From Prescottella sp. R16 (lineage in GTDB: Bacteria; Actinomycetota; Actinomycetes; Mycobacteriales; Mycobacteriaceae), in the NCBI RefSeq assembly GCF_030656875.1, contig NZ_CP130943.1:4092001-4156000 (forward strand): a stretch of 64,000 nucleotides of DNA. Direction: 5' to 3'. Positions 1 through 64,000 of the stretch are shown here, in pieces. The notes under the pieces are model-generated. The model did not search any database, was not told where the DNA came from, and was given only the letters and a program-made list of their open reading frames with translations. Position 1 is the stretch's first letter. Each line of letters begins with the position of its first letter. The translations under genes were made by a program, and so were the position numbers.

Positions 1-458
1 AACCGGTCGTAGTGCGCCATGGTGGCGGCGGTCTTGGCGGGGATCCAGCCGTCGTGCCAGCCACCCGCGACGGCGGCCTGCCCACCGGCCCACTCGTGGT
101 CGAGGGCGTCGACGTTCTGGGTGTCCATCCGCTGCGCGTCCGCGGCGTCCCGGATCGGGTACGGCACCACGACGGAGTCCCGGTCGGGCTGCTCGTACAC
201 GGTTCGTCCCGTCCGTAGCGTCAGCGCGTTGGGGTCGCCGAAGCCACGCACGCCCCGCAGGGTGCCGAAGTAGTGGTCGAAGGCGCGGTTCTCCTGCATC
301 AGCAGCACCACGTGGTCGATCGACTCCAGCCCACCCGGCGGCACCGGCGCGGCGAGGGCGGCCTGCAGCGACGGCGGCAGGAGCGATCCCACCGTGGCAG
401 CGCCGACAGCACCGGCCCCCAGTGCCATGAATCGCCTGCGGGACATCTCGAACGTCAC
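1..458 (-). CDS. Phospholipase C / phosphoesterase family protein, 5' part
   Basis: This is the N-terminal part (about 152 residues) of an exported phosphoesterase that continues past the left edge. The reading starts with a twin-arginine signal (SRRRFMALG, residues 5-13), followed by an Ala/Gly-rich stretch and a probable cleavage region. Next comes the family hallmark IDHVVLLMQENRAFDHYFGTL, in which the E-N-R-x-F-D-H-Y-F core is typical of bacterial phosphocholine-type phospholipases C and acid phosphatases of the alkaline phosphatase fold. I chose the GTG at 458 because GGGAGG lies seven bases upstream; an internal ATG at 446 also fits. The protein is probably folded before Tat export and acts outside the membrane on phospholipid headgroups. 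The exact substrate cannot be judged from the fragment. Confidence 0.85.
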   Translation of the reverse strand, partial: MTFEMSRRRFMALGAGAVGAATVGSLLPPSLQAALAAPVPPGGLESIDHVVLLMQENRAFDHYFGTLRGVRGFGDPNALTLRTGRTVYEQPDRDSVVVPYPIRDAADAQRMDTQNVDALDHEWAGGQAAVAGGWHDGWIPAKTAATMAHYDR

Positions 459-634
459 GTCTGAACCTCCCGAAGAACCGAAATGCGACACGGTTGGCCG
501 GAGGCTATCGAAGGTGCGGGTGTCCGGAGGCGAATTCGGTCGCCTACCCGCGATGAGATTCGGGAGCGGGCCAGGTCTGTACGGCTGAGACTCCACGCGT
601 CCGGCGAGGAGCAGCCGCAGAACGGGAGCCCACC

Positions 635-1066
635 ATGACCGCCGCGATCCCCCACATCCGCACCGCCCCGAGCACGGCAACCGTATCGTTACGGGCCCGC
701 ATCGCCGGCCTCGTCGTCACCGGCCTGGTGGTGGCGTTCCTGCTGTTCGACGCCGTCATCCACCTCGCGAACATCCAGCCGGTGAAGGACTCGATGACCG
801 AGTACGGCTTCCCCGACTACGCGCCCTACGTCATGGGCGTGGTCATGCTGGTGTGCCTGGCGCTGTACCTGGTGCCGGTCACGTCGATCCTCGGTGCCGT
901 GCTGCTCACCGGCTATCTGGGCGGCGCGGTCGCGTGCAACATCCTCACCGAGCAGCCGCTGCTGTCGACGATCCTGTCCCCGGTGTACGTCGGCATCCTC
1001 GTGTGGGGCGGGCTGTATCTGCGTGACGCGCGGGTCCGCGCGATCGTGCCGCTCGTCCGCGGCTGA
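635..1066 (+). CDS. DoxX-like small membrane protein
   Basis: A 143-residue protein with four predicted hydrophobic segments (about residues 22-44, 66-88, 90-108 and 117-133). The layout resembles DoxX-like (DoxX_2) proteins, including a short loop with a Tyr-Gly-Phe-Pro motif after the first helix and a final Gly-Gly-Leu-Tyr-Leu-Arg near the C-terminus. A GGGAG ribosome binding site sits six bases before the ATG. It is transcribed away from the phospholipase-like gene, and the 176 bases between them must hold both promoters. No catalytic residues are evident. The family has been linked to redox stress and membrane functions, but the role of this member is unknown. Confidence 0.7.
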   Translation: MTAAIPHIRTAPSTATVSLRARIAGLVVTGLVVAFLLFDAVIHLANIQPVKDSMTEYGFPDYAPYVMGVVMLVCLALYLVPVTSILGAVLLTGYLGGAVACNILTEQPLLSTILSPVYVGILVWGGLYLRDARVRAIVPLVRG

Positions 1067-1148
1067 TCCGGCCGGGCCGGTCGTTCCACAGGCCCGGCCC
1101 GCCGCACGCGGACGAGAACTGTCGGTCGGACTCGATACGGTCGCCGCC

Positions 1149-1517
1149 ATGACGACTCCCGACGACTTCGCCGGCCTCGACCCCGTTCACCTCGTGCACG
1201 GCAGCAGCAGCTCGAGCATCATCTACTCGCCGGGCGGTCCGGAGTACCACCGGCACCGCCCGGCGCTCGACGCCCACGGCATCGAGGGATCCGGGTACGA
1301 GTTCACCGGGGCGCTGCGTGCGGTCCTGGCCGACGAGGCACCGGACACGCTCGCCGCGGTCGGTTTCGATCCCGAGGCCGGCATGGTCAGCGTCTACGGC
1401 GACGATCTCGCCGCCCTGCTCGTCGCCGCGATGTCCCTGCAACGCATCGTGCTGGACGCCGACGCGTTGAACGCCGCGCTCACGCGGGCAACGGAACTCG
1501 GTATCGCCGAGGACTAG
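1149..1517 (+). CDS. Imm51-like immunity family protein
   Basis: A 122-residue soluble acidic protein. The central stretch GSGYEF followed by VGFDPEAGMVSVYGDDL resembles, from memory, the Imm51 family of polymorphic-toxin immunity proteins, which carry a G-x-x-Y-E/x-W core and an F-D-x-E-A-G-M motif. An N-terminal Ser run (residues 17-22) is unusual. There is no clear Shine-Dalgarno sequence before the ATG, so translation may be leaderless or weak. No secreted toxin gene is adjacent, so this would be an orphan immunity gene or a member that has taken another role. A conserved hypothetical protein is the fallback call. Confidence 0.5.
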   Translation: MTTPDDFAGLDPVHLVHGSSSSSIIYSPGGPEYHRHRPALDAHGIEGSGYEFTGALRAVLADEAPDTLAAVGFDPEAGMVSVYGDDLAALLVAAMSLQRIVLDADALNAALTRATELGIAED

Positions 1518-1543
1518 GGAACGCCCGCTCCGACGCGTGCCGC

Positions 1544-2785
1544 TCAGATCGCGTTGGCGCGGGCGATCTCACCGAAGACGGCGGCACTCGGACGCGGAAT
1601 GCGTTCCTGTGTAGCACGATCCACCTCATGGAGACCGAAGTGGCTGGTGTATCCCTTGAACCATTCCCAGTTGTCGGTGAGGCACCAATGGATGTAGCCG
1701 CGGACGTCGACACCGTCGGCGATGGCGTCGACGAGCCCGTCGAGTGAGTTGCGCAGGAACCAGATTCGCAGTTCGTCGCGGTCGGTGGTCAGATCCGCTC
1801 CGTGTTCGGTGACGAGGATCGGTTTGCCGGTGATCTCCGCTGCCTCTCGCACCGTCGCTCCCAGGGTGCTCGGCACCATCGGCAGCATGTTGTCCATGAC
1901 GTGTTCCCCGCCGTGCAGGCGGCCGGTCTCGTCGTAGCTGATCCGCCCGTAGTTCTGGACGCCGACGAAGTCACCGATGCTGCCGGCGTCACGCAACCAT
2001 CGACGGTTCACGATCTCGTCGACGTGCGCGGCCTGCTCTTCACCGCCGGGGAGTCCGAAGTGCTCCTGCATCGACAGAGTGACGCCTACCATCGCGTTCG
2101 AATTCGCCGCGTGGACCGCGTCGACTCCCCGCCTGTGAGCGTCGAGGACGACCTTGATCGCTTCTTCGCTGTCGGCGTACGGGAAGAAGGGGACGAAATC
2201 GTCCTCGGCGACGCCGAAGTACTCGGCGGCGCGGCGCCGTGCGGGGTTGAGCAATTCCGCCATCGCCGGGGAGAGCAGTCCGTTGCCGACCATCTGCATC
2301 GGCGTGTTGACCTCGTTGAAGGTGCAGTACCACGCCACCCGGTCGCCGAGTCTCGTGCCGACGCGGTGGGCATGGTCGGCGTACCGTTCGGCCAGTTCCG
2401 GGTTCTTCCACCCGTGGCGGGGGATGATCCATTTCGGACTGGAGAAGTGGTGGAGCGTGACGACCGGTTCGACTTTCCGTTCGAGGCACCTGTCGACGAC
2501 GCGCTCGTAGTGGTCCAGTTGCGCGTTGGAGATCTGGCCGGGTTCGGGCTCGATCCGGGCCCATTCGACGCCCAGGCGCAGTGTGTTCAAACCCAGGTCC
2601 GCCAGCAGGGCGATGTCCTGCGGGTAGCGGCTGTAGAAGTCCACGGTGTCACCGCTCGGCTCCGAGAACATCGACTCGGGCATGTGCTCCATCGCCCACA
2701 GATCGCTGGCGAGATTGTTTCCCTCCACTTGATACGGCGCGGTCGCGGCGCCCCAGAGGAATTTTTCGGGAAAGGTCTTGGTCAT
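1544..2785 (-). CDS. Glycoside hydrolase family 1 (beta-glucosidase-like)
   Basis: A 413-residue cytoplasmic glycosidase with the family 1 (beta/alpha)8 barrel layout: N-terminal FPEKFLWGAATAPYQVEG, the acid/base motif TFNEV (Glu158) and the nucleophile region ILVTEHG (Glu327). The usual nucleophile motif is T-E-N-G, so His replaces Asn next to the nucleophile. The protein is a little shorter than typical family members of about 450 residues. I chose the ATG at 2785 because AAGGGG lies eight bases upstream; an upstream in-frame start has no such site. No signal peptide is seen, so an imported glucoside would be hydrolysed inside the cell. It is divergent from a TetR gene with a palindrome between them. 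The sugar specificity is unknown. Confidence 0.88.
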   Translation of the reverse strand: MTKTFPEKFLWGAATAPYQVEGNNLASDLWAMEHMPESMFSEPSGDTVDFYSRYPQDIALLADLGLNTLRLGVEWARIEPEPGQISNAQLDHYERVVDRCLERKVEPVVTLHHFSSPKWIIPRHGWKNPELAERYADHAHRVGTRLGDRVAWYCTFNEVNTPMQMVGNGLLSPAMAELLNPARRRAAEYFGVAEDDFVPFFPYADSEEAIKVVLDAHRRGVDAVHAANSNAMVGVTLSMQEHFGLPGGEEQAAHVDEIVNRRWLRDAGSIGDFVGVQNYGRISYDETGRLHGGEHVMDNMLPMVPSTLGATVREAAEITGKPILVTEHGADLTTDRDELRIWFLRNSLDGLVDAIADGVDVRGYIHWCLTDNWEWFKGYTSHFGLHEVDRATQERIPRPSAAVFGEIARANAI

Positions 2786-2819
2786 GACGAAACCCCTTCG
2801 GACGGTTGGGAAAACCATC

Positions 2820-2839
2820 TATCTAACGGGTGTCAGATA
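2820..2839. promoter_or_regulatory. Candidate TetR operator between GH1 and tetR
   Basis: An interrupted palindrome, TATCTaAC...GTcAGATA, with seven of ten base pairs matched and five perfect outer pairs. It lies 35 bases before the glycosidase start, within the 240-base gap shared with the divergent TetR gene. The position fits repression of the glycosidase by its neighbour. Assignment to that regulator is inference. Confidence 0.45.
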
Positions 2840-3025
2840 TTTCGATGGTAGCTGAATCTCGAAGCAGACGGACCGGATTCCACCCGGTCACGGTTCCGCG
2901 TTCCGACGGCCGGGAAATCAGCGCTCGCGGGTGGGTTATCGTCGACGGTGCGCGGCCTGCCGGCGAACGGCAGCTGTGCGGTGTGCAGTTGAACGAATTC
3001 GGCCCGAGCGCCGGGGCGGAGGCGT

Positions 3026-3598
3026 GTGACTCGTCGACTGGAACCCGAAACCCGTCGGGCCGAGATCATCGCGCACACCCGTGCGATGATCGCCGAGGGT
3101 CGAGCGCACGGGATCAGCCTTCGGGCGGTGGCCCGGCAATGCGGAATGTCCACCCCTGGACTCATGCACCACTTCCCCGATCTTTCGGAATTGTTGGATG
3201 TGGTGCTCCGCGAACGCGAAGATGAGCACGCCGCCGAGATCGCCGCCGCCCTGCGGAAGGCGCATCCGAATCCGTCCCTTCTCGATCTCGCCGACGTCTC
3301 GGTCCGCTTCTACGCCGATCGACCGCAGGAGACGCGCAACTACGACGCGTTCGAGGCCGAGGCCTACTCGCCGCACCATCCGGCACACCGATACTTCACG
3401 GGCAGTGCGGTGCGGCCGTGGGAGCTGACGGTGAGTCTGGCCGCACAGGACTACCCGAACCCCGAGGCCGTCGTCCGGGTCCTCGCCCTCGTCGTGGACG
3501 GGTTGCGCTCGCGCTGGCTGCGCGAGGAGGACCCCGATTATTGGGGCGATTGGGTCGAGGTCCGCGACGCGGTCTTCGCGACGTTCCGTCATCTCTGA
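3026..3598 (+). CDS. TetR family transcriptional regulator
   Basis: A 190-residue regulator. Residues 10-55 form the DNA-binding helix-turn-helix (RRAEIIAHTRAMIAEG, then SLRAVARQCGMSTPGLMHHF, with the usual hydrophobic recognition-helix pattern). The rest is the helical ligand domain with a Tyr- and His-rich middle (EAYSPHHPAHRYF). The GTG start is preceded only by a weak GCGGAGGCG site. It is divergent from the family 1 glycosidase, so local control of that gene, possibly in response to an aryl glucoside or its aglycone, is the simplest idea. The inducer is unknown. Confidence 0.85.
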   Translation: MTRRLEPETRRAEIIAHTRAMIAEGRAHGISLRAVARQCGMSTPGLMHHFPDLSELLDVVLREREDEHAAEIAAALRKAHPNPSLLDLADVSVRFYADRPQETRNYDAFEAEAYSPHHPAHRYFTGSAVRPWELTVSLAAQDYPNPEAVVRVLALVVDGLRSRWLREEDPDYWGDWVEVRDAVFATFRHL

Positions 3599-3701
3599 TC
3601 TGCCCCTGATCTGCCGCAGTATCGGGCCACACCTCTGAACCGACTTCTCGGTTCTCCGCTGCCTCCCCGGCCGATCTACCACTGCCTTTAGGCTGGTCGT
3701 C

Positions 3702-4085
3702 GTGAAGAAGTACGTACCTGCCGCTGTCGTCGACGTTCTGCTGGTGCTCGCGTTCGCTACCGCGGGTCGCCGGAGCCACGAGGAAGGTCTCGACGTCGTC
3801 GGCATCCTGACGACCGCGTGGCCGTTCCTGACCGGCGCCGCCGTCGGCTGGCTCGGCACGTTCCTGCTCTACCGCGACAAGTTCGACGCCCGCCTCGTGG
3901 TTCCCACCGGTGTCCTCGTGTGGGCGTCGGCCCTCGTCGTCGGCATGGTGCTGCGGGTGGTCAGCGGGCAGGGCACCGCGTTCTCGTTCATCCTGGTGGC
4001 GGCGTCGGTTCTCGCCCTGTTCCTCGTGGGATGGCGTGCGCTGTACCGGCTCGTGTCCCGGCAGAGCGCGCGGAGCAGCCGGTGA
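3702..4085 (+). CDS. DUF3054 family membrane protein
   Basis: A 127-residue integral membrane protein with four hydrophobic helices. Family features are DVLLVLAFATAGRRSHEEG near the N-terminus, TAWPFLTGAAVGWLG in the second helix and the late GMVLRVVSGQGTAFSF motif. The start is GTG. A TAGGCT hexamer lies seven bases before the GTG and no Shine-Dalgarno is visible, so the mRNA is probably leaderless. Its stop overlaps the GTG of the following peptide transporter by four bases, which indicates translational coupling. The function of DUF3054 is not known. Confidence 0.85.
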   Translation: MKKYVPAAVVDVLLVLAFATAGRRSHEEGLDVVGILTTAWPFLTGAAVGWLGTFLLYRDKFDARLVVPTGVLVWASALVVGMVLRVVSGQGTAFSFILVAASVLALFLVGWRALYRLVSRQSARSSR

Positions 4086-5554
4086 GTTCCACCGTCGACC
4101 GGCATTCCGAGCCCGCCGAGACCGGTCGGCGTTTCCTCGGGCAACCGGTCGCGCTCGCGAACCTGTTCGGCGTCGAGATGTGGGAACGCTTCTCGTTCTA
4201 CGGCATGCAGGGCATCCTGCTGTACTACCTGTACTACCAGACCACCGACGGCGGTCTCGGCCTCGACAAAGCGGCCGCCACCAGCATCGTCGGCGCGTAC
4301 GGCGGCACCGTCTACCTGTCGACGATTCTCGGGGCGTGGATCGCGGACCGGGTCCTCGGCTCCGAACGCACCCTCTTCTACAGCGCCTGCCTGATCATGC
4401 TCGGCCACATCGCACTGTCGGTGCTGCCCGGGCTCGCGGGCGTCGGTGTGGGTCTGATCCTGATCGCGTTCGGTAGCGGTGGTCTCAAAGCCAACGCCAC
4501 CTCCCTCGTCGGCGACCTGTACGCCCCCGACGACGACCGCCGCGACGCCGGTTTCTCGATCTTCTACATGGGCATCAACATCGGTGGTCTGATCGGGCCG
4601 CTGGTCACCGGCTGGGCGATGGACGACTTCGGTTTCCACGTCGGCTTCGCGGCCGCCGCCATCGGTATGGCACTCGGCCTGATCCAGTACACGATCGGGC
4701 GACGCAACCTGAACGGCATCGGCTCGCACGTGCCGAACCCGCTGCCCGCGTCGGCCCGCCCGAAGGCGATCGGCCTGGCGGCCGTCGCCGTCGTCGCGGT
4801 CGCGGCACTCGCCCTGACCGGGGTGGTCCGCGCCGACAATCTGTCCGACATCGTGGTCGCGCTCACGGTCGTCGCGGCCGTCACCTATTTCGCGGTGATC
4901 CTCACCAGCCGCCGGATCACGTCGGTCGAACGCAGTCGGGTGATCGCGTTCATCCCGATGTTCATCGCGAGCGCCGCCTTCTGGTCGCTGTTCCAGCAGC
5001 AGTTCACGACCGTCGCGATCCTCGCCGACACCTGGCTGGACCGGAACCTGTTCGGGTGGGAGTTCCCGGCGACGTGGGTGCAGTCGATCAACCCGGTGTT
5101 CATCATCGTCTTCGCGGGCGTGTTCGCCGCAATGTGGACCAAGCTGGGGCCGCGGCAGCCGTCGTCGCCGATCAAGTTCGCGCTCGGCACCGGCATCATG
5201 GGTGTCGCGTTCCTGTGCTTCATCCCGATGTCCGGTGGCGGCCCCAACAGCGCGCCGTTGCTCGGCCTGGCCGGCATTCTGCTGCTGTTCACGTTCGCGG
5301 AACTGATGCTGTCACCGGTGGGTCTGTCGCTGTCGACGAAACTTGCGCCGCAGGCGTTCCACACCCAGATGGTGGCGTTGTTCTTCCTGTCGGTGGCGCT
5401 CGGCTCGAGCCTCGCCGGCACCCTGTCCGGGTACTACGACGAGAACAATGCGGTGCCGTTCTTCACGACGGTCGGTCTCTCGTCCATCGCGATCGGCGTC
5501 CTGCTGGCCGTCCTGTCACCGTGGATCCGACGCCTCATGCACGGCGTGCACTGA
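4082..5554 (+). CDS. Proton-dependent oligopeptide transporter (POT/PTR2 family)
   Basis: A 490-residue major facilitator protein that takes up di- and tripeptides with protons. The first helix carries the E-x-x-E-R proton-coupling motif (EMWERFSFYGMQGIL), and the family signatures GSGGLKANATSLVGDLY and FYMGINIGGLIGPL follow. About 12-14 hydrophobic helices are present. The GTG start overlaps the DUF3054 stop (GTGA), so the two are one operon. An in-frame opening extends upstream into the DUF3054 gene but translates to arginine-rich shadow sequence. A strong hairpin lies just after the stop and separates it from the convergent CoA-transferase genes. Confidence 0.92.
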   Translation: MSSTVDRHSEPAETGRRFLGQPVALANLFGVEMWERFSFYGMQGILLYYLYYQTTDGGLGLDKAAATSIVGAYGGTVYLSTILGAWIADRVLGSERTLFYSACLIMLGHIALSVLPGLAGVGVGLILIAFGSGGLKANATSLVGDLYAPDDDRRDAGFSIFYMGINIGGLIGPLVTGWAMDDFGFHVGFAAAAIGMALGLIQYTIGRRNLNGIGSHVPNPLPASARPKAIGLAAVAVVAVAALALTGVVRADNLSDIVVALTVVAAVTYFAVILTSRRITSVERSRVIAFIPMFIASAAFWSLFQQQFTTVAILADTWLDRNLFGWEFPATWVQSINPVFIIVFAGVFAAMWTKLGPRQPSSPIKFALGTGIMGVAFLCFIPMSGGGPNSAPLLGLAGILLLFTFAELMLSPVGLSLSTKLAPQAFHTQMVALFFLSVALGSSLAGTLSGYYDENNAVPFFTTVGLSSIAIGVLLAVLSPWIRRLMHGVH

Positions 5555-5569
5555 CCGTCGATTCCCCGG

Positions 5570-5603
5570 CCGGTCGGCGGCCCGAAGAGGGGCCGCCGAC
5601 CGG
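5570..5603. terminator. Bidirectional terminator hairpin
   Basis: A perfect 13-base-pair GC-rich stem (CCGGTCGGCGGCC / GGCCGCCGACCGG) with an 8-base loop sits between the convergent ends of the peptide transporter and the CoA-transferase B gene. There is no T tract, as is common for actinobacterial hairpins. Confidence 0.75.
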
Positions 5604-5608
5604 TCACG

Positions 5609-6256
5609 TCAGGCCAGAGGTGCGTCCGTCGCAGCCCGCACCTGGGCCTCGGTCACCCCGGGCGCGCATTCGCGCAGCACCAGCCCGGTCGTCGTCACGT
5701 CGATGACGGCAAGGTCGGTGACGATGCGGTGGACCACCGCCCGCCCGGTCAGCGGGAGGGTGCAGTGTTCGACGATCTTGGCGGCCCCGGTCTTGTCGGT
5801 GTGTTCCATGAGCACGACGACCCGCCGGGCACCGTGCACCAGATCCATGGCACCGCCCATGCCCTTGACCATCTTGCCCGGCACCATCCAGTTGGCCAGG
5901 TCCCCGGCCGCGGAGACCTGCATGCCACCGAGGACCGCGGTGTCGATGTGGCCACCACGGATCATGCCGAACGACAACGCCGAATCGAAGAACGCCGCCC
6001 CCGGGTTCACCGTCACCGTTTCCTTGCCGGCGTTGATCAGGTCCGGATCGACCGCATCCTCGCTCGGGTAGGGGCCGGTGCCCAGGATGCCGTTCTCACT
6101 GTGCAGCGTGACCTCGACGCCTTCGGGGAGGTGGTTCGGAATCAGGGTGGGCAGGCCGATTCCGAGGTTGACGTATTCACCGGACGCGAGTTCCTGTGCG
6201 GCGCGCGCCGCCATCTGCTCGCGCGTCCACCCGGTCGTCTCGATCAGTGCGGTCAT
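5609..6256 (-). CDS. scoB: 3-oxoacid CoA-transferase subunit B
   Basis: The 215-residue beta subunit of a class I CoA-transferase. It carries the catalytic glutamate in SENGILG (Glu54), which forms the glutamyl-CoA thioester, plus the G-I-G-L-P-T and [14 protein letters not shown] motifs. With subunit A it moves CoA from a donor such as succinyl-CoA to a 3-oxoacid, either acetoacetate (ScoAB) or 3-oxoadipate (PcaIJ/CatIJ). The families are hard to separate by eye. Its ATG overlaps the stop of subunit A by four bases. The nearby beta-keto acid cleavage enzyme, which releases acetoacetate, favours an acetoacetate role. Confidence 0.9.
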
Positions 6257-7017
6257 CGCGCTGCCTCCTTCGCGGCCGACACCGTCCGCTTCTCGATCTT
6301 CTTGTCCTGGGGGCCGGTGTGCACGACCCGGTCGACGAAGATGCCGGGCAGGTGGACGTGCGCGGGATCCAGTTCACCGGCCGGGACGATCCGCTCGGCC
6401 TGGGCGATGCACACCCGCCCCGCCATCGCGGCGAGCGGGTTGAAGTTCATTGCGGCCTTGTCGAAGACAAGGTTTCCCTCGGTGTCCGCGACGAGAGCGT
6501 GGACCAGTGCGTAGTCCGCGGTGATGGACTCCTCGAGGACGTACCGTCGGCCGCCGAACTCGCGAATCTCCTTGGCCGGCGAACCGAGTGCCACCGAACC
6601 GTCCGGGCGGTAGCGCCACGGCAGGCCGCCCTCGGAGATCGGGGTCCCGACTCCGGCCGGAGTGAAGAAGGCCGGGATTCCGGCGCCGCCGGCCCGCATC
6701 TTCTCGGCCAACGTGCCCTGCGGCGTCAACTCCACCTCGAGTTCGCCGGACAGATACTGGCGGGCGAACTCCTTGTTCTCCCCGACGTAGGAGACCGTGA
6801 CCCGGCGAATACGCTTGTCGTCGAGAAGGATTCCCAATCCGTAACCGTCGGTTCCGCAGTTGTTCGAGAAGACCTCGAAATCCGTCGCGGTTCCGGCGGC
6901 CAGGGCGGCGATCAAGACGTCCGGGATGCCGCACAGTCCGAATCCCCCGACGGACAGGGATGCCCCGGACGGGACGTCGGCGACAGCCTCGGCGGCCGAT
7001 GTGTAGACCTTGCTCAT
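6253..7017 (-). CDS. scoA: 3-oxoacid CoA-transferase subunit A
   Basis: The 254-residue alpha subunit with the CoA-binding glycine motif [11 protein letters not shown] (residues 23-33). Later motifs are [12 protein letters not shown] and [25 protein letters not shown], which is typical of the alpha subunit. I chose the ATG at 7017 because GGAAAGG lies five bases upstream, rather than an upstream in-frame start with no such site. The stop overlaps the scoB start, so both subunits should be made in equal amounts. It lies 42 bases behind the MFS transporter gene on the same strand, in the leftward arm of the AraC-associated locus. Confidence 0.9.
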
Positions 7018-7059
7018 GAATACCTTTCCATCGCAGAATATTTCGGCGATCACTGAACG

Positions 7060-8418
7060 TCAGGCGGATACGGTGCTCTGCGCCGCGAGCTTGCGCATCC
7101 CTGCCGGGTACATGCGCTTGCCGACGAGCAGCGCGACAATGGCCGCGATGTAGAAGAGCGGGGCGAGCTGCAGGGACTCGATCAACCCCAGTCGATCTGC
7201 GAGGATGCCGATAACGAAGGGGCCCAACGCCAAACCGAGAACGTTGTTGGCGATGGTGAGTGTGCCCAGTGCAGACGAGCGGACCGATTCGTGAGTGAGA
7301 CCGGCGACCATGGCGGCCGTCGGACCCGAGCAGCCGGCGGAGAAGAACGCGCCGATGCCGAGCAGGATCAGCTGGGGCGCACCGGCGTCCAGCTGGAAGC
7401 CGATACCGAGCGACAGCAGGGCGATCACACAGAACACGACACCGGTCATCCACTTGCGCGCCGGATCGGTACGGCTCACCCGGTCGGTGACCATGCCGCA
7501 CACGACCATGCCCGCGCCGACCAGCAGGACGAACAACGCGGCGGCACCGGCCGCCTTGTCCAGCGGCATGTCGTAGTACCGGTTGAAGAAGCTGGGCGTC
7601 CACGCCAGCAGGACGGCCGCGGTGAACATCTGGAATCCGCCGGCGAGGTAGACGCACCACACGGCAGGGTTGGTGAACAGGGTCGACACCGGGACACGGA
7701 TCACCGGGGCCGACCGGACACCCCCGCCCGACACGGTGATGGGGGCGTCGTGCACGGCGTAGCGTGCGAGGCGGGACTCGGTGACCACGGCCCGGAACAG
7801 GGCGACGAGGATGAGACCCAGTACAGCCATCGCGGTGAACGACCAGCGCCACCCGACGTTGACGGCGATCACGCCTCCGAGTGAGACGCCGACCACGGAA
7901 CCGAAGGATCCGCCGGCCATGAACGCGCCGCTCAACGACGAATGCAGACGCGAGGAGAACACGCTCAGGACGACGGCGATCCCGACGCTGCCGTAGGCGG
8001 CCTCACCGACCCCCACGAAGAACCGGGCGGCCAGCATCTGCTCGTAGTTGGACGCGACAGCACAGCACAGGGTTGCGATGCTCCAGATCACCGCCATCAG
8101 GACGATGCTCTTGACTCGACCCCACCGGTCGGCGAGCAGTGACAGCGGGAACGTCAGAAGGCCGACCATGAGGGCGACGACGCTGGTCAACGAGGCGAGT
8201 TGCGAATCGGACAGCGCCCATTCGCTCTTCAGCATCGGGAACACGGCGCTGAGCACCTGCCGGGACATGTAGTCCGACAGCAGCAGCGCGAAGGCCAGGG
8301 CGGCGACGACCCACGGATAGATTCGCGATCGTCCGGCGGTCGGCGCGGGATCCGGCGTCGCGGGGCGGGGTTCGATGGTTCCGAACGACTGTTCAGGGGA
8401 GGTCGTGGGCAGTCCCAT
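7060..8418 (-). CDS. MFS transporter (aromatic acid or organic anion permease type)
   Basis: A 452-residue major facilitator protein. After a 30-residue Pro-rich cytoplasmic N-terminus come twelve hydrophobic helices. The loop 2-3 motif is LADRWGRVKSIVL, and the second helix region carries DYMSRQVLSAVFPMLKSEWALSD, a pattern seen in spinster-like, hexuronate and aromatic acid permeases. Helix 4 has FFVGVGEAAYGSVGIAVV. AGGAG lies seven bases before the ATG. Its position between the decarboxylase-like gene and the CoA-transferase suggests that it imports the substrate of the catabolic locus. The substrate cannot be read from sequence. Confidence 0.85.
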   Translation of the reverse strand: MGLPTTSPEQSFGTIEPRPATPDPAPTAGRSRIYPWVVAALAFALLLSDYMSRQVLSAVFPMLKSEWALSDSQLASLTSVVALMVGLLTFPLSLLADRWGRVKSIVLMAVIWSIATLCCAVASNYEQMLAARFFVGVGEAAYGSVGIAVVLSVFSSRLHSSLSGAFMAGGSFGSVVGVSLGGVIAVNVGWRWSFTAMAVLGLILVALFRAVVTESRLARYAVHDAPITVSGGGVRSAPVIRVPVSTLFTNPAVWCVYLAGGFQMFTAAVLLAWTPSFFNRYYDMPLDKAAGAAALFVLLVGAGMVVCGMVTDRVSRTDPARKWMTGVVFCVIALLSLGIGFQLDAGAPQLILLGIGAFFSAGCSGPTAAMVAGLTHESVRSSALGTLTIANNVLGLALGPFVIGILADRLGLIESLQLAPLFYIAAIVALLVGKRMYPAGMRKLAAQSTVSA

Positions 8419-8469
8419 GTGTGCTCCTGCAGACGGATGAGCTGGGGAAAGTGGGAACGCGGAGAACGA

Positions 8470-8871
8470 TCAGTCCGCTTGTCGGGCTTGGAACTCGGCC
8501 AGTTCCTCCTCGAGGATCGGCACCCCGAGGTTGCAGGCGTGAATACCGAGGACGCTGACCATCTGCAGGACCGTGAGAATCTGCTCTCGGGTGACACCGA
8601 GTTCGAGTGCGGCGCGGATGTGGCGCCGGACGCCCGGCGCGTACAGATGGGTGGCAGCGGCATCGATAGCGATGCTGAGCAATTCGACGAACTCGGGCGG
8701 GAACACGCCACGTCGGATCGGGATCGCGTTCATCGCCATGAACTGCTCGGTCCACTCCGGATCCCAGCGGGAAAGATTATCCCACAATGGATTCCAGTTT
8801 CCCTCCAGTTGCATTCGATCGATCGTCGGAGTGTGGACCGGCTCGGAGTGGACAGTCATGGCAGCGCTCAT
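8470..8871 (-). CDS. Carboxymuconolactone decarboxylase (AhpD-like) family protein
   Basis: A 133-residue all-helical protein of the CMD/AhpD superfamily. The conserved core is FVELLSIAIDAAATHLYAPGVRRHIRAALELGVTREQILTVLQM. The Cys-x-x-Cys of AhpD peroxidase partners is absent, because the core reads ATHLYAPGVRRH, so this is a decarboxylase-like or uncharacterised member rather than a peroxidase. The start could be the ATG at 8871 or the one at 8859; neither has a strong ribosome site. It is the first gene after the AraC regulator on the same strand and is followed 51 bases later by the MFS transporter. It probably modifies an intermediate of the same pathway. Confidence 0.8.
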   Translation of the reverse strand: MSAAMTVHSEPVHTPTIDRMQLEGNWNPLWDNLSRWDPEWTEQFMAMNAIPIRRGVFPPEFVELLSIAIDAAATHLYAPGVRRHIRAALELGVTREQILTVLQMVSVLGIHACNLGVPILEEELAEFQARQAD

Positions 8872-8932
8872 TTCACGAGAGTCGACCGGGTGAGTTGAAT
8901 CACGACCCAATCGGGAAGTGATACAGATCACG

Positions 8933-10021
8933 CTAGCTCGACTCTGTTCGCAATAGTTTCCCTTCCGGGACACCATTCTGTGCATCTCGGGACACCACCG
9001 ACCGGTAGGCGTCGACCTGCAGGGTCGCCCGCTTGCGCCACTCTCGCGGACTGACGCCGAATTGCCGGTTGAACCAGCGCGAGAAGCTGCTCGGCGTCGA
9101 GAACGACAGCATCTCCGAGATCTCCGTCAACGAGTACCGGTCACCGCTGACCATGTGGTTCGCCAGTTCGGCGCGGGCGGTATCGAGGACGGTGGTGAAC
9201 GTCTGTCCGGACCTGGCGAGATGGCGATGGACCGTGCGGCGGTCGACCCCGAGGCTGCGGGCGACCTGCTCGACGGAGCATCGCCCGGTCGGCAGCAGCA
9301 GCTCGACGAGCTCGCGGACCCGGTTGGCGATCGTCGGCTCCTCCGGGCTCGACAGGGTGTCGAGGAACTGTTGCGCATAGGAGCGCAGCAGCGGGTCCGA
9401 CAGGCGATTCGGCTGGTTCAGGTCGCTCGTGCAAGTGACGATCGCGTTGTACTCCGCGTCGAAGGTCATCGGCGCCCCGAACATCTGCCGGTGGGTCGTG
9501 TCGTCCCGCGGTCGGCTGCGTTCGAAGAGTGCCGCGACCGGACGCCAGTGATCTCCCAGCAAACTCTTCAGCAGCTGCTGGACAACCGCGGCGGCGAGTT
9601 CGACCCCCTGCTGGACGGCCACCGGCTCCCCTGGCTCGAGGGTGATCTTGATCGTGGTCAGCTCCGCCCGTTCGGATATCCGGATGCGCAGGGCTTCGTT
9701 GTACATGTGCTGATAGCGGATCAGCGTTCGCAGCGCGCTCCGGGCATCGGGTTCCTCGCGAATACTCACACTCAGCGGTCCGAGTGCGGACAACCGCCGG
9801 CGTTCGGCGAGCTTCAGCGCGAAGTCCGGGCGGCCGGACGCGGCGGCCGATATTTCGAGCAGGCGGAGCACCGATGCCGCCGGCACCCAACGATCTTGCA
9901 GGTCGAGGCCGGACGGATCAAGTCCGACGGATCGCAGTAAGGCGATCGGATCGATCCCCAGCTCGTGGCCGAGCTCGATGTATCCGGTCAGCGAGGCGTA
10001 TCGCGCAAGTGGCCTCGACAC
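8933..10021 (-). CDS. AraC family transcriptional regulator
   Basis: A 362-residue regulator. Residues 10-190 form the arabinose-binding-like sensor domain typical of the OruR/VirS-type subfamily (YIELGHELGIDPIALLRSVGL, then RLSALGPLSVSIREEPDARSALRTLIRY). The C-terminal 100 residues hold the double helix-turn-helix, with VEQVARSLGVDRRTVHRHLARSGQTF and the signature SLTEISEMLSFSTPSSFSRWFNRQFGVSPREWR. I chose the second in-frame GTG, at 10021, because AGGAAG is nine bases before it; the first GTG, at 10030, touches the site. It is divergent from the quinone oxidoreductase operon and cotranscribed in direction with the decarboxylase, transporter and CoA-transferase genes. It is the obvious controller of both arms. 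Confidence 0.9.
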   Translation of the reverse strand: MSRPLARYASLTGYIELGHELGIDPIALLRSVGLDPSGLDLQDRWVPAASVLRLLEISAAASGRPDFALKLAERRRLSALGPLSVSIREEPDARSALRTLIRYQHMYNEALRIRISERAELTTIKITLEPGEPVAVQQGVELAAAVVQQLLKSLLGDHWRPVAALFERSRPRDDTTHRQMFGAPMTFDAEYNAIVTCTSDLNQPNRLSDPLLRSYAQQFLDTLSSPEEPTIANRVRELVELLLPTGRCSVEQVARSLGVDRRTVHRHLARSGQTFTTVLDTARAELANHMVSGDRYSLTEISEMLSFSTPSSFSRWFNRQFGVSPREWRKRATLQVDAYRSVVSRDAQNGVPEGKLLRTESS

Positions 10022-10360
10022 CTGTACCACCTTCCTGGGGGACTACGACTGCGCCGCAAGGGCGGGCGTGTGGCAAGACACAGTGCCACTCGGATATGGG
10101 TCACGCAACCCTGCGAGAGGCACACCCCTGTCCCCGAATGGATAGAAATATGTCCCGCAGAGGTATGTGTGATCCCTACCTCGTGGATACGGTCGTGTCA
10201 GTTGGATCACATTCATGGAGGCGGGCGTCGACTGTCGCCCTCTCGGGTTCCGGGAACCCCGACTGTATCCGTGTCCGGACAGGACCGGCTGCCGTGAACG
10301 TTCGGCAACCGAACACATCGAGCGGCCGGTCGGGTCCGGCCGTGAGCTGAGGAGATTTCG
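10022..10360. other. Divergent intergenic control region of the catabolic locus
   Basis: This 339-base stretch separates the divergent araC and quinone oxidoreductase genes and holds no convincing gene. It must carry both promoters and the regulator's sites. The main visible structure is the inverted repeat annotated at 10168-10211. AT-richer patches lie around 10140-10170. Confidence 0.7.
10168..10211. promoter_or_regulatory. Inverted repeat, candidate AraC-type regulator sites
   Basis: TGTGATCC at 10168-10175 is matched by its exact reverse complement GGATCACA at 10204-10211, with centres 36 bases apart. It lies about 150 bases before the quinone oxidoreductase start. AraC proteins more often use direct repeats, so the assignment is tentative. 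Confidence 0.35.
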
Positions 10361-11338
10361 ATGGCAAAGGCGATTCGCTTCTACGAGACCGGTGGCCCGG
10401 AGGTTCTGAAGTGGGAATCCGTGGAGGTCGGTGAGCCCGGCCCGGGCGAGGTGCGGATCCGGCACGAGGCGGTCGGGCTGAACTTTGCGGACACCTACTT
10501 CCGTACCGGCCTGTACCCGGCTCCCCTGCCGGCGGGGATGGGCGTCGAAGCCGCAGGCGTCGTCGAGGCGGTCGGCGCCGGAGTGGAGGGCTTCCGCGAA
10601 GGAGACCGGGTGACCTACACGGGCAGCCCGTTGGGTGCATACAGCACCGAGCGCGTGATGCCTGCCGAGCACCTGATCGCGTTGCCGGACGGTATCGGGT
10701 CCGAGACCGCGGCCGCGATGACGATGCGTGGTCTCACCACGTCCTACCTGCTGCGCCGGATCCACCCCTCGCTGAAGGCGGGCGACACGGTGCTGCTGCA
10801 CGCCGCGGCCGGCGGTGTCGGCCTGATCTTCTGCCAGTGGGCGAAGCTGCTGGGCGTCAACGTCATCGGCACGGTATCGAGTGACGAAAAGGCCGAGGTG
10901 GCCCGCGCTCACGGATGTGGCGAGGTGATCGTCTACAAACGGGAGAACGTCGCCGAGCGGGTCCGTGAACTCACCGACGGGGTGGGTGTCCCCGTGGTGT
11001 ACGACAGCATCGGGGAGACGACCTTCCAGTCGTCGATCGATTCGCTGGCGCGCCGGGGCCTGCTCGTGGCGTTCGGTACGGCGTCCGGCCCGATCCCGCC
11101 GATCAACGCGATGGAGCTCGCGGTCAAGGGCTCGCTGTTCGTGACCCGCCCGGCACTCGCCGACTACATCGCCGATCCCGCCGAGCGGGCCGAGCTCGCG
11201 GGTGAGCTGTTCGGGCACGTCGCGGCCGGCCGCATCGAGATCGAGATCAACCAGCACTATGCACTCGAAGAGGCCGAGCAGGCCCACCGGGACCTGGAGT
11301 CCGGGAAGAGTATCGGCTCCTCGGTGTTCTCGTTCTGA
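10361..11338 (+). CDS. Quinone oxidoreductase, zinc-independent (QOR family)
   Basis: A 325-residue medium-chain reductase. The N-terminal GroES-like part has EVRIRHEAVGLNFADTYFRTGLYP. The NADPH fold follows with the family signature LLHAAAGGVGLIFCQWAKLLG, where A-A-G-G-V-G binds the dinucleotide. No catalytic zinc cysteines are present, as expected for QOR/zeta-crystallin proteins. GAGGAG is six bases before the ATG. It probably performs NADPH-dependent reduction of a quinone or enone. It is the first gene of the rightward operon with a TauD dioxygenase, a beta-keto acid cleavage enzyme, a hydrolase and a CoA ligase. Its likely role is reduction of an alpha,beta-unsaturated carbonyl intermediate, but this is not proven. 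Confidence 0.9.
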   Translation: MAKAIRFYETGGPEVLKWESVEVGEPGPGEVRIRHEAVGLNFADTYFRTGLYPAPLPAGMGVEAAGVVEAVGAGVEGFREGDRVTYTGSPLGAYSTERVMPAEHLIALPDGIGSETAAAMTMRGLTTSYLLRRIHPSLKAGDTVLLHAAAGGVGLIFCQWAKLLGVNVIGTVSSDEKAEVARAHGCGEVIVYKRENVAERVRELTDGVGVPVVYDSIGETTFQSSIDSLARRGLLVAFGTASGPIPPINAMELAVKGSLFVTRPALADYIADPAERAELAGELFGHVAAGRIEIEINQHYALEEAEQAHRDLESGKSIGSSVFSF

Positions 11339-11432
11339 TACCGAATCACCCGCCCATGCAACGTCGTTCGGTTCTCCGGGGCGACCCGTGACGAAACCTC
11401 GACCCACCACTTCCAGCTCGAAGGAGAGTGCC

Positions 11433-12338
11433 ATGACCACTGTGGAACTTGCGCACAGCCGTCCGGCGACCGGCACGACCGTGCCCCCGATGGATGCCCG
11501 CCCACTGACCTGCAGTATCGGCGCCGAACTCCACGGTGTCGACCTCGCCGACGTCTCTGGAGACGACGACCTCTTCACCGAGCTGAGGGGGTTGCTGCTG
11601 AAGCACAAGGTGTTGTTCTTCCGCGACCAGAACATGAGCCGGGCCGAACACGTCGCGCTGGCCGAGCGTTTCGGTTCACTCGAGGACCATCCGGTGGTGG
11701 GCAGCGATCCCGACCATCCCGGACTCGTCCGGATCTACAAGGATCTCGACAGCCCACGGGAGGCATTCGAGAACTCCTACCACTGTGACGCGACGTGGCG
11801 CGCGAACCCGCCGATGGGATGTGTGCTGCGGTGCGTGGAAGGTCCCGCCGTCGGTGGCGACACGATCTGGGTGAACATGGCGTCGGCGTACGAGCAACTG
11901 CCCGAGCACGTCAAGGAGCAGATCGACGGTCTGCGTGCCCGGCACAGCATCGAGGCATCCTTCGGTGCGCGCCTGCCGATGGAGAAGCGCCTCGAACTCA
12001 AGGAGCGCTTCCCGGACGCGGAGCACCCGGTGGTCCGCACACACCCCGAGACCGGGGAGAAGATCCTGTTCGTCAACAGCTTCACGACGCATTTCACGAA
12101 CTACCACACCGAGAAGACCGTGCGGTGCGGTATCGACTACGCCCCGGGTGCCGGTGAGCTACTGCGGTATCTGCAGAGCCAGGCGACGATCCCGGAGTAC
12201 CAGGTGCGCTGGCAGTGGACGAAGAACAGCATCGCGATCTGGGACAACCGGTCGACCCAGCACTACGCGGTCCAGGACTACTGGCCCGCCGTCCGAAAGA
12301 TGGAGCGCGCCGGGATCATCGGCGACCGCCCCTTCTGA
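11433..12338 (+). CDS. TauD/TfdA family 2-oxoglutarate-dependent dioxygenase
   Basis: A 301-residue non-heme iron dioxygenase. The iron ligands are visible as H-C-D in YHCDATW (His117 and Asp119) and the distal His277 in STQHYAVQDY. Arg288 (PAVRKMER) is positioned to hold 2-oxoglutarate, with Thr144 in GGDTIW. AAGGAGA is seven bases before the ATG. Members hydroxylate substrates such as taurine, phenoxyacetates, alkylsulfates or gamma-butyrobetaine. Placed between a quinone oxidoreductase and a beta-keto acid cleavage enzyme, it would hydroxylate a substrate so that a keto acid can form. It is a distant paralogue of the enzyme at 27831-28808. Confidence 0.92.
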   Translation: MTTVELAHSRPATGTTVPPMDARPLTCSIGAELHGVDLADVSGDDDLFTELRGLLLKHKVLFFRDQNMSRAEHVALAERFGSLEDHPVVGSDPDHPGLVRIYKDLDSPREAFENSYHCDATWRANPPMGCVLRCVEGPAVGGDTIWVNMASAYEQLPEHVKEQIDGLRARHSIEASFGARLPMEKRLELKERFPDAEHPVVRTHPETGEKILFVNSFTTHFTNYHTEKTVRCGIDYAPGAGELLRYLQSQATIPEYQVRWQWTKNSIAIWDNRSTQHYAVQDYWPAVRKMERAGIIGDRPF

Positions 12339-12384
12339 TTCCCACTTTCCGAACCTCACGTCTATCCAGAAACGGAGATCTGCA

Positions 12385-13440
12385 ATGCATTTCCACGATG
12401 ATGCGTTCTTCCCGGAGAACCAGGACAAGCTGGTCGTCACCGTCGCCCCGTACGGGCCGGAGTGGGCGGTGGAGGACTTTCCCGAAGACCTGCCGCTGAC
12501 GATGGACGAGCACGTCCAGCAGGCCGTCGACTGCTTCGAGGCCGGCGCCACCGTACTCCACATCCACGTCCGCGAGGAGGACGGCAAGGGTTCCAAGCGC
12601 CTGTCGAAGTTCAACGAACTCCTCGGCCGCCTCCGCGAGGCCGTGCCGGAAATGATCCTGCAGGTCGGTGGATCGATCTCGTTCGCCCCCGAAGGCGACG
12701 GCGCCGACGCGAAGTGGCTGCCGGACAACGTCCGTCACATGCTCGCCGAACTGGACCCGAAACCGGACCAGGTCACCATCGCGATCAACACCAGCCAGAT
12801 GAACATCATGGAACTGATGACCCCGGCAGACATCGCGGGCACCTCACTGGAGAACGCGGACCTGGCGCACACCTACCGGGAGATGACCGTCCCCGCCGGT
12901 CCCGAGTGGGTCGAGGAGCACCTGTGCCGACTGCAGGCCGCCGGGATCCAGCCGCACTTCCAGCTCTCCTCGATCCCGCAGCTCGAGACCGTCGAACGCC
13001 TGATCCGCCGCGGCGTCTACACCGGCCCGCTGAACCTGACCTGGGTCGGGATCGGCGGCGGCTTCGACGGCCCGAACCCGTACAACATCATGAACTTCGT
13101 CCAGCGGGTCCCCGACGGCGCCTGCCTGACCCTCGAAACCCTCATGCGGTCGGTGCTGCCGGTGAACACGATGGCCATCGCGATGGGCCTGCACACCCGC
13201 TGCGGCAACGAGGACAACCTGTGGGCCCCGAGCGGCGACGTCAAGATCACCTCCGCCGACCAGGTCCGCCAGCTGGTGCGCGTCGCCGAGGAACTCGGCC
13301 GCGAGGTCGCCACCGCCAAGGAAGCCCGCGACATCTACAAGATCGGCACCACCTACAAGGACGCGGACGAAACCCTCGCCGCGCTCGGCTACGCCCCGAA
13401 CCGTCACCCCGGCCAGGTCGGCTTCACTCAGCACGCCTGA
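12385..13440 (+). CDS. Beta-keto acid cleavage enzyme (BKACE, DUF849 family)
   Basis: A 351-residue TIM-barrel metalloenzyme. The zinc motif LHIHVRE (His59 and His61) follows the first strands, and the barrel elements QVGGSISF, HFQLSSIPQLETVERLI and LTWVGIGGGFDG are present. Known family members condense a beta-keto acid with acetyl-CoA and release acetoacetate plus a shortened acyl-CoA, for example in lysine fermentation (Kce) and carnitine breakdown. Specificity residues cannot be assigned by eye. It lies 46 bases after the dioxygenase, with only a weak ribosome site (GGAG). A strong hairpin follows its stop. The released acetoacetate would be activated by the ScoAB pair of the opposite arm. 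Confidence 0.85.
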   Translation: MHFHDDAFFPENQDKLVVTVAPYGPEWAVEDFPEDLPLTMDEHVQQAVDCFEAGATVLHIHVREEDGKGSKRLSKFNELLGRLREAVPEMILQVGGSISFAPEGDGADAKWLPDNVRHMLAELDPKPDQVTIAINTSQMNIMELMTPADIAGTSLENADLAHTYREMTVPAGPEWVEEHLCRLQAAGIQPHFQLSSIPQLETVERLIRRGVYTGPLNLTWVGIGGGFDGPNPYNIMNFVQRVPDGACLTLETLMRSVLPVNTMAIAMGLHTRCGNEDNLWAPSGDVKITSADQVRQLVRVAEELGREVATAKEARDIYKIGTTYKDADETLAALGYAPNRHPGQVGFTQHA

Positions 13441-13474
13441 CCCGCTGTCACCTTCTGCGACAGCACCTTTCGGT

Positions 13475-13506
13475 GGAGCGGGGACACTCACCGGTGTCCC
13501 CGCTCC
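13475..13506 (+). terminator. Intra-operon hairpin after the BKACE gene
   Basis: A perfect 13-base-pair stem (GGAGCGGGGACAC / GTGTCCCCGCTCC) with a 6-base loop lies in the 101 bases between the BKACE stop and the hydrolase start. Both genes point the same way, so it may cause partial termination or protect upstream mRNA from decay. Confidence 0.6.
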
Positions 13507-13541
13507 GTCGGTTCTCATCGAAACTTCTTGAAGGACACACC

Positions 13542-14135
13542 ATGAGCAGCAGCGCATCGCCGACCGTCGTGATCGTTCCCGGCCTGCGTGACCACGCCCC
13601 GGACCACTGGCAGACGCTGCTGGCAGCCGGGCTCGACAAGGTTCGCACGGTGCCGCCGCTCGAGCACGACAAGATCAGCCTCGACGCCCGCGTGGCCGCG
13701 CTCGACACCGTCCTGGCCGACATCGACGGTCCGGTCGTGCTCGTCGCGCACAGCGCCGGCGTGATGATCACCGTGCACTGGGCGGCCCGCCACGACCGTC
13801 CGGTCGCCGGCGCGATCCTGGCCACCCCACCGGACTTCTCCACACCGCTGCCCGCCGGCTACCCGACGCGTCCGGACCTCGACGCGAACGGCTGGAACCC
13901 GGTCCCGCGCAGCCCGCTGCCGTTCCCGAGCATCGTCGCGGCCAGCACCGACGACCCGCTGGCCGACTTCGCCGTCGTCGCCGACCTGGCCCGCGGCTGG
14001 GGCAGCCGCCTCGTCGACCTCGGCGCGGTCGGCCACCTCAACCCGGCCGCCGGCTACGGCGAATGGCCCCGCGCCACCGAACTTCTCGACGAACTGCTGA
14101 CCACGATCGACGCCGCGACCACGCCGAGCCACTGA
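13542..14135 (+). CDS. Alpha/beta hydrolase (RBBP9/YdeN family)
   Basis: A 197-residue serine hydrolase of the small RBBP9/YdeN type. It begins with VVIVPGLRDHAPDHWQTLL, has the nucleophile in VAHSAGVM (Ser71), a likely acid in STDDPLADF and a late catalytic His in VGHLNPAAGYGEWP. AAGGA precedes the ATG by eight bases. It lies after a hairpin in the rightward catabolic operon, 35 bases before the CoA ligase. It may hydrolyse an ester, a lactone or the CoA thioester of a pathway intermediate. The physiological substrate is unknown. Confidence 0.85.
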   Translation: MSSSASPTVVIVPGLRDHAPDHWQTLLAAGLDKVRTVPPLEHDKISLDARVAALDTVLADIDGPVVLVAHSAGVMITVHWAARHDRPVAGAILATPPDFSTPLPAGYPTRPDLDANGWNPVPRSPLPFPSIVAASTDDPLADFAVVADLARGWGSRLVDLGAVGHLNPAAGYGEWPRATELLDELLTTIDAATTPSH

Positions 14136-14170
14136 CCGCCGACGATCGCTGCCCGAGGGAGAACACTCCG

Positions 14171-15712
14171 ATGCTCAATCTGTCTATGTTCCTGGAGGAC
14201 TCGGCCCGCAAGTACCCGACCCGCGATGCGCTGGTACTGGGGGACGAGCGGTTCACCTACGCCGAGACCGATGCTCTGGCGAACCGGATCGCCAATCTTC
14301 TCGTCGCGTCCGGGATCGAACCCGGTGACCGGGTCGCACTCTCCTGCCCCAACCTGCCGTGGTTCCCGATCGTCTACTACGGGATCCTCAAGGCCGGCGC
14401 GGTGGTCGTTCCGCTCAACGTCCTGTTGAAGGGGCGGGAGATCGCCTATCACCTGCAGGACTGCGGGGCGACGGCGTACTTCTGCTTCGAGGGCGGGCCG
14501 GACCTGCCGACCGGGGAGTACGGGCGGGAGGGCTTCGGTGAGGCGGACGCCTGCCGGACCATGTTCGTGATCGGCGGCGACGGCGAGTACGGGCAGGGGA
14601 TCGAGGCGCTGTCGGCGGTGCTCCCCACGCAGCCGGCGACCTTCGAGACGCTGGTGCGCGAGGCCACGGACACCGCCGTCATCCTGTACACGAGTGGGAC
14701 CACCGGGCAACCGAAGGGCGCCGAACTGAGCCAGGCGAACATGGTGATGAACGCGTTGGCGTCCAACCGGCTGTTCGACAGCACCCCGAGCCGTCCGGAC
14801 ACCCACCTGCTCGCGCTTCCGCTGTTCCATTCGTTCGGGCAGACGATCAACATGAACTCCGGGTTCTCGATGGGCGCGACCCTGGTACTTCTCCCCCGGT
14901 TCGAGGCCGCCGCGGCGCTCGAGATCATGGAGCGCGAGGCGATCACGCTGTTCGCGGGTGTCCCGACGATGTACTGGGGTCTGCTCGGGGCGGTGGACGA
15001 CTCGGTCGATGTCGGTCGGATCGCCGCCGATCTCCGCAAGGCCATCTCCGGGGGCGCCGCGCTGCCCGTCGAGATCCGGGGGCGCTTCGCGAAGCGCTTC
15101 GGGGTGCAGATCCTCGAGGGCTACGGGCTCTCGGAGACCTCGCCGGTCGCGCTGTTCAGCGATCCGGAGCAGGACCCTCGCACCGGGTCGATCGGAATTC
15201 CGCTGTGGGGTGTGGAGGTTCGACTCGTCGACAAGGACTGGAACACCGTCGAGGGTGCGGATGTGGTGGGGGAGATCGCGATCCGCGGCCACAACGTGAT
15301 GAAGGGCTACTACGGTCGTCCCGAGGCGACCGCGGAGGCGATGCGGAACGGCTGGTTCCGTACCGGTGATCTCGCACGCCGGGACGCCGACGGCTTCTAC
15401 TACATCGTCGACCGGGCCAAGGACATGATCGTGCGCGGCGGGTTCAACGTCTACCCCCGCGAGATCGAGGAGGTCCTCATGACGCACGAGGCCGTCTCAC
15501 TGGCCGCGGTGATCGGCGTTCCGCACGAGAGTCACGGCGAGGAGGTGCGGGCGTACGTCATCGCACAACCGGGCACCGACGTCTCCGACGCCGATCTGAT
15601 CTCGTGGTCGAAGGAGCGGATGGCGAGCTACAAGTACCCGCGCGAGGTTCGGATCGTCGAGGAACTGCCGATGACCGCGACCGGAAAGATCCTCAAACGC
15701 GAGTTGATATGA
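14171..15712 (+). CDS. Acyl-CoA ligase (AMP-binding, fatty acid or aryl type)
   Basis: A 513-residue adenylate-forming enzyme. The P-loop motif AVILYTSGTTGQPKGAELS lies near residue 175, the core motif is EGYGLSETSP, then WFRTGDLARRDADGFYYIVDRAKDMI, and the C-terminal catalytic lysine motif is PMTATGKILKREL. It activates a carboxylic acid with ATP and CoA. GAGGGAGAA precedes the ATG. It is the last gene of the rightward operon, and the intergenic distances are short enough for one transcript. The pocket is not diagnostic, so medium- or long-chain fatty acids and aromatic acids are all possible. The context suggests the acid made or imported by the same pathway. Confidence 0.92.
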   Translation: MLNLSMFLEDSARKYPTRDALVLGDERFTYAETDALANRIANLLVASGIEPGDRVALSCPNLPWFPIVYYGILKAGAVVVPLNVLLKGREIAYHLQDCGATAYFCFEGGPDLPTGEYGREGFGEADACRTMFVIGGDGEYGQGIEALSAVLPTQPATFETLVREATDTAVILYTSGTTGQPKGAELSQANMVMNALASNRLFDSTPSRPDTHLLALPLFHSFGQTINMNSGFSMGATLVLLPRFEAAAALEIMEREAITLFAGVPTMYWGLLGAVDDSVDVGRIAADLRKAISGGAALPVEIRGRFAKRFGVQILEGYGLSETSPVALFSDPEQDPRTGSIGIPLWGVEVRLVDKDWNTVEGADVVGEIAIRGHNVMKGYYGRPEATAEAMRNGWFRTGDLARRDADGFYYIVDRAKDMIVRGGFNVYPREIEEVLMTHEAVSLAAVIGVPHESHGEEVRAYVIAQPGTDVSDADLISWSKERMASYKYPREVRIVEELPMTATGKILKRELI

Positions 15713-15809
15713 CGGTCCACGCGGACATGCCGGTGTCGACGTAGGCCGGTGCGCTTACGGTTTCGGCTATGCCCGACGCCGCGGGAGGCCCCGGTGATCA
15801 GTGCGCTGT

Positions 15810-16841
15810 TCACTGTTCTCTTTCTCCCAGAGCAGCCAGTCCTGCGGCGACGAGTGGTTCCACGGCCTGGTACGCCTGCGCGAACCCGTCTCCACCGGTC
15901 GCGCCGGCACGGTGCCGGTGGGTGATGCCCTCGGCGATGACGGCGAGCTTGAAGTCGGCCAGGCCCAGATAGAACCCCCAGCGATCGAGGTTTCGGCCGG
16001 TCACGGTGGCGTACTTCTGTGCCAGCTCGTCCGGCGACGGCAACCTCGAACTCGTCCACGCGGCAGGCTCCCCCAGGATGACGTCCAGTGCGGGATTTCG
16101 GTAGACGCACATCTGGGCCAGGTCTGCGAGCGGGTCACCGAGCGTCGACATTTCCCAGTCCACCACGGCGGCAACCTGTCCGGGGTCTCCGGCGGCGAGG
16201 ATCGTGTTGTCGATCCGGTAGTCGCCGTGCACGATCGCCACCTGCGACGTGGACGGGATCGCCTCCGCGAGCTGGGCGTGCAGCCGCTCGAGGTCGGGCA
16301 GTTCGCGGGTCTTGACGCGCTGCCACTGCCGCGCCCACAACGCCACCTGCCGGGTCAGATATCCGTCGGGCCGGCCGAACTCTTCGAGGCCGACCGCACG
16401 GTGGTCGACGGTGTGCAGCGCGGCGAGCACTCGCACCAGTTCGTCCACGCACGAACCGAGCTCGCCATCCGTGAGGGTGCCGAGGTCGTCGACGGTGCGG
16501 ATCACCCGTCCGTCCACGAAGCCGGTGACGGAGAACGGAGCACCCAGCACCGCCTCGTCCTCGCACAATACGACCGTCGACGCGACCGGGACAGCAGAAT
16601 CCTGCAGCGCCGCACACACCCGGAACTCGCGGGCCACATCGTGCGCGGACGGCGTCAGCCCGGCGGTCGGTGGACGCCGCAGCACCCATCGGGTGGTGTC
16701 GTCGTACACCTCGAAGGTGAGGTTGGACCTGCCACCGGAGAGCGGTTCGGCCCGCAACTCCCCCTCGGTGGGGACGCCGATGTCGGAGAAGAAGCGTTGC
16801 AGCTGGGCCAGGTCCAGCCCGTCGAGGCGTGCGGTCGTCAC
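15810..16841 (-). CDS. APH-family phosphotransferase (acyl-CoA-associated kinase)
   Basis: A 343-residue kinase of the aminoglycoside phosphotransferase fold. The N-terminal lobe has LSGGRSNLTFEVYDDTTRWVLRRPP, the catalytic loop is VHGDYRIDNTIL and the metal motif is VVDWEMSTLGDPLADL. It starts at a GTG that overlaps the stop of the acyl-CoA dehydrogenase by four bases (GTGA). Such kinase/dehydrogenase pairs are known from ACAD10/11 and from the LvaA/LvaC enzymes of levulinate breakdown, where the kinase phosphorylates a 4-hydroxyacyl-CoA. By analogy this gene probably acts on a hydroxyacyl-CoA, not on antibiotics. The substrate is inferred. Confidence 0.85.
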   Translation of the reverse strand: MTTARLDGLDLAQLQRFFSDIGVPTEGELRAEPLSGGRSNLTFEVYDDTTRWVLRRPPTAGLTPSAHDVAREFRVCAALQDSAVPVASTVVLCEDEAVLGAPFSVTGFVDGRVIRTVDDLGTLTDGELGSCVDELVRVLAALHTVDHRAVGLEEFGRPDGYLTRQVALWARQWQRVKTRELPDLERLHAQLAEAIPSTSQVAIVHGDYRIDNTILAAGDPGQVAAVVDWEMSTLGDPLADLAQMCVYRNPALDVILGEPAAWTSSRLPSPDELAQKYATVTGRNLDRWGFYLGLADFKLAVIAEGITHRHRAGATGGDGFAQAYQAVEPLVAAGLAALGEREQ

Positions 16842-18052
16842 GACGTGCCCTCTTCGCGTGCCGCGCGCTTCGCTTTGCCGACGACGCGCTTCGCGAGCGC
16901 CCACCGGTGCACCTCGGACGGGCCGTCGTACACCCGGAACGGGCGCACCTCACGGGACAGGCGGGCCAGCGGCAGGTCCCCGGAGACGCCCATGCCGCCG
17001 CACATCTGGATGGACCGGTCGACGATCCGGAAGATCGCCTCGGAGCCGAACGTCTTCGCGATGGACGTCGAATCCGATGCCGCGTCGCCCCGGTCCAGTT
17101 CCCAGCACGCCCGGGTCAGCAATGCACGGGTGGCGGCGATGTCGATCTCGTTGTCGGCGACCATCTTCTGCACCATGCCCAGGTCGCCGAGCCGAGAGCC
17201 GAAGCCGTCCCGGCGGGCGACGTGTTCGACGGCGACGTCGTGGCCGCGGCAGGCGGCGCCGAGCCAGCGCATCACGTGGGTCGTACGGGCCGGACCGAGC
17301 CGGACCTGCGCGTAGGCGAAGCCCTCGTCCACCGCGCCCAGGACGGCCTCGTCGGGCACGAACAGGTCCTCGAAGAACACCTCGCAGTGGCCGCCGATCA
17401 TCGCCCGGTCGAGGGTGTCGATGTGCCGGCCCACCCGGATTCCGGGGGTCGACGCCGGCGCGAGGAACATCGTCGCGCCCCCACGATCGCCCGGCGCGCC
17501 GGAGGTGCGGGCCATGACGATGAAGAATCCGGCACCGTCGGCGCCGGTGATGAACCATTTGTGACCGTTGATCTTCCACCCACCCGGCGCCCTCTCGGCA
17601 CGGGTCGTGAGGGCGGCGGGATCGGAACCGGCGCCGGGTGCGGGCTCGGTCATCGCGAAGGCCGAACGCACCTCACCCCGCGCGAGCGGAGCCAGGAACT
17701 GTTCCTTCTGCACCGGGTTCGCGACGTGCGCGAGCAGGTGCATGTTGCCCTCGTCGGGTGCCCCGATGTTCAGCGCGGTCGGGCCGAACAGGGAGTAGCC
17801 CGCGGCCTCGAACACGGGTGACCGGTCGCTCATGTTCAGACCCAGACCACCGACTTCGACCGGCGCGTGCGGTGCGGTCAGCCCCCGCGCCCGTGCTTCG
17901 GCCTGCAACTCCACCCGCAATCGATCCCCACCCGCAGCGGTGATGTCACCACCGTGCGCGTCCTCGATCGGTAACACAATCTCCCGCACGAACACCCGCG
18001 TCCGCTCGACGAGATCCTCCACCACCGGCGAATACGACAGATCCACGGCCAC
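16838..18052 (-). CDS. Acyl-CoA dehydrogenase family protein (ACAD10/11-like)
   Basis: A 404-residue flavoprotein with the full acyl-CoA dehydrogenase layout. An N-terminal helical domain is followed by SAFAMTEPAPGAGSDPAAL (flavin-binding signature 1), WKINGHKWFITGADGAGFFIVMART, and the C-terminal IQMCGGMGVSGDLPLARLSREVRPFRVYDGPSEVHRWALAKRV. Start GTG with GAGGA nine bases upstream. The stop overlaps the start of the kinase gene, so the two are translationally coupled. In ACAD10/11 and LvaC-like systems this subunit handles the phosphorylated 4-hydroxyacyl-CoA rather than simple desaturation, and I infer the same here. Confidence 0.9.
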   Translation of the reverse strand: MAVDLSYSPVVEDLVERTRVFVREIVLPIEDAHGGDITAAGGDRLRVELQAEARARGLTAPHAPVEVGGLGLNMSDRSPVFEAAGYSLFGPTALNIGAPDEGNMHLLAHVANPVQKEQFLAPLARGEVRSAFAMTEPAPGAGSDPAALTTRAERAPGGWKINGHKWFITGADGAGFFIVMARTSGAPGDRGGATMFLAPASTPGIRVGRHIDTLDRAMIGGHCEVFFEDLFVPDEAVLGAVDEGFAYAQVRLGPARTTHVMRWLGAACRGHDVAVEHVARRDGFGSRLGDLGMVQKMVADNEIDIAATRALLTRACWELDRGDAASDSTSIAKTFGSEAIFRIVDRSIQMCGGMGVSGDLPLARLSREVRPFRVYDGPSEVHRWALAKRVVGKAKRAAREEGTS

Positions 18053-18120
18053 GAATCGGGTCCTCGTTCCTATTTCACTGCGTCTGGTCGGCTGTGCCGG
18101 TTTCGCCTATTTCGCTGTAC

Positions 18121-19815
18121 CTATTTCTCGGCAGGCTTGGCGAGTTCCTTCATGAGCATGTCCGTCATCTTCACGGCCCGGTCACCGCCGTCGGCGTCGG
18201 CGACGAACACGGCGAAGGCGAGGTCGCCGCGGTAGCCGTAGAACCAGCGGTCGGTGTCGCTGCCGGCCGCCATGCCGACCAGATCGGGGTGCCCTTTCAG
18301 CAGGGACGCGTTGCCCTGCTGGACGTCGTCGCGCATCGCGGTGCGCAGTTGGTCGATCACGTTGGGCGGCAACGGCTCCTCGACGTTGTTCGCGGTGGCC
18401 TGCTGTCCTTCGACGATCATCGGCATGGGGGCGCTGCCGCGGGCGACGGAGGCGGCGACCATTGCGAGACCGAACGGGCTGACCTGGGCGGTGGTGCCGT
18501 TCTTCGATTTCATCACCTGGTCGACGTTGGACTGGGAGGAGGTGAGGATCGCGGTCTCGGGGTCGAGGCCGGGCATCTCGTAGTGCAGTCCGAGGCCGAG
18601 CTGACGTCCGGCACGCTCGAGGTCGCTGTCGCTCACCCGGTCCGGTGCGACACCGGCCTGGGCGGCCGCGGCGCGGCGCACGAGGTCGAGCGAGCTTCCC
18701 GCCGGGTACAGGCCGGTGAACGTGATGGGTCCCTGCTCGATCGCCTGATTGTTCTGAGCGGCGAAGACGATGGCGCCGGTGGACGGCCGGATCGCGACGA
18801 TCGTGGACGGGGTTCCGGCGCTGACGACGGCGTTCTCCGCGGCCAGCTGCATGCGCGAGTCGAGGGTGGACTTGATGTCCGGTCCGGGCGGGCCCTGGTA
18901 GCCGGCCTGCTGGTGGCGTGTCCCGTCGTGGTCGACGATGTTGACGGCCCAGCCGGCGGTGGCGTCCCGGTTCTCCTGCCACACGGTCCGCAGCGGGTCG
19001 AGGAGCGGTGTCGAGATGCGGCGGTCGGTGGTGATGAGCTTGGGCTGCTTGTCGACGACCACTCCGGGGATGCCGGCGAGGTCCTTCTCCAGATACTGGT
19101 AGTCCTGGTCGCGGAGCAGGACGGCGGTGACCTTCTCGCCGGGCTTCTCGGCGAGCTGTTGCCGCATCGAGTCGGCGGTCACGAGAGGGGCCACCGGCTC
19201 GAGGGCCTTGGCGACCCGGTCGGTCGTGGCGCCCGGGTCCGGCATCGTGGCCGGGTCGAGGACGATCGCGTTGATGGTCTGTTCGGCGAGCAGCGGGGCG
19301 CCGGTGCCGTCGAACACCTGGGGTGGGGCGGCGTCGGTGCGTTCGTAGCGGAGGGTGCCGCCGTTGCCGAGGTCGGGGGCCAGGAGCGACGGATCCCACG
19401 AGATGCGCCAGCCGACGGACAGTTTCCGGACGCCACCGTCGGTGTAGTAGCTCCAGTCCTTGCCGTCGCCGAAGTTCCAGGCGGCGTCGACGGTGAAGAA
19501 GCCGGAGTCCGCGTTCAGTTCCATGAACTGGGCGACGGACCAGCGGGACTCCTCGGGGTCGAGGCCGTCGAACATCTGGGAGATGGCGTCCTCGGCGGCG
19601 TTCGGGTACGACGTGAGCGCGGCGGCGGATTCGGCGTCGCGGTCGTTGAGTGCCTGGACGAAGCCGGCGACCACCGACTGTGCGCTCTGCTCGGATTTCG
19701 GGCCCACGCACGACACGAGGGCCGCGGTCACGACAGCGACGACGGCGAGCGGCAGGGCGATCGCACTGCTGCGTCGGACACGGCGCGAGGCTCGGAAACC
19801 GAGGCGATTACCCAT
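18121..19815 (-). CDS. Penicillin-binding-protein-like lipoprotein, catalytic motifs degenerate
   Basis: A 564-residue envelope protein. A basic N-terminus, a hydrophobic stretch and a lipobox (ALVSC, Cys36) mark it as a lipoprotein. Residues about 40-150 form the NTF2-like domain found in PBP2a/PBP-lipo-type proteins, followed by a dimerisation region and a transpeptidase-like domain from about residue 310. The usual S-x-x-K is SSLD (Ser374 with Asp377 in the lysine position). The K-T-G box is replaced by AAGSDTDRWFYGYRG, while flanking family sequence (WFYGYRGDLAFAVFV) is kept. It is therefore likely unable to form peptide cross-links or bind beta-lactams covalently. The ATG has GGGAGG nine bases upstream. 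A structural or regulatory wall role is inferred. Confidence 0.85.
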   Translation of the reverse strand: MGNRLGFRASRRVRRSSAIALPLAVVAVVTAALVSCVGPKSEQSAQSVVAGFVQALNDRDAESAAALTSYPNAAEDAISQMFDGLDPEESRWSVAQFMELNADSGFFTVDAAWNFGDGKDWSYYTDGGVRKLSVGWRISWDPSLLAPDLGNGGTLRYERTDAAPPQVFDGTGAPLLAEQTINAIVLDPATMPDPGATTDRVAKALEPVAPLVTADSMRQQLAEKPGEKVTAVLLRDQDYQYLEKDLAGIPGVVVDKQPKLITTDRRISTPLLDPLRTVWQENRDATAGWAVNIVDHDGTRHQQAGYQGPPGPDIKSTLDSRMQLAAENAVVSAGTPSTIVAIRPSTGAIVFAAQNNQAIEQGPITFTGLYPAGSSLDLVRRAAAAQAGVAPDRVSDSDLERAGRQLGLGLHYEMPGLDPETAILTSSQSNVDQVMKSKNGTTAQVSPFGLAMVAASVARGSAPMPMIVEGQQATANNVEEPLPPNVIDQLRTAMRDDVQQGNASLLKGHPDLVGMAAGSDTDRWFYGYRGDLAFAVFVADADGGDRAVKMTDMLMKELAKPAEK

Positions 19816-20181
19816 GGTCACAATCCTCCCGTTCGTCACTTGCGTAACAAGCACGGATCACACACGAAGACATCACGATTACGCCTACGACACGGCGTCT
19901 CGATACCTCCCCGTTATCCGTTAGCCGCCTGCTCGAAGCCTGCGGTCGGACCACGTTCACCAGCGGATCCATGGCCTCGAGGCTCACCGTACTCCCGGCG
20001 TCCGACAGTCGCGGAGTAATTCGATTGCGCCCACGTCGGGAGCGTCGTAACGTCGTCGCCGACCCTGCTCCCGGATGATCGGACGACGCCCTTGCTCCTG
20101 TGAGGTGACCACCGCGCCCTGCGCGACGTGTACCACGGGTAGGCGTCTGCGCCCGTTGCCCACACCTCCGGGAGTTTTCTC
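19816..20181. other. Intergenic region between the PBP-like gene and ABC-F gene
   Basis: This 366-base gap holds the promoters of two divergent genes. I see no convincing gene. A frame open from 20075 reads through the ABC-F start but has no ribosome site. A short CTTGCGTAACAAG palindrome near 19839-19851 lies close to the PBP-like start. The long 5' region of the ABC-F gene could carry a leader, but no clear alternative hairpins were found. Confidence 0.5.
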
Positions 20182-21777
20182 ATGTCTCGATCTCCGTCGT
20201 CCGTCGTCCTGTCCGATCTCACGTTCGCCTGGCCCGACGGCACCCCGGTCTTCGACGGCCTCGACGCCGTCGTCGGCGCGGGCCGCACCGGCCTGGTGGG
20301 CCTCAACGGCTCGGGGAAGTCCACACTGTTGAAACTCGTCGCCGGGCGCCTGCGTCCCACCCGGGGATCGGTGACGACGCACGGGTCCGTCGCCTACCTG
20401 CCGCAGGATCTGACACTCGATCCGTCGGTCCGGGTCGACACCGTCCTCGGCATCGACGGCATCCGGAAGTCGCTGTCGCGCATCGAATCCGGATCCGGAA
20501 CCGAGGCCGATTTCGACACGGTGGGGTCGGCGTGGGATATCGAGGAGCGCGCGGTGTCGACGCTGCACCGGCTGGGGTTGCGGCACGTCGTCGCCGACGT
20601 CGCGGACCTGGATCGCACGGTGGGGCAGCTGTCGGGTGGCGAGACGACACTGCTCGGGTTGACGGCACAACTGCTCGCGGAGCCGGACGTTCTGCTGCTG
20701 GACGAGCCGACGAACAACCTCGACACCGGCAGCCGGGCGTTGCTCGCGGCATCGGTGGAACGGTTCCCCGGCAGCGTCCTCGTCGTCAGCCACGATCGGG
20801 GCCTGCTCGACACGATGGAGACGATCGCCGAACTGCGGGACGGCCGGCTGCGGCTGTTCGGCGGCAACTACACCCACTACCGGTCGGTGATCGAGGCCGA
20901 GCAGGAGGCGGCCCGGGCCGCGGTGCGCGACGCCCGCAGCGACGTCCGCAAACAGAGCCGCGAGCTCGTGGAGGCCCGGATCAAGATCGATCGACGGGAA
21001 CGCTACGGCCGCAAGATGTACGAGAACAAGCGGGAGCCGAAGATCGTGATGGGACTGCGCAAGCGGGCCGCGCAGGAATCGGCGGGCAAGTTGCGCGGCA
21101 ACCACATCGAGAAACTCGACGATGCGAAGCAGGTGCTGTCCTCCGCCGAGGAACTGGTGCGCGACGACCGCGAGATCCGGATCGACCTTCCGGACACCGC
21201 GGTGTTCCCGGGCCAGCAGGTGATCGTGCTCCCCGAGACACGGCTGCGCAGTGGGCAGACGGTCGAGTTCGAGGTCGTCGGCCCCGAGCGGATCGCTCTC
21301 GCCGGCCGCAACGGGGTCGGCAAGACGACGCTGCTCCACGAGATCGCCCGCCACGGGGCCCGGGTGCCGTTCGCGATGCTGCCGCAGCGTCTCGACGTCT
21401 TCGACGAGGACGCGTCAGTCGCACAGAACGTCGCGGCCGCGGCCCCGCACGCATCCGCCGAGCAGGTGCGCGGCGGGCTGGCGCGGTTCCTGTTCCGGGG
21501 TGCCGACGCCGACGCACCGGTGTCGACGCTGTCCGGTGGGGAGCGGTTGCGGGCCGCGCTGGCGATGTTGCTGGCCGCCGACCCGCCGCCGCGACTGCTT
21601 CTGCTGGACGAGCCGACCAACAATCTCGATCTGCCCAGTCTCGAGCATCTCGTCCAGGCGCTGGACGGGTTCCGCGGGGCGCTCGTGGTGGTCAGCCACG
21701 ACGAGCAGTTCCTGTCGGACATCGGGATCACCCGCACCGTCGTATTGGACGGGTCGGGGTTCGTGGGCGACGCTTAG
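20182..21777 (+). CDS. ABC-F family ATPase
   Basis: A 531-residue protein with two ABC ATPase domains and no membrane helices. The first Walker A is GLNGSGKST (residues 40-48) with LSGGE and [11 protein letters not shown]. The second Walker A is [10 protein letters not shown] near residue 375 with LSGGERLR and [11 protein letters not shown]. The long charged linker between them (about residues 240-310, rich in Arg/Lys/Glu) is the part that reaches into the ribosome in this family. ABC-F proteins act on translating ribosomes, some as antibiotic resistance factors and others as translation factors. The linker alone does not tell which. GGGAG precedes the ATG. Confidence 0.92.
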
Positions 21778-21792
21778 CCTGGAGGTGTGGTG

Positions 21793-22578
21793 ATGGAACA
21801 GGCGATCAATCCGGTCGACGGTGTCGGTGTGGCGTTCCGCGTGATCGGGGACGGGACGCCGCTGATGCTGGTGCACGGGACGGCGCTGTCGAGTGCGATC
21901 TGGCGGGCGTTCGGCTACGTGAAGGCACTGCGTCACGAGTACCAGTTGATCCTGCCGGACATGCGCGGTCACGGTCGCAGCGACGGACCGTACGAACCTG
22001 CCTCGTACGCAATGGATCTTGTGGTCGGCGACGTCCTGGCGATCCTCGACCGGCTCGGTCACGAGCGTGCCCACTATCTGGGGTACTCGTTCGGTGGGCG
22101 TGTCGGGTTGTCCGTGGCTGCGGCGGCGCCGGATCGGCTGCGCACCCTCACCGTCGGCGGCGGGAGCAGCCGCCCCCAGGCCGGATCGTTCGATCGTTTG
22201 TTCTTTCCCGGCTGCGTCGACGTACTCGACCGCGACGGCATGACGGCGTTCCTCGACACGTGGAACGCGCACCGCTCCACCCCGTTGGATCCGGCGACGC
22301 GGGCGGCGTTCGATGCCAACGACCCGCGTGCTCTCGTCGCCTACATGCGTCGCGCCGAGCAGGAACCGGGTGTGCCGGACTCGGTCCTGGCGTCCATCAC
22401 CCTCCCGACACTGCTGTTCGTCGGCTCCGAGGACCGCATGCGCCTCGGCGACACCCGGCGGATGGCAGCGCTGATCCCCGGCGCGGAGCTCGCGGTGCTC
22501 GACGGCGACCATGCGACGACGGTCATGGCCTCCGGTGACGTCCTGTCCGTGGTCGGGCCGTTCCTCGAGGCGCACTGA
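21793..22578 (+). CDS. Alpha/beta hydrolase
   Basis: A 261-residue hydrolase. The oxyanion region is MLVHGTALSSAIW, the strand after it is LILPDMRGHGRSDGP, the nucleophile elbow is LGYSFGGR (Ser99), a late acid-containing loop is FVGSEDRMRLGD and a probable catalytic His lies in LDGDHATTVM. Three starts in a row (GTG GTG ATG) are possible; the ATG is preferred because GGAGG is seven bases upstream. It lies 15 bases after the ABC-F gene on the same strand, so the two are likely cotranscribed. Its 3' end overlaps the convergent Lrp-type gene by 56 bases. The substrate is unknown. Confidence 0.87.
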   Translation: MEQAINPVDGVGVAFRVIGDGTPLMLVHGTALSSAIWRAFGYVKALRHEYQLILPDMRGHGRSDGPYEPASYAMDLVVGDVLAILDRLGHERAHYLGYSFGGRVGLSVAAAAPDRLRTLTVGGGSSRPQAGSFDRLFFPGCVDVLDRDGMTAFLDTWNAHRSTPLDPATRAAFDANDPRALVAYMRRAEQEPGVPDSVLASITLPTLLFVGSEDRMRLGDTRRMAALIPGAELAVLDGDHATTVMASGDVLSVVGPFLEAH

Positions 22579-23596
22579 CCGGGTCGGCCCAGATGTCCAT
22601 GGGCACGGCTTCGACGCTGCGCCCGTGGTCGTCGAGGATGCGTCCCATGCGTTTGACGGTGTGCAGGGTGATGGTGCGGCCCTGGATGTCGAGGGACGGG
22701 ACGAGGTGCCGCAGCGTCCTCTCCACACGGTGGACGTCGTCGAGGGACCGCACCCACACCGAGTGGTAGAAGTTGGCGGGCGCCCCGGCGAGCGCGAGGC
22801 AGGCCCGGGTTTCGGGCAGCGCGACGAGGCGTCGGCCGACGTCGGTGCAGTCGTCGACGGGGACTCGCGCCCACACCGACACCGATATCGGCCAGCCGGA
22901 CAGCGGTTGCGCAATATCGCAGCGCAGCAACGCGTTCCGCCCGAGAAGTGCCGTCAGCCGGCGGCGCACGGTGGTGACACTGCAGCCGAGTCGCACCGCG
23001 ATGTCGGTGAGCGGGGCGCGGCCGTCGTCGAACAGGCAGGCCAGCAGCCGCCGGTCGGTGTCGTCGAGGGGGTGCAGCGGGGCCCGCCCGCGGCGGGCGG
23101 GCGGGGTGAGGCGGCCGCGCTGCTCGCCGTCGAGGGCCCGCACCTGCCAGTCACCGCCGAGCGCGTACGGGCGGATCACCGGATGTGTTCGGGTCGAGCG
23201 GATTCCAGGGAGTTCCTCGATGTCCAGCAGGAGCCTCGACAGTGCCGCGACGTCGACGACGCTCACGGTGAGCAGGAGGCCGTGGCCGCCGCTGGTGTGC
23301 TCGACGGTGAGGACGTGCGGTCGACGCGACAGTGCGTCAGCGGTGGTCCGGGCTGCGCCGGCGACGCATTCGACCTCGATCAGTGCGGCGGTCTGCGGGC
23401 CGGCCGGGTGCGCGGTCACCCATGCCGAACCGGAGTCCGCCAACCGCGTCCACCGGCGGGCCGCGGTCACGGGGTCGATGCCGAGTGCGGCGCCGACCGT
23501 CGTCCACGAGGCCCGCGGCGCGAACTGCAGGGCGTTGACCAGCCGCAGATCGACCTCGTCCAGTTCGGCACATTCCTGCATTCGGATCTCTGTCAC
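22523..23596 (-). CDS. Lrp/AsnC family regulator with two tandem units
   Basis: A 357-residue protein made of two Lrp/AsnC-like units in one chain. The first has a helix-turn-helix at about residues 10-55 (ELDEVDLRLVNALQFAPRASWTTVGAALGIDPVTAARRWTRL) and a ligand domain. The second has a helix-turn-helix at about 175-225 (LDDTDRRLLACLFDDGRAPLTDIAVRLGCSVTTVRRRLTAL) and a second RAM-like domain. Most Lrp proteins are about 150 residues with one unit. The GTG at 23596 is preferred because AGGA is seven bases upstream. It is divergent from an M20 amidohydrolase with 80 bases between, so it probably controls that gene in response to an amino acid or derivative. Confidence 0.85.
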   Translation of the reverse strand: MTEIRMQECAELDEVDLRLVNALQFAPRASWTTVGAALGIDPVTAARRWTRLADSGSAWVTAHPAGPQTAALIEVECVAGAARTTADALSRRPHVLTVEHTSGGHGLLLTVSVVDVAALSRLLLDIEELPGIRSTRTHPVIRPYALGGDWQVRALDGEQRGRLTPPARRGRAPLHPLDDTDRRLLACLFDDGRAPLTDIAVRLGCSVTTVRRRLTALLGRNALLRCDIAQPLSGWPISVSVWARVPVDDCTDVGRRLVALPETRACLALAGAPANFYHSVWVRSLDDVHRVERTLRHLVPSLDIQGRTITLHTVKRMGRILDDHGRSVEAVPMDIWADPVSAPRGTARPRTGRHRRP

Positions 23597-23676
23597 GACA
23601 GAATCCTGCACTTCAGCGGCTCTGGGCGCACGTCGTGGACATCATGCAGCGATATCCGAGACGAGAGGGGATCATC

Positions 23677-24900
23677 GTGTCGCTCACCGACGACGCCCGC
23701 ACCCTGCAGGACGATCTGGTCCGGCTGCGCCGGCAGCTGCACGCCGAACCGGAAGTGGGCCTGCATCTCCCGCGCACCCAGGACCGTGTCCTGCAGGCTC
23801 TGGACGGGCTGCCGCTCGAGGTCACGACGGGGTCGGCGTTGTCGTCGGTCACCGCGGTCCTGCGCGGTGGACGCCCCGGCCCGACGGTGTTGCTGCGCGG
23901 CGACATGGATGCGCTACCGGTGGGCGAGAAGGTGAACGTCGACTATGCGTCGAGAGTGCCGGATCGGATGCACGCGTGCGGGCACGATCTGCACACCTCG
24001 ATGCTGGCCGGGGCCGCCCACCTGCTGGCGGCGCGCCGCGAGCAACTCGCGGGTGACGTCGTGTTCATGTTCCAGCCCGGCGAGGAGGGCTACGACGGGG
24101 CCGGGCACATGCTGGTGGAGGGGGTGCTCGAGGCGTCCGGGTCGCGTCCGGTGGCGGCGTACGGGCTGCACGTGAGTGCGTCGGGGGCGCCGGGCGGCGT
24201 GTTCGTCACCCGGAAGGGCCCGTTGATGGCCGCGAGCGACGTCGTGACGGTGACAGTGCTCGGTCGCGGCGGGCACGGGTCGGCCCCGTACGCGACGCTC
24301 GACCCGATTCCCCCGGCCTGCGAGATGGTGACGGCGCTGCAGACGTTCGCGGCCCGCTCGTTCCCGTCGTTCGATCCGGTGGTGATCACCGCCGGCGCAT
24401 TCCACGCCGGTACGGCCGCGAACGTGATCCCGGACGACGCCCGGTTCGATCTTTCGGTGCGCAGTTTCTCGCAGGAGAACCGAGAGAAGGTGCGCGACGG
24501 CATCATTCGGGTGTGCCGGGGCATCGCCGCCGCGCACGGCATGGACGTGGACGTCGACTACCACGAGCAGTACCCGGTGACCGTCAACGACGACACCGAG
24601 GCCGAGTTCGTCGCCGACGTCGTCGCCGAGACGTACGGTCCGGAACGGTTCGCGTGGCAGCCGCAGCCCGCGACGGCGTCGGAGGACTTCTCCCGCGTCC
24701 TCGACGAGATCCCGGGCGCCTTCGTGTTCCTCGGCGCCTGCCCCGCCGACCGCGACCCGACCAAGGCCGCCTACAACCATTCACCGCACGCCGAATTCGA
24801 CGACAGCGTCCTCGCCGACGGGGCCGCGCTCTACAGCGAACTGGCGGTGCGGCGGCTCACCACGAGTGTCCGTGACGAGCCGCACGCACGCGCACGCTAG
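23677..24900 (+). CDS. M20 family amidohydrolase (M20D, hippurate hydrolase-like)
   Basis: A 407-residue metallohydrolase that cleaves N-acyl amino acids or similar amides. Metal-binding features are LLRGDMDALPV (about residues 72-82), ACGHDLHTSM (Cys101, His103) and QPGEEGYDGAGHML (Glu136-Glu137). The dimerisation domain follows with GRGGHGSAPYATLDPIPP, and a late metal ligand region is PATASEDFS. I chose the GTG at 23677 because GAGAGGGG is six bases upstream; an in-frame ATG at 23644 has no such site. It is divergent from the double Lrp regulator. Its TAG stop shares a CTAG palindrome with the stop of the convergent aldehyde dehydrogenase. Confidence 0.9.
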   Translation: MSLTDDARTLQDDLVRLRRQLHAEPEVGLHLPRTQDRVLQALDGLPLEVTTGSALSSVTAVLRGGRPGPTVLLRGDMDALPVGEKVNVDYASRVPDRMHACGHDLHTSMLAGAAHLLAARREQLAGDVVFMFQPGEEGYDGAGHMLVEGVLEASGSRPVAAYGLHVSASGAPGGVFVTRKGPLMAASDVVTVTVLGRGGHGSAPYATLDPIPPACEMVTALQTFAARSFPSFDPVVITAGAFHAGTAANVIPDDARFDLSVRSFSQENREKVRDGIIRVCRGIAAAHGMDVDVDYHEQYPVTVNDDTEAEFVADVVAETYGPERFAWQPQPATASEDFSRVLDEIPGAFVFLGACPADRDPTKAAYNHSPHAEFDDSVLADGAALYSELAVRRLTTSVRDEPHARAR

Positions 24901-26267
24901 GAGGTGTGCTTGATGTTGAGCACGCGGGTCTGTAGGTAGTCTCCGATTCCTTCGATCCCGCCCTCGCGGCCGAACCCGCTGGACTTGATCCCGCCGAACG
25001 GCAGTTCCACTTCGACGGCGTTGTGCTGGTTCACCCAGACCGATCCGGCGGCAAGGCGTTCGGCCACCTCTGTGGCTGCGGCCTCGTCCGTACCCCATAC
25101 CGACGCGCCGAGCCCGAACTCCTGACTGTCGACCGTGGCGACGACGTCGTCGAGGGACGTGTACGCGACCACGGGAAAGACCGGTCCGAATTGTTCGAGT
25201 GCCACGAGATCGAAGGTGTCGTCGACGTCGCGGACCAGGGTGGGTTCGAGGAAATACCCGGGCAGATCGGTGCCGCGTCCTCCGCCCGTCACGATGGTGG
25301 CGCCGCGGGCGACCGCGTCGTCGAGCAATCCGTGTACGAACTCGAGCTGCGCCTTGCTGTGCAGCGGCCCCATCGTGGTGGCGGGGTCGAGTCCGTCACC
25401 CACGGACAGTGCCGCCGCGTGTGCCGCGAAGGCCTGGCAGAACTCGTCCACCCTGCCGGCCGGGACGTAGGCACGTTTGGGTGCGACGCACATCTGGCCG
25501 GCGTTGAAGAACGCCGATCGGGCCAACGACTGTGCGGTGTAAGCGATGTCGGCGTCGTCGAGAACGATCGCCGGGTCGTTGCCGCCCAACTCCAGTGTCA
25601 CGGGGGTGATCGATTCGGCGGCCTGCTTCATGATCAGCCTGCCGACCTGTGTGGATCCGGTGAACGACACCTTCCGGATCAAGGGGTGCTCGACGAGGGT
25701 GCGGCCGACGTCCGGTCCGCCGTGCACGATCTGCAGCACGCCTTCCGGCAGGATCTCCGCGAGGAGCTGCACCACTGTGTCCACGACCAGTGACACGGAC
25801 TCTGCGGGTTTGACGACCACGGTGTTGCCGGCGGCGAGTGCCGGCGCGATCTTCGCCACCGTCAGGAAGACGGGGAAGTTCCACGGCACGACAGCGGCCA
25901 CCGCACCGAGTGGGATCTTCTGAACCCGGGCGGTCCGGCCTGCGGCGTCGGGGCCCGGTTCCTCGTCCGGCCAGTCGGCCTCGGCGGCGTGCGTCAGATG
26001 TTCGGCGCTGATCCAGATCTCGCCGCCGGCCTCGGCGGCGGTCTTGCCCTGTTCCCGCACCAGCAGCGGCACGATGTCGGCCGCTCGGAGTGTCAGCGCA
26101 TCGGCGCAGGCCTGCAACAGTTTCTGCCTCAGGGCACGGTCGGCGCTCCAGCCGGGGAAAACGTCGTTCGCGCGGCGGACGGCCGTGTCCAGCTCGTGCA
26201 GTGACGTGACCGGTGTCCGGCCGATTTCGTCGAGAGTGGCCGGGTTGATCGAGACGAGTTCGTCCAT
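24897..26267 (-). CDS. Aldehyde dehydrogenase (NAD(P)-dependent)
   Basis: A 456-residue aldehyde dehydrogenase. Recognisable elements are VVPWNFPVFLTVAKIAPALAAGNTVVVKPAE, SFTGSTQVGR, the general base region LELGGNDPAIVLDDADI, the catalytic Cys260 in FNAGQMCVAPKR and the C-terminal ELPFGGIKSSGFGREGG. AGGAGA is eight bases before the ATG; upstream in-frame codons are shadow sequence. It oxidises an aldehyde to an acid and, with the neighbouring enoyl-CoA hydratase, nitroreductase and TauD genes, forms the second catabolic cluster. It is the last gene of that leftward set. The native aldehyde is unknown. Confidence 0.92.
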   Translation of the reverse strand: MDELVSINPATLDEIGRTPVTSLHELDTAVRRANDVFPGWSADRALRQKLLQACADALTLRAADIVPLLVREQGKTAAEAGGEIWISAEHLTHAAEADWPDEEPGPDAAGRTARVQKIPLGAVAAVVPWNFPVFLTVAKIAPALAAGNTVVVKPAESVSLVVDTVVQLLAEILPEGVLQIVHGGPDVGRTLVEHPLIRKVSFTGSTQVGRLIMKQAAESITPVTLELGGNDPAIVLDDADIAYTAQSLARSAFFNAGQMCVAPKRAYVPAGRVDEFCQAFAAHAAALSVGDGLDPATTMGPLHSKAQLEFVHGLLDDAVARGATIVTGGGRGTDLPGYFLEPTLVRDVDDTFDLVALEQFGPVFPVVAYTSLDDVVATVDSQEFGLGASVWGTDEAAATEVAERLAAGSVWVNQHNAVEVELPFGGIKSSGFGREGGIEGIGDYLQTRVLNIKHTS

Positions 26268-26298
26268 GTCGTGCTCTCCTGTCGAAGTGGAGGTTCGG

Positions 26299-27048
26299 TC
26301 AGCGTCCGCACCATCGGGGTGTGCGTCCTTCGAAGAACGCGCTGATGCCCTCTGCCATGTCCTCCGATGCACGGAAGGCATCGACGGCGTGTTCGGTGGA
26401 CCGCCATCCGAGGGCGTCCTCCGCTGCGGTGAGGGCGCGTAGTGCCCGCAGGGTCTCACGCACCGCCACGGGTGAGGACAGGCAGATGTCTTCGGCGAGT
26501 GCGAGCGCCCGGTCCAGGGCGCATCCGGCATCGGTCACTTCGTTGACCAGCCCCAGTCGACAGGCGCGTTCCGAATCCAGGGTGCGTCCGGAGACGAGCA
26601 GTTCCCGCGCCACGTTCGGGGGCAGCGCCCGGGCGGCGCGGAAGAGCGCACCGGAGGACGCGACGAGCCCGCGACGGGTTTCGGGGAGGCCGAAAAACGC
26701 TGTGCGGGAAGCGATGATCGCGTCACATGCGAGTGCCATCTCGAATCCGCCGCCGAGTGCGGGCCCTTCGACTGCGGCGATCAGTGGGGTGTGGCGTTCA
26801 CGCCGTGTGATGCCGTACTCGCCGCCCCGTTCGGTCCGCAGGCTCACGCTCACACCGAGATCGGTTCCGGCACTGAACACCCGTGGGGTTCCGGTGAGTA
26901 CACCGGCCCACAGTTCGGGGTCGTCCTCGAGGCGGTTCAGTGCCGCATCTATGCCCTCGGTGACGGACCGGTCGATCGCATTGCGTTTGGCCTCCCGTTC
27001 GATGCGGACGACCAGAATCCTGCCGTGTTGCTCCTCGACGACGTCCAT
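26299..27048 (-). CDS. Enoyl-CoA hydratase/isomerase family protein
   Basis: A 249-residue crotonase-fold protein. The oxyanion-hole strands are RVFSAGTDLG and AAVEGPALGGGFEMALACD, and the active-site helix is FGLPETRRGLVASSGALFRA. The glutamate pair of classical hydratases is only partly present (PETRRG has one Glu where E-x-x-x-G-x-x-P often occurs), so the reaction may be isomerisation, hydrolysis or hydration. GAGGT lies ten bases upstream of the ATG. It sits between the nitroreductase (96 bases upstream) and the aldehyde dehydrogenase (31 bases downstream), all leftward. Confidence 0.87.
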   Translation of the reverse strand: MDVVEEQHGRILVVRIEREAKRNAIDRSVTEGIDAALNRLEDDPELWAGVLTGTPRVFSAGTDLGVSVSLRTERGGEYGITRRERHTPLIAAVEGPALGGGFEMALACDAIIASRTAFFGLPETRRGLVASSGALFRAARALPPNVARELLVSGRTLDSERACRLGLVNEVTDAGCALDRALALAEDICLSSPVAVRETLRALRALTAAEDALGWRSTEHAVDAFRASEDMAEGISAFFEGRTPRWCGR

Positions 27049-27144
27049 GGGTGGATGACCTCTGTGCCTGTAGTGGGACCGGGGCGGGTGTGCGCGGAGA
27101 CCGCACGACCGGCAGGTCCCGGAGTGCTGTGGGTGGGATGCTTT

Positions 27145-27834
27145 TCAGGACACCCAGGTCGCGACCGTGTCGATGTCCGCCCGGGGGGTGCGGAAGCTGT
27201 TGGCCGGATGGGTGTCGTCGGCGTAGCCGAACGAGATCGAGCAGACGACCTTCCGGTCGTCGGCGAGGCCGAAGAATCGACGCAGGTAGGGCGCGCTGCC
27301 GGCGAGCGCGGCCTGCGGGACGGCGGCAACGCCGAGACTGTGCGCGGCGAGCAGGAAGGTGTTCACGTACAGGCCGCAGTCGACGGCACCGTAGACCCCG
27401 AGGGCCTCGTCCGAGGTGACGACGGCGACGTGCGGGGCGTCGAACAGGTCGAAGTTCTTCATCGTCTGTTCCGCCGAGGCGCGGCGGTCCCCCTCGGCGA
27501 TGCCGACGCTGGAGTACAGCTGCATGGCGCAGTCCTTACGGCGTGTGCCGTAGTCGCCTCGGTATCCGGTGGGGAACGGGAAGTCCGGTTCCTGCGGGGA
27601 CGAACGCACGTACTCGCGCAGTCCCGCTCGGAACCGCTCGGTGGCGTCCCCCTCGGTGAGCGACACCTGCCAGGGCTGAGTGTTGCACCACGACGGTGTG
27701 CGCTGTGCTGTCTCGAGAATCTGTTCCACTACGTCGCGTGGGACGGGGTCCGGCGCGAATGCGCGGCAGCTGCTTCGGGTTTCGAGCAGGAACCTCAGGG
27801 GTGTGTGGAGGTCCGCAGTGGGGGCGTCGCTCAT
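27145..27834 (-). CDS. Nitroreductase family protein
   Basis: A 229-residue FMN-dependent reductase. The N-terminal LLETRSSCRAFAPDPVPRDVVEQILETAQRTPSWCNTQPWQV is the phosphate- and FMN-binding motif of the nitroreductase superfamily. The middle GVYGAVDCGLYVNTFLLAAHSLGVAAVPQAAL and the late SFGYADDTHPANSFR are also typical. The ATG overlaps the stop of the upstream TauD dioxygenase by four bases (ATGA), so the pair is translationally coupled. It may reduce a nitro, quinone or enone group, or act as a flavin reductase or desaturase for the pathway. The dehalogenase and BluB branches cannot be ruled out by eye. Confidence 0.87.
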   Translation of the reverse strand: MSDAPTADLHTPLRFLLETRSSCRAFAPDPVPRDVVEQILETAQRTPSWCNTQPWQVSLTEGDATERFRAGLREYVRSSPQEPDFPFPTGYRGDYGTRRKDCAMQLYSSVGIAEGDRRASAEQTMKNFDLFDAPHVAVVTSDEALGVYGAVDCGLYVNTFLLAAHSLGVAAVPQAALAGSAPYLRRFFGLADDRKVVCSISFGYADDTHPANSFRTPRADIDTVATWVS

Positions 27835-28808
27835 GCCGGGCACCCCTGTCCGCCGGCCGCCCGGGAACCGATCCCGACCGGTGCGTCGCCGACGATCGAG
27901 ATCCGCTCCATGACCCGCCGCGCCGGGTGGTAGTCGCTCGAGGCGTAGTGCTGGCACGTGCGGTTGTCCCAGAAGGCGACGGTGTCCGGCTGCCATCGCA
28001 GGCGCACCTGCAGTTCGGGGCGCATGAGGTGTCGGTAGAGCAACTGCAGCAACTCGTTCGACTCGCTCTCCGTCACCCCGAGAATGCGCTGGGTGAAGGC
28101 GACATTGACGAACAGCACGCGTCGGCCGGTCTCGGGGACGACCCGCACGACCGGGTGGGTGACGGCCGGGAACTCCGGCCGCAGCCGTTCGATCGCGTCC
28201 TGTGGCATTCCGGAGCCGAACGAGCGGACCCAGTCGTGCTCGGCCTCGAGTCCGTCGATCCGCGCCTTGAGGTCCTCGGGCAACAGATCGTAGGCCGCAC
28301 CGGTGTCGGCCCACAGCGTGTCCCCGCCCACCGCGGGAATCTCGACTGCGCGCAGGACGGCCGCGAACGACGGAAACTTGTGCCAGGTGACATCGTTGTG
28401 CCAAATGTTCTCTGCGCCTACGGCATTCGCGTCCTTGGCCAGGGTGGCGACGTCGACTGCGCTCTGTCCGGGTTGGGTGTACTCGTAGAACGGGTGTTGT
28501 TCGAGCTCACCCCAGCGCGCGGCGAACGCACGATGGTCCTCCCGGGTGATGTCCTGACCACGGAAGAACAGCACCTTCCATTCGAGCAGTGCCCGGCGGA
28601 GTTCGGCGATGACCGTATCGGGCAAGTCGCCGCCGAGCCGGATACCGGAGATCTCCGCACCGATCGTGGGGGTCTGCGGCTCCAGGGAGAACAGCTCGTA
28701 GGGCCGGTCGTCCGCGTCCGCGGTGATGCGTGGCGCGACGATCGGGCCGAAGTATGCGAGGGGATCGGTGGGGGTGGGTGCGGCGGTGGTTGGGAGCGCG
28801 TAGGTCAC
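27831..28808 (-). CDS. TauD/TfdA family dioxygenase, second copy
   Basis: A 325-residue 2-oxoglutarate- and iron(II)-dependent dioxygenase. The facial triad is visible as His137 and Asp139 in IWHNDVTWHKFP plus the distal His in RTCQHYASSDYHPARRVMER, where the following Arg binds 2-oxoglutarate. The TIGAEISGIRLGGDLPD N-terminal motif is standard. GTG start with AGGAG six bases upstream. It has a longer N-terminus than the 301-residue relative at 11433-12338. It is the first structural gene after the TetR regulator, nine bases downstream of it, and overlaps the nitroreductase start. The substrate is unknown. Confidence 0.92.
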   Translation of the reverse strand: MTYALPTTAAPTPTDPLAYFGPIVAPRITADADDRPYELFSLEPQTPTIGAEISGIRLGGDLPDTVIAELRRALLEWKVLFFRGQDITREDHRAFAARWGELEQHPFYEYTQPGQSAVDVATLAKDANAVGAENIWHNDVTWHKFPSFAAVLRAVEIPAVGGDTLWADTGAAYDLLPEDLKARIDGLEAEHDWVRSFGSGMPQDAIERLRPEFPAVTHPVVRVVPETGRRVLFVNVAFTQRILGVTESESNELLQLLYRHLMRPELQVRLRWQPDTVAFWDNRTCQHYASSDYHPARRVMERISIVGDAPVGIGSRAAGGQGCPA

Positions 28809-28817
28809 GGGAAACTC

Positions 28818-29438
28818 CTAGAGGTACGGGGCGGGAGGCGATGTGGGGGCCTCGAACATGGCCACGAGTGCGCCCACGATGTCGGCGACGATCGCAGTGG
28901 TTTCCGAGGGGCTGTGGCCGGCGCCCTCTCGGGCGGCGAGCGCCGTCATGTTGAGCATGACGGCGTTACCGGTCCGCCAGCCTGCGATGTCCGCCGGTGC
29001 CGGGCAGAGGTCGATCAGCAGCTGATGGACCCGTCGATAGCTCTCTGCCATCAGATGCTTCCGGGTCAGATCCGCGAGCGCGGGGTCGGTGACCGCCTGC
29101 ACGAGGAAGCGCGCGTAGCGACTGCCGGGCCGGCCGAGGGTCTCGGCCGCCAGGGGGTGGACGAGGGCTTCGACGGCGAGCCGGACGGTTTCCGGGGAGC
29201 CCGACTGCTCCATCGCGTCGAGCAACCGGGTGCGGCGGGCGTTGACCGGGGCCATGCGCGTCCCGATCAGAGCGTCGAGGAGTCCGTCCCGGGAACCGAA
29301 ATGATATTTCGCCGCGGAATTGTTGGATTGGTTTGCTGCGAGCTGGACGTCTTTGAGCGTGAGTGCCGGCAGGCCACGCTCCACGATGAGCCGTTCGGCG
29401 GCGTCGATCATCGCCGTTCGGGGAGTGGTGCGGGTCAC
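28818..29438 (-). CDS. TetR family regulator, leaderless
   Basis: A 206-residue TetR protein. The DNA-binding domain covers residues 5-55 (AMIDAAERLIVERGLPALTLKDVQLAANQSNNSAAKYHFGSRDGLLDAL). The helical sensor domain follows, ending with a Pro-rich tail. The GTG start lies seven bases after a -10 element (29446-29451), and no ribosome site is possible, so the transcript is leaderless. It heads the leftward set TauD, nitroreductase, enoyl-CoA hydratase and aldehyde dehydrogenase, and is divergent from the second acyl-CoA ligase. It probably controls both directions. The inducer is unknown. Confidence 0.87.
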   Translation of the reverse strand: MTRTTPRTAMIDAAERLIVERGLPALTLKDVQLAANQSNNSAAKYHFGSRDGLLDALIGTRMAPVNARRTRLLDAMEQSGSPETVRLAVEALVHPLAAETLGRPGSRYARFLVQAVTDPALADLTRKHLMAESYRRVHQLLIDLCPAPADIAGWRTGNAVMLNMTALAAREGAGHSPSETTAIVADIVGALVAMFEAPTSPPAPYL

Positions 29439-29445
29439 ACAAAGG

Positions 29446-29474
29446 ACTTTAAGGCCGCAGACTTAACCTGTCAA
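29446..29474 (-). promoter_or_regulatory. Sigma-70-type promoter of the tetR-tauD operon
   Basis: Read on the minus strand, a perfect -35 TTGACA (29469-29474) is followed after exactly 17 bases by TAAAGT (29446-29451). The predicted start of transcription falls on or within a base or two of the tetR GTG. The spacer contains TTAAGTC, and a near-copy TTAAAGTC overlaps the -10, possibly operator half-sites. Confidence 0.75.
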
Positions 29475-29765
29475 GGGGTGAGGGTTTCCGCTGTCCTCAA
29501 CTCTCTCGGTCGGGATCAGAACCCTCACCGAGCAACGATTGTCAGGGGTTGCGCGCGACAGCACGGCGCGATAGTTTGCCGTCGTCGATGTAGTGCAGAA
29601 ATCATACGAGCACCGCATCCGTACCGGAATCCTCATTACACGTCATTTTCTGCGCATTCATTCCCTGCATTCGTTGCGCACAATTATCGACGCCCTTCCC
29701 GGGAATCTCCCGGTCGGGCGCTTCCGTCGAACAATGGCGGACCTCTGATCTCGGAAAGGGTCGAC

Positions 29766-29795
29766 ATGGCACTGTCTGCTCTCATTCGCCCCTGA
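29766..29795 (+). CDS. Possible 9-residue leader ORF
   Basis: ATG followed by eight codons and TGA (peptide MALSALIRP). A strong GGAAAGGG lies five bases before the ATG, better than the site of most genes here. The ORF ends 45 bases before the acyl-CoA ligase start. It could couple translation or act in attenuation, or the match could be chance. There is no repeated codon type to suggest what it might sense. Confidence 0.3.
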   Translation: MALSALIRP

Positions 29796-29840
29796 CGACG
29801 TCACGAACCACCCGTTCACGGCACCACCATGGAGGTCTCG

Positions 29841-31376
29841 ATGTACCCCGGAACACATGCTCGCACCCACCCCGACAGAATCGCCGTCCGGATGAGCCGC
29901 GGCCCCGGCCTGACCTACCGGGAGCTCGACGAGCGTTCGGTACGACTCGCCCGCGAGCTGCGTGCACGGGGCCTGAAGGTGGGTGACGGTATCGCGATCC
30001 TGGCCGAGAACCACGTCCGTTTCTTCGAAGTTTATTGGGCGGCAGTACGGTCCGGCCTGTACGTCACCGCGATCAACCGGCACAGCACACCGGACGAGGC
30101 CGCGTACATCATGGCGGACTCGGGGGCGCGGGTCCTGATCTGCTCGCACGGCTTGCAGGAGACCGTCGTCGGGTTGCTGCCGCTCCTCGACGCCGACGTG
30201 CACCGCCTGATGTTCGACGGTGTCGTCGACGGCGTCGAACACTACGAGGACGTACTGGCACAGCAGTCGCCGGAACCCCTCGACGACGAGCCCCGCGGCC
30301 AGCTGATGCTCTACTCCTCCGGCACCACGGGTCGACCGAAGGGGGTCAAGCGGGCGCTGACGGGTCTGCAGGTCGACGACCCTGCCGCACCCCACAACTC
30401 GAACCTGCTCTGCAGCATCACCTCGATGGACGGGGACTCGGTGTACCTGGTGCCCGGGCCGCTCTACCATGCCGCAGCATTCAACTGGTCGATCGCGGTG
30501 CAGGAGATCGGCGGCACCGTCGTCGTCATGTCGAAGTGGGATCCGGAGGAGTTCCTGGCGTCGGTCGAGCGTCACCGCGTCACACACACCCAGCTCGTAC
30601 CCACGATGATGGTGCGGCTCCTCAAAATGGACCCGGAGATCCGGGCCCGCCACGATCTGTCCTCACTCGAGGCCCTGCTGCATTCCGCCGCGCCGTGCCC
30701 CGTCGGCGTCAAGCTCGAGATGCTGGACTGGCTGGGGCCGATCGTAGACGAGTACTACACCGGCACAGAGGGTCTCGGCGTCACATTCGTCGCGGCACCG
30801 GACTGGGAAGCTCGTCCGGGCACAGTGGGCCGGTCGGTCACGGGTCCGATCCACATCTGCGACGACGACGGCAGGGAGTTGGCCGTGGGCGAGGTCGGCA
30901 CGGTGTACTTCGAACGCACGGGGGCGCCCTTCAGCTACCACAACGACGAGACGAAGACCGCCGACGCGCGGCACCCGGACCATCCGACCTGGTCGACGAT
31001 CGGGGACGTGGGACGCCTCGACCCGGACGGCTACCTGTACCTGACGGACCGCAAGGCGTTCATGATCATCGCCGGCGGTGTGAACATCTACCCTGCCGAG
31101 ATCGAGAACCGGCTGATCATGCACCCGGGTGTCGCCGACGTCGCCGTGTTCGGTCTGCCCGACGCCGACATGGGCGAGTACGTGCACGCCGTCGTGCAAC
31201 CCGCACCGGGTACCGAGGCCACCCCGGAACTCGCGGACGACATTCTCGCGTTCGCCCGGGAACACCTCTCCCGGTTCAAGGTGCCCCGCATCCTCGAGTT
31301 CCGGGACGAACTGCCCCGACTGGAGTCCGGCAAGCTCCGCAAGGACCTCCTACGCGCGGAATACCTGCCCTGCTGA
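29841..31376 (+). CDS. Acyl-CoA synthetase (AMP-binding), second copy
   Basis: A 511-residue adenylate-forming enzyme. Motifs are LMLYSSGTTGRPKGVKRAL (P-loop, about residue 160), DEYYTGTEGLGVTFV, STIGDVGRLDPDGYLYLTDRKAFMIIAGGVNIYPAEIENRL and the C-terminal LESGKLRKDLLR with the adenylation lysine. Start ATG at 29841, chosen for GGAGG six bases upstream; an in-frame ATG at 29829 has no site. It is divergent from the tetR-tauD operon and probably supplies the CoA ester used by the enoyl-CoA hydratase there. Its 3' end overlaps the convergent gene at 31350 by 27 bases. Confidence 0.9.
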   Translation: MYPGTHARTHPDRIAVRMSRGPGLTYRELDERSVRLARELRARGLKVGDGIAILAENHVRFFEVYWAAVRSGLYVTAINRHSTPDEAAYIMADSGARVLICSHGLQETVVGLLPLLDADVHRLMFDGVVDGVEHYEDVLAQQSPEPLDDEPRGQLMLYSSGTTGRPKGVKRALTGLQVDDPAAPHNSNLLCSITSMDGDSVYLVPGPLYHAAAFNWSIAVQEIGGTVVVMSKWDPEEFLASVERHRVTHTQLVPTMMVRLLKMDPEIRARHDLSSLEALLHSAAPCPVGVKLEMLDWLGPIVDEYYTGTEGLGVTFVAAPDWEARPGTVGRSVTGPIHICDDDGRELAVGEVGTVYFERTGAPFSYHNDETKTADARHPDHPTWSTIGDVGRLDPDGYLYLTDRKAFMIIAGGVNIYPAEIENRLIMHPGVADVAVFGLPDADMGEYVHAVVQPAPGTEATPELADDILAFAREHLSRFKVPRILEFRDELPRLESGKLRKDLLRAEYLPC

Positions 31377-32141
31377 ACGGTGCCCGCCCGCTCGCCGGAG
31401 GAGCGATCCGAGTCCGTTCGGACTCCTGTGGCGGGCCCGCCCGACCCGTGCCGTACCGGGGAGCTCGACGTGGACGACGGCGCGTTCGGCGGCGACGATC
31501 GCCGCGCCGATCGGCAGTGTCCACCGGGCATCGAACGGGGTGTGGGTGTCGATCCGTCGTTCGCCGGCCAGGTGTGCGATCCGGGCACGTAGCGCTGCCC
31601 CGATCCCCAGTGTGACAACGGATCTGCGTCCCCACGGCAGCCGCCGCAGCAGTTCGTCCAGGATCGATTCGATCGCGTCGCTGCCGATGTAGTTGGCCGG
31701 GTAGCGGACGGCGTGGTGCACTCCTCGGGTGGCCAGGTCCACCGTGAGTGCCACGATGTCGTCGGCTTCGGTCGCGAAGACGATCGCGGTCCGGCTGTCC
31801 TGCAGTTCCGGCATCGACTGGAGATAGCCGATGCGGGCGTCGGTCACGCTCACGAGTGTGACGATGCCGGTGCCGTGGGGCTGGAACGCGTCACCGAGGG
31901 CGGCGGCGATCTTCGCGTCGGACGACACTACACCGGTTACCCTGGGGCCCAATCCGATTCGTTGCGCTCGACGGAGCATGGTCGTGGCGGCCTCGAACAC
32001 GGGATCGAACCCCGGTTCACGCCACAGGGTGTCGCTGCGACGGTCGATCGGGCCGAGTTCGGGGGCGTCGGTGTCGAGGAGGACCGCGTGGACCGATGCC
32101 GCGTCGACCGCGATGCCGAGAGATTCACGCATGCCGGTCAC
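31350..32141 (-). CDS. Hypothetical protein, actin/Hsp70-like fold (DUF7159-like)
   Basis: A 263-residue protein I do not firmly recognise. It opens with RESLGIAVDAASVHAVLLDTD, a pattern like the phosphate-1 strand of actin/Hsp70-type ATPases, and has a second Gly-rich strand near VVTLGIGAALRARIAHLAG. Such proteins occur in mycobacteria next to envelope genes (DUF7159-like, from memory). The C-terminal 40 residues are Arg/Gly-rich. The GTG overlaps the stop of the upstream secreted-protein gene by four bases, so the two are coupled. An ATG three codons later is an alternative start. Confidence 0.55.
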   Translation of the reverse strand: MTGMRESLGIAVDAASVHAVLLDTDAPELGPIDRRSDTLWREPGFDPVFEAATTMLRRAQRIGLGPRVTGVVSSDAKIAAALGDAFQPHGTGIVTLVSVTDARIGYLQSMPELQDSRTAIVFATEADDIVALTVDLATRGVHHAVRYPANYIGSDAIESILDELLRRLPWGRRSVVTLGIGAALRARIAHLAGERRIDTHTPFDARWTLPIGAAIVAAERAVVHVELPGTARVGRARHRSPNGLGSLLRRAGGHRSAGQVFRA

Positions 32142-33127
32142 CGTTCCTCGACCACGACGTCGGGCTCTTCCGCGACAGCGGATTCGGCCGGTATCCGAAG
32201 GTCGAGGCCGGACACCGTCGTGTTCGCGTCCGACAGCGTGACCGGCACCGTCGCGGACATCGACGGTGCGCCGGGTGCGTCGTCCGGGGCCGACGCGGTG
32301 ACCGTGTACAGGCCGGCGACGAGCCCGACGAACGCGAACCTTCCACTCTCGCTTGCGGTTGCCCGGCGTTCGATCCGATCACCGCACCGGTCCTCCCCGC
32401 GCAGGGTCACCACCGCGCCCGGTACGGGGTCGCCGGCGTCGTCGACGACGACGTCCGCGATCCGGCCGACCGCCTGCACCCGGTTCGCGGTCGGGCGTTC
32501 GGCAGGTTCCTGCGCCGCACCGGCGCCCGCCGGATCGCAGCCCTCCGGCCGCGCCACGAAGGTCAGTTGCGTCGTGTTCGAGGTGACGAGGGTCAGCGGT
32601 GACGTCCCGGTCAGGGTGACCCCGGTGGTGATCGCCCCGGAGGACGGTCCTGCGGCAGCCGATGCGGTTGCCGTCACCACCCTCGTCGTCTGCTTCCGCG
32701 GCGCGAGATCTCCCAGGTCGCAGGTGAGTACCGTCAGGACCCCGGCGGGGAGGAGTGTCGATCCCGGCCCGCAGAAGGCCGGCACCGCGTCCAGCACCAG
32801 TCCCTGCCAGATCGGGATCGTCACGACGGCGTCGCGGAGACCGGCGGTGCCGGGGTCGATGTCGACGACGAACGCGACCCGGTCGCCGGAGCGGACGACG
32901 CCGTTCGACGGGTCCGCGTCGCCACCGGTGGAGTCCGACGGATCGAACGGCGGTGTGCCGTCCATCTGGGTGAGCGTGACACCGGGGAGCGGACTTGCCA
33001 GCGATGCCGCGGCGACGCCTCGACCTGCGGTGTCACCGACCACGACGACAGCTGCGGTCACCGCGGCCGCTCCAACTGCTGCGATGGCGAACGATCCACG
33101 GTGGCGTCCGGGGAGGAGAGTTCTCAT
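32138..33127 (-). CDS. Secreted or membrane-anchored surface protein with Cna-B-like domain
   Basis: A 329-residue exported protein. The N-terminus is basic then hydrophobic (SFAIAAVGAAAVTAAVVVV, about residues 12-30), a signal peptide or single anchor. Residues 45-190 form a DUF11-like beta domain (SGDRVAFVVDIDPG...VVTIPIWQGL) with Cys in AFCGPGS and LTCDLGD. Residues 225-310 resemble a carboxypeptidase regulatory/Cna-B domain (VVVDDAGDPVPGAVVTL...SGRFAFVGLVAGLYTVTAS). No LPXTG motif or lipobox is present. GAAGGA lies six bases before the ATG. It is divergent from the first LuxR regulator and coupled to the ASKHA-like gene. The function is probably structural at the cell surface. Confidence 0.7.
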   Translation of the reverse strand: MRTLLPGRHRGSFAIAAVGAAAVTAAVVVVGDTAGRGVAAASLASPLPGVTLTQMDGTPPFDPSDSTGGDADPSNGVVRSGDRVAFVVDIDPGTAGLRDAVVTIPIWQGLVLDAVPAFCGPGSTLLPAGVLTVLTCDLGDLAPRKQTTRVVTATASAAAGPSSGAITTGVTLTGTSPLTLVTSNTTQLTFVARPEGCDPAGAGAAQEPAERPTANRVQAVGRIADVVVDDAGDPVPGAVVTLRGEDRCGDRIERRATASESGRFAFVGLVAGLYTVTASAPDDAPGAPSMSATVPVTLSDANTTVSGLDLRIPAESAVAEEPDVVVEER

Positions 33128-33417
33128 GACACGTCCTTCGACACGGTCCGAGGATCTCGACCCCCGATGTATCGGATCCCGGCGAGGAATGGGTGATGCT
33201 GACTCGTCCATCGAATCGGCCGGCCGACCGACGATCGGCGCTCAGAGGGATGAGGACGCGGGTGAATCTTCGGAAAACGGACGATTGAAGGGTGAAGTTT
33301 CCGTGTCGGGGCGGTCGGTACGTGGGACCGCCCCGACGGTGCGGTAGAGGTGATGATGCTCGTATCAGTTCGGCAGTTGTGACCGTCACGGCGCGCGCCC
33401 GTTCCCGAAGGACCACG

Positions 33418-35946
33418 ATGATCGACCCGCGCCGCGGTGAGGATTCCTGTGGCTCTCCCCCCGTCCCGCTGCCACCACAACGCTTGCGGTCACTCGTCGG
33501 ACAGGACGCCCCACTCACGGTGCTCCGCGGTCCGCACGGCCACGACAAAGAACGTTTGATCCGGTGGTGGGCGTCCGCCCGTCCCGACGATGCGATCGGT
33601 GTCTGCGTCGTGCCCGGCCACGACTGGGACTCACCCCGGCTGTGGCGGGCCGTCGCTTCGGCGCTGACCGCGTCCGGGGCGGTCGCACAGTCCGGCACGG
33701 CCCCCACCGCCGGCACCGCCTTCGCCGAAGTGAGCCGCCTGCTCGAACACCTCCCCCGGCGGGTTCGCCTGGCACTTCCCGGTATCTCCCGGCTGACGGA
33801 TCGGGAGGTCGACGAACAGATCCGGCGCATCGTCGACACCTGTCATTCGGTGGACGTCGCGGTCGGTGTCACCGGACGGTCGGCGTTCCGGGATCTCTAC
33901 GAGCCGATCTGTCACACGCTCGACACCGACCTGCTCCGGCACACGGTCGACGATGTGCGGGACGTCTTCACCACGGCCGGTGTCGACGCACGCCCCGGTG
34001 AGATCGAAGAGATCCTCCGGGCGACGGCGGGCCTGCCCGCTCTCACCTACACCGCGATGGACGTCGTGGCGGCGTTGCCGGAGATTCCCCTTCGGCACCA
34101 TGTGCTCTCTCGGCGGATGCGCGACGCGGTGTCCGCACACATCCGAACCACCGTTCTCGGGTCACACGTCGCCGCCGAGCACCGATCGTTCCTGGAACGG
34201 GTCGTGGCAGCCCACGCCGTGACGGTGAATACTGCCCGATTCCTTTCCGGGAGTTCGGATCCCGTCCGGCATCTCGTCGCACTCGAAGAGGGGGGCATCC
34301 TCGCGTACCGGGACTCCGCGAACGGGCCGGTATGGGTTCCGCCTCAGGCGTTACGTGATGTGCTGCTCGACGATCAGCGGTCGAGTGGACTGCACGTGGA
34401 CACGCAGTTGTCGCTGCTCGCCTACCACCATCATTCGCTCGGCGAGTATGCGCTCGCCCTGCAGTGCGCCACCGAGTCCCGGCAGTGGGTGCTGGTGTCG
34501 GCGATCGTCGACCGGCACCTCTCCGACCTGATCGACGCCGATCTCACCGTTCTCGGTGCAGCATTGCGCGCGCTGCCGGGGGAGCTGCTCGCCACCCGGC
34601 CGCGTGCACGGGCGGCCCGCAGCCTGATCGAACACCTCGGCGCCGATCGGCCGCGCACCGCCCCGGTCGGCCGGATGACGAACGTGCGGTCCTTCACCGA
34701 TCTGGCACATGCGACGTTCGACAGCATCCTGGCTCGGCTCGCCGGCGAGTACGACGAGACCGACGCCGTGACCGCACGGCTCCGCAGGGTGCTCGCCACC
34801 CTGGACGATCGTCCCGCCGATCCCGTCGAGATGCTCCCGTTCATCCGGATGCAGTGGGCGTTGACGCACCAGCTGGCGGGCAACTTCCCGGATTCGCTCG
34901 CCGAGTTGGGGATCGCGTACCGGCTCGGGGACGCAGCGGGACTGAACTACATCGCCCGGAACGCCGCCGGTAACGCCGCACTCGCTTGGGCTTTCGCCGG
35001 CGACCACACGCGTGCGCAGGAATGGCTCGCGCTCGAGCATCCTCATGCCCCGAAGGATCGGTGGACCGACGAACTGACCCGCGTCGGCGGTCTGGTCGCG
35101 CGGATGTTCCTCGCTCTGGACGTCGGAGACGCCGCCCGGGCGGCGTCGGCGCTGGCCAGGCTCGAACAACTCCCACCCGTCGTGGAGTTGTGGCCGTATC
35201 TGATGTACGCCCGGTGTCGGCACGCACTCTCGAACCAGGACCCGTACCGGGCCTCGGCCCACCTGGCCGAGGTCGACTCCCGGCGGCGACAGGCCTCGGG
35301 AACGTTCGTGCGTTCACTCGTCGATGCCGTCGAGATCGACGTGCATCTCGCGCTCGGCGACGGTGTCCGAGCGCTGCGGGTCGCGACGAGTGCGTCCCGC
35401 ACCCAGCCCTGGGACGTCGTCGCGAGCGCTCGTGCACATCTCCTCACCGGACGCTATTCCGCTGCCCTGGCCGCGTGCGGGCGCTACGACTGGCTGTCCA
35501 CGCCCTACACCCGGTTCCAGCTCGATGCGCTTCTCGTGCAGGCCGTCGCACTGCACGAGACCGGCCGCGCCGCGGCCGCACGCCGCTTCTGGCGTCACGC
35601 CTGCGGCATCGCCGACAGCAGTTCGTACCCCACTGCGCTCTACCGGTTTCCGCACACTGCGGTCGGTGCGCTCGCCGCCGACACCGGCATCCCCTTTCCT
35701 CGGGTGCGGGAGGGACTCGCGCATCACCCGGAGATCCGGACCCCGCATCTCACGAGTCGCGAACTCGAGGTGCTCCGGTGTCTCGCGCGCAGGCTGCGGA
35801 CCGTGGACATCGCCACGCAACTGCACCTGTCGGTTTCCACGGTGAAGTCGCACCTTCGCACCCTCTACCGCAAACTCGACGTCCACACCCGCGGCGACGC
35901 GGTGGACGCCGCCCACCGGCTCGGCCTGCTCGACGGAACCGGCTGA
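33418..35946 (+). CDS. Large LuxR family regulator, Walker A degenerate
   Basis: An 842-residue regulator of the MalT/LAL-like type. The C-terminal 65 residues form the LuxR helix-turn-helix (LTSRELEVLRCLARRLRTVDIATQLHLSVSTVKSHLRTLYRKLDV). The middle is all-helical and TPR-like. The N-terminal ATPase-like region has GPHGHDKE (residues 38-45) where its paralogue at 46785-49310 has GPRGAGKT, and the Walker B aspartates are missing (LALPGISRL against LLDDVDRL). It probably cannot bind ATP in the usual way. GAAGGA lies five bases before the ATG. It is divergent from the surface-protein pair, which it may regulate. Confidence 0.87.
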   Translation: MIDPRRGEDSCGSPPVPLPPQRLRSLVGQDAPLTVLRGPHGHDKERLIRWWASARPDDAIGVCVVPGHDWDSPRLWRAVASALTASGAVAQSGTAPTAGTAFAEVSRLLEHLPRRVRLALPGISRLTDREVDEQIRRIVDTCHSVDVAVGVTGRSAFRDLYEPICHTLDTDLLRHTVDDVRDVFTTAGVDARPGEIEEILRATAGLPALTYTAMDVVAALPEIPLRHHVLSRRMRDAVSAHIRTTVLGSHVAAEHRSFLERVVAAHAVTVNTARFLSGSSDPVRHLVALEEGGILAYRDSANGPVWVPPQALRDVLLDDQRSSGLHVDTQLSLLAYHHHSLGEYALALQCATESRQWVLVSAIVDRHLSDLIDADLTVLGAALRALPGELLATRPRARAARSLIEHLGADRPRTAPVGRMTNVRSFTDLAHATFDSILARLAGEYDETDAVTARLRRVLATLDDRPADPVEMLPFIRMQWALTHQLAGNFPDSLAELGIAYRLGDAAGLNYIARNAAGNAALAWAFAGDHTRAQEWLALEHPHAPKDRWTDELTRVGGLVARMFLALDVGDAARAASALARLEQLPPVVELWPYLMYARCRHALSNQDPYRASAHLAEVDSRRRQASGTFVRSLVDAVEIDVHLALGDGVRALRVATSASRTQPWDVVASARAHLLTGRYSAALAACGRYDWLSTPYTRFQLDALLVQAVALHETGRAAAARRFWRHACGIADSSSYPTALYRFPHTAVGALAADTGIPFPRVREGLAHHPEIRTPHLTSRELEVLRCLARRLRTVDIATQLHLSVSTVKSHLRTLYRKLDVHTRGDAVDAAHRLGLLDGTG

Positions 35947-35949
35947 CCG

Positions 35950-35981
35950 CCCCGGCCCGCGCCACCTCACGCGGGCCGGGG
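35950..35981. terminator. Bidirectional terminator hairpin
   Basis: A perfect 12-base-pair stem (CCCCGGCCCGCG / CGCGGGCCGGGG) with an 8-base loop, four bases after the LuxR stop and eight before the end of the convergent acyl-CoA dehydrogenase. Confidence 0.75.
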
Positions 35982-35988
35982 ACCGGAA

Positions 35989-37233
35989 TCACTTGCCCAG
36001 GAGTCCCTTTGCGATGTGGGTGACCTGGATTTCGTTGGAGCCGGCGTAGATCATGAGCGACTTGGCGTCGCGGGCGAGCTGTTCGACCTTGTATTCGGCC
36101 ATGTATCCGTTGCCGCCGAACAGCTGCACGGCCTCCATGGCGACCTCGGTCGCGGCGCGGGACGAGTACAGCTTCATGGCCGACGCCTCGGCGAGCGTGA
36201 CGGGGTTGCCGGACGCGGTGCGTTCGATGGCGTTGAACACCATGTTCTGCACGTTGAGTCGGGCGACCTCCATTTCGGCGAGCTTGAGCTGGATGAGCTG
36301 GAACTGGGCGATCTCCTTGCCCCACAGCTTGCGGTTCTTGGCGTAGTCGATGGACAACCGCTGGCATTCGTTGATGATGCCGAGTGCGAGCGAGGCGATG
36401 CCGATGCGTTCGGCCGCGAACGACTCCTTGGCGCTCTCCTTGCCGTCGCCCTTGGCAGGGTTCTCGGTTTCGCCGAGCAGACGATCCTTGGAGATACGGA
36501 CGTTGTCGAAGAACAGCTCGCCGGTGGGCGAGGAGTTCATGCCCATCTTCTTGAACGGGGCGCTCTGTGTGAAGCCCTCCATGCCCTTGTCGAGGACGAA
36601 ACCGAGGACCTTGCGGTCGCGGCGGTCGACGGAGGCGTCGCCCTCGTCGAGCTTGGCGTAGACGATGGTGACGTCGGCGTAGGGGCCGTTGGTGATGAAC
36701 GTCTTCTGCCCGTTGAGGATGTAGTCGTCGCCGTCGCGGCGGACGTACGACTTCATGCCACCGAAGGCGTCGGAGCCGGAGTCGGGTTCGGTGATCGCCC
36801 AGGCACCCACCTTCTCCATCGTGACGAGTTCGGGCAGCCAGCGCTTCTTCTGCGCGAGGGTGCCGCGGCTGCGGAGGGTGCCGACGGTGAGGCCGAGGCT
36901 GACGCCCATCGAGGCGACCAGGCCGAGGCTCACGCCGGCGAGTTCGCTGTTGAGGATGACGCCCATGCTGCCGGCGCCGCTGAATCCGCCGCCCTTCTCC
37001 CCGGAGTCGGGCACGGTCTCGCCGCGTTCCTTGGCCTCCTCCTTCGCGAATGCCTTTTCGAGGGATTCACGGGCCATCTCGTCCATGCCGAACGTGGCGT
37101 ACATCTTGCGGATGATCTCGAACGGCGGCAGTTCGCCGCTCTCGAGCTTGTCGACGTGCGGCTTGATCTCCTTGTCGATGAAGCCGCGCAGGGCGTCCCG
37201 GAACATCAGATCGGTGTCGGACCACTCGTACAT
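35989..37233 (-). CDS. Acyl-CoA dehydrogenase (FadE type)
   Basis: A 414-residue acyl-CoA dehydrogenase. Flavin- and substrate-binding motifs are WAITEPDSGSDAFGGMKSYVRRDGDDYILNGQKTFITNG and the C-terminal VQLFGGNGYMAEYKVEQLARDAKSLMIYAGSNEIQVTHIAKGL. The N-terminus has a long charged insert (residues 55-80, EKAFAKEEAKERGETVPDSGEKGG). GGAG lies seven bases before the ATG. A KstR-like palindrome lies about 85 bases upstream, suggesting control by a steroid- or fatty-acid-responsive TetR repressor. It is divergent from the OhrR-type regulator. Substrate chain type is unknown. Confidence 0.92.
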   Translation of the reverse strand: MYEWSDTDLMFRDALRGFIDKEIKPHVDKLESGELPPFEIIRKMYATFGMDEMARESLEKAFAKEEAKERGETVPDSGEKGGGFSGAGSMGVILNSELAGVSLGLVASMGVSLGLTVGTLRSRGTLAQKKRWLPELVTMEKVGAWAITEPDSGSDAFGGMKSYVRRDGDDYILNGQKTFITNGPYADVTIVYAKLDEGDASVDRRDRKVLGFVLDKGMEGFTQSAPFKKMGMNSSPTGELFFDNVRISKDRLLGETENPAKGDGKESAKESFAAERIGIASLALGIINECQRLSIDYAKNRKLWGKEIAQFQLIQLKLAEMEVARLNVQNMVFNAIERTASGNPVTLAEASAMKLYSSRAATEVAMEAVQLFGGNGYMAEYKVEQLARDAKSLMIYAGSNEIQVTHIAKGLLGK

Positions 37234-37317
37234 CTCGTTACTCCAGTCGAAAGTGCTGTGGGTGTGGCCCGCAGTACAGGCCCGGCCGCCCCGTGGTGAC
37301 CGTCACAACCACACATA

Positions 37318-37331
37318 TAGAACACGTTCTC
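37318..37331. promoter_or_regulatory. KstR-like operator upstream of acyl-CoA dehydrogenase
   Basis: TAGAACACGTTCTC matches seven of the eight fixed positions of the KstR consensus TnnAACnnGTTnnA and contains the palindrome AGAACACGTTCT apart from its two central bases. It overlaps a TATA-like segment on the minus strand in the 153-base divergent gap. Confidence 0.45.
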
Positions 37332-37370
37332 ATTTGTCCACCCCGAGGCGTTCCCCACATTTAGTTAGTG

Positions 37371-37385
37371 CACGATCAAATCGTG
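37371..37385. promoter_or_regulatory. Operator-like palindrome at the marR/ohrR start
   Basis: CACGATcaaATCGTG, six perfect base pairs around three bases, ends one base before the regulator's ATG. A repressor bound here would cover the start of transcription, which fits autorepression by a MarR protein. Confidence 0.55.
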
Positions 37386-37386
37386 T

Positions 37387-37911
37387 ATGCTCCATTTTGT
37401 GATCGAGGACGAGCAGGACATCGACTGGGGTGACATCGACCCACTGGCCCTCCACCGTCAGGTGTGTTTCGCGCTGGCCGTCGCCAATCGGGCCGTGCTG
37501 TCCGTCTATCGCCCGATCCTCGAGCCGATGGGCCTGACCCATCCGCAGTACCTGGTGATGCTCGCGTTGTGGGGGGACGCACCGATGTCGGTCAAGGAGA
37601 TCGGGCAGGCCCTGCAACTCGATTCGCCGACGCTGTCGCCACTGCTCAAACGACTCGAGGCGAGCGGGCTGATCACCCGCACCCGCAGCGCCGCGGACGA
37701 GCGGCAACTCGTCGTCGACCTCACCGACGCCGGTCGGGCACTGCGCGCACCGGCCGAGAAGATCCCCGGCACCGTCGTCCGGCGCCTCGGCTCGAGTCTC
37801 GACGAACTCGAGGAACTGCACTCGGTCCTCACCCGCATCAACGCCGCCGCCCTGCGCGCCGGCGCCCTCACCGAACAACCCACGCCAGCCGAGAAGGACG
37901 GACAGCCATGA
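37387..37911 (+). CDS. OhrR-type MarR family regulator
   Basis: A 174-residue MarR protein. The N-terminal HRQVCFALAVANRAVLSVYRPILEPMGLTHPQYLVMLALW aligns with OhrR sensors of organic hydroperoxides, including the peroxidatic Cys (Cys27, Q-V-C-F here, Q-L-C-F in Bacillus OhrR). The winged helix carries VKEIGQALQLDSPTLSPLLKRLEASGLITRTRSAADERQL. The usual tyrosine before the P-Q-Y-L motif is His. The ATG directly follows a palindrome and lacks a ribosome site, so it is probably leaderless; a GTG four codons later is possible. No ohr peroxidase is adjacent. The ATG of the DUF5313 gene overlaps its stop. Confidence 0.85.
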   Translation: MLHFVIEDEQDIDWGDIDPLALHRQVCFALAVANRAVLSVYRPILEPMGLTHPQYLVMLALWGDAPMSVKEIGQALQLDSPTLSPLLKRLEASGLITRTRSAADERQLVVDLTDAGRALRAPAEKIPGTVVRRLGSSLDELEELHSVLTRINAAALRAGALTEQPTPAEKDGQP

Positions 37912-38303
37912 CCAGCGAGCACCAGGGCCGACGCCGCCCGAACCCGTTGCAGTGGATCGCCTACTCGTGCGGCCGCAAACTACCCGACTCGATGCAGGAC
38001 TGGGTTCGCAACGACCTGATCGGCGACTGGGCCGTGCCCCGGCACATGATCCGCAGCATGGTGCCGTTCATCCCGATCTTCGCGGCGTTCCTCCTGTTCC
38101 CCGGACCGCTGTGGCTGCGTGGTTCGATGGTGCTGCTGGGCCTCTTCCTCGCCCTGTTCTACTCGGCGGCATACATGGAACAGAACCGGCAGCGCCGCCT
38201 CGAGAAGCACGGTCTGCCCCCGAACCTCGAGAACCCGAAGAAGATCGCCCGCTTCAACGCCGAGAAGGCCGCGTACGAGAAGTCGTACCCGAACACCTTC
38301 TAG
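37908..38303 (+). CDS. DUF5313 family membrane protein
   Basis: A 131-residue protein with an N-terminal RPNPLQWIAYSCGRKLPDSMQDWVRNDLIGDWAVPRHMIRSMV region typical of DUF5313, two membrane helices at about residues 47-62 and 66-86, and a charged C-terminal tail. Its ATG overlaps the stop of the MarR gene by four bases, so it is coupled to a redox regulator. GAAGGA lies about eight bases upstream. The function is not known in any organism to my knowledge. Confidence 0.8.
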   Translation: MTSEHQGRRRPNPLQWIAYSCGRKLPDSMQDWVRNDLIGDWAVPRHMIRSMVPFIPIFAAFLLFPGPLWLRGSMVLLGLFLALFYSAAYMEQNRQRRLEKHGLPPNLENPKKIARFNAEKAAYEKSYPNTF

Positions 38304-38326
38304 GGCATCAGGATCCGGGAACCGCA

Positions 38327-39601
38327 CTACGCCCGACCGTCCTCCATCTCACCGAGCCGGCGTTCGAGGTAGGCGCGTTCCGGGTCGGTGCCGGCCGATT
38401 CGAGTGCACACCGGTATGCGTCGGCGGCCTCCTCCCTCCGTCCGAGGCGGGTCAGGAGTTCCGCCCGCGCCGCCGCGTACGGGTGGTACGCGCGCAGCCG
38501 CGGCTCGTCGGACAGCCCGTCGAGAAGTGCGAGCCCGGCCGCCGGACCGTCACGCATCGCTACCGCCACTGCGCGGTTGAGCCTCACGACCGGCGACGGC
38601 ACCAGCCGGATCAGCACGTCGTACAGGGCCACGATCTGCGGCCAGTCGGTGCTCGCGACGTCGGGGGCCTCGTCGTGCAGCGCGGCGATCGCGGCCTGCA
38701 CACCGTAGGCGCCGGGCGGGCCGCCGGTGAGAGCCCTCAGCACCAGGTCGCTGCCCTCCTCGATCATCGGGCGGTCCCAGTCGGCGCGGTCCTGGTCGTC
38801 GAGCAGCACCGGTTCGCCGCCCGGTCCGGTCCGGGCTCCGCGGCGGGCGTGCACGAGCAGCATCAGCGCCAGGAGACCTGCCACCTCACGTTCGTGAGGC
38901 AGCAGGCGGTGCAGGACGCGGGTCAGCCGGATCGCCTCCTCGGCGACCTCGAGGCGCTGCAACCGCGGTCCGGTACTCGCCGCATATCCCTCGGTGAAGA
39001 TCGAGTACAGCACCTGCAGGACGCCGGGCAGCCGCTGCGGAAGCTCGTCGGCACCCGGAACGCGGAAGGGAATGCGGAGGTCCCGGATCCGCTTCTTGGC
39101 CCGGGTGATCCGCTTGGACATCGTCGCGGTCGGGACGAGGAAGGCCCGGGCCACCTCGGGGGTCGTGAGGCCGGCGAGGTAGCGCAGGGTCAGCGCCGTG
39201 CGATCCTCGGGCGGCAGCGCCGGGTGTGCGCACGTGAAGAACAATTGCAGCCGCTCGTCGGGCAGTTCCCCGCTCGCGTCGGCGGGCGGAGCGGGATCGG
39301 CGCGATCCGCCTCCACCTGCAGCACCGCGATCCGCGCCGCGAGCACCTGGTCCCGGCGCAGGCGGTCGACGGCCCGGCGCCGGGCCGTGGTCTGCAGCCA
39401 GGCGCCGGGCTTGGACGGCACCCCGTCGACGGGCCAGTGCCGCAGCGCAGCCTCGATCGCCTCCGACGTGGCCTCCTCGGCCAGATCGAGATCACCGAAT
39501 CGGCCGACCAGGGCGGCGAGCAGGCGGCCGCGCTCCTCCCGGAACACCGCCTCGACGGCCGTCTCCGCGTCGGCCGCGCAGCCGTTGCCCTCCTCGCTCA
39601 T
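38327..39601 (-). CDS. ECF sigma factor, ECF42 type (DUF6596, C-terminal extension)
   Basis: A 424-residue sigma factor. Sigma-2 is in residues 10-85 (EERGRLLAALVGRFGDLDLAEEATSEAIEAALRHWP...WLQTTARRRAVDRLRR) and sigma-4 about 125-180 (LTLRYLAGLTTPEVARAFLVPTATMSKRITRAKKRI). The remaining 240 residues are the helical, TPR-like extension of the ECF42 group (FRVPGADELPQRLPGVLQVLYSIFTEGYAAS). In this group the extension replaces an anti-sigma factor. The neighbouring YCII (DGPF) gene, six bases upstream, is the conserved partner. Targets usually include YCII genes. No strong ribosome site is seen, so translation is likely coupled. Confidence 0.9.
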   Translation of the reverse strand: MSEEGNGCAADAETAVEAVFREERGRLLAALVGRFGDLDLAEEATSEAIEAALRHWPVDGVPSKPGAWLQTTARRRAVDRLRRDQVLAARIAVLQVEADRADPAPPADASGELPDERLQLFFTCAHPALPPEDRTALTLRYLAGLTTPEVARAFLVPTATMSKRITRAKKRIRDLRIPFRVPGADELPQRLPGVLQVLYSIFTEGYAASTGPRLQRLEVAEEAIRLTRVLHRLLPHEREVAGLLALMLLVHARRGARTGPGGEPVLLDDQDRADWDRPMIEEGSDLVLRALTGGPPGAYGVQAAIAALHDEAPDVASTDWPQIVALYDVLIRLVPSPVVRLNRAVAVAMRDGPAAGLALLDGLSDEPRLRAYHPYAAARAELLTRLGRREEAADAYRCALESAGTDPERAYLERRLGEMEDGRA

Positions 39602-39607
39602 CGGTCG

Positions 39608-39952
39608 TCAGTTGCCGAAGTCGGCGATGGGACGCACCACGATCCGGCCGCCGCCGCGCGAGCCCGGACAGCGCGCCGCCCAGTCGAGCGCGACGTCCAG
39701 GTCGGGCACGTCGATGACGTAGAAGCCGCCCAGCACCTCGCGGGTCTCGGCGAACGGTCCGTCGGTGGTGACGGTGCGGGCGCCGTCCTCCCCCACCTGG
39801 ATGCTGGTGGCGGTGACGAGGTCGGCCAGCGACTCCCCCGAGACGAAGATCCCGGCGTCCTTGACCTCCTTGTCGTAGACCATCCAGTCCTCGGGGGTGC
39901 AGTCACTCGAGGCGTCTGCGGACTCGGCGTTGATCAGCAGCAGGTACTTCAT
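39608..39952 (-). CDS. YCII-related (DGPF domain) protein
   Basis: A 114-residue protein starting MKYLLLINAES with the family motif TTDGPFAETREVLGGFYVIDVPDLDVALDWAARCPG. AGGAGG lies eight bases before the ATG. It is the standard partner of ECF42 sigma factors and lies directly upstream of one on the same strand. The enzymatic role is not established. Its strong ribosome site contrasts with the weak one of the sigma gene. Confidence 0.9.
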   Translation of the reverse strand: MKYLLLINAESADASSDCTPEDWMVYDKEVKDAGIFVSGESLADLVTATSIQVGEDGARTVTTDGPFAETREVLGGFYVIDVPDLDVALDWAARCPGSRGGGRIVVRPIADFGN

Positions 39953-40052
39953 GATCGGTTCCTCCTCGGGAGGTGCTCGTTGTTGTCGTACACCATGACG
40001 ACGAACGAGGAGACTCCGAAAGGACAGTTCCGGCGAACTTTCTTTCGCGTCG

Positions 40053-41030
40053 TCAGTCCAGCCCGTCCAGGAACTCGATCATCGCGGCGTTGACCTGCTC
40101 GGCGGCCTCCATCTGTACGAAGTGCCCGGCGTCCGGGATCACATGGGTCGAGCGCAGGCCGGGCACCATTGCCTCCATCGTCTCGAACGGCCTGTCGCCC
40201 ATCATCTCGAGCACCGGGTCCTTCGCGCCCGCGATGAACGTGGCGGGGACGGTGATCGGGCGGCCCTGCAGTCCCTCGTTCTGTTCCCACACGTAGTCGT
40301 CGGCGCGGTACCAGTTGAGCCCGCCCGTGAACCCGGTGCGCGTGAACTCTTGAACGTAGTAGTCGAATTCGTCCTCGTTCAGCCACGACCACGGCAGCGC
40401 GGGCGGCTCGGGCAGCACATCGAGGTAGCCGTTGTCGGCGGACGGGAAATTCCAGCAGTCCAGGTAGCGGTTGGCACCGGAGAGGGCGTGGAAGATCTTG
40501 GCGAGGAACTCCCGCGGATGGTCGCCGAGTTCCCGATCGGCCGGACCGTACTCCTGGAAGTAGTGCATGTGCAGGAAGTGCTGGGACGCCATGTGCCGGA
40601 ACGCGGTCGTCGGCCGCACCGGCGACCGGGGCGTGCGCGGGACGCTGAGTTGTATCAGGCCGCGTACCCGGTCCGGCGCCCACGCCGGCAGATCCCACAC
40701 CAGCTGGGCGCCGAAGTCGTGCCCCGAGAACACGGCCCGCTCGATGCCGAGTGCGTCGAGCAGACCGACCATGTCGTCGACGGTGTGGCGGCGGTCGTAC
40801 TCGCGGGGATCCGCCGGCACGTCGGTGCGGCCGTAGCCGCGCATGTCGGGGGCGATCACCCGATACCCGGCCGCGGACAGCGCCGACAACTGATGCCGCC
40901 AGCTGTACCAGAGTCCGGGGAATCCGTGACAGAGCACGACGGGATCACCCGTGCCCTGCTCCGCGATGTGCATGTCGATGTCCCCGACACGCACGGTCCG
41001 ATGAGTGAGTGTGGTTGCAGGATCAGCCAT
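40053..41030 (-). CDS. Epoxide hydrolase-like alpha/beta hydrolase
   Basis: A 325-residue alpha/beta hydrolase of the soluble epoxide hydrolase branch. The oxyanion motif is LCHGFPGLWYSWRHQL and the nucleophile is an aspartate in SGHDFGAQLVW (Asp105), rather than serine. The cap domain contains a likely lid Tyr in YLDCWNF or YRADDYVW, and the late His is in IPDAGHFVQMEAAEQV. It would open an epoxide with water through an ester intermediate. It resembles mycobacterial EphA/EphB proteins. There is no Shine-Dalgarno before the ATG, so it may be leaderless. The substrate is unknown; fatty acid or xenobiotic epoxides are typical. Confidence 0.87.
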   Translation of the reverse strand: MADPATTLTHRTVRVGDIDMHIAEQGTGDPVVLCHGFPGLWYSWRHQLSALSAAGYRVIAPDMRGYGRTDVPADPREYDRRHTVDDMVGLLDALGIERAVFSGHDFGAQLVWDLPAWAPDRVRGLIQLSVPRTPRSPVRPTTAFRHMASQHFLHMHYFQEYGPADRELGDHPREFLAKIFHALSGANRYLDCWNFPSADNGYLDVLPEPPALPWSWLNEDEFDYYVQEFTRTGFTGGLNWYRADDYVWEQNEGLQGRPITVPATFIAGAKDPVLEMMGDRPFETMEAMVPGLRSTHVIPDAGHFVQMEAAEQVNAAMIEFLDGLD

Positions 41031-41190
41031 TTACGGACGATACGACAGTTCATTGCCGCGCACCGGGCGAACTCGTATACCCGGTGCCTCGACCGAACGT
41101 TCGACAGTTTCACCGACGTCCGTCGGCCCGCCACTCCCCCGTCACCCGAGCATGGCGGACAGTTCACCCGGCCCGCCCACGCTCCTTCGC

Positions 41191-42339
41191 ATGCAACCTT
41201 CCCGCCGCTGGGCCCTCCTCGCCGTTCCTGTCGCCCTCACCCTCGGAGCCTGCTCCGATGCCGACGCCGACGCCGACACCCGATCGGTGTCCTCGGTGAC
41301 GCATCTGGCCACGATGCAGGTGCCCGACGGGCTCACCCCGTTCGACACCCCGCTCGGTGGACTGTCCGGCATCGATTACGACGCCGACACCGGCAGTTAC
41401 CTCGTCGTGAGCGACGATCGCGCCCAGAACGGCCCGGCCCGCGCCTACACGCTGACGCTGCCCTTGGACGGCGACGGTGAGTTCACCGGTACGGCACCGG
41501 AGTTCACGTCGATGATCGAGCTGACCGACATCGGGGGCGTCCCGTACCCGGAAAAGGGTGTCGATCCCGAATCCGTCCGCCGGGTGGCCGGGTCCACCGA
41601 TTTCGTGTACTCGAGCGAGGGTGACGCATCGAAGTTCCTGGACCCGTTCGTGCGGCTCGCGTCCGCCGACGGCGCGGCGGTGCGGGACTTCGCGGTGCCC
41701 GAGCACTACCTGCCCACCGCCGGCCCGGACGGCACGCAGGTCTCCGGCGTCCGCAACAATCTGGCGTTCGAGGGTCTGACGTTCTCGACGGACGGATCGA
41801 GACTGCTTGCCCTGACCGAGAACTCACTGATCCAGGACGGCACTGTCGCCACCCCCGAGCAGGGCACGGATTCCCGGGTCCTGATGTTCGACAGCGCAAG
41901 CGGTGAGGCGGTCGACGAGTTCGTGTACGCGGTGGACCCGATCAGCGGCGTCTACCCGGACGTCGTCAGCCCCACCGGTTTCACGCTGAAGGCCGACCGC
42001 GGCGCCACCGAGATCCTCGCGATCGACGACGACGAATTCCTGGTGATCGAGCGGGGCGCGGTGCCCGGTAGCGGCGTCGAGGCGCAGGTGTTCTGGACGA
42101 CCACCGCCGGTGCCACCTCGGTGAACGGCAAGGCCACCCTCGACGGCACCGAAACCCCGATGCCGAAGAAGCTGCTGTTCGATTTCGCCGACACCGGCGC
42201 CGACCCCGACAACGTCGAGGGCATCACGTGGGGGCCGACGCTCGACGACGGCACCCGCACCGTCGTCATCGTCGCCGACGACAACTTCAATCCGGAGGGT
42301 GGTCAGCACACGATGTTCCACGTGCTCGCGGTGCGCTGA
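41191..42339 (+). CDS. Phytase-like (esterase-like activity) lipoprotein
   Basis: A 382-residue lipoprotein. The signal peptide has a lipobox (TLGAC) at residues 16-20, followed by a repetitive Asp-Ala linker. The rest is a beta-propeller of the phytase-like family: GGLSGIDYDADTGSYLVVSDDRAQNGPARAYTLTL, RNNLAFEGLTFSTDGSRLLALTENSL and DPDNVEGITWGPTLDDGTRTVVIVADDNFN. Its true substrate is generally unknown. The ATG at 41191 is chosen because it places a compact signal peptide at the start; an ATG 13 codons earlier is possible. Neither has a clear ribosome site. Confidence 0.82.
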   Translation: MQPSRRWALLAVPVALTLGACSDADADADTRSVSSVTHLATMQVPDGLTPFDTPLGGLSGIDYDADTGSYLVVSDDRAQNGPARAYTLTLPLDGDGEFTGTAPEFTSMIELTDIGGVPYPEKGVDPESVRRVAGSTDFVYSSEGDASKFLDPFVRLASADGAAVRDFAVPEHYLPTAGPDGTQVSGVRNNLAFEGLTFSTDGSRLLALTENSLIQDGTVATPEQGTDSRVLMFDSASGEAVDEFVYAVDPISGVYPDVVSPTGFTLKADRGATEILAIDDDEFLVIERGAVPGSGVEAQVFWTTTAGATSVNGKATLDGTETPMPKKLLFDFADTGADPDNVEGITWGPTLDDGTRTVVIVADDNFNPEGGQHTMFHVLAVR

Positions 42340-42342
42340 CGC

Positions 42343-43179
42343 TCAGCCCAGGCGCGGGGTCAGCCAGTCGACGAGATCCCCGAGTACCGTCTCGCGTTCG
42401 GGTTCGTTGAACACCTCGTGGTAGAGGCCGTCGTACGTTTTCAGGGTGAGGTCCTTCGATCCGGCGCGGGCCGAGATCATCCGGCTGCCGGTGATGTCGA
42501 CGAGGCGGTCGGCGGTGCCGTGCAGGACGAGGGTGGGGACGGTGAGCGACGGCAGCCGGGCCGGGAAACTGTCTGCTGCGGTGAGCAGCCCGCGGGCGAT
42601 ACCGGCGGTGACCTTGCCGTGGTACACCAGCGGATCGGCTTCGTAGGCGGCCACCACGGCGGGGTCGCGGGAGACGTCCTTCGCGTCGAGCGTCTCGACG
42701 GGGATGTTGGGGGCGATGCGTCCGACGAGTTTGCCGAGTTCGATCACGATCTTCGGTTTGTCGGTGGACACGACGACGGCCGGCGCGGACAGGATCAGCC
42801 CGGTCAGCTCTCCGGGGTGGTCGAGGGCGTAGGTGAGGGCGATCGCGCCACCCATGCTGTGCCCCAGCACGAATCGGGGCAGGTCCGGGTTGTCGGCGGC
42901 GGCGATCGTGGCCAGGTGGTGCAGGTCGGCGCCGAAGTCGGACCAGTCGTGCAGTTCGATCCGTTTTCCGCCGGACCGCCCGTGGCCGCGATGGTCCGGC
43001 GCGTACACGACGAGTCCGAGACCGACCAGACGTTCGATCACGTGGTCGTAGCGGCGGGCGTGTTCACCGATACCGTGCACGAGCAGCAGGGTGCCGGCGG
43101 GAGAGCCGTCCGGCCGCCACACGTCGTAGACGATGCGGGTGCCCCGCACCCCGGTGAAATCCGCTTCTGTGTGCTGCAC
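42343..43179 (-). CDS. Monoacylglycerol lipase (Rv0183-like)
   Basis: A 278-residue serine hydrolase closely resembling mycobacterial Rv0183. Matching elements are RIVYDVW, LLVHGIGEHARRYDHVIERL, APDHRGHGRSGGKR, the nucleophile LGHSMGG (Ser108), the acid region LHGTADRLVDITGSR and the His region YDGLYHEVFNEPERE. The length is the same within one residue. It hydrolyses monoglycerides. The GTG has a -10-like TAGACT seven bases upstream and no ribosome site, so the mRNA is leaderless. As in mycobacteria, a sigG-type sigma factor gene lies nearby, here separated by FHA and SigD-like genes. Confidence 0.92.
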   Translation of the reverse strand: MQHTEADFTGVRGTRIVYDVWRPDGSPAGTLLLVHGIGEHARRYDHVIERLVGLGLVVYAPDHRGHGRSGGKRIELHDWSDFGADLHHLATIAAADNPDLPRFVLGHSMGGAIALTYALDHPGELTGLILSAPAVVVSTDKPKIVIELGKLVGRIAPNIPVETLDAKDVSRDPAVVAAYEADPLVYHGKVTAGIARGLLTAADSFPARLPSLTVPTLVLHGTADRLVDITGSRMISARAGSKDLTLKTYDGLYHEVFNEPERETVLGDLVDWLTPRLG

Positions 43180-43186
43180 GAGCGCG

Positions 43187-43192
43187 AGTCTA
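43187..43192 (-). promoter_or_regulatory. -10 element of the leaderless lipase transcript
   Basis: TAGACT on the minus strand, seven bases before the lipase GTG, in a region with no other candidate leader. No convincing -35 is visible. Confidence 0.5.
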
Positions 43193-43276
43193 GGGCGAAA
43201 CGACCGAGCGTGTGCCCGCTTGCCCGACCCGGCCGGCGGCGGGACGATGAAGGAGTCCCCTGCCCCGGGAGCCGCG

Positions 43277-43897
43277 ATGAACACGATCGACACCCCGTAT
43301 CTGCGGTACACCGACCGGACGGGCCGCAGTCACGAGATACCGCTGCCCGAGTCCGGTGCACCGGTCACCGTCGGGCGCGCCCCGGACGCCGTCGTCTCCC
43401 TGACATCCGACCCCGAGGTTTCCCGCCTGCACGCGATCCTCGAGCGGGTGGGCAGCGACTGGACGATCGTCGACGACGGTCTGTCCCGCAACGGCACGTT
43501 CGTCAACGGGGCGCGCCTCTCCGGCCGGCATCGTCTGCGCAGCGGTGACGGCATCCGGATCGGCAACTCGGCGTTGCTGTTCCGCGACCCGGCACGACCG
43601 AGCGGTGATCCGACGAAACTCGCCGACGACCTGCCCGACGTGCGATCGTTGACCGAAACCCAGCGGGCGATCCTGGTGGCACTGTGCCGGCCGTACAAGC
43701 ACGATGCGGCGTTCGCGACACCGGCGTCCAATCGGGCGATCGCCGACGAGGTGTTCCTCGGCGTCGACGCCGTCAAGACGCACCTGCGTACCCTGTTCGG
43801 GAAGTTCGGGGTGGAGGATCTGCCGCAGAACCAGAAGCGGTTGCGGCTCGTCGAACTGGCGCTGCACAGCGGGGCGGTCACCGAACACGATCTGTGA
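43277..43897 (+). CDS. FHA domain protein with C-terminal helix-turn-helix
   Basis: A 206-residue protein. Residues 20-100 form a forkhead-associated domain that binds phosphothreonine peptides (VTVGRAPDAVVSLTSDPEVSRLHAILERVGSDWTIVDDGLSRNGTFVNGARL, with the key S-R-x-H and N-G motifs). The C-terminal half (LTETQRAILVALCRPYKHDAAFATPASNRAIADEVFLGVDAVKTHLRTLFGKFGV) is a LuxR-like helix-turn-helix seen in actinobacterial FHA proteins. It is therefore likely a transcriptional switch downstream of Ser/Thr protein kinases. ATG at 43277 is chosen for GGGAG five bases upstream; 43247 is an alternative. It is convergent with the SigD-like gene. Confidence 0.85.
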   Translation: MNTIDTPYLRYTDRTGRSHEIPLPESGAPVTVGRAPDAVVSLTSDPEVSRLHAILERVGSDWTIVDDGLSRNGTFVNGARLSGRHRLRSGDGIRIGNSALLFRDPARPSGDPTKLADDLPDVRSLTETQRAILVALCRPYKHDAAFATPASNRAIADEVFLGVDAVKTHLRTLFGKFGVEDLPQNQKRLRLVELALHSGAVTEHDL

Positions 43898-43903
43898 CGC
43901 CCC

Positions 43904-44527
43904 TCAGGCCGCGGCCTCGATCCGCGTCCGGTCCCCCAGTCGGTCCCGTAACCGGTTCAGGGCCCGGTGTTGCGCCACCCGAACCGCACCGGCGGTGGTG
44001 CCGAGTGCTGCGGCGGTCTCGGCGGCACTCATGCCCCACACGAGTCGCATGACGACGATCTCCCGGTCCCGCGGCGGCAGCGAGTCGACCAGTTGCCGTG
44101 CCCGATCACCGCTTTCACCGTTCAGGACGCACTCCTCGGGGCCCGCGTCGGGGCAGACGGGTTCACCGGCCTCGTCGAGCGGCACACAGGACCGGCCGGT
44201 GGCACGGTGCGCGTCGGCCACCTTGTGTGCGGCGATCGCGTACACGTACGTGAGGAACGCCGATCCGCGGTCGTCGAAGCGTGGCAGCGCGGTCATCAGG
44301 CCCACGCACGTCTCGTGGGCGACGTCCTCGGCGAGGGACTGCAGTGCACCCTGCCCGATCCGCGCGAAGCAGTAGCGTCGCACCAGCGGGTACACGACGG
44401 CGACGACCCGCTGCCGGGCCGCACGGTCGCCCGCGACGGCGCGTGGCACCCACTCGTCGAGCACCGTGCGGGCGCGGGCGGCCGATACGTCCCGGTCCGG
44501 CGCCTTCACGGCGATCGTCGCGTACAT
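43904..44527 (-). CDS. ECF sigma factor, SigD-like
   Basis: A 207-residue sigma factor. Sigma-2 covers about residues 30-105 (YPLVRRYCFARIG...LAEDVAHETCVGLMTALPRFDDRGSAFLTYVYAIAAHKVADAHRATGR) and sigma-4 about 145-195 (LPPRDREIVVMRLVWGMSAAETAAALGTTAGAVRVAQHRALNRLRDRL). The wording resembles Mycobacterium SigD, especially IAAHKVADAHRA and TTGAVRVAQHRAL. GAGGAGAAA precedes the ATG. No anti-sigma factor gene is adjacent. It is divergent from the SigG-like gene across 143 bases that contain a palindrome and a DNA-damage-type promoter. Confidence 0.87.
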   Translation of the reverse strand: MYATIAVKAPDRDVSAARARTVLDEWVPRAVAGDRAARQRVVAVVYPLVRRYCFARIGQGALQSLAEDVAHETCVGLMTALPRFDDRGSAFLTYVYAIAAHKVADAHRATGRSCVPLDEAGEPVCPDAGPEECVLNGESGDRARQLVDSLPPRDREIVVMRLVWGMSAAETAAALGTTAGAVRVAQHRALNRLRDRLGDRTRIEAAA

Positions 44528-44589
44528 GTCGTTTCTCCTCACCGGACGCCGCGGTCGGCGCTCCCACCCTGTCGATCCTCGGCGCGTGA

Positions 44590-44606
44590 CCCTGTCGGCG
44601 ACAGGG
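44590..44606. promoter_or_regulatory. Palindrome between the sigD-like and sigG-like genes
   Basis: CCCTGTCggcGACAGGG, seven perfect pairs around three bases. CCCTGTCG occurs again 24 bases to the left (44566-44573) in direct orientation. It lies between two divergent sigma factor genes and may be an operator. Confidence 0.4.
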
Positions 44607-44640
44607 ACCCTCGGGATGGTGTTCACGCACCCTGTTCCCG

Positions 44641-44663
44641 TTGTCGGAGTCTGCGATTAGGGT
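44641..44663 (+). promoter_or_regulatory. PafBC (RecA-independent) DNA-damage promoter of sigG
   Basis: TTGTCGGAG, exactly eight bases, then TAGGGT. This matches the mycobacterial RecA-NDp/PafBC motif TTGTCRGTG-N8-TAnnnT except for one base. The -10 ends seven bases before the sigG-like ATG, so transcription would begin at or next to the start codon. Confidence 0.75.
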
Positions 44664-44670
44664 TCGGGTC

Positions 44671-45660
44671 ATGACGGTGGAGCGCAGTCTCGACGACGAA
44701 TTCCTCACGGCCGCAGATCCTTACCGGCGCGAACTATTGGCGCACTGTTACCGGATGAGCGGGTCGATCCACGACGCCGAGGACCTGCTGCAGGAGACGA
44801 TGGTGCGGGCGTGGCGCGGGTACGGCGCGTTCGACGGGCGGGCGTCGCTGCGGACGTGGCTGCACCGGATCGCCACCAACACGTGCCTCACCGCGCTCGA
44901 GAGCCGGGCCCGCCGACCGTTGCCGACCGGGCTCGGGGCACCGAGCTCGGATCCGTCGGACGATCTGGTCGAGCGCCGGGAGGTGCCGTGGCTCGAGCCG
45001 GTCCCGGACACCGCGATATGGGACGAGTCCGGGTGGGGGTCGGACGATCCGTCGACGGTGGTGGCGCGGCGCGAGTCGGTGCGGCTGGCGTTCGTCGCGG
45101 CCCTGCAGCACCTGTCGGCGCGGCAGCGCGCAGTCCTCGTCCTGCGGGACGTGCTGCAGTGGAAGGCGGCCGAGGTGGCGGCGGCTCTCGGCACGTCCAC
45201 CGCCGCCGTCAACAGTCTGTTGCAGCGGGCCCGCGGCCGACTGCACGAGGTGATGCCGTCCGAGGAGAGCCTGGAAGAGCCCGAGTCGGACGCCGCCCGC
45301 GAGCTGTTGCGCCGGTACGTCGACGGGTTCGAGCGCTACGACATCGACGGGCTGGTCGATCTGTTCACCCGTGACGCGATCTGGGAGATGCCGCCGTTCA
45401 CCGGCTGGTACGTCGGCGGCCCCGCCATCGCCCGGCTGGTGAAGGACAAGTGCCCGTCGGAGGGCCCCGGCGACATGCGGCTGCTGCCGGCGTCGGCCAA
45501 CGGGCAGCCCGCGCTCGGCCTGTACATGCGCGGACCGGACGGTGTGCACCGCCCGTTCCAGCTGCACGTCCTCGACGTCACCGAGCGCGGGATCACCCAC
45601 GTCACCTGCTTCTTCGACACCGGCCTGTTCGGGAGGTTCGGCCTGCCCCAGCGGGTGTGA
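44671..45660 (+). CDS. sigG: ECF sigma factor SigG-like with SnoaL-like C-terminal domain
   Basis: A 329-residue sigma factor that matches mycobacterial SigG in many stretches: RRELLAHCYRMSGSIHDAEDLLQETMVRAW, LRTWLHRIATNTCLTALESRARRPLPTGLGAPSSDP, VERREVPWLEP, LSARQRAVLVLRDVLQWKAAEVAAALGTSTAAVNSLLQRARG. The C-terminal 120 residues form an NTF2/SnoaL-like domain (YVDGFERYDIDGLVDLFTRDAIWEMPPFTGWYVG) that modulates such sigma factors. A PafBC-type promoter directly precedes the ATG and no ribosome site is present, so the transcript is leaderless and DNA-damage inducible by inference. The Rv0183-like lipase is close by, as in mycobacteria. Confidence 0.9.
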   Translation: MTVERSLDDEFLTAADPYRRELLAHCYRMSGSIHDAEDLLQETMVRAWRGYGAFDGRASLRTWLHRIATNTCLTALESRARRPLPTGLGAPSSDPSDDLVERREVPWLEPVPDTAIWDESGWGSDDPSTVVARRESVRLAFVAALQHLSARQRAVLVLRDVLQWKAAEVAAALGTSTAAVNSLLQRARGRLHEVMPSEESLEEPESDAARELLRRYVDGFERYDIDGLVDLFTRDAIWEMPPFTGWYVGGPAIARLVKDKCPSEGPGDMRLLPASANGQPALGLYMRGPDGVHRPFQLHVLDVTERGITHVTCFFDTGLFGRFGLPQRV

Positions 45661-45663
45661 CGG

Positions 45664-46071
45664 TCACTGCTGCCCGGTGGCAGCCGGGTCCATCCACATG
45701 ACTTCCCACACGTGGTTGTCGAGGTCGCGGAAGGCACGGCTGTACATCTGGTCCGCGTCGTGCGGGTCCATCCACTTGGTGCCGCCGGCCGCGATCGCGG
45801 CGTCGACCAGTGTGTCGACACCCTGACGACTGTCCGCGGAGATGCAGGTGAGAACCTCACGGCTGGTGGTGGTGTCGCAGATGTCGTCCTCGATGAAGGC
45901 CCGGAACCGGTCGTGCTCGAGCAGCATCACCCACGCCGAGTCGCTGATCGCCATGCAGGCGGTCTGCTCGTCGCAGAACTGGTCGTTGAACTCGAAGCCG
46001 AGCCCGGCGAAGTAGGCGCGGGACGCGGCGACGTTCTCGACCGGCAGATTCACGAAGATCAAACGGGACAT
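45664..46071 (-). CDS. VOC family (glyoxalase-like) protein
   Basis: A 135-residue vicinal-oxygen-chelate protein. It starts LIFVNLPVENVAASRAYFAGLGFEFND, continues with CMAISDSAWVMLLEHDRFRAFIEDD and ends with the metal-side motif MYSRAFRDLDNHVWEVMWMDP, where the usual H-x-W-E is NHVWEV. AGGAGG lies eight bases before the ATG. The function may be a lyase, a dioxygenase or a binding protein. It is convergent with the SigG-like gene, three bases apart. Confidence 0.87.
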   Translation of the reverse strand: MSRLIFVNLPVENVAASRAYFAGLGFEFNDQFCDEQTACMAISDSAWVMLLEHDRFRAFIEDDICDTTTSREVLTCISADSRQGVDTLVDAAIAAGGTKWMDPHDADQMYSRAFRDLDNHVWEVMWMDPAATGQQ

Positions 46072-46190
46072 GGTCTGTTCCTCCTGGTGAGCGTTGGCAG
46101 TGCGGGCACTCCGACGTCCGTGCCGGGCACCCACACCGATACAGACCGGCGGCGGCACGAAAACTCATCGCGCCGCCGTGGCCCGCAGTG

Positions 46191-46493
46191 TCAACGCCCG
46201 TACGGGTACAGCACACCGGCGGCATCGAGACGCCGGACGCGGTTGTGTTCGGCGTGCACGAGGGTTGCACCCGCGACGAGGCTGACGACGCAGATCGTGC
46301 CGGCGATGAACGCCCACCCGCGGAATCCGTATCCGGCGGCGACGAGCGTCATGCCGAGCGTGACGATCGCGACGGCGATCAGCCCGTAGCCGGGCCAGCC
46401 GCGGGTGTCCGCCATCGCTTCGCCCGGGTGCTCGTGATTGTGGATCGCATGGGCCGGCGGCTCGGCGTGCCGGTTGCTCTCGAAGGTGCTCAC
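46191..46493 (-). CDS. Small two-helix membrane protein
   Basis: A 100-residue protein with a polar, His-rich N-terminus (HAIHNHEHPGEAMADTRGWPGYG) and two hydrophobic helices (about residues 40-60 and 63-83). The layout resembles small HGxxPAAW-type membrane proteins, but the full motif is not present. GTG start with GGGAGG five bases upstream. No known function. It lies alone between the VOC gene and the second large LuxR regulator, which is divergent from it. Confidence 0.65.
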   Translation of the reverse strand: MSTFESNRHAEPPAHAIHNHEHPGEAMADTRGWPGYGLIAVAIVTLGMTLVAAGYGFRGWAFIAGTICVVSLVAGATLVHAEHNRVRRLDAAGVLYPYGR

Positions 46494-46784
46494 AACAGCC
46501 TCCCGTGTCGGATTCCGTTCGTGCTCCCGGACGGCCCGCCCCGGACGCTGCCGGGTCCGGCCGTCTCTCGCATTGTTCCCCAACCCGGGACCGCCGCGCA
46601 GCGATACGGCCCGATCCGGCCGGCGTGGTCCTGTCACCGAAAACCACACCCGGACCTGGACGTTTGTGCAACACTGTGCTGCCCGTGCTCGTGACGTCGG
46701 GGCGTCGCGATACGCGTGGCACGGGGATCGCGGGGGCGGTACCACCTGCGTCGGCACTGCCGGCGGAGAAGGGGAGCGTGGACA

Positions 46785-49310
46785 GTGAAACCGGTGCAGG
46801 CCGCGATATCGGAGCGCGCACGTCGAATGCTGGTGAACCGACCACGATTGTTCACGCGGCTGTCCGATTTTCCCGTACTGATCGTCGTCCGGGGGCCGCG
46901 CGGTGCCGGCAAGACGAGCCTGCTGACCACGTGGGCGTCGTCGAGCGCACCACCCGGACCCGTCACCTCGATCGCGTCCCCCGACGCGTCCACCGACCGC
47001 GACGCCTACTGGGCTGCCGTGACGCGCCGGATCGACGACGTCGAGCGCGCCGACGGATCCGGTGCCCCCGTCACCGTCCTCCTCGACGACGTCGACCGGT
47101 TGGCGGACGCCGGCACCGACGGCCGCATCCTCGCCCTGCTGGACCGGTATCCGCGACTGCGGGTCGTCGTCACGACGCGGAGCACCGCAGTGTTCGACGA
47201 CGCCACCCCCCTCGACGTCGACCATGTCACGGTCGCCCCCGACGAACTGCTCTTCACCGCGGACGAATCCCGTTCGGCGCTGTGGACGCGGGGAATCGAA
47301 TTGCCGCGCCCGCTCATGGACATCGTGCACGCGACGACCGGCGGGTATCCGCCGCTCGTGCAGTCCGCGGCCGCCGTCGCCCGCCCGTTCGGTGCAGACC
47401 ACGACGGCCGGGAGTCGGCGCGCCGCACCCTCGAACGGGCCATCGACCGATACGTCGGACGCACGATCCTCGACGATCCGGAGCTCGCCGAGCTGCGCGA
47501 TTTCGTTCTCACGATCGCGGCCGCCCGCACCGTGACCGTTCCCGTCGCCGAGGTCCTCGCCGGTCCCGGTGCCGCCGAGCACGTCCGGACACTCGAGACG
47601 GCGGGGGTGCTGGTGCGGTCACCGTGGCCGAAGGACGACGAGTGGGCGTTCCCGCCCCCGATCCGGGAATCGTTGATGCGTGGGGTGCGGCTCGAGGCGC
47701 CCGCCGGGCCGCTGCGTGCGTCCGGCGAGCTGGCGTCGTGGCTGCTGGACCGAGGTGACGTCGCCGCCGCGATCGAGCACGCGGTGGAGGCGCAGGACTG
47801 GGATCTCACGGTCGAGATCCTCGAATCGAACTGGGTGGGGTTGGTCTCGCGACGATTCCATCTGGTCCGGGACGCCCTCGCCGCGCTGCCCGCGGACGTC
47901 GCCGTGGACGACGTGCCGATCCGGGCCGGGCGGGAACTGTTCCTCCGGCTGGGTGCGGATGCGACGCATTTTCCCGATCCGCCGGAGCTCGATGTCGACT
48001 CGGTGGTGTCGCACGATCCGCAGTCGGCGACGGACACGCTGGCGATCGGCAGTGTGCAGTCGCTGATCCTGCGGGTGGCGGGGCGGTTCACCCAGGCCGC
48101 GGAGATGAGCATTCGGCTCTCGGCCCTGGGTGATCGGCTGGCGGCCGCGCCGTCGCCGCAGGTGGCCGCGTTCCTGCCGCTGCTGCGCCTGCAGTGGGGG
48201 ATCACCCATCAGGTGCACGGCGATGTGGGCCGGTCGTCCGTGGAGTTCCGGCGCGCCTACGCCGGAAACCGGCCCGCCGACACCAATTTCGTGGCCCGGC
48301 ACGCGGCCGGGAACCTGGCGTTGAACTATGCGCTGACCGGGGAACTCGGTCATGCGGAGGCGTGGCTGGACAAGGAGCACCGCCACGACGACGCGTCGAC
48401 GTGGAGCACCCCGATGGCCCGGACCGGAGGGCTCGTGGCGTCGGCGCTCGTCTCGATCGGGCGGATGGAGCTCGGCGACGCCGAGAAGACCCTCACGGAG
48501 CTGGGCGATCTTCCCGACGACGACGAGTTGTGGGCGTTCGCGGTCTACGCACACTGCCGGCTCGCGCTCGTCGGTGGACACCCCGAGTCGGGTCTCGACC
48601 GGTTGCGGCGGGCGATCGCCGTCTACGAACGCTGGCACACTCCCGGGTCGGTGGCGGTGCCGCTGCTGGCATCGGTCCAGGCGGACCTGCATCTGGCCCT
48701 CGGGCACGGCAACGAGAGCTGGAAGACGCTCGAGGACACGCACTGCCGCGATCCGTGGACGACGATCTCGCGGGCGCGTCTCGAGCTGGCCAGCGGCCGG
48801 TCCACCGACGCTCTCGTCGACTGCACACGGCCGGTGGTCGCGGACTGCCCGTTCCCCCGGGTCCGAATGGAGTCGACACTGATCCAGGCCGCAGCGCAGC
48901 TCGACCTCGGCGACGAGTCCCGGGCCCGGACGACGCTGCGCCGGGCCGTCGCCATGTTCGAGCAGACCGGGGGTGTCCGGCCGTTCGCGGTGCTGCCGGC
49001 GGAATGGGCGGCTCGTCTGTCGGAACTGGACGTCGACCTGCCTGCGACGTGGCGGTCCGCCGACCCGGATCCGGCCGTGTACCCGGACCGTGTGCAGCTG
49101 GTCGGGCTCAGTGAACGGGAGTCGGCCGTCCTGGCGGCGTTGGCGTCGACGCCGTCGGTCGCGGCGATCGCGACGCAGCTGTTCGTCTCGCAGAACACGG
49201 TCAAGACCCAGCTGCGCAGTCTCTATCGCAAGCTCGATGTCCATTCCCGGTCGGACGCCCTGCACACCGCGGCCCGGCTCGGGCTGATCGACCCGTCGGC
49301 GAGTACCTGA
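46785..49310 (+). CDS. Large LuxR family regulator with intact ATPase domain
   Basis: An 841-residue regulator, paralogous to the one at 33418-35946. The Walker A motif is GPRGAGKTS (residues 37-45) and the Walker B region is VTVLLDDVDRL. The middle is long and TPR-like. The C-terminus is the LuxR helix-turn-helix (LSERESAVLAALASTPSVAAIATQLFVSQNTVKTQLRSLYRKLDVHSRSDAL). Such MalT-type proteins are signal-responsive ATPases. GTG start with GGGGAG eight bases upstream. A hairpin follows the gene. No obvious target gene is adjacent apart from the pirins 80 bases downstream, on the same strand. Confidence 0.88.
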   Translation: MKPVQAAISERARRMLVNRPRLFTRLSDFPVLIVVRGPRGAGKTSLLTTWASSSAPPGPVTSIASPDASTDRDAYWAAVTRRIDDVERADGSGAPVTVLLDDVDRLADAGTDGRILALLDRYPRLRVVVTTRSTAVFDDATPLDVDHVTVAPDELLFTADESRSALWTRGIELPRPLMDIVHATTGGYPPLVQSAAAVARPFGADHDGRESARRTLERAIDRYVGRTILDDPELAELRDFVLTIAAARTVTVPVAEVLAGPGAAEHVRTLETAGVLVRSPWPKDDEWAFPPPIRESLMRGVRLEAPAGPLRASGELASWLLDRGDVAAAIEHAVEAQDWDLTVEILESNWVGLVSRRFHLVRDALAALPADVAVDDVPIRAGRELFLRLGADATHFPDPPELDVDSVVSHDPQSATDTLAIGSVQSLILRVAGRFTQAAEMSIRLSALGDRLAAAPSPQVAAFLPLLRLQWGITHQVHGDVGRSSVEFRRAYAGNRPADTNFVARHAAGNLALNYALTGELGHAEAWLDKEHRHDDASTWSTPMARTGGLVASALVSIGRMELGDAEKTLTELGDLPDDDELWAFAVYAHCRLALVGGHPESGLDRLRRAIAVYERWHTPGSVAVPLLASVQADLHLALGHGNESWKTLEDTHCRDPWTTISRARLELASGRSTDALVDCTRPVVADCPFPRVRMESTLIQAAAQLDLGDESRARTTLRRAVAMFEQTGGVRPFAVLPAEWAARLSELDVDLPATWRSADPDPAVYPDRVQLVGLSERESAVLAALASTPSVAAIATQLFVSQNTVKTQLRSLYRKLDVHSRSDALHTAARLGLIDPSAST

Positions 49311-49313
49311 CCC

Positions 49314-49334
49314 GGTCCCGGGAATATCGGGACC
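49314..49334 (+). terminator. Hairpin after the second LuxR gene
   Basis: GGTCCCG / CGGGACC, a seven-pair stem with a 7-base loop, four bases after the stop codon and before the pirin promoter region. Confidence 0.5.
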
Positions 49335-49361
49335 CGATGTGCGTTGAGTACGGTAAATTAG

Positions 49362-49373
49362 TTGAAACATCAA
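49362..49373. promoter_or_regulatory. Small palindrome upstream of pirin
   Basis: TTGAaacaTCAA lies 17 bases before the pirin ATG, in an AT-rich segment (TAAATTAGTTGAAACATCAATCA). It could be a repressor site, as MarR-type operators often have this size and base content. The evidence is position and symmetry only. Confidence 0.35.
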
Positions 49374-49389
49374 TCACTTGGAGGACGCC

Positions 49390-50355
49390 ATGCCCGCCGT
49401 GACCGTCGACAACATCCTCACGCTGCCCCGCCTCGGGACCCCCGCACCCGACGCGGTCGACCGCCCGGTGCGCGGCATGATCACCGCCCCCGTCGGCTAC
49501 GAGGGCGAAGGCTTCCCGGTGCGCCGCGCGTTCGCCGGCATCGACCTCGCCCACCTCGACCCGTTCATCCACATGGACCAGATGGGCGAGGTGAACTACG
49601 CGCCCGGCGAACCCAAGGGCACCCCGTGGCATCCGCACCGCGGCTTCGAGACCGTCACCTACATGATCGACGGGATCATGGAACACCAGGATTCCAACGG
49701 CGGCGGCGGCACCATCGGCGGCGGTGACACCCAGTGGATGACCGCCGGCGGCGGCATCCTGCACATCGAGACCCCGCCCGAGCACCTCGTCACGAGCGGC
49801 GGCCTGTTCCACGGCGTCCAACTGTGGGTCAACCTGCCCAAGAGCAACAAGATGGCAGCACCGCGTTACCAGGACATCACCGGCAGCAAGGTCGCACTGG
49901 TGTCGAGCCCCGACGGCGGCGCCCTGGTCCGTGTCATCGCCGGCGAGATCGGCGGCCACCACGGACCCGGATCCACCTACACCCCGATCGCCCTGTCGCA
50001 CACCACGATCGCGCCCGGAGCGAGCGTCACCCTGCCGTGGAACCCGGACTTCAACGCACTCGTGTACGTCCTCGCCGGGGACGGGTTCGTCGGTGCCGAC
50101 CGGCGGCCGATCTCGTCGGGCCGGACCGCGGTCCTCGGACGCGGCGACACCATCACGATCGCGGCCGCCGACACGCAGGATTCGCGCACCGAGTCGCTCG
50201 AGGTGTTCGTCCTCGGCGGGCAGCCGATCCGCGAACCCGTCGCGATGGCCGGACCGTTCGTGATGAACACCAAGGCCGAGGTTCTGCAGGCGTTCGAGGA
50301 CTACCAGGCCGGACGGCTCGGATCGATTCCCGCCACCCACGAAACACTCTCCTGA
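49390..50355 (+). CDS. Pirin family protein, first copy
   Basis: A 321-residue bicupin. The N-terminal cupin carries the metal site (HPHRGFETVTYMIDGIMEHQDSNGGGGTIGGGDTQWMTAGGGILHIE), with two His and a third metal ligand in the usual spacing. The C-terminal cupin has less conserved metal residues. Pirins act as quercetin-type dioxygenases or redox-responsive regulators. GGAGG lies five bases before the ATG. A second pirin follows 86 bases later on the same strand. Confidence 0.9.
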   Translation: MPAVTVDNILTLPRLGTPAPDAVDRPVRGMITAPVGYEGEGFPVRRAFAGIDLAHLDPFIHMDQMGEVNYAPGEPKGTPWHPHRGFETVTYMIDGIMEHQDSNGGGGTIGGGDTQWMTAGGGILHIETPPEHLVTSGGLFHGVQLWVNLPKSNKMAAPRYQDITGSKVALVSSPDGGALVRVIAGEIGGHHGPGSTYTPIALSHTTIAPGASVTLPWNPDFNALVYVLAGDGFVGADRRPISSGRTAVLGRGDTITIAAADTQDSRTESLEVFVLGGQPIREPVAMAGPFVMNTKAEVLQAFEDYQAGRLGSIPATHETLS

Positions 50356-50440
50356 CCGCCACGGTGACGGCTGTTCGTACGCTGTGAGTCGACGGCCGTC
50401 ACCGCCCCGCCCCGCCCGTGCCCGTCACCGAGGAGGAACC

Positions 50441-51214
50441 GTGCCCACCCTGACCACCCCGCACATCGACGTCCGCCGCGCCGGCGACCGCCTCACCACC
50501 CGGATCCCGTGGCTGGACTCGAAGCATTCGTTCTCGTTCGGACACCACTACGACCCGGACAACACCCACCACGGTCTGCTGCTCGTCAACAACGACGACA
50601 CCGTCTCGCCCGGACAGGGGTTCGACACCCACCCGCACAAGGACATGGAGATCGTCACCTGGGTGCTGCGCGGTTCGCTGGTACACCAGGACTCGATCGG
50701 ACACTCGGGCGTCATCTACCCGGGCCTCGCCCAGCGGATGAGCGCCGGCACCGGCATCCTGCACTCCGAGAAGAACGACTCGTGGCGGCTGCCCGACAGC
50801 GAGCACACCGAGCACGAGGAGCCGGTGCACTTCGTCCAGATGTGGGTGGTGCCCGACGAAGCCGGCATCACCCCCGGCTACGAGCAGCTCGAGATCGACG
50901 CCGAACTCCTCGACGGCGGACTGGTCCCGGTCGCATCGGGTATGCCCCGCTACCGCGATCACGCTGCGATCCGCATCAAGAACAAGTACGCGACGCTGCA
51001 CGTGGCCCGACTGCAGCCCGGCAAGTCGGTGCGACTGCCCGAGGCACCGTTCGTGCACGTGTTCGTCGCGCAGGGCAGCGCCGACATGGACGGCGTCGGG
51101 GACCTGTACGAGGGCGACGCCGTCCGTCTCACCGCGTCCGGCGGACAGACCGTCACGTCCGAGACCGGCGCCGAGATCCTCGTCTGGGAGATGCACGCGC
51201 GACTCGGCGGCTGA
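50441..51214 (+). CDS. Pirin family protein, second copy (YhhW-like)
   Basis: A 257-residue pirin with the compact YhhW layout. The metal site is FDTHPHKDMEIVTWVLRGSLVHQDSIGHSGVIYPGLAQRMSAGTGILHSEKN, with HPHKDME matching the quercetin 2,3-dioxygenase motif. GTG start with GAGGAGGAA directly upstream (spacing 5). It is one of two tandem, clearly different pirins, so this is not a recent duplication. It lies 33 bases before the thioesterase gene. Confidence 0.9.
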   Translation: MPTLTTPHIDVRRAGDRLTTRIPWLDSKHSFSFGHHYDPDNTHHGLLLVNNDDTVSPGQGFDTHPHKDMEIVTWVLRGSLVHQDSIGHSGVIYPGLAQRMSAGTGILHSEKNDSWRLPDSEHTEHEEPVHFVQMWVVPDEAGITPGYEQLEIDAELLDGGLVPVASGMPRYRDHAAIRIKNKYATLHVARLQPGKSVRLPEAPFVHVFVAQGSADMDGVGDLYEGDAVRLTASGGQTVTSETGAEILVWEMHARLGG

Positions 51215-51247
51215 CGTCGTCGAGCACTCGGGTGGTACACAGGACCG

Positions 51248-52168
51248 GTGACGTCGACCGAACTCGATCCCGCCCTGCCCGAGCTGCGTGACCGGCTGAA
51301 CCTGCTGATGGGTGTGCAGGCCCGGGCGATCCGCCCGGGCCACCTGGTGCTGGCGCAGGAGGTGGGCCCCCGGTTCCACGACCATCGCGGGCAGACGATC
51401 CTCGGGTCCGTCGGCATCCTCGCCGACGCCTGCCCCGGCGGATCGTTGGGCAATTCGATCCCCGAGGACGCCGGCATGGTGCTGTCGCAGCTCTCCGCGA
51501 CGCTGGCCGCGCCGATGCCGACCACCGGTGTCGTCGTCGCCACCGGTGACGCCACCCACCTCGATCTGGACGCCGGGATGGGACTCGCGTCCGGGACGAT
51601 GCACGACGACGTCGGCACCCCGCTCGCGGTCCTGCAGTCCCGCGGCATCCTCGTCACCCGGCCACGGTCCAGCGCCGACACGGTGCTCGGCGGGGAGCGC
51701 CTGCCCGTGCCCGCCTCCGAGCCGAGCGCGAGTGCCGACGAGCTGGCCGGCCGCACCGGCCTCGACACGGTCGACGCGATCGCATCCGAGTCGATCGCCC
51801 GCGGCCCCCTCGCAGGCCTGCTCGATCTTCGACTCACCGACATCGAACGCGGTTGCGTCACCGCAGCATTCACCCCGAACGAGTGGATGAGCAACCCGCT
51901 CGGCTCCATTCAGGGCGGCATCCTCATCACTGCCGCCGACCTCGTGAACGGCCTTGCCGCACAGACTCTCACGGCAGCCGGGCAGCAGTACCGCATCCTG
52001 GATCTACGCATCGACTTCGTCCGCTCCCCCGCCGTCGACGGCCCCGACATCCGTGCCGTCGCCGACGTGGTGCGGGCCGGACGCCGTATCGCGCTGATCG
52101 AATCGCAGTTGGTCGATGCGTCCGGGCAGATCCTGGTGCGCGCCGCGGCCTCCGCCCGGCTGTCCTGA
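51248..52168 (+). CDS. PaaI-like thioesterase with two hotdog domains
   Basis: A 306-residue protein with two hotdog folds in tandem. The second is clearest (GPLAGLLDLRLTDIERGCVTAAFTPNEWMSNPLGSIQGGILITAADLVNGLAAQTLTAAG), matching PaaI-type acyl-CoA thioesterases with the G-S-I-Q-G-G-I helix. The first (HDHRGQTILGSVGILADACPGGSLGNSI) is more diverged. Double hotdog proteins usually work as intramolecular dimers with one active pocket. GTG start with only a weak AGGA, possibly cotranscribed with the second pirin. The acyl substrate is unknown. Confidence 0.82.
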   Translation: MTSTELDPALPELRDRLNLLMGVQARAIRPGHLVLAQEVGPRFHDHRGQTILGSVGILADACPGGSLGNSIPEDAGMVLSQLSATLAAPMPTTGVVVATGDATHLDLDAGMGLASGTMHDDVGTPLAVLQSRGILVTRPRSSADTVLGGERLPVPASEPSASADELAGRTGLDTVDAIASESIARGPLAGLLDLRLTDIERGCVTAAFTPNEWMSNPLGSIQGGILITAADLVNGLAAQTLTAAGQQYRILDLRIDFVRSPAVDGPDIRAVADVVRAGRRIALIESQLVDASGQILVRAAASARLS

Positions 52169-52204
52169 GAAAGCCGCCGACGAGCCGTCCGCACGTTCCG
52201 GCTT

Positions 52205-52256
52205 CCGCGGGTTGTGAAGAATTCCTGCCGGTACGCGGGCGGAATCCTTCACAACC
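52205..52256. repeat. 52-bp palindromic direct repeat, copy 1
   Basis: This 52-base sequence is identical to the one at 53162-53213 in the same orientation. Its core is a hairpin with 16-base arms, GGTTGTGAAGAATTCC and GGAATCCTTCACAACC, which differ at one pair. The right arm supplies the stop codon and last codons of the gene at 52249. It lies between convergent genes. Confidence 0.9.
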
Positions 52257-53124
52257 CTGCGGTCAGCGCGGTACGGATCTGCGCGAGCACCGCCTCCGGG
52301 TCGTTGTGCAGGTGGTGCCACGTGAACCGCAGGACCCGCCACCCCGCGTTCATCAGGGTGTTCTGTCGTTGGGCGTCCCGGTTGAATCGCTCGACGTCAC
52401 GGTGCCACGCCCACCCGTCGACCTCGATCGCGACCCGATCGGCGACGAACGCGACATCGATCTCGTAGCCACAGCTGACCACGTGCGGCCGCCACCGGGT
52501 CAGTCCCGCCGACCGCAGCAACCGGTGCAGCATCCGCTCTGCCTCCGACGCCCCTCCCTCCCCGGCTGCGCGCAGCAACCGGGCCGCGGCGGGAGCGCCG
52601 TGCCGTCGGGCGTTGCGTTCGTGCGCTGCGGCAAGCGCCTCCAGCGTCGTGTGCCGTTGGATCGCGCGGTCCATGAGCACGGAACCGGCCCGCACATCGA
52701 CCGCTGCTTCGAGTACCGACAGCGGAAGGCCGGTCACCCGCAGTGCCCGCCGCGACTCGGTGTCCCTCCAGTCGAGGGTGCGGCGTCGAATCCGAACACT
52801 GCTGTGCCGCACGACAGTTCGCGAGACAGGGATCGTGACGGTGTGCCGCGCCGGAGGCCGGTCGAGTAGTCCGTGCCACCATGCGGCACTCGCCCCCGAC
52901 GCTGCCGCACCCGTCCCGGCCGCGTACACCGCGGCCCGTAGTTCGACGGACGGGGTGTGTGCACGATCGGAACGCAAGTAGACGCCGGTGGCGAGCCGCC
53001 GCCACTCCCCGGAGCGGACCCTGCGTCCGATCGCGGACTCGGACATCCCGGCGTCCCGCGCCTGGTCGAGCGTGACCACACCGTCCTGCCGGGCCATCGC
53101 GGCATGCACCTGTCGTGGCGTCAT
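52249..53124 (-). CDS. AbiEi-like/DUF559 protein (PD-(D/E)xK nuclease fold)
   Basis: A 291-residue protein. The N-terminal 55 residues are a helix-turn-helix of the AbiEi antitoxin type (VVTLDQARDAGMSESAIGRRVRSGEWRRLATGVYL). The C-terminal 100 residues are a DUF559/Vsr-like nuclease domain (YEIDVAFVADRVAIEVDGWAWHRD...RQNTLMNAGWRVLRFTWHHL), with the E-x-D and D-x-x positions of a PD-(D/E)xK site. Such chromosomal proteins are common in actinobacteria without a partner toxin. Its stop lies in copy 1 of the 52-base repeat and copy 2 lies upstream of its start, so it may be a moved cassette. The ATG has a weak ribosome site. Confidence 0.8.
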   Translation of the reverse strand: MTPRQVHAAMARQDGVVTLDQARDAGMSESAIGRRVRSGEWRRLATGVYLRSDRAHTPSVELRAAVYAAGTGAAASGASAAWWHGLLDRPPARHTVTIPVSRTVVRHSSVRIRRRTLDWRDTESRRALRVTGLPLSVLEAAVDVRAGSVLMDRAIQRHTTLEALAAAHERNARRHGAPAAARLLRAAGEGGASEAERMLHRLLRSAGLTRWRPHVVSCGYEIDVAFVADRVAIEVDGWAWHRDVERFNRDAQRQNTLMNAGWRVLRFTWHHLHNDPEAVLAQIRTALTAGL

Positions 53125-53161
53125 ACCGAGTTCGACGCAGACGGCGGCGCCACGGTTCCGG

Positions 53162-53213
53162 CCGCGGGTTGTGAAGAATTCCTGCCGGTACGCGGGCGGA
53201 ATCCTTCACAACC
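53162..53213. repeat. 52-bp palindromic direct repeat, copy 2
   Basis: An exact copy of 52205-52256, 957 bases away. It lies in the 116-base gap between the AbiEi-like gene and the divergent M13 peptidase, where a terminator is not needed. That argues that the element is mobile or recombined rather than purely a terminator. Confidence 0.9.
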
Positions 53214-53240
53214 GCCGCCTCCGGCGCACTCGATGCCAAG

Positions 53241-55199
53241 ATGGAGTGCATGACTCGTTCCGGTATCGACCTCACCCACATCGACGCGGGCGCGCGCCCG
53301 CAGGACGACCTCTTCGTGCACGTCAACGGCAAGTGGTTGGACGAGTACGAGATCCCGGCCGACCGCGCGGTGGACGGCGCGTTCCGCACGCTGTACGACA
53401 AGGCGGAGGAGGACGTGAAGACCCTCGTCCAGGAGGCGTCCGCGTCCGGCGCGGCGCACGGCACCGACGCGCAGAAGATCGGCGACCTGTACTCGAGCTT
53501 CATGGACGCCGACGCCGTCGAGGCTGCCGGCCTGTCCCCGATCGCGGACGAACTCGCGGCGGTCGCGAATGCGGCGAACCCGAGCGAGCTGGCCGGGATC
53601 GTCGGACGCCTGCAGCGCACCGGTGTCGGCGGCGCGGTCGGCCAGTACGTCGACACCGACGCCAAGGATTCGTCACGCTACCTGGTGCACTTCACGCAGT
53701 CCGGGATCGGATTGCCCGACGAGTCGTACTACCGCGAGGACAACTACGCCCCGATCCGCGACGCGTACGTCGCGCACATCCGGAAGATGTTCGAACTGGC
53801 CGGGATCGAGTACGACGCGCAGCGTGTGTTCGATCTCGAGACCGCGATCGCGGCCGGTCACTGGGATGTCGTCAAGCGCCGGGACGCGGAGCTGAGCTAC
53901 AACCTGCTCACCCTCGACGATCTGCAGTCCCGCCACGGTGGATTCGATTGGTCTGCTTGGATTTCCGGGCTGCAGGCCACCGAGGGGCAGCTCGCCGAGG
54001 TCGTGGTGCGTCAGCCCGGCTTCGTCGAGTCGTTCACCGAGCTGTGGACGTCGCAGCCGATCGAGGACTGGAAGGCGTGGGCCACGTGGCGGATCCTGCA
54101 CTCGCGGGCGCCGTACCTGACGGAGGCGATCGTCGCGGAGGACTTCGCGTTCTACGGCACGACCCTCAGCGGCACGCAGGAGAACCGGGAGCGGTGGAAG
54201 CGCGGCGTCTCGCTCGTGCAGGATCTGCTCGGTGAGGCCGTCGGCAAGCTGTACGTCGAACGGCACTTCCCGCCGGAGTCCAAGGCGCGCATGCAGGAAC
54301 TGGTAGCGAACCTGCAGGAAGCCTACCGCCGCAACATCTCCGACCTCGAGTGGATGAGCCCGACGACTCGGCAGGCCGCGCTGGCGAAGCTCGAGAAGTT
54401 CACCCCCAAGATCGGCTACCCGGACAAGTGGCGGGACTACTCGGCCGTCGAGGTCGACCCGGCCGACCTGGTGGGCAACTACCGCAGCGGTTACGCCGCC
54501 GACCACGACCGCGACATCGCGAAGCTCGGCGGGCCGGTGGACCGCGACGAGTGGTTCATGACGCCGCAGACCGTGAACGCCTACTACAACCCGGGCATGA
54601 ACGAAATCGTCTTCCCCGCAGCGATTCTGCAGCCCCCGTTCTTCGACGCCGCCGCCGACGACGCCGCCAACTACGGCGGCATCGGCGCGGTCATCGGCCA
54701 CGAGATCGGGCACGGTTTCGACGATCAGGGCGCCAAGTACGACGGCGACGGCAACATGGTCGACTGGTGGACCGACGACGACCGCACCGAATTCGGTAAG
54801 CGCACCAAGGCGCTCATCGAGCAGTACAACGACTTCGAGCCCATGGACCTGCCGGGCCATCACGTCAACGGCGAGTTCACGATCGGCGAGAACATCGGCG
54901 ACCTCGGTGGCCTGTCGATCGCGCTCGAGGCGTACCGGATCGCGCTCGACGGCACCGAGGCTCCGGTCCTCGACGACCTGACCGGGCTGCAGCGGGTCTT
55001 CTTCGGCTGGGCGCAGGTGTGGCGCACGAAGGCGCGTAAGGAAGAAGCACTGCGGCGATTGGCAGTCGACCCGCACTCGCCGCCGGAGTTCCGCTGCAAC
55101 GGCGTGATCCGCAACCTCGACAGCTTCCACGAGGCCTTCGACGTCCGTCCCGGCGATGCCCTCTATCTGGAACCGGAACAGCGCGTCAAGATCTGGTGA
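53241..55199 (+). CDS. M13 family metallopeptidase (Zmp1/PepO-like)
   Basis: A 652-residue zinc endopeptidase. The N-terminus GIDLTHIDAGARPQDDLFVHVNGKWLDEYEIPADR matches mycobacterial Zmp1. The catalytic motif is VIGHEIGHGFDDQGAKYDGDGNMVDWW (His487, Glu488, His491), the third zinc ligand lies in GENIGDLGG (Glu550), and the C-terminal CNGVIRNLDSFHEAFDV forms the S1' region. No signal peptide is seen, as in Zmp1, whose export is non-classical. The start may be the ATG at 53241 or at 53250; neither has a well-spaced ribosome site. A hairpin follows the stop. Confidence 0.92.
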   Translation: MECMTRSGIDLTHIDAGARPQDDLFVHVNGKWLDEYEIPADRAVDGAFRTLYDKAEEDVKTLVQEASASGAAHGTDAQKIGDLYSSFMDADAVEAAGLSPIADELAAVANAANPSELAGIVGRLQRTGVGGAVGQYVDTDAKDSSRYLVHFTQSGIGLPDESYYREDNYAPIRDAYVAHIRKMFELAGIEYDAQRVFDLETAIAAGHWDVVKRRDAELSYNLLTLDDLQSRHGGFDWSAWISGLQATEGQLAEVVVRQPGFVESFTELWTSQPIEDWKAWATWRILHSRAPYLTEAIVAEDFAFYGTTLSGTQENRERWKRGVSLVQDLLGEAVGKLYVERHFPPESKARMQELVANLQEAYRRNISDLEWMSPTTRQAALAKLEKFTPKIGYPDKWRDYSAVEVDPADLVGNYRSGYAADHDRDIAKLGGPVDRDEWFMTPQTVNAYYNPGMNEIVFPAAILQPPFFDAAADDAANYGGIGAVIGHEIGHGFDDQGAKYDGDGNMVDWWTDDDRTEFGKRTKALIEQYNDFEPMDLPGHHVNGEFTIGENIGDLGGLSIALEAYRIALDGTEAPVLDDLTGLQRVFFGWAQVWRTKARKEEALRRLAVDPHSPPEFRCNGVIRNLDSFHEAFDVRPGDALYLEPEQRVKIW

Positions 55200-55214
55200 G
55201 CAGCGGAGCTGCCC

Positions 55215-55251
55215 GTGCACCTTTTCGGTAGCTGCTACCGAAAAGGCGCAC
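55215..55251. terminator. Hairpin repeat, copy 1, between convergent pepO and ynfA
   Basis: A 17-pair stem with one mismatch (left arm GTGCACCTTTTCGGTAG, 3-base loop). The same arm occurs in a second hairpin at 55603-55642, so both belong to one small repeat family. Its position between convergent stops fits a bidirectional terminator. Confidence 0.75.
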
Positions 55252-55257
55252 GGCGGC

Positions 55258-55584
55258 TCACCGCGCGTACATGATGACGGCGACGCCGGCGAGGCACAGG
55301 AGTGCGCCGGCGATGTCGTAGCGGTCGGGACGGAAGCCGTCCATGACGACGGCCCACAGCAGGGATCCGGCCACGAACACGCCGCCGTAGGCGGCGAGGA
55401 TGCGGCCGAAGTCGGCGTCGGGTTGCAGGGTGGCGACGAGGCCGTAGACGCCGAGGGCGATCATGCCGGCGCCGATCCACAGCCAACCCCGCTGTTCGCG
55501 GACGCCCTGCCATACGAGCCAGGCGCCACCGATTTCGAACAGTGCGGCCAGGGCGAACAGCAGGATCGAACGAGTGACGGTCAT
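55258..55584 (-). CDS. ynfA: YnfA family membrane protein
   Basis: A 108-residue protein with four hydrophobic helices, the exact usual length of YnfA. The family pattern is [100 protein letters not shown]. YnfA proteins are SMR-related small transporters. ATG at 55584 is preferred on family length; no ribosome site is visible. It is bracketed on both sides by copies of the same hairpin. Confidence 0.92.
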
Positions 55585-55602
55585 GGCATGACTATGGCAA
55601 CC

Positions 55603-55642
55603 GTGCACCTTTTCGATAGTTGCAGCTACCGAAAAGGTGCAC
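55603..55642. repeat. Hairpin repeat, copy 2, between ldt and ynfA
   Basis: Arms GTGCACCTTTTCGATAG and CTACCGAAAAGGTGCAC (one mismatch) around a 6-base loop, six bases downstream of the L,D-transpeptidase stop. It can end ldt transcription and is a relative of the hairpin at 55215. Confidence 0.75.
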
Positions 55643-55647
55643 AGCGG

Positions 55648-56658
55648 CTACCGGTTCCAGTCGCCCAGGCCGTCGGCGCCGTTGAGGATTCCACCGGCGG
55701 TGTTCTGCACGATCACGGGGTCGCCCTTTTTGGCGTTCTCGTAGAACCAGCGGCCGTCCTCGGTGCTGACGTTGAGGCAGCCGTGACTGACGTTACGGTG
55801 CCCCTGGTCGTTCACCGACCAGGGTGCGGCGTGGACGAAGATGCCACTGTAGGAGATTCGGGTGGCGTATTCGACGTAGGTTCGGTAGCCCTCGGGGCTG
55901 TCGATGGGAACGCCGTAGGTGGACGAGTCCATGTACATGTCGCGGAATTTTTCGCCGACGATGTAGGTGCCGTTGGGGGTTTCGTAGCCGGGTTTACCGA
56001 ACGACGTGGGCATGGTTTTGACGATGTCGCCGTTGCGGGTGACGGTGATCTGTTTGGTGACGTCGTCGGCGACGGTGACGAGGGCGTCCCCGATCGAGAA
56101 TGTGGAGCGGGTGTCGCCGGCGTCGACGGTGACGGGGATGTTGGCGGGCCAGAACTGGTGGGGCTTCCACCGGACCTGGCGGTCGTTGATCCAGTAGAAG
56201 GAGCCCTCCACTGCCGGACCGTCGCCGGCGGTGACACGGATGGCGCGTTCGGCGACGGCGCGGTCACCGATCGCTTCGTCGAACCGGATGATGATCGGTT
56301 GTGCGACACCGACGACCTCGCCGGGCGCAGGGTCGATCGACGGTGCCGAGAAGTTGGCGGGCCCGATCGGCGGGGTTGCCGGGGCGACCGATCCGGTCGG
56401 CAGCATGGCCCGCACCTGCGGCGGCAGTTCGACGCCGTCGGGCAGGTGCAGCAGTGGGGTGGGCACGCCCGGTACCTCGGGCAGCGACGGCAACTGCGGC
56501 AGCTGGATCTCGGGGATGTCGGGACCGCCGGGGAAGAGTGGTGCGGCTTGGGCCGGTGCGGCCAGTACTGCGCCCGTGGCGGCGACGCTCACCGCGGCGG
56601 CAGCGAGCCTGCGACCGGCAGTGCTCCTGCGGAAACTCCGACGTGTAGTGCCGGTCAT
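55648..56658 (-). CDS. L,D-transpeptidase with Ig-like domain
   Basis: A 336-residue exported protein. It has a basic, Arg-rich signal peptide ending near Ala39, then a Pro-rich stretch (residues 40-100). An Ig-like domain follows (about 110-190, IIIRFDEAIGDRAVAERAI...VRWKPHQFWPANIPVTV). The YkuD catalytic domain (about 200-325) has IFVHAAPW and the active site HRNVSHGCLNVS (His292, Cys294). It forms 3-3 cross-links in peptidoglycan. AAGGGGG precedes the ATG. A strong hairpin upstream isolates it from the FprB-like gene, and one of the hairpin repeats follows it. Confidence 0.92.
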   Translation of the reverse strand: MTGTTRRSFRRSTAGRRLAAAAVSVAATGAVLAAPAQAAPLFPGGPDIPEIQLPQLPSLPEVPGVPTPLLHLPDGVELPPQVRAMLPTGSVAPATPPIGPANFSAPSIDPAPGEVVGVAQPIIIRFDEAIGDRAVAERAIRVTAGDGPAVEGSFYWINDRQVRWKPHQFWPANIPVTVDAGDTRSTFSIGDALVTVADDVTKQITVTRNGDIVKTMPTSFGKPGYETPNGTYIVGEKFRDMYMDSSTYGVPIDSPEGYRTYVEYATRISYSGIFVHAAPWSVNDQGHRNVSHGCLNVSTEDGRWFYENAKKGDPVIVQNTAGGILNGADGLGDWNR

Positions 56659-56688
56659 GACGACCCCCTTGTTCGACACCCGAACGCG

Positions 56689-56732
56689 AACGAGCGCCCG
56701 GCACAACCATTGAGGCATACCGGGCGCTCGTT
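56689..56732 (-). terminator. Terminator of the fprB-like gene
   Basis: A perfect 13-base-pair stem (AACGAGCGCCCGG / CCGGGCGCTCGTT) with an 18-base loop, 21 bases after the fprB stop. On the transcribed strand it is followed by TTCGCGTTCG. It lies between two same-strand genes, so it should stop readthrough into ldt. Confidence 0.75.
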
Positions 56733-56753
56733 GCACAACTGTGTCGGGTGGTG

Positions 56754-58439
56754 TCAGCTTTCGTCGGTGCGGGCGACGTCGAGCATGGCCCGCAGGTCGA
56801 CGAGTTTGGTGCGGGCGCGCCCGCTCTCGGCGCCGAGTGCACGCTCGTGCTTGTCGATGCGCTGCCAGCCCTGGAAGTCGACGGTGTCGGGTTGACGTTC
56901 CCCGACCAGGGCGGTCAGCTTCTCGCGGTCGCCGTCGGGCTGCGCGAGCGCGCCGCCGGCGAAGTCGGCCAGCAGCATGTCGACGGTGGCGGCCGAGCAG
57001 TGTTTGTTGGTGCCGATGACACCGGTGGGGCCGCGTTTGATCCAGCCGGCGACGTAGACGCCGGGCACGGGGGCGCCGGTGTCGGGGTCGATGACGCGCC
57101 CGTTCTCGTTGGGGACGACGCCGCGACGTTCGTCGAACGGTATACCGGCCACGGGCAGGCCCTTGTAGCCGATGGAGCGCAGCACCAGGCCGGTGTCGAC
57201 GGTGTCGGTGCGGTCGGTGGCGCGGGCCACGAGTTTCCCGGAGTCGTCGGCGACGAGTTCGTTGTGGACGAGGCGCACGCCTTCGACCCGGTCGGTGCCG
57301 ATGATCTCCTCGGGCGATGCCAGGTAGCGCAGCACGATGCGCTTACGGCCGTCGGTGGTGGTGCGCTTGGCGAATTCTTCGACCTGGCGGACCTTGAGTT
57401 TCTCGGACGGTTCGGAGTCGGGGCCGTCGATCCAGGCGCGGCTGACGGAGTCGAGGACGACCTCGTCGGGGTCGACGACGATGTCGACGTCGGCGAGTTG
57501 GCCGAGGGCGATGAGTTCGGGGTTGGTGTAGGCGGCCTGTGCGGGTCCACGGCGTCCGACGAGGACGACCTCGCGGATGTTGCTGTGGCGCAATGCCTCG
57601 ACGGCGTGCTCTGCCATGTCGGTCTTGGCGAGTTCGTCGGGGTCGAGGACGAGGGCGCGGGCCACGTCGAGGGCGACGTTGCCGTTGCCGATGACGACGG
57701 CGCGTTCCCCGGACAGGTCGAAGGTGCGGTCGGCGTAGTCGGGGTGGCCGTTGTACCAGGCGACGAACTCGGTGGCGGCGTGGCTGCCGGGCAGGTCTTC
57801 GCCGGGGACACCGAGACGGCGGTCGCTGGCGGCGCCGACGGCGTAGATCACGGCGTGGTGGTGGGCGAGCAGTTCGTCGTGGTCGATGTGCTTGCCGACC
57901 TCGACGTTGAAGTGGCACTGCACGGACCGCTTGCTCAGCGCCGACCGGAAGACGTCGGTGACGGCCTTGGTGCCGCCGTGGTCGGGGGCGACGCCGGCAC
58001 GGACCAGGCCGTACGGGGTGGGCAGCCGGTCGAACATGTCGACCTCGACGCGCGGATGCGATGTCAGCTCGAGCGCCGCGTAGCACGCGGACGGCCCGGA
58101 GCCGACGATCGCGACGCGCAGCGTGCCGAGGTCGGCGGGCAGGTGCCGCGGCTCGGGCAGTTCGGGCCAGTCGTCACCGATGGGGTGCTTCTCGAAGTAG
58201 GCGGCGTTGATGTCGGCGTAGACGGCGTGCGCCTCGCTGAGTTCGTTGTCGCCGAAAATGGCGTCCACGGGGCACTCGTCGACGCACGCACCGCAGTCGA
58301 TGCAGGTCTGCGGGTCGATGTAGAGCATCTCCGTGGTGGCGAACTCCGGCTCGTCCGGTGTCGGATGAATGCAGTTGACGGGACACACGTCCACACACGA
58401 GGCGTCGTTGCAGCACGCCTGCGTAATCACATAAGCCAC
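56754..58439 (-). CDS. fprB: Ferredoxin/ferredoxin-NADP reductase fusion (FprB-like)
   Basis: A 561-residue two-domain electron-transfer flavoprotein. Residues 1-75 form a 7Fe-type ferredoxin with cysteines in QACCNDASCVDVCPVNC and TCIDCGACVDECPVD. Residues about 107-561 are an adrenodoxin-reductase-like domain with VAIVGSGPSACYAALEL (FAD), VVIGNGNVALDVARAL (NADP) and AGWIKRGPTGVIGTNK. This fusion matches mycobacterial FprB. GTG start with AGGGAAG four bases upstream. A -10 (58490-58495) overlaps a perfect KstR-type site, suggesting repression by a steroid/lipid regulator. Electron partners may be cytochrome P450s or oxygenases. Confidence 0.92.
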   Translation of the reverse strand: MAYVITQACCNDASCVDVCPVNCIHPTPDEPEFATTEMLYIDPQTCIDCGACVDECPVDAIFGDNELSEAHAVYADINAAYFEKHPIGDDWPELPEPRHLPADLGTLRVAIVGSGPSACYAALELTSHPRVEVDMFDRLPTPYGLVRAGVAPDHGGTKAVTDVFRSALSKRSVQCHFNVEVGKHIDHDELLAHHHAVIYAVGAASDRRLGVPGEDLPGSHAATEFVAWYNGHPDYADRTFDLSGERAVVIGNGNVALDVARALVLDPDELAKTDMAEHAVEALRHSNIREVVLVGRRGPAQAAYTNPELIALGQLADVDIVVDPDEVVLDSVSRAWIDGPDSEPSEKLKVRQVEEFAKRTTTDGRKRIVLRYLASPEEIIGTDRVEGVRLVHNELVADDSGKLVARATDRTDTVDTGLVLRSIGYKGLPVAGIPFDERRGVVPNENGRVIDPDTGAPVPGVYVAGWIKRGPTGVIGTNKHCSAATVDMLLADFAGGALAQPDGDREKLTALVGERQPDTVDFQGWQRIDKHERALGAESGRARTKLVDLRAMLDVARTDES

Positions 58440-58489
58440 AGTTCTTCCCTACCTGTGAGTACCCGACCGAGACTGTCGTTCTCGAACAG

Positions 58490-58505
58490 ACTATAACGTG
58501 TTCCA
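58490..58505 (-). promoter_or_regulatory. fprB promoter with overlapping KstR-type operator
   Basis: On the minus strand TATAGT (58490-58495) is a good -10. The sequence TATAACGTGTTCCA (58492-58505) fits all eight fixed bases of the KstR consensus TnnAACnnGTTnnA and covers the -10 and the spacer. A protein bound here would block the promoter. Confidence 0.55.
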
Positions 58506-58556
58506 GTTCGGGTCGAGGTTCCGTACGCCACGACCGGCAGTGCGGGACGTTGTGCC

Positions 58557-58760
58557 CTAGTCCAGTCGGAATCCGACCTCGAGTGTCACCTGCGTATGGG
58601 CGACGGTGCCGTTCTCGATGTGTCCGCGGGTCTCGACGACCTCGAACCAGTCGAGGTTGCGCATGGTCTCGCTCGCGCGGCTGATGGCATTGGCGATCGC
58701 CGCGTCGACGCCGTCCGTCGACGAGCCGACGACCTTGATCACCCGGTAGACGTTGCTCAT
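58557..58760 (-). CDS. Dodecin family flavin-binding protein
   Basis: A 67-residue protein matching dodecins: NVYRVIKVVGSSTDGVDAAIANAISRASETMRNLDWFEVVETRGHIENGTVAHTQVTLEVGFRL. The Trp in LDWFEV is the flavin-stacking residue. Dodecins form 12-subunit shells that bind flavins or CoA. GGGAGG lies seven bases before the ATG. It follows the serine hydrolase after 13 bases, probably in one operon. Confidence 0.92.
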   Translation of the reverse strand: MSNVYRVIKVVGSSTDGVDAAIANAISRASETMRNLDWFEVVETRGHIENGTVAHTQVTLEVGFRLD

Positions 58761-58773
58761 CGTCCGACCTCCC

Positions 58774-60006
58774 TCATTGTTGTTTCTGCACGATCGTCTG
58801 TGCCTCCGCGCCGAGCCGGGCCAGCCGCAGGTCACCGAGCGCGGTGACGGCGTTGCCCAGCCGGTTGGTGACGAATGCGAGTGCCAGTCCGGTCTCCGGG
58901 TCGGCGTATGCACCGGATCCGCCGACGCCGTAGTGGCCGACGCCGCGGGTGGGCTGGGTGCGGCTGGCCAGCAGCGGCGGGTGGTAGCCGAGACGCCAGC
59001 CGAGTTTGACGCCGAGCACGTAGTCGCGGTCCCGGGTCTGCACCGTCCCCAGCTTTTCGAGGGTCTCGGGCTGCAGGAAACGGGTGCCGTCGATGACGCC
59101 GCCGTTCGCGATCGCGGCGTACATGCGGGCCAGCGAGCGGGCACTGAACACGCCGTTCCAGCCGGGCATGACGGCGTCGTGGACGGCGGGGTTGCGGACG
59201 AGCTCGTCGAATCCGTCGGGCATCGCGGCCTCCGCGAGGCCTCGCAGCGGGCCGGCGTGCGCGAGCACCGTCGACGTCAGCCGCCAGTCGAGCCCGCCCG
59301 GGTTGATGTGCGGGAACAGTTTCGCGATCCGCGGCTTGTGTGCGGCGGGCACCCGGTACCAGAACTCGTCTGCGCCGAGCGGTTCAGCGATCTCCTTGCG
59401 CACGATGTCGGTGAACGGTTTGCCGGTCGCACGCGACACGATCTCGGCGACGAGCCACCCGAACGTGACGGCGTGGTAGCCGGGTCCGCGGAGCCGGCGA
59501 CGGTCCGGGGTGGCGGCGGCGAGGGCGTCGATCACGGTGTCGTAGTCGAGCAGGCCGGTGCGGCCGGGAACCAGTCCGCGCACCTTGTGCAGGCCGCTGC
59601 GGTGGGTGAGGACGTCACGGATCGTGATCGACTCCTTGCCGGCGGCCGCGAATTCGGGCCAGTAGGCGGCGACGGGGGTGTCGTAGTCGACGATGCCGCG
59701 TTCGGCGAGCCGGTGGACGATCGTGCTCGCGACACCCTTGCCGGTGGAGAACGACAGGGCGACCGTGTCGTGGTTCCAGCGCCGGTCCCGGTCGGCGTGA
59801 CCGGCCCAGATGTCGAGCACCTTCTCGCCGTGCACGTACGCGACGAGCGCACCACCGCCGTTCTGCGGCTGCCGGTACAGCGAGAAGAACCTGTCGGCGA
59901 GCGGCAGGAACCGGGGATCGACCAGCATCTCGGTGCGGGGCCGCGGCGGCACCGGTTGCGGCGGCGCGGGGCTCGACGTCTGCCCGCGTTCGACCTGGAT
60001 CGTCAT
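58774..60006 (-). CDS. Class C beta-lactamase-like serine hydrolase (esterase)
   Basis: A 410-residue hydrolase of the EstB/LipE type. The nucleophile motif is SFSTGKGVAST (Ser87-x-x-Lys90), then the Tyr region PGYHAVTFGWLVAEIV and a late HYGVGGSGAYADPETGLALAFVTN. The N-terminus is Pro-rich with no signal peptide, so it works in the cytoplasm as an esterase rather than as a secreted beta-lactamase. GGAGG lies five bases before the ATG. The substrate is unknown. It is upstream of dodecin in the same direction. Confidence 0.87.
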   Translation of the reverse strand: MTIQVERGQTSSPAPPQPVPPRPRTEMLVDPRFLPLADRFFSLYRQPQNGGGALVAYVHGEKVLDIWAGHADRDRRWNHDTVALSFSTGKGVASTIVHRLAERGIVDYDTPVAAYWPEFAAAGKESITIRDVLTHRSGLHKVRGLVPGRTGLLDYDTVIDALAAATPDRRRLRGPGYHAVTFGWLVAEIVSRATGKPFTDIVRKEIAEPLGADEFWYRVPAAHKPRIAKLFPHINPGGLDWRLTSTVLAHAGPLRGLAEAAMPDGFDELVRNPAVHDAVMPGWNGVFSARSLARMYAAIANGGVIDGTRFLQPETLEKLGTVQTRDRDYVLGVKLGWRLGYHPPLLASRTQPTRGVGHYGVGGSGAYADPETGLALAFVTNRLGNAVTALGDLRLARLGAEAQTIVQKQQ

Positions 60007-60097
60007 GGCGCCCTCCGGTTCGGCTCCTCACACCATTGTGATTGGCGCAGCCTACGGGCGGAAGGGCTCGATGCGGGGCGAAACGGACGGATGAGAC

Positions 60098-61150
60098 CTA
60101 TCGCGCCGATTCGTTACGATCCCGGTCCCGGCTCGGCTGCACACGTTTCGGTTCGCCCGGCATTTTCGGGTAGTTCGGCGGGTACGGCAGGTCGCCGAGT
60201 CCGGCGGCCTCGTCCCGATCCGCCATCTCGAGCAGGACGTCGAGGGGGTGTGCGACGTCGTCGAGGTGCGCCATCGGGTCCGGACGGTCGGCGAGCAGGC
60301 CGGGGACGGTGGCGATCGTGCAGTCGTCGGGGTCGACGGTCTCGAGTTCCGACCAGGTCACCGGTGTGGACACCGTCCCGATCGGGGTGTTGCGCGCCGA
60401 GTAGGCCGACGCGATCGTCTTGTCGCGGGCGTTCTGGTTGAAGTCGAGGAAGATGCGCTGCCCGCGTTCCTCCTTCCACCAGGAGGTGGTGGCGCGGCCG
60501 CTGCTGCGACGTTCGATCTCCCGGCACAGCGCGATCCCGGCGCGGCGCACCGCGGTGAAGTCCCAGCGCGGTTCGATCCGGAGGTAGACGTGCAGGCCAC
60601 GTCCGCCCGACGTCTTCGGGAATCCGATCAGGCCGAGTTCGTCGAGCAGCGGCGCCGTGACGTCGAGGGCGATACGGCGGGCGTCGTCGAAGTCGGTGCC
60701 GGGCTGCGGGTCGAAGTCGATGCGCAGTTCGTCGGGATGCTCGACGTCGGGGCAGCGCACCGCCCACGGGTGGAACGTGATCGTGCCGAGGTTCGCGGCC
60801 CACACGATGTCGGCGGCACTGCGCACCCGCAGGGCGTCGGCGGTGCGCCCCGACGGGAACGTGATCTCGCACGAGGCGACGTGTTCGGGACGCTTGGCCG
60901 GCACCCGCTTCTGGTAGATCTCCTCGCCTTCGACGCCGTCCGGGAAGCGCTGCAGGTGGGTCGGCCGGTCCCGCAGCGCGCGCAGCAGTTCCCCGCCGGT
61001 CGCGACCGTGCGGTAGTACTCGACGAGGTGCCGTTTGGTGCCGCCGTCCGCCCCGAGGCGCGGGTAGTAGATCTTGTCCGGGTTGGACAGCCGCACGGGT
61101 ACACCGTCGACGTCGAGTTCCTCTGCCGGAGATCGATTGGTGGCAGCCAT
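60098..61150 (-). CDS. LigD-type polymerase domain protein (Prim-PolC-like)
   Basis: A 350-residue archaeo-eukaryotic primase-type polymerase. Motifs are LSNPDKIYYPRLGADGGTKRHLVEYY, the catalytic D-x-D in DELRIDFDPQPGTDFDDARRIAL, the SGGRGLHVYLRI strand and the late D in QRIFLDFNQNARDKTIASAYS. It resembles stand-alone mycobacterial PolD-type proteins (Rv3730c, Prim-PolC), which fill short gaps, often with ribonucleotides. It follows ligC by three bases on the same strand, and a GGGAGAA lies in the ligC end. The two should act in the same excision repair step. Confidence 0.92.
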   Translation of the reverse strand: MAATNRSPAEELDVDGVPVRLSNPDKIYYPRLGADGGTKRHLVEYYRTVATGGELLRALRDRPTHLQRFPDGVEGEEIYQKRVPAKRPEHVASCEITFPSGRTADALRVRSAADIVWAANLGTITFHPWAVRCPDVEHPDELRIDFDPQPGTDFDDARRIALDVTAPLLDELGLIGFPKTSGGRGLHVYLRIEPRWDFTAVRRAGIALCREIERRSSGRATTSWWKEERGQRIFLDFNQNARDKTIASAYSARNTPIGTVSTPVTWSELETVDPDDCTIATVPGLLADRPDPMAHLDDVAHPLDVLLEMADRDEAAGLGDLPYPPNYPKMPGEPKRVQPSRDRDRNESAR

Positions 61151-61153
61151 GAT

Positions 61154-62236
61154 TCAGTGTTCTCCCGTCAGGACGTCGGCGAGGTCGTAGCGCAGCGGAA
61201 CCTCGAGTTGTTCGAACGCGCACGACTCGGGGACGCGGTCGGGGCGCCAGCGCAGGAAACGCGCGGCGTGCCGGAACCGGACCCCGGCCTGGCTGCCGTG
61301 TTCACCGAGCCCGCCCTCCATCTGGTCGTACGCCACCTCGAGAACCCGCTCGGGCCGCAGCGGAATCCAGCTGCGGTCGATGCTCGACTGCCACCGGGTG
61401 GCCTCCCCTTCGGCGACGACGTCGTCGCCGACACGGAGCGGTTCGAGTTCGGCGAGCAGTTCGATGCGGCGCTTCGCGGTGAACGCCGACGCTCCCCCGA
61501 CCATGCGCAGTTCGTCGTCGTCGTACAGGCCGAGGAGGATCGATCCGATGCCCGGCAGCGACTTGTGCTGCCGATACCCCATCGCGACGACGTCGGCGGT
61601 GCGAGAGTGCTTGACCTTCACCATCTCCCGCTTGTTCGACAGATAGTGGCCGTCGAGGCGTTTGGCGACGACACCGTCGAGTCCGGCACCCTCGAACGTC
61701 TCGAACCAGCGCTCGGCCGTCTCGGCGTCGAGTGTCGCGGCGGTGACGTGACAGCGCGGTCCTCCGCCTACGGCTCCGAGCAGCGCCTCCCGCCGTTCGG
61801 TGAACGCACGTTTCGTGAAGTCCGCGTCGCCGAGCGCCAACAGATCGAAGCCGATGAACCGGGCCGGGGTCTCGGCGGCCAGCAACCGCACCCGGCTGTC
61901 GGCGGGATGGATGCGTTCGGACAGTGACGCCCAGTCCAGCCGGGTCCGTCCGCCGACCTCCCGCGGCACCACCAGTTCACCGTCGACGACGCAGCGCGGC
62001 GGCAACTCGGCGCGCACTGCCTCGACCATCTCCGGGAAGTACCGGGCCAGGTCCTTGCCGCCGCGGGAGCCGAACACGACGTCGTCGCCGTCCCGGAACA
62101 CGATGGCGCGGAAACCGTCCCACTTCGGTTCGTACGACCACACGGGTGCGTCGGCAGGTTGTTCGGGCACTCCGGACGCGGCCTTGGCCAGCATCGGCTG
62201 CAGGGGTGGCGCGATCGGCAGATCCACGGGGTCCAT
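61154..62236 (-). CDS. ligC: ATP-dependent DNA ligase LigC
   Basis: A 360-residue minimal ATP-dependent ligase. The adenylation lysine is Lys38 in SYEPKWDGFRAI. Other nucleotidyltransferase motifs are VVDGELVVP, LDGVVAKRLDGHYLS, MVKVKHSRTADVV, and an OB-fold C-terminus follows. It lacks nuclease and polymerase modules, so it is LigC rather than LigD. It pairs with the polymerase gene three bases downstream, as in Rv3731/Rv3730c. The ATG has no clear ribosome site and could be leaderless. Confidence 0.93.
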   Translation of the reverse strand: MDPVDLPIAPPLQPMLAKAASGVPEQPADAPVWSYEPKWDGFRAIVFRDGDDVVFGSRGGKDLARYFPEMVEAVRAELPPRCVVDGELVVPREVGGRTRLDWASLSERIHPADSRVRLLAAETPARFIGFDLLALGDADFTKRAFTERREALLGAVGGGPRCHVTAATLDAETAERWFETFEGAGLDGVVAKRLDGHYLSNKREMVKVKHSRTADVVAMGYRQHKSLPGIGSILLGLYDDDELRMVGGASAFTAKRRIELLAELEPLRVGDDVVAEGEATRWQSSIDRSWIPLRPERVLEVAYDQMEGGLGEHGSQAGVRFRHAARFLRWRPDRVPESCAFEQLEVPLRYDLADVLTGEH

Positions 62237-62269
62237 AGTGACACCCGATCGCCGCGTTCGCGCGGGTTC

Positions 62270-62298
62270 GACGCGGCCCGGCGTCGCCGGGCCGCGTC
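62270..62298. terminator. Terminator hairpin after osmC
   Basis: A perfect 13-base-pair stem (GACGCGGCCCGGC / GCCGGGCCGCGTC) with a 3-base loop, nine bases after the osmC stop and 34 bases before ligC. It keeps osmC transcription out of the repair operon. Confidence 0.8.
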
Positions 62299-62306
62299 GG
62301 GATCGA

Positions 62307-62831
62307 TCAGCCCGCGGACGGGGTCTCGAGCACCGAGACGACCGGCGTCGGGTTACGGGTCAGGTCCAGCACCGGGCAGTGCGTCTCGGCGGCCGCGTGC
62401 AGTTCCAGGTAGCGCTCCCGTGATTCCGGGCCGGTGACGGTCACGACGACACGCACCTCCCCGAAGCCGGGACGCACAGCGTCGTCGAACCCGAAGAAGC
62501 CACGGACGTCGAGGTCGCCCTCGGCGCGGGCCTTGATGTCGTCGACCCGGATGCCGAGGCGCTCGGCCCAGAACCGGTAGGTCACCACGTGGCAGGACAG
62601 CAGCGACGCCAGGTAGTACTCGACGGGGTTGGGGGCGGTGTTGTCACCACCGAGGGCCGGCGGCTCGTCGACCTCGATCGCGTACTTGCCCAGCGAGACG
62701 GTGCTGGCGACCGCGTCGTGCGCCCGGGCCGAGGCCCGGAAGACGACGTGCGCCTTGCCGGCGTCCTGCGCCACCGCATCGGCGGTGGCGGAGACGACGG
62801 CGGAGAGACGGGAGACGGAAGCTGTGGTCAT
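62307..62831 (-). CDS. OsmC family peroxide-stress protein
   Basis: A 174-residue OsmC/Ohr-superfamily protein. Both redox cysteines are present, Cys80 in ASLLSCHVVTYRFWAERLG and Cys152 in AAAETHCPVLDL. The middle is GGDNTAPNPVEYYL, the family motif near the dimer interface. Such proteins reduce organic hydroperoxides. AGGG lies seven bases before the ATG. A leaderless cysteine-rich ORF and a hairpin lie in its 5' region, so its expression may depend on cysteine supply, which would link thiol status to a thiol-dependent peroxidase. Confidence 0.9.
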   Translation of the reverse strand: MTTASVSRLSAVVSATADAVAQDAGKAHVVFRASARAHDAVASTVSLGKYAIEVDEPPALGGDNTAPNPVEYYLASLLSCHVVTYRFWAERLGIRVDDIKARAEGDLDVRGFFGFDDAVRPGFGEVRVVVTVTGPESRERYLELHAAAETHCPVLDLTRNPTPVVSVLETPSAG

Positions 62832-62860
62832 GAGAGAACCCTGTCGTTCGTGTGGGGATT

Positions 62861-62882
62861 CCGGGCAGGAGGAACTGCCCGG
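62861..62882 (-). promoter_or_regulatory. Attenuator-like hairpin between leader ORF and osmC
   Basis: A perfect eight-pair stem (CCGGGCAG / CTGCCCGG on the transcribed strand) with a 6-base loop, 27 bases after the leader stop and 29 bases before the osmC ATG. There is no T tract. Its position fits a structure controlled by ribosome stalling upstream. Confidence 0.55.
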
Positions 62883-62909
62883 CGAAATGGTCGTCGGGGC
62901 CGATCGGGG

Positions 62910-63002
62910 TCAGCGACAACCGCAGGTACACACGAGCGCGAAATCGACGTGGCGACGCCGCGTCAGCAGCGCCCCTGAGTCGATCGCGCGAGGTTCGGTC
63001 AC
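62910..63002 (-). CDS. Leaderless cysteine-rich leader peptide
   Basis: A 30-codon ORF starting GTG ACC and ending with Cys-Thr-Cys-Gly-Cys-Arg before TGA. The LLTRRRHVDFA core is the signature of actinobacterial sulfur-linked leader peptides (RRRHVD or RRYVDL followed by cysteines near the end). A TACAGT -10 lies six bases before the GTG, so translation starts at the first base of the mRNA and needs no ribosome site. Ribosomes slowed at the three clustered Cys codons would sit next to the hairpin at 62861-62882 and alter osmC expression. Cysteine-responsive attenuation by polycysteine leaderless ORFs is known in mycobacteria; its use here is inferred. Confidence 0.75.
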   Translation of the reverse strand: MTEPRAIDSGALLTRRRHVDFALVCTCGCR

Positions 63003-63008
63003 GCCGAG

Positions 63009-63014
63009 ACTGTA
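63009..63014 (-). promoter_or_regulatory. -10 element of the leader peptide/osmC transcript
   Basis: TACAGT on the minus strand, six bases before the GTG of the leader ORF and 16 bases downstream of the corA stop. It fits the T-A-n-n-n-T consensus and a leaderless start. Confidence 0.6.
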
Positions 63015-63029
63015 GCCCGTCGCCGCCCC

Positions 63030-64000
63030 CTACAACCAGCCGCGCCGCTTGAAGACGGTGTGGAGACCGAAGCAGGTGAGGAACATCAGCGTCAGCGCGA
63101 ACGGGTAGCCACCCGCCCAGTGCAGTTCGGGCATGATGTCGAAGTTCATGCCGTACACGGTGCCGATGAGGGTGGGGGCGAACAGGATTGCGGCCCACGA
63201 CGAGATCTTCTTGATCTCCTCGTTCTGCGCCAGGCTGGCCTGTGTGAGGTTGCGCATCTCCTCGTTCTGCGCCTGCGATACGAGGGTGGCGTTGACGGTG
63301 AGGATGTTGGCGAGCAGTGCCCGGAATCCGTCGACGCGTTCGACGACGGTGGTGGCGTGGTCGGTGACGTCGCGCAGGTATTTCTGCAGCTCCGCGTCGG
63401 TCTGGTATTTGTCGAAGCCTGCCGACAGCGCCCGCAGCATCCCCAGCAGCGGCTTGGTGGCGCGCTGGAATTCGATGACCTCACGGGAGAGTTCGTAGAT
63501 ACGTCGCGACACCCTCGGATCGCCGCTGAACACTTCGGTCTCGATCTCGTCGATGTCGTTCTGCAGCCCGGCGACGACGGGTGCGTAGCCGTCGACGACG
63601 GCGTCGAGGATCGCGTACAGCACGGCTTCGGGGCCGAGTTGCAGCAGCTCCGGCTCGTGCTCCATGCGCGTGCGCACGTTCGACAGGTCCGGTGACTCGC
63701 TGTGCCGGACGGTGAGCACGAACGTGGGGCCGCAGAAGATGTGCAGCTCCCCGAAGTCGACGGATTCGGATTCGTCGAGGTAGCGGGCGGCGCGCAGCAC
63801 CACGAACAGGGTGTCGCCGTAGCGTTCCAGTTTGGGCCGCTGGTGTGCGACGATCGCGTCCTCGACGGCGAGCTCGTGGAGGTCCAATTGTTTTGCGGCG
63901 GCATGTAGTTGAGCGTCGTCGGGGCGGTACAGCCCGATCCACGCCATGGACGACGGATCGGGCAGGCTCGCGAGGGCGTCCGCCAGGGTCGTGGGCGACG
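63030..64000 (-). CDS. corA: CorA family magnesium/cobalt transporter, 5' end beyond the window
   Basis: At least 323 residues of a CorA channel, running off the right edge without a convincing start. The N-terminal cytoplasmic domain shows WIGLYRPDDAQLHAAAKQLDLHELAVEDAIVAHQRPKLERYGDTLFVVLRAARY. A long coiled stalk follows (DIDEIETEVFSGDPRVSRRIYELSREVIEFQRATKPLLGML). The pore carries the diagnostic YGMNF before the last two helices (WAAILFAPTLIGTVYGMNF, FALTLMFLTCFGLHTVF). It ends in a basic RRGWL tail. An ATG at 63947 is too far inside the family pattern to be the true start, since the upstream frame is open and keeps CorA-like content. Confidence 0.92.
   Translation of the reverse strand, partial: SPTTLADALASLPDPSSMAWIGLYRPDDAQLHAAAKQLDLHELAVEDAIVAHQRPKLERYGDTLFVVLRAARYLDESESVDFGELHIFCGPTFVLTVRHSESPDLSNVRTRMEHEPELLQLGPEAVLYAILDAVVDGYAPVVAGLQNDIDEIETEVFSGDPRVSRRIYELSREVIEFQRATKPLLGMLRALSAGFDKYQTDAELQKYLRDVTDHATTVVERVDGFRALLANILTVNATLVSQAQNEEMRNLTQASLAQNEEIKKISSWAAILFAPTLIGTVYGMNFDIMPELHWAGGYPFALTLMFLTCFGLHTVFKRRGWL

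Follow-up and report, generated by a model that had tools for sequence, protein, structure and literature searches.

The osmC gene in the window (the whole 64,000-nucleotide stretch of Prescottella sp. R16 DNA that was analyzed) was preceded by a short leader open reading frame (ORF) ending in Cys codons, and this leader is real and conserved before osmC across rhodococci. A cysteine-responsive translational attenuator was the best explanation for the leader and is, in our judgment, probably correct. In predicted folds, the Cys codons formed a helix with the 5′ edge of the osmC ribosome-binding site, and this helix is likely to be the switch.

All of the elements described here are on the minus strand. 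The putative leaderless-type promoter has a -10 box, TACAGT, at 63014-63009, six bases before the GTG start of the leader ORF MTEPRAIDSGALLTRRRHVDFALVCTCGCR (63002-62910). This ORF consists of 30 codons plus a TGA stop and contains the motif RRRHVDF; codons 25, 27, and 29 of the 30 are Cys codons (TGT at 62930-62928, TGC at 62924-62922, and TGT at 62918-62916, together the segment 62916..62930). Between the leader and osmC is a perfect 8-bp hairpin, P3 (CCGGGCAG-TTCCTC-CTGCCCGG, 62882-62861). The osmC gene (62307..62831, ATG at 62831) codes for an OsmC-like protein (PF02566) of 174 amino acids, and a Shine-Dalgarno-like CAGGG, read from the sequence, is located at 62843-62839 (-12 to -8). Thus, each element named in the original prediction (TACAGT, the GTG six bases on, the 30 codons, RRRHVDF, the three Cys codons, the 8-bp hairpin, and osmC) was found in place. 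A consensus scan found no sigma-70 -35/-10 pair at the leader promoter, and no Rfam family reached its gathering score in the window.

The corA gene lies upstream of the leader, with its stop codon at 63030, and osmC stands alone, followed by genes for an ATP-dependent DNA ligase and a LigD-type primase-polymerase. The neighborhood was compared in 16 Prescottella-group loci, which partly represent the same species. All 16 had corA upstream, and in 11 the ligase gene was directly behind osmC. The ligase gene was about 2 kb further on in two loci (L006 and L014). It was not found in the 1.5 kb past osmC that the stretches of L168, L169, and L172 cover.

To describe how widely the leader occurs, we start with the genus of the window. 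Among its 14 genomes, osmC and the leader were both present in 11 of the 11 that carried osmC, and the other three had neither. Among the best 80 of 91 loci encoding an OsmC relative, an RRR[H/T][V/I]D leader preceded osmC in 16, which belong to Rhodococcus and Prescottella or, in the case of L010, to a metagenome genome. The 350 bases scanned contained no leader in the Mycobacterium-group, Gordonia, Nocardia, Williamsia, and Tomitella loci of this set, nor in three Rhodococcus loci (R. zopfii, R. phenolicus, and strain HM1). On the OsmC tree, the leader label needed 5 changes, compared with an average of 15.6 for shuffled labels, and well-supported branches forced at least two changes.

A sample of 401 genomes from the family was searched with a degenerate DNA pattern for LLTRRRH[VI]DFA, allowing up to 3 mismatches. 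The pattern matched 40 genomes, once in each, and the reversed control pattern gave 3 matches; this excess indicated that the leader was more than a chance occurrence. Thirty-five of the 40 matches had 0 or 1 mismatch, and 31 of these 35 were located 76 to 152 nt before an intact osmC. The other five genomes, each matched with 3 mismatches, lacked osmC in the 3-kb loci examined. Genus g4 was missed by the strict pattern, but a diverged RRR[T/V][I/V]D leader preceded osmC in all 19 of its osmC-bearing genomes in the family sample. The leader was also found before osmC in genera g155 (2 of 2), g160 (2 of 5), and g151 (1 of 1), whereas none of the 11 loci that were fetched from g2, g3, g147, g149, and g152, a subset of those with osmC, had it. 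Overall, similar leaders preceded osmC in six sampled rhodococcal-type genera. Of the 394 genomes sampled across the class, 14 gave a match at E 1e-20, and only 3 of these were outside the family.

Two further loci were observed in these searches. Of the 14 class-sample loci other than that of the window, one (L195, from another actinobacterial family) contains an RRRHID ORF that bears one Cys codon and ends in a stop overlapping the probable osmC start (ATGTCTGA). L200, from genus g2, has an RRRHVD leader (MTGHTALTRRRHVDFGRVTRAACPPPHDG) with no osmC behind it.

The leader peptides were compared in 40 rows, including L245 and L247, which are repeat records of L015 and L018. Three R residues and the D of the motif, as well as the last Cys, were invariant in all 40 rows, and the first Cys codon was kept in 37. 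The original prediction of a leaderless-type RRRHVD peptide with Cys codons, conserved before osmC, was therefore supported, including on one of the points that it had named as able to refute it, since the Cys codons next to osmC are retained in relatives. The leaders of relatives have one to three Cys codons, which mostly stand apart; most have two non-adjacent ones, and L010 has one. In the 11 Prescottella-group leaders, codons with a single difference were synonymous in 262 cases and non-synonymous in 120, and the differences at the three codon positions numbered 159, 189, and 335. These counts cover the first 29 codons in all 55 pairs of leaders, and the pairs are not independent.

A TANNNT box was located 6 to 7 nt before an in-frame ATG or GTG in 21 of 21 osmC leaders and 7 nt before the start in 19 of 19 g4 leaders, as determined with scripts that searched for such a start among the in-frame candidates.

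Three NCBIfam models align with the window leader through the RRRHVD core and the C-terminal Cys: NF042936 (Ms4527A), NF042934 (cis_reg_atten), and NF042933 (Ms5788A). However, the osmC leaders differ from the members of these models in scoring under the cut-offs. The best match of the window leader was NF042936 (E 1.5e-5), for which it scored 24.5 bits (cut-off 45); it reached 15.9 bits for NF042934 (cut-off 27) and 13 bits for NF042933 (cut-off 45). Five other osmC leaders that were tested also fell below every leader cut-off, and the R. ruber type leader missed that of NF042934 by 0.1 bit (26.9 of 27). Because the Cys codons of the window leader are set apart (VCTCGC) and form no run of adjacent codons, we did not class it as a polycysteine member, but by analogy it may work like one.

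In the proposed mechanism, RNA polymerase would start at or beside the GTG codon, so that a ribosome would load at the 5′ end of the mRNA and read the leader. With enough Cys-tRNA, the ribosome would complete the leader and depart. The Cys-codon segment could then pair just 5′ of the osmC Shine-Dalgarno sequence to form helix P1, with P2 and P3 enclosed, and little osmC would be translated. A shortage of cysteine would make the ribosome stall on the Cys codons and so block P1, and osmC would be translated. The start of transcription, translation of the leader, and stalling are parts that we infer, and the cysteine response and its direction are drawn by analogy from the leader class, as represented in PMC4633059 and PMC13236596.

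When the window leader mRNA was folded from its start codon, three helices were predicted: P1, P2, and P3. The 5′ strand of P1 (CGTGTG, 62929..62934) spans the Val codon region and reaches two bases into the first Cys codon, and the 3′ strand (CACACG, 62849..62854) lies at -23 to -18 of osmC, adjoining the 5′ side of the Shine-Dalgarno sequence. The mean pair probability of P1 was 0.99. P2 is a hairpin (62889..62921) in which the last Cys codon and the stop, both in the 5′ arm, pair with the bases that follow.

The computed cost of opening the region from -26 to +3 of osmC in the window was 12.2 kcal/mol in the free mRNA, 8.3 kcal/mol with a ribosome on the first Cys codon, and 6.8 kcal/mol with a ribosome on the last; one of 30 shuffles equaled the release at the last Cys codon. 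With the ribosome on the last Cys codon, this region was easier to open in 19 of 21 leaders, and the effect went beyond nearly all shuffles in 9 of the 21; for stalling at the first Cys codon, the latter figure was 6 of the 21. Two leaders, L014 and L024, lost on stalling at the last Cys codon (-1.9 and -1.7, respectively). The region had been picked after the folds were viewed, so the test with 21 leaders was not blind; a test with held-out leaders was. The held-out set contained 26 leaders, 19 of them osmC leaders and all of the latter from genus g4; L015 and L018 of the first set come from this genus as well. Three of the osmC leaders were excluded: L242, whose start was mis-set and which, as run, did not gain over shuffles, and two repeats, of which L245 likewise did not gain over shuffles and L247 did. 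All of the other 16 osmC leaders gained, by 2.7 to 9.9 kcal/mol, and for 9 of the 16 at most 4% of shuffles were as good. A significant gain at the last Cys codon was seen in 0 of 7 other leaders, namely, six metY leaders and the sulfite reductase leader of the window's genome; one of the metY leaders (L016) gained at the first Cys codon only.

Masking of the Shine-Dalgarno sequence alone was rejected as the switch, since the narrower region from -15 to +3 showed no release and only the wider site responded. In the window, opening this narrower region cost 6.2 kcal/mol without a ribosome and 8.0 kcal/mol with a ribosome on the first Cys codon, and the native gap left the site more open than most shuffles did. 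The narrower region was worse by at least 1 kcal/mol in 7 of the 21 leaders and better in 5; this run used mis-set osmC starts for L011 and L053.

The Cys-to-stop segment paired with the ribosome-binding region in 33 of 37 osmC leaders (46% in gap shuffles), and this pairing ran through a Cys codon in 29 of the 37 (35% in gap shuffles). Twelve g4 leaders pair with the Shine-Dalgarno sequence itself; because the shuffles leave this sequence intact, they cannot serve as a control for these leaders. For the other 25 leaders, the helix was found in 21 and ran through a Cys codon in 17, and the corresponding shuffle figures, which are sums over the per-leader rows, were 28% and 14%. A qualifying helix was absent in L014, L017, L018, and L024, and the helix made no contact with a Cys codon in L006, L015, L169, and L251. 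The position of the helix was similar among lineages and the pairing sequences varied: CGTGTG:CACACG in the window, TGGGTG:CACCCA and GTGCGG:CCGCAC elsewhere, and TCCTGTTCG:CGAACAGGA in g4. The leaders in these comparisons are related sequences and are not independent. Folding z-scores for the region from the Cys codons to the osmC start were significant in some loci only; the value was -2.14 for the window and ranged from -4.61 to +1.13 over 21 leaders, including L011 and L053 with their mis-set starts. An RNAalifold consensus over all leaders was uninformative because the gap does not align.

The original prediction had assigned the role of attenuator hairpin to P3. In the sense of a terminator, this assignment was not supported: P3 does not look like one, and the helix of interest is instead P1, which links the Cys codons to the 5′ edge of the osmC ribosome-binding site. 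An intrinsic terminator after the 8-bp hairpin was rejected because a scan of 62780-63100 found 0 terminator-like sites. Transcription attenuation, in which P3 would terminate transcription before osmC unless a stalled ribosome altered the fold, is improbable. It would draw on the P3-like hairpins that were predicted in several other leaders (e.g., L002, L004, L005, and L007-L011) and on the T-rich sequence behind the hairpin in some Rhodococcus loci (L007, L008, and L010), but P3 in the window has no T-run behind it, and none of the folds that were made contained an alternative that breaks P3. Moreover, L015, L017, L018, and L024, with gaps of 41 to 44 nt, had no second P3-like hairpin.

The invariance of the peptide raised a different reading, in which the nascent RRR[H/T][V/I]D would be a tunnel arrest peptide that senses something else, such as redox state, with the Cys codons as part of the arrest motif. 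A mere gauge of cysteine supply would not need RRRHVD, and the R, R, R, and D residues and the last Cys persist in every row, even though the Cys codons drop to two or one. However, the helix involves the Cys codons at the codon level, and mycobacterial Cys-rich leaders are reported to be cysteine responsive (so cited in PMC13236596); we regard arrest of this kind as a poor prospect. The translational attenuator described above remained the preferred reading.

The product of osmC matched PF02566 with 72.8 bits (cut-off 27.5), and C80 and C152 were invariant in all 81 homologues aligned. Its nearest solved relative by sequence was 2opl (E 6.4e-19), and its score against NF041052 was 85.5 of 95 bits, below the cut-off. 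OsmC-family proteins are commonly annotated as peroxide reductases, on the basis of tests of few members. The original prediction had explained the link to cysteine by the need of such chemistry for thiols. In many rhodococci, however, osmC directly precedes metY, so osmC may simply be part of sulfur assimilation, and we replaced the thiol-based reason with this simpler tie.

The metY gene encodes a bifunctional O-acetylhomoserine/O-acetylserine sulfhydrylase (NF005872, 872.7 bits, cut-off 703). It followed osmC within 3 kb in 14 of the best 80 of 91 loci: 9 of the 16 loci with a leader and 5 without one (three R. zopfii-group loci, Williamsia, and Nocardia veterana). In genus g156, metY was behind the leader in 15 of the 15 leader loci fetched, counting those with a broken or missing osmC. 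In g4, a metY homologue with 46 to 50% identity was behind osmC in 13 of 13 fetched genomes. Of seven other fetched genomes (from g155, g3, g2, and g149), one, from g3, had metY behind osmC. In the genome of the window, metY (85% identical) is located elsewhere, and the Prescottella leader is associated only with osmC. The R. ruber and R. zopfii groups carry another Cys leader, of the MCICGC type, in the interval between osmC and metY. A leaderless-type Cys leader in this position (VSNTRVRLTGRPSVRRRAHYMCICGCSGR and kin) was observed in L012, L013, L016, L017, and L024; the one tested, that of L012, matched no NCBIfam model at E 1.

These arrangements raised the question of which gene the leader serves. 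The selected target of the cysteine sensor could be metY, with osmC carried along in a leader-osmC-metY operon and the Prescottella leader before osmC a relic. Four g156 genomes among the 35 with a close leader match fit this idea, since the leader and metY persist there without a sound osmC: osmC is absent in L229, is a 19-amino-acid stub in L231, and has an internal deletion in L224 and L230. In the L229 genome, metY is directly behind the leader, and an osmC located elsewhere (L232) has no leader. Against this, all 11 leader-bearing genomes in the genus of the window retain the leader's reading frame, Cys codons, and box, with no metY within the stretches examined, and the leader is missing from the three genus genomes that lack osmC. 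In addition, osmC in R. ruber and R. aetherivorans keeps its leader even though metY has its own second Cys leader, and two g155 genomes and R. maanshanensis (L053) keep leader and osmC with no metY in the 2.5 to 3 kb behind. We consider it unlikely that metY is the selected target and the Prescottella leader a relic.

The module occurs as leader-osmC-metY, leader-osmC-leader-metY, osmC-leader-metY, leader-metY, and leader-osmC. These forms suggested that the osmC leader is no mere relic of metY control and that a role for OsmC in sulfur is likely. With the same kind of leader before the osmC-metY pair in many rhodococci, OsmC probably serves sulfur assimilation. More tentatively, we suggest that this OsmC clade is a sulfur-assimilation enzyme and not (or not mainly) a peroxide scavenger. 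It might act beside O-acetylhomoserine sulfhydrylase, perhaps by handling persulfides or sulfide-carrying thiols, and be induced by cysteine shortage through its own leader; rhodococci would then have split and re-wired the leader-osmC-metY module.

Other Cys leaders were found in the genome of the window. The sulfite reductase leader ARRHVDLKRVCSCCCLPCGA scored above the NF042936 cut-off, and the Cys leader MLTRRRAVDLCRLGGCCCPCC precedes DUF4395 and rhodanese genes. At L183 (contig 1, 283984-284040), a Cys leader (LTRRLHLDLVRVAGAACCRFTMR / VTRSFLTRRLHLDLVRVAGAACCRFTMR) that scored above the NF042934 cut-off precedes an SCO4226-like gene (PF14026), which is followed by a second gene without a Pfam match. 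A genome-wide search for RRH[VIML]D gave 86 matches on both strands, compared with 28 for the reversed control. Eighty-four of the matches (30 loci and 52 stretches) were inspected; a stop codon occurred within 45 codons in eleven rows, two of which are the same place, and the sulfite reductase leader was the only one with a convincing Cys end. The remaining two matches are in the window: the osmC leader and a match at window position 5690 in an open frame without a nearby stop.

In the same genome, a SAM-IV riboswitch (120.4 bits) is followed by a Shine-Dalgarno-led micro-ORF, MMCCCRR, and then by metY (L269/L274, contig 1, about 3429518-3429773). All 14 genus genomes had a DNA match to the riboswitch region followed by a 6- to 7-codon ORF with two or three Cys codons (e.g., MCCCRR, MCSCHE, and MCCSHH); five were inspected by eye, and Rfam was run on the genome of the window only. 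At this locus, homocysteine synthase may be under the control of two inputs, SAM and cysteine.

The closest known counterparts are in mycobacteria. In work by Canestrari et al. from 2020, mycobacterial polycysteine leaders are said to be cysteine responsive, with a stalled ribosome that frees the ribosome-binding site. Polycysteine leaderless short ORFs were first seen by Shell et al. in 2015 (PMC4633059), the mechanism of mycobacterial Cys leaders has been termed translation attenuation (PMC13236596), and six regulatory Cys-rich short ORFs are given for M. tuberculosis in PMC9094748. The osmC leaders share with the mycobacterial polycysteine ORFs C-terminal Cys codons, a probable leaderless-type start, and, where metY is behind osmC, a sulfur-metabolic gene downstream. 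They differ in their target, which is osmC or osmC-metY, and in the spacing of their two or three Cys codons, most of which stand apart (CTCGC, CTSGC, or CTSSC) instead of forming a run; osmC is outside the three loci (cysA2, Rv0485, and nirA) in Fig. 7 of PMC4633059. The amino-acid leaders of Streptomyces lividans (PMC8079986) are likewise leaderless, and several lack a T-run terminator. However, these leaders serve other amino acids, such as that of MetNIQ, which ends in GARCMCRRMCAF and was called methionine dependent by the authors, and osmC is unmentioned in the available portion of that paper.

The literature searched, which covered few subscription journals, contained no report, judging by titles and the openings of abstracts, of a cysteine or RRHVD leader before osmC or of OsmC being tied to O-acetylhomoserine. 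It did include papers on Ohr/OhrR and sulfane sulfur, and two in which OsmC and sulfane sulfur came up with a single occurrence each. The osmC leader is thus a conserved addition to the Cys-leader class, with a target not found reported in that literature. This leader family escapes current annotation models, and it brings further genes, in addition to those that the available portions of the cited work name, under likely control by ribosomes in response to cysteine. The presence of one kind of leader on osmC, metY, or both provides an example of the evolutionary re-wiring of a sensor. For one OsmC clade, the leader before osmC and the adjacency of osmC and metY point to a concrete, testable role in sulfur metabolism.
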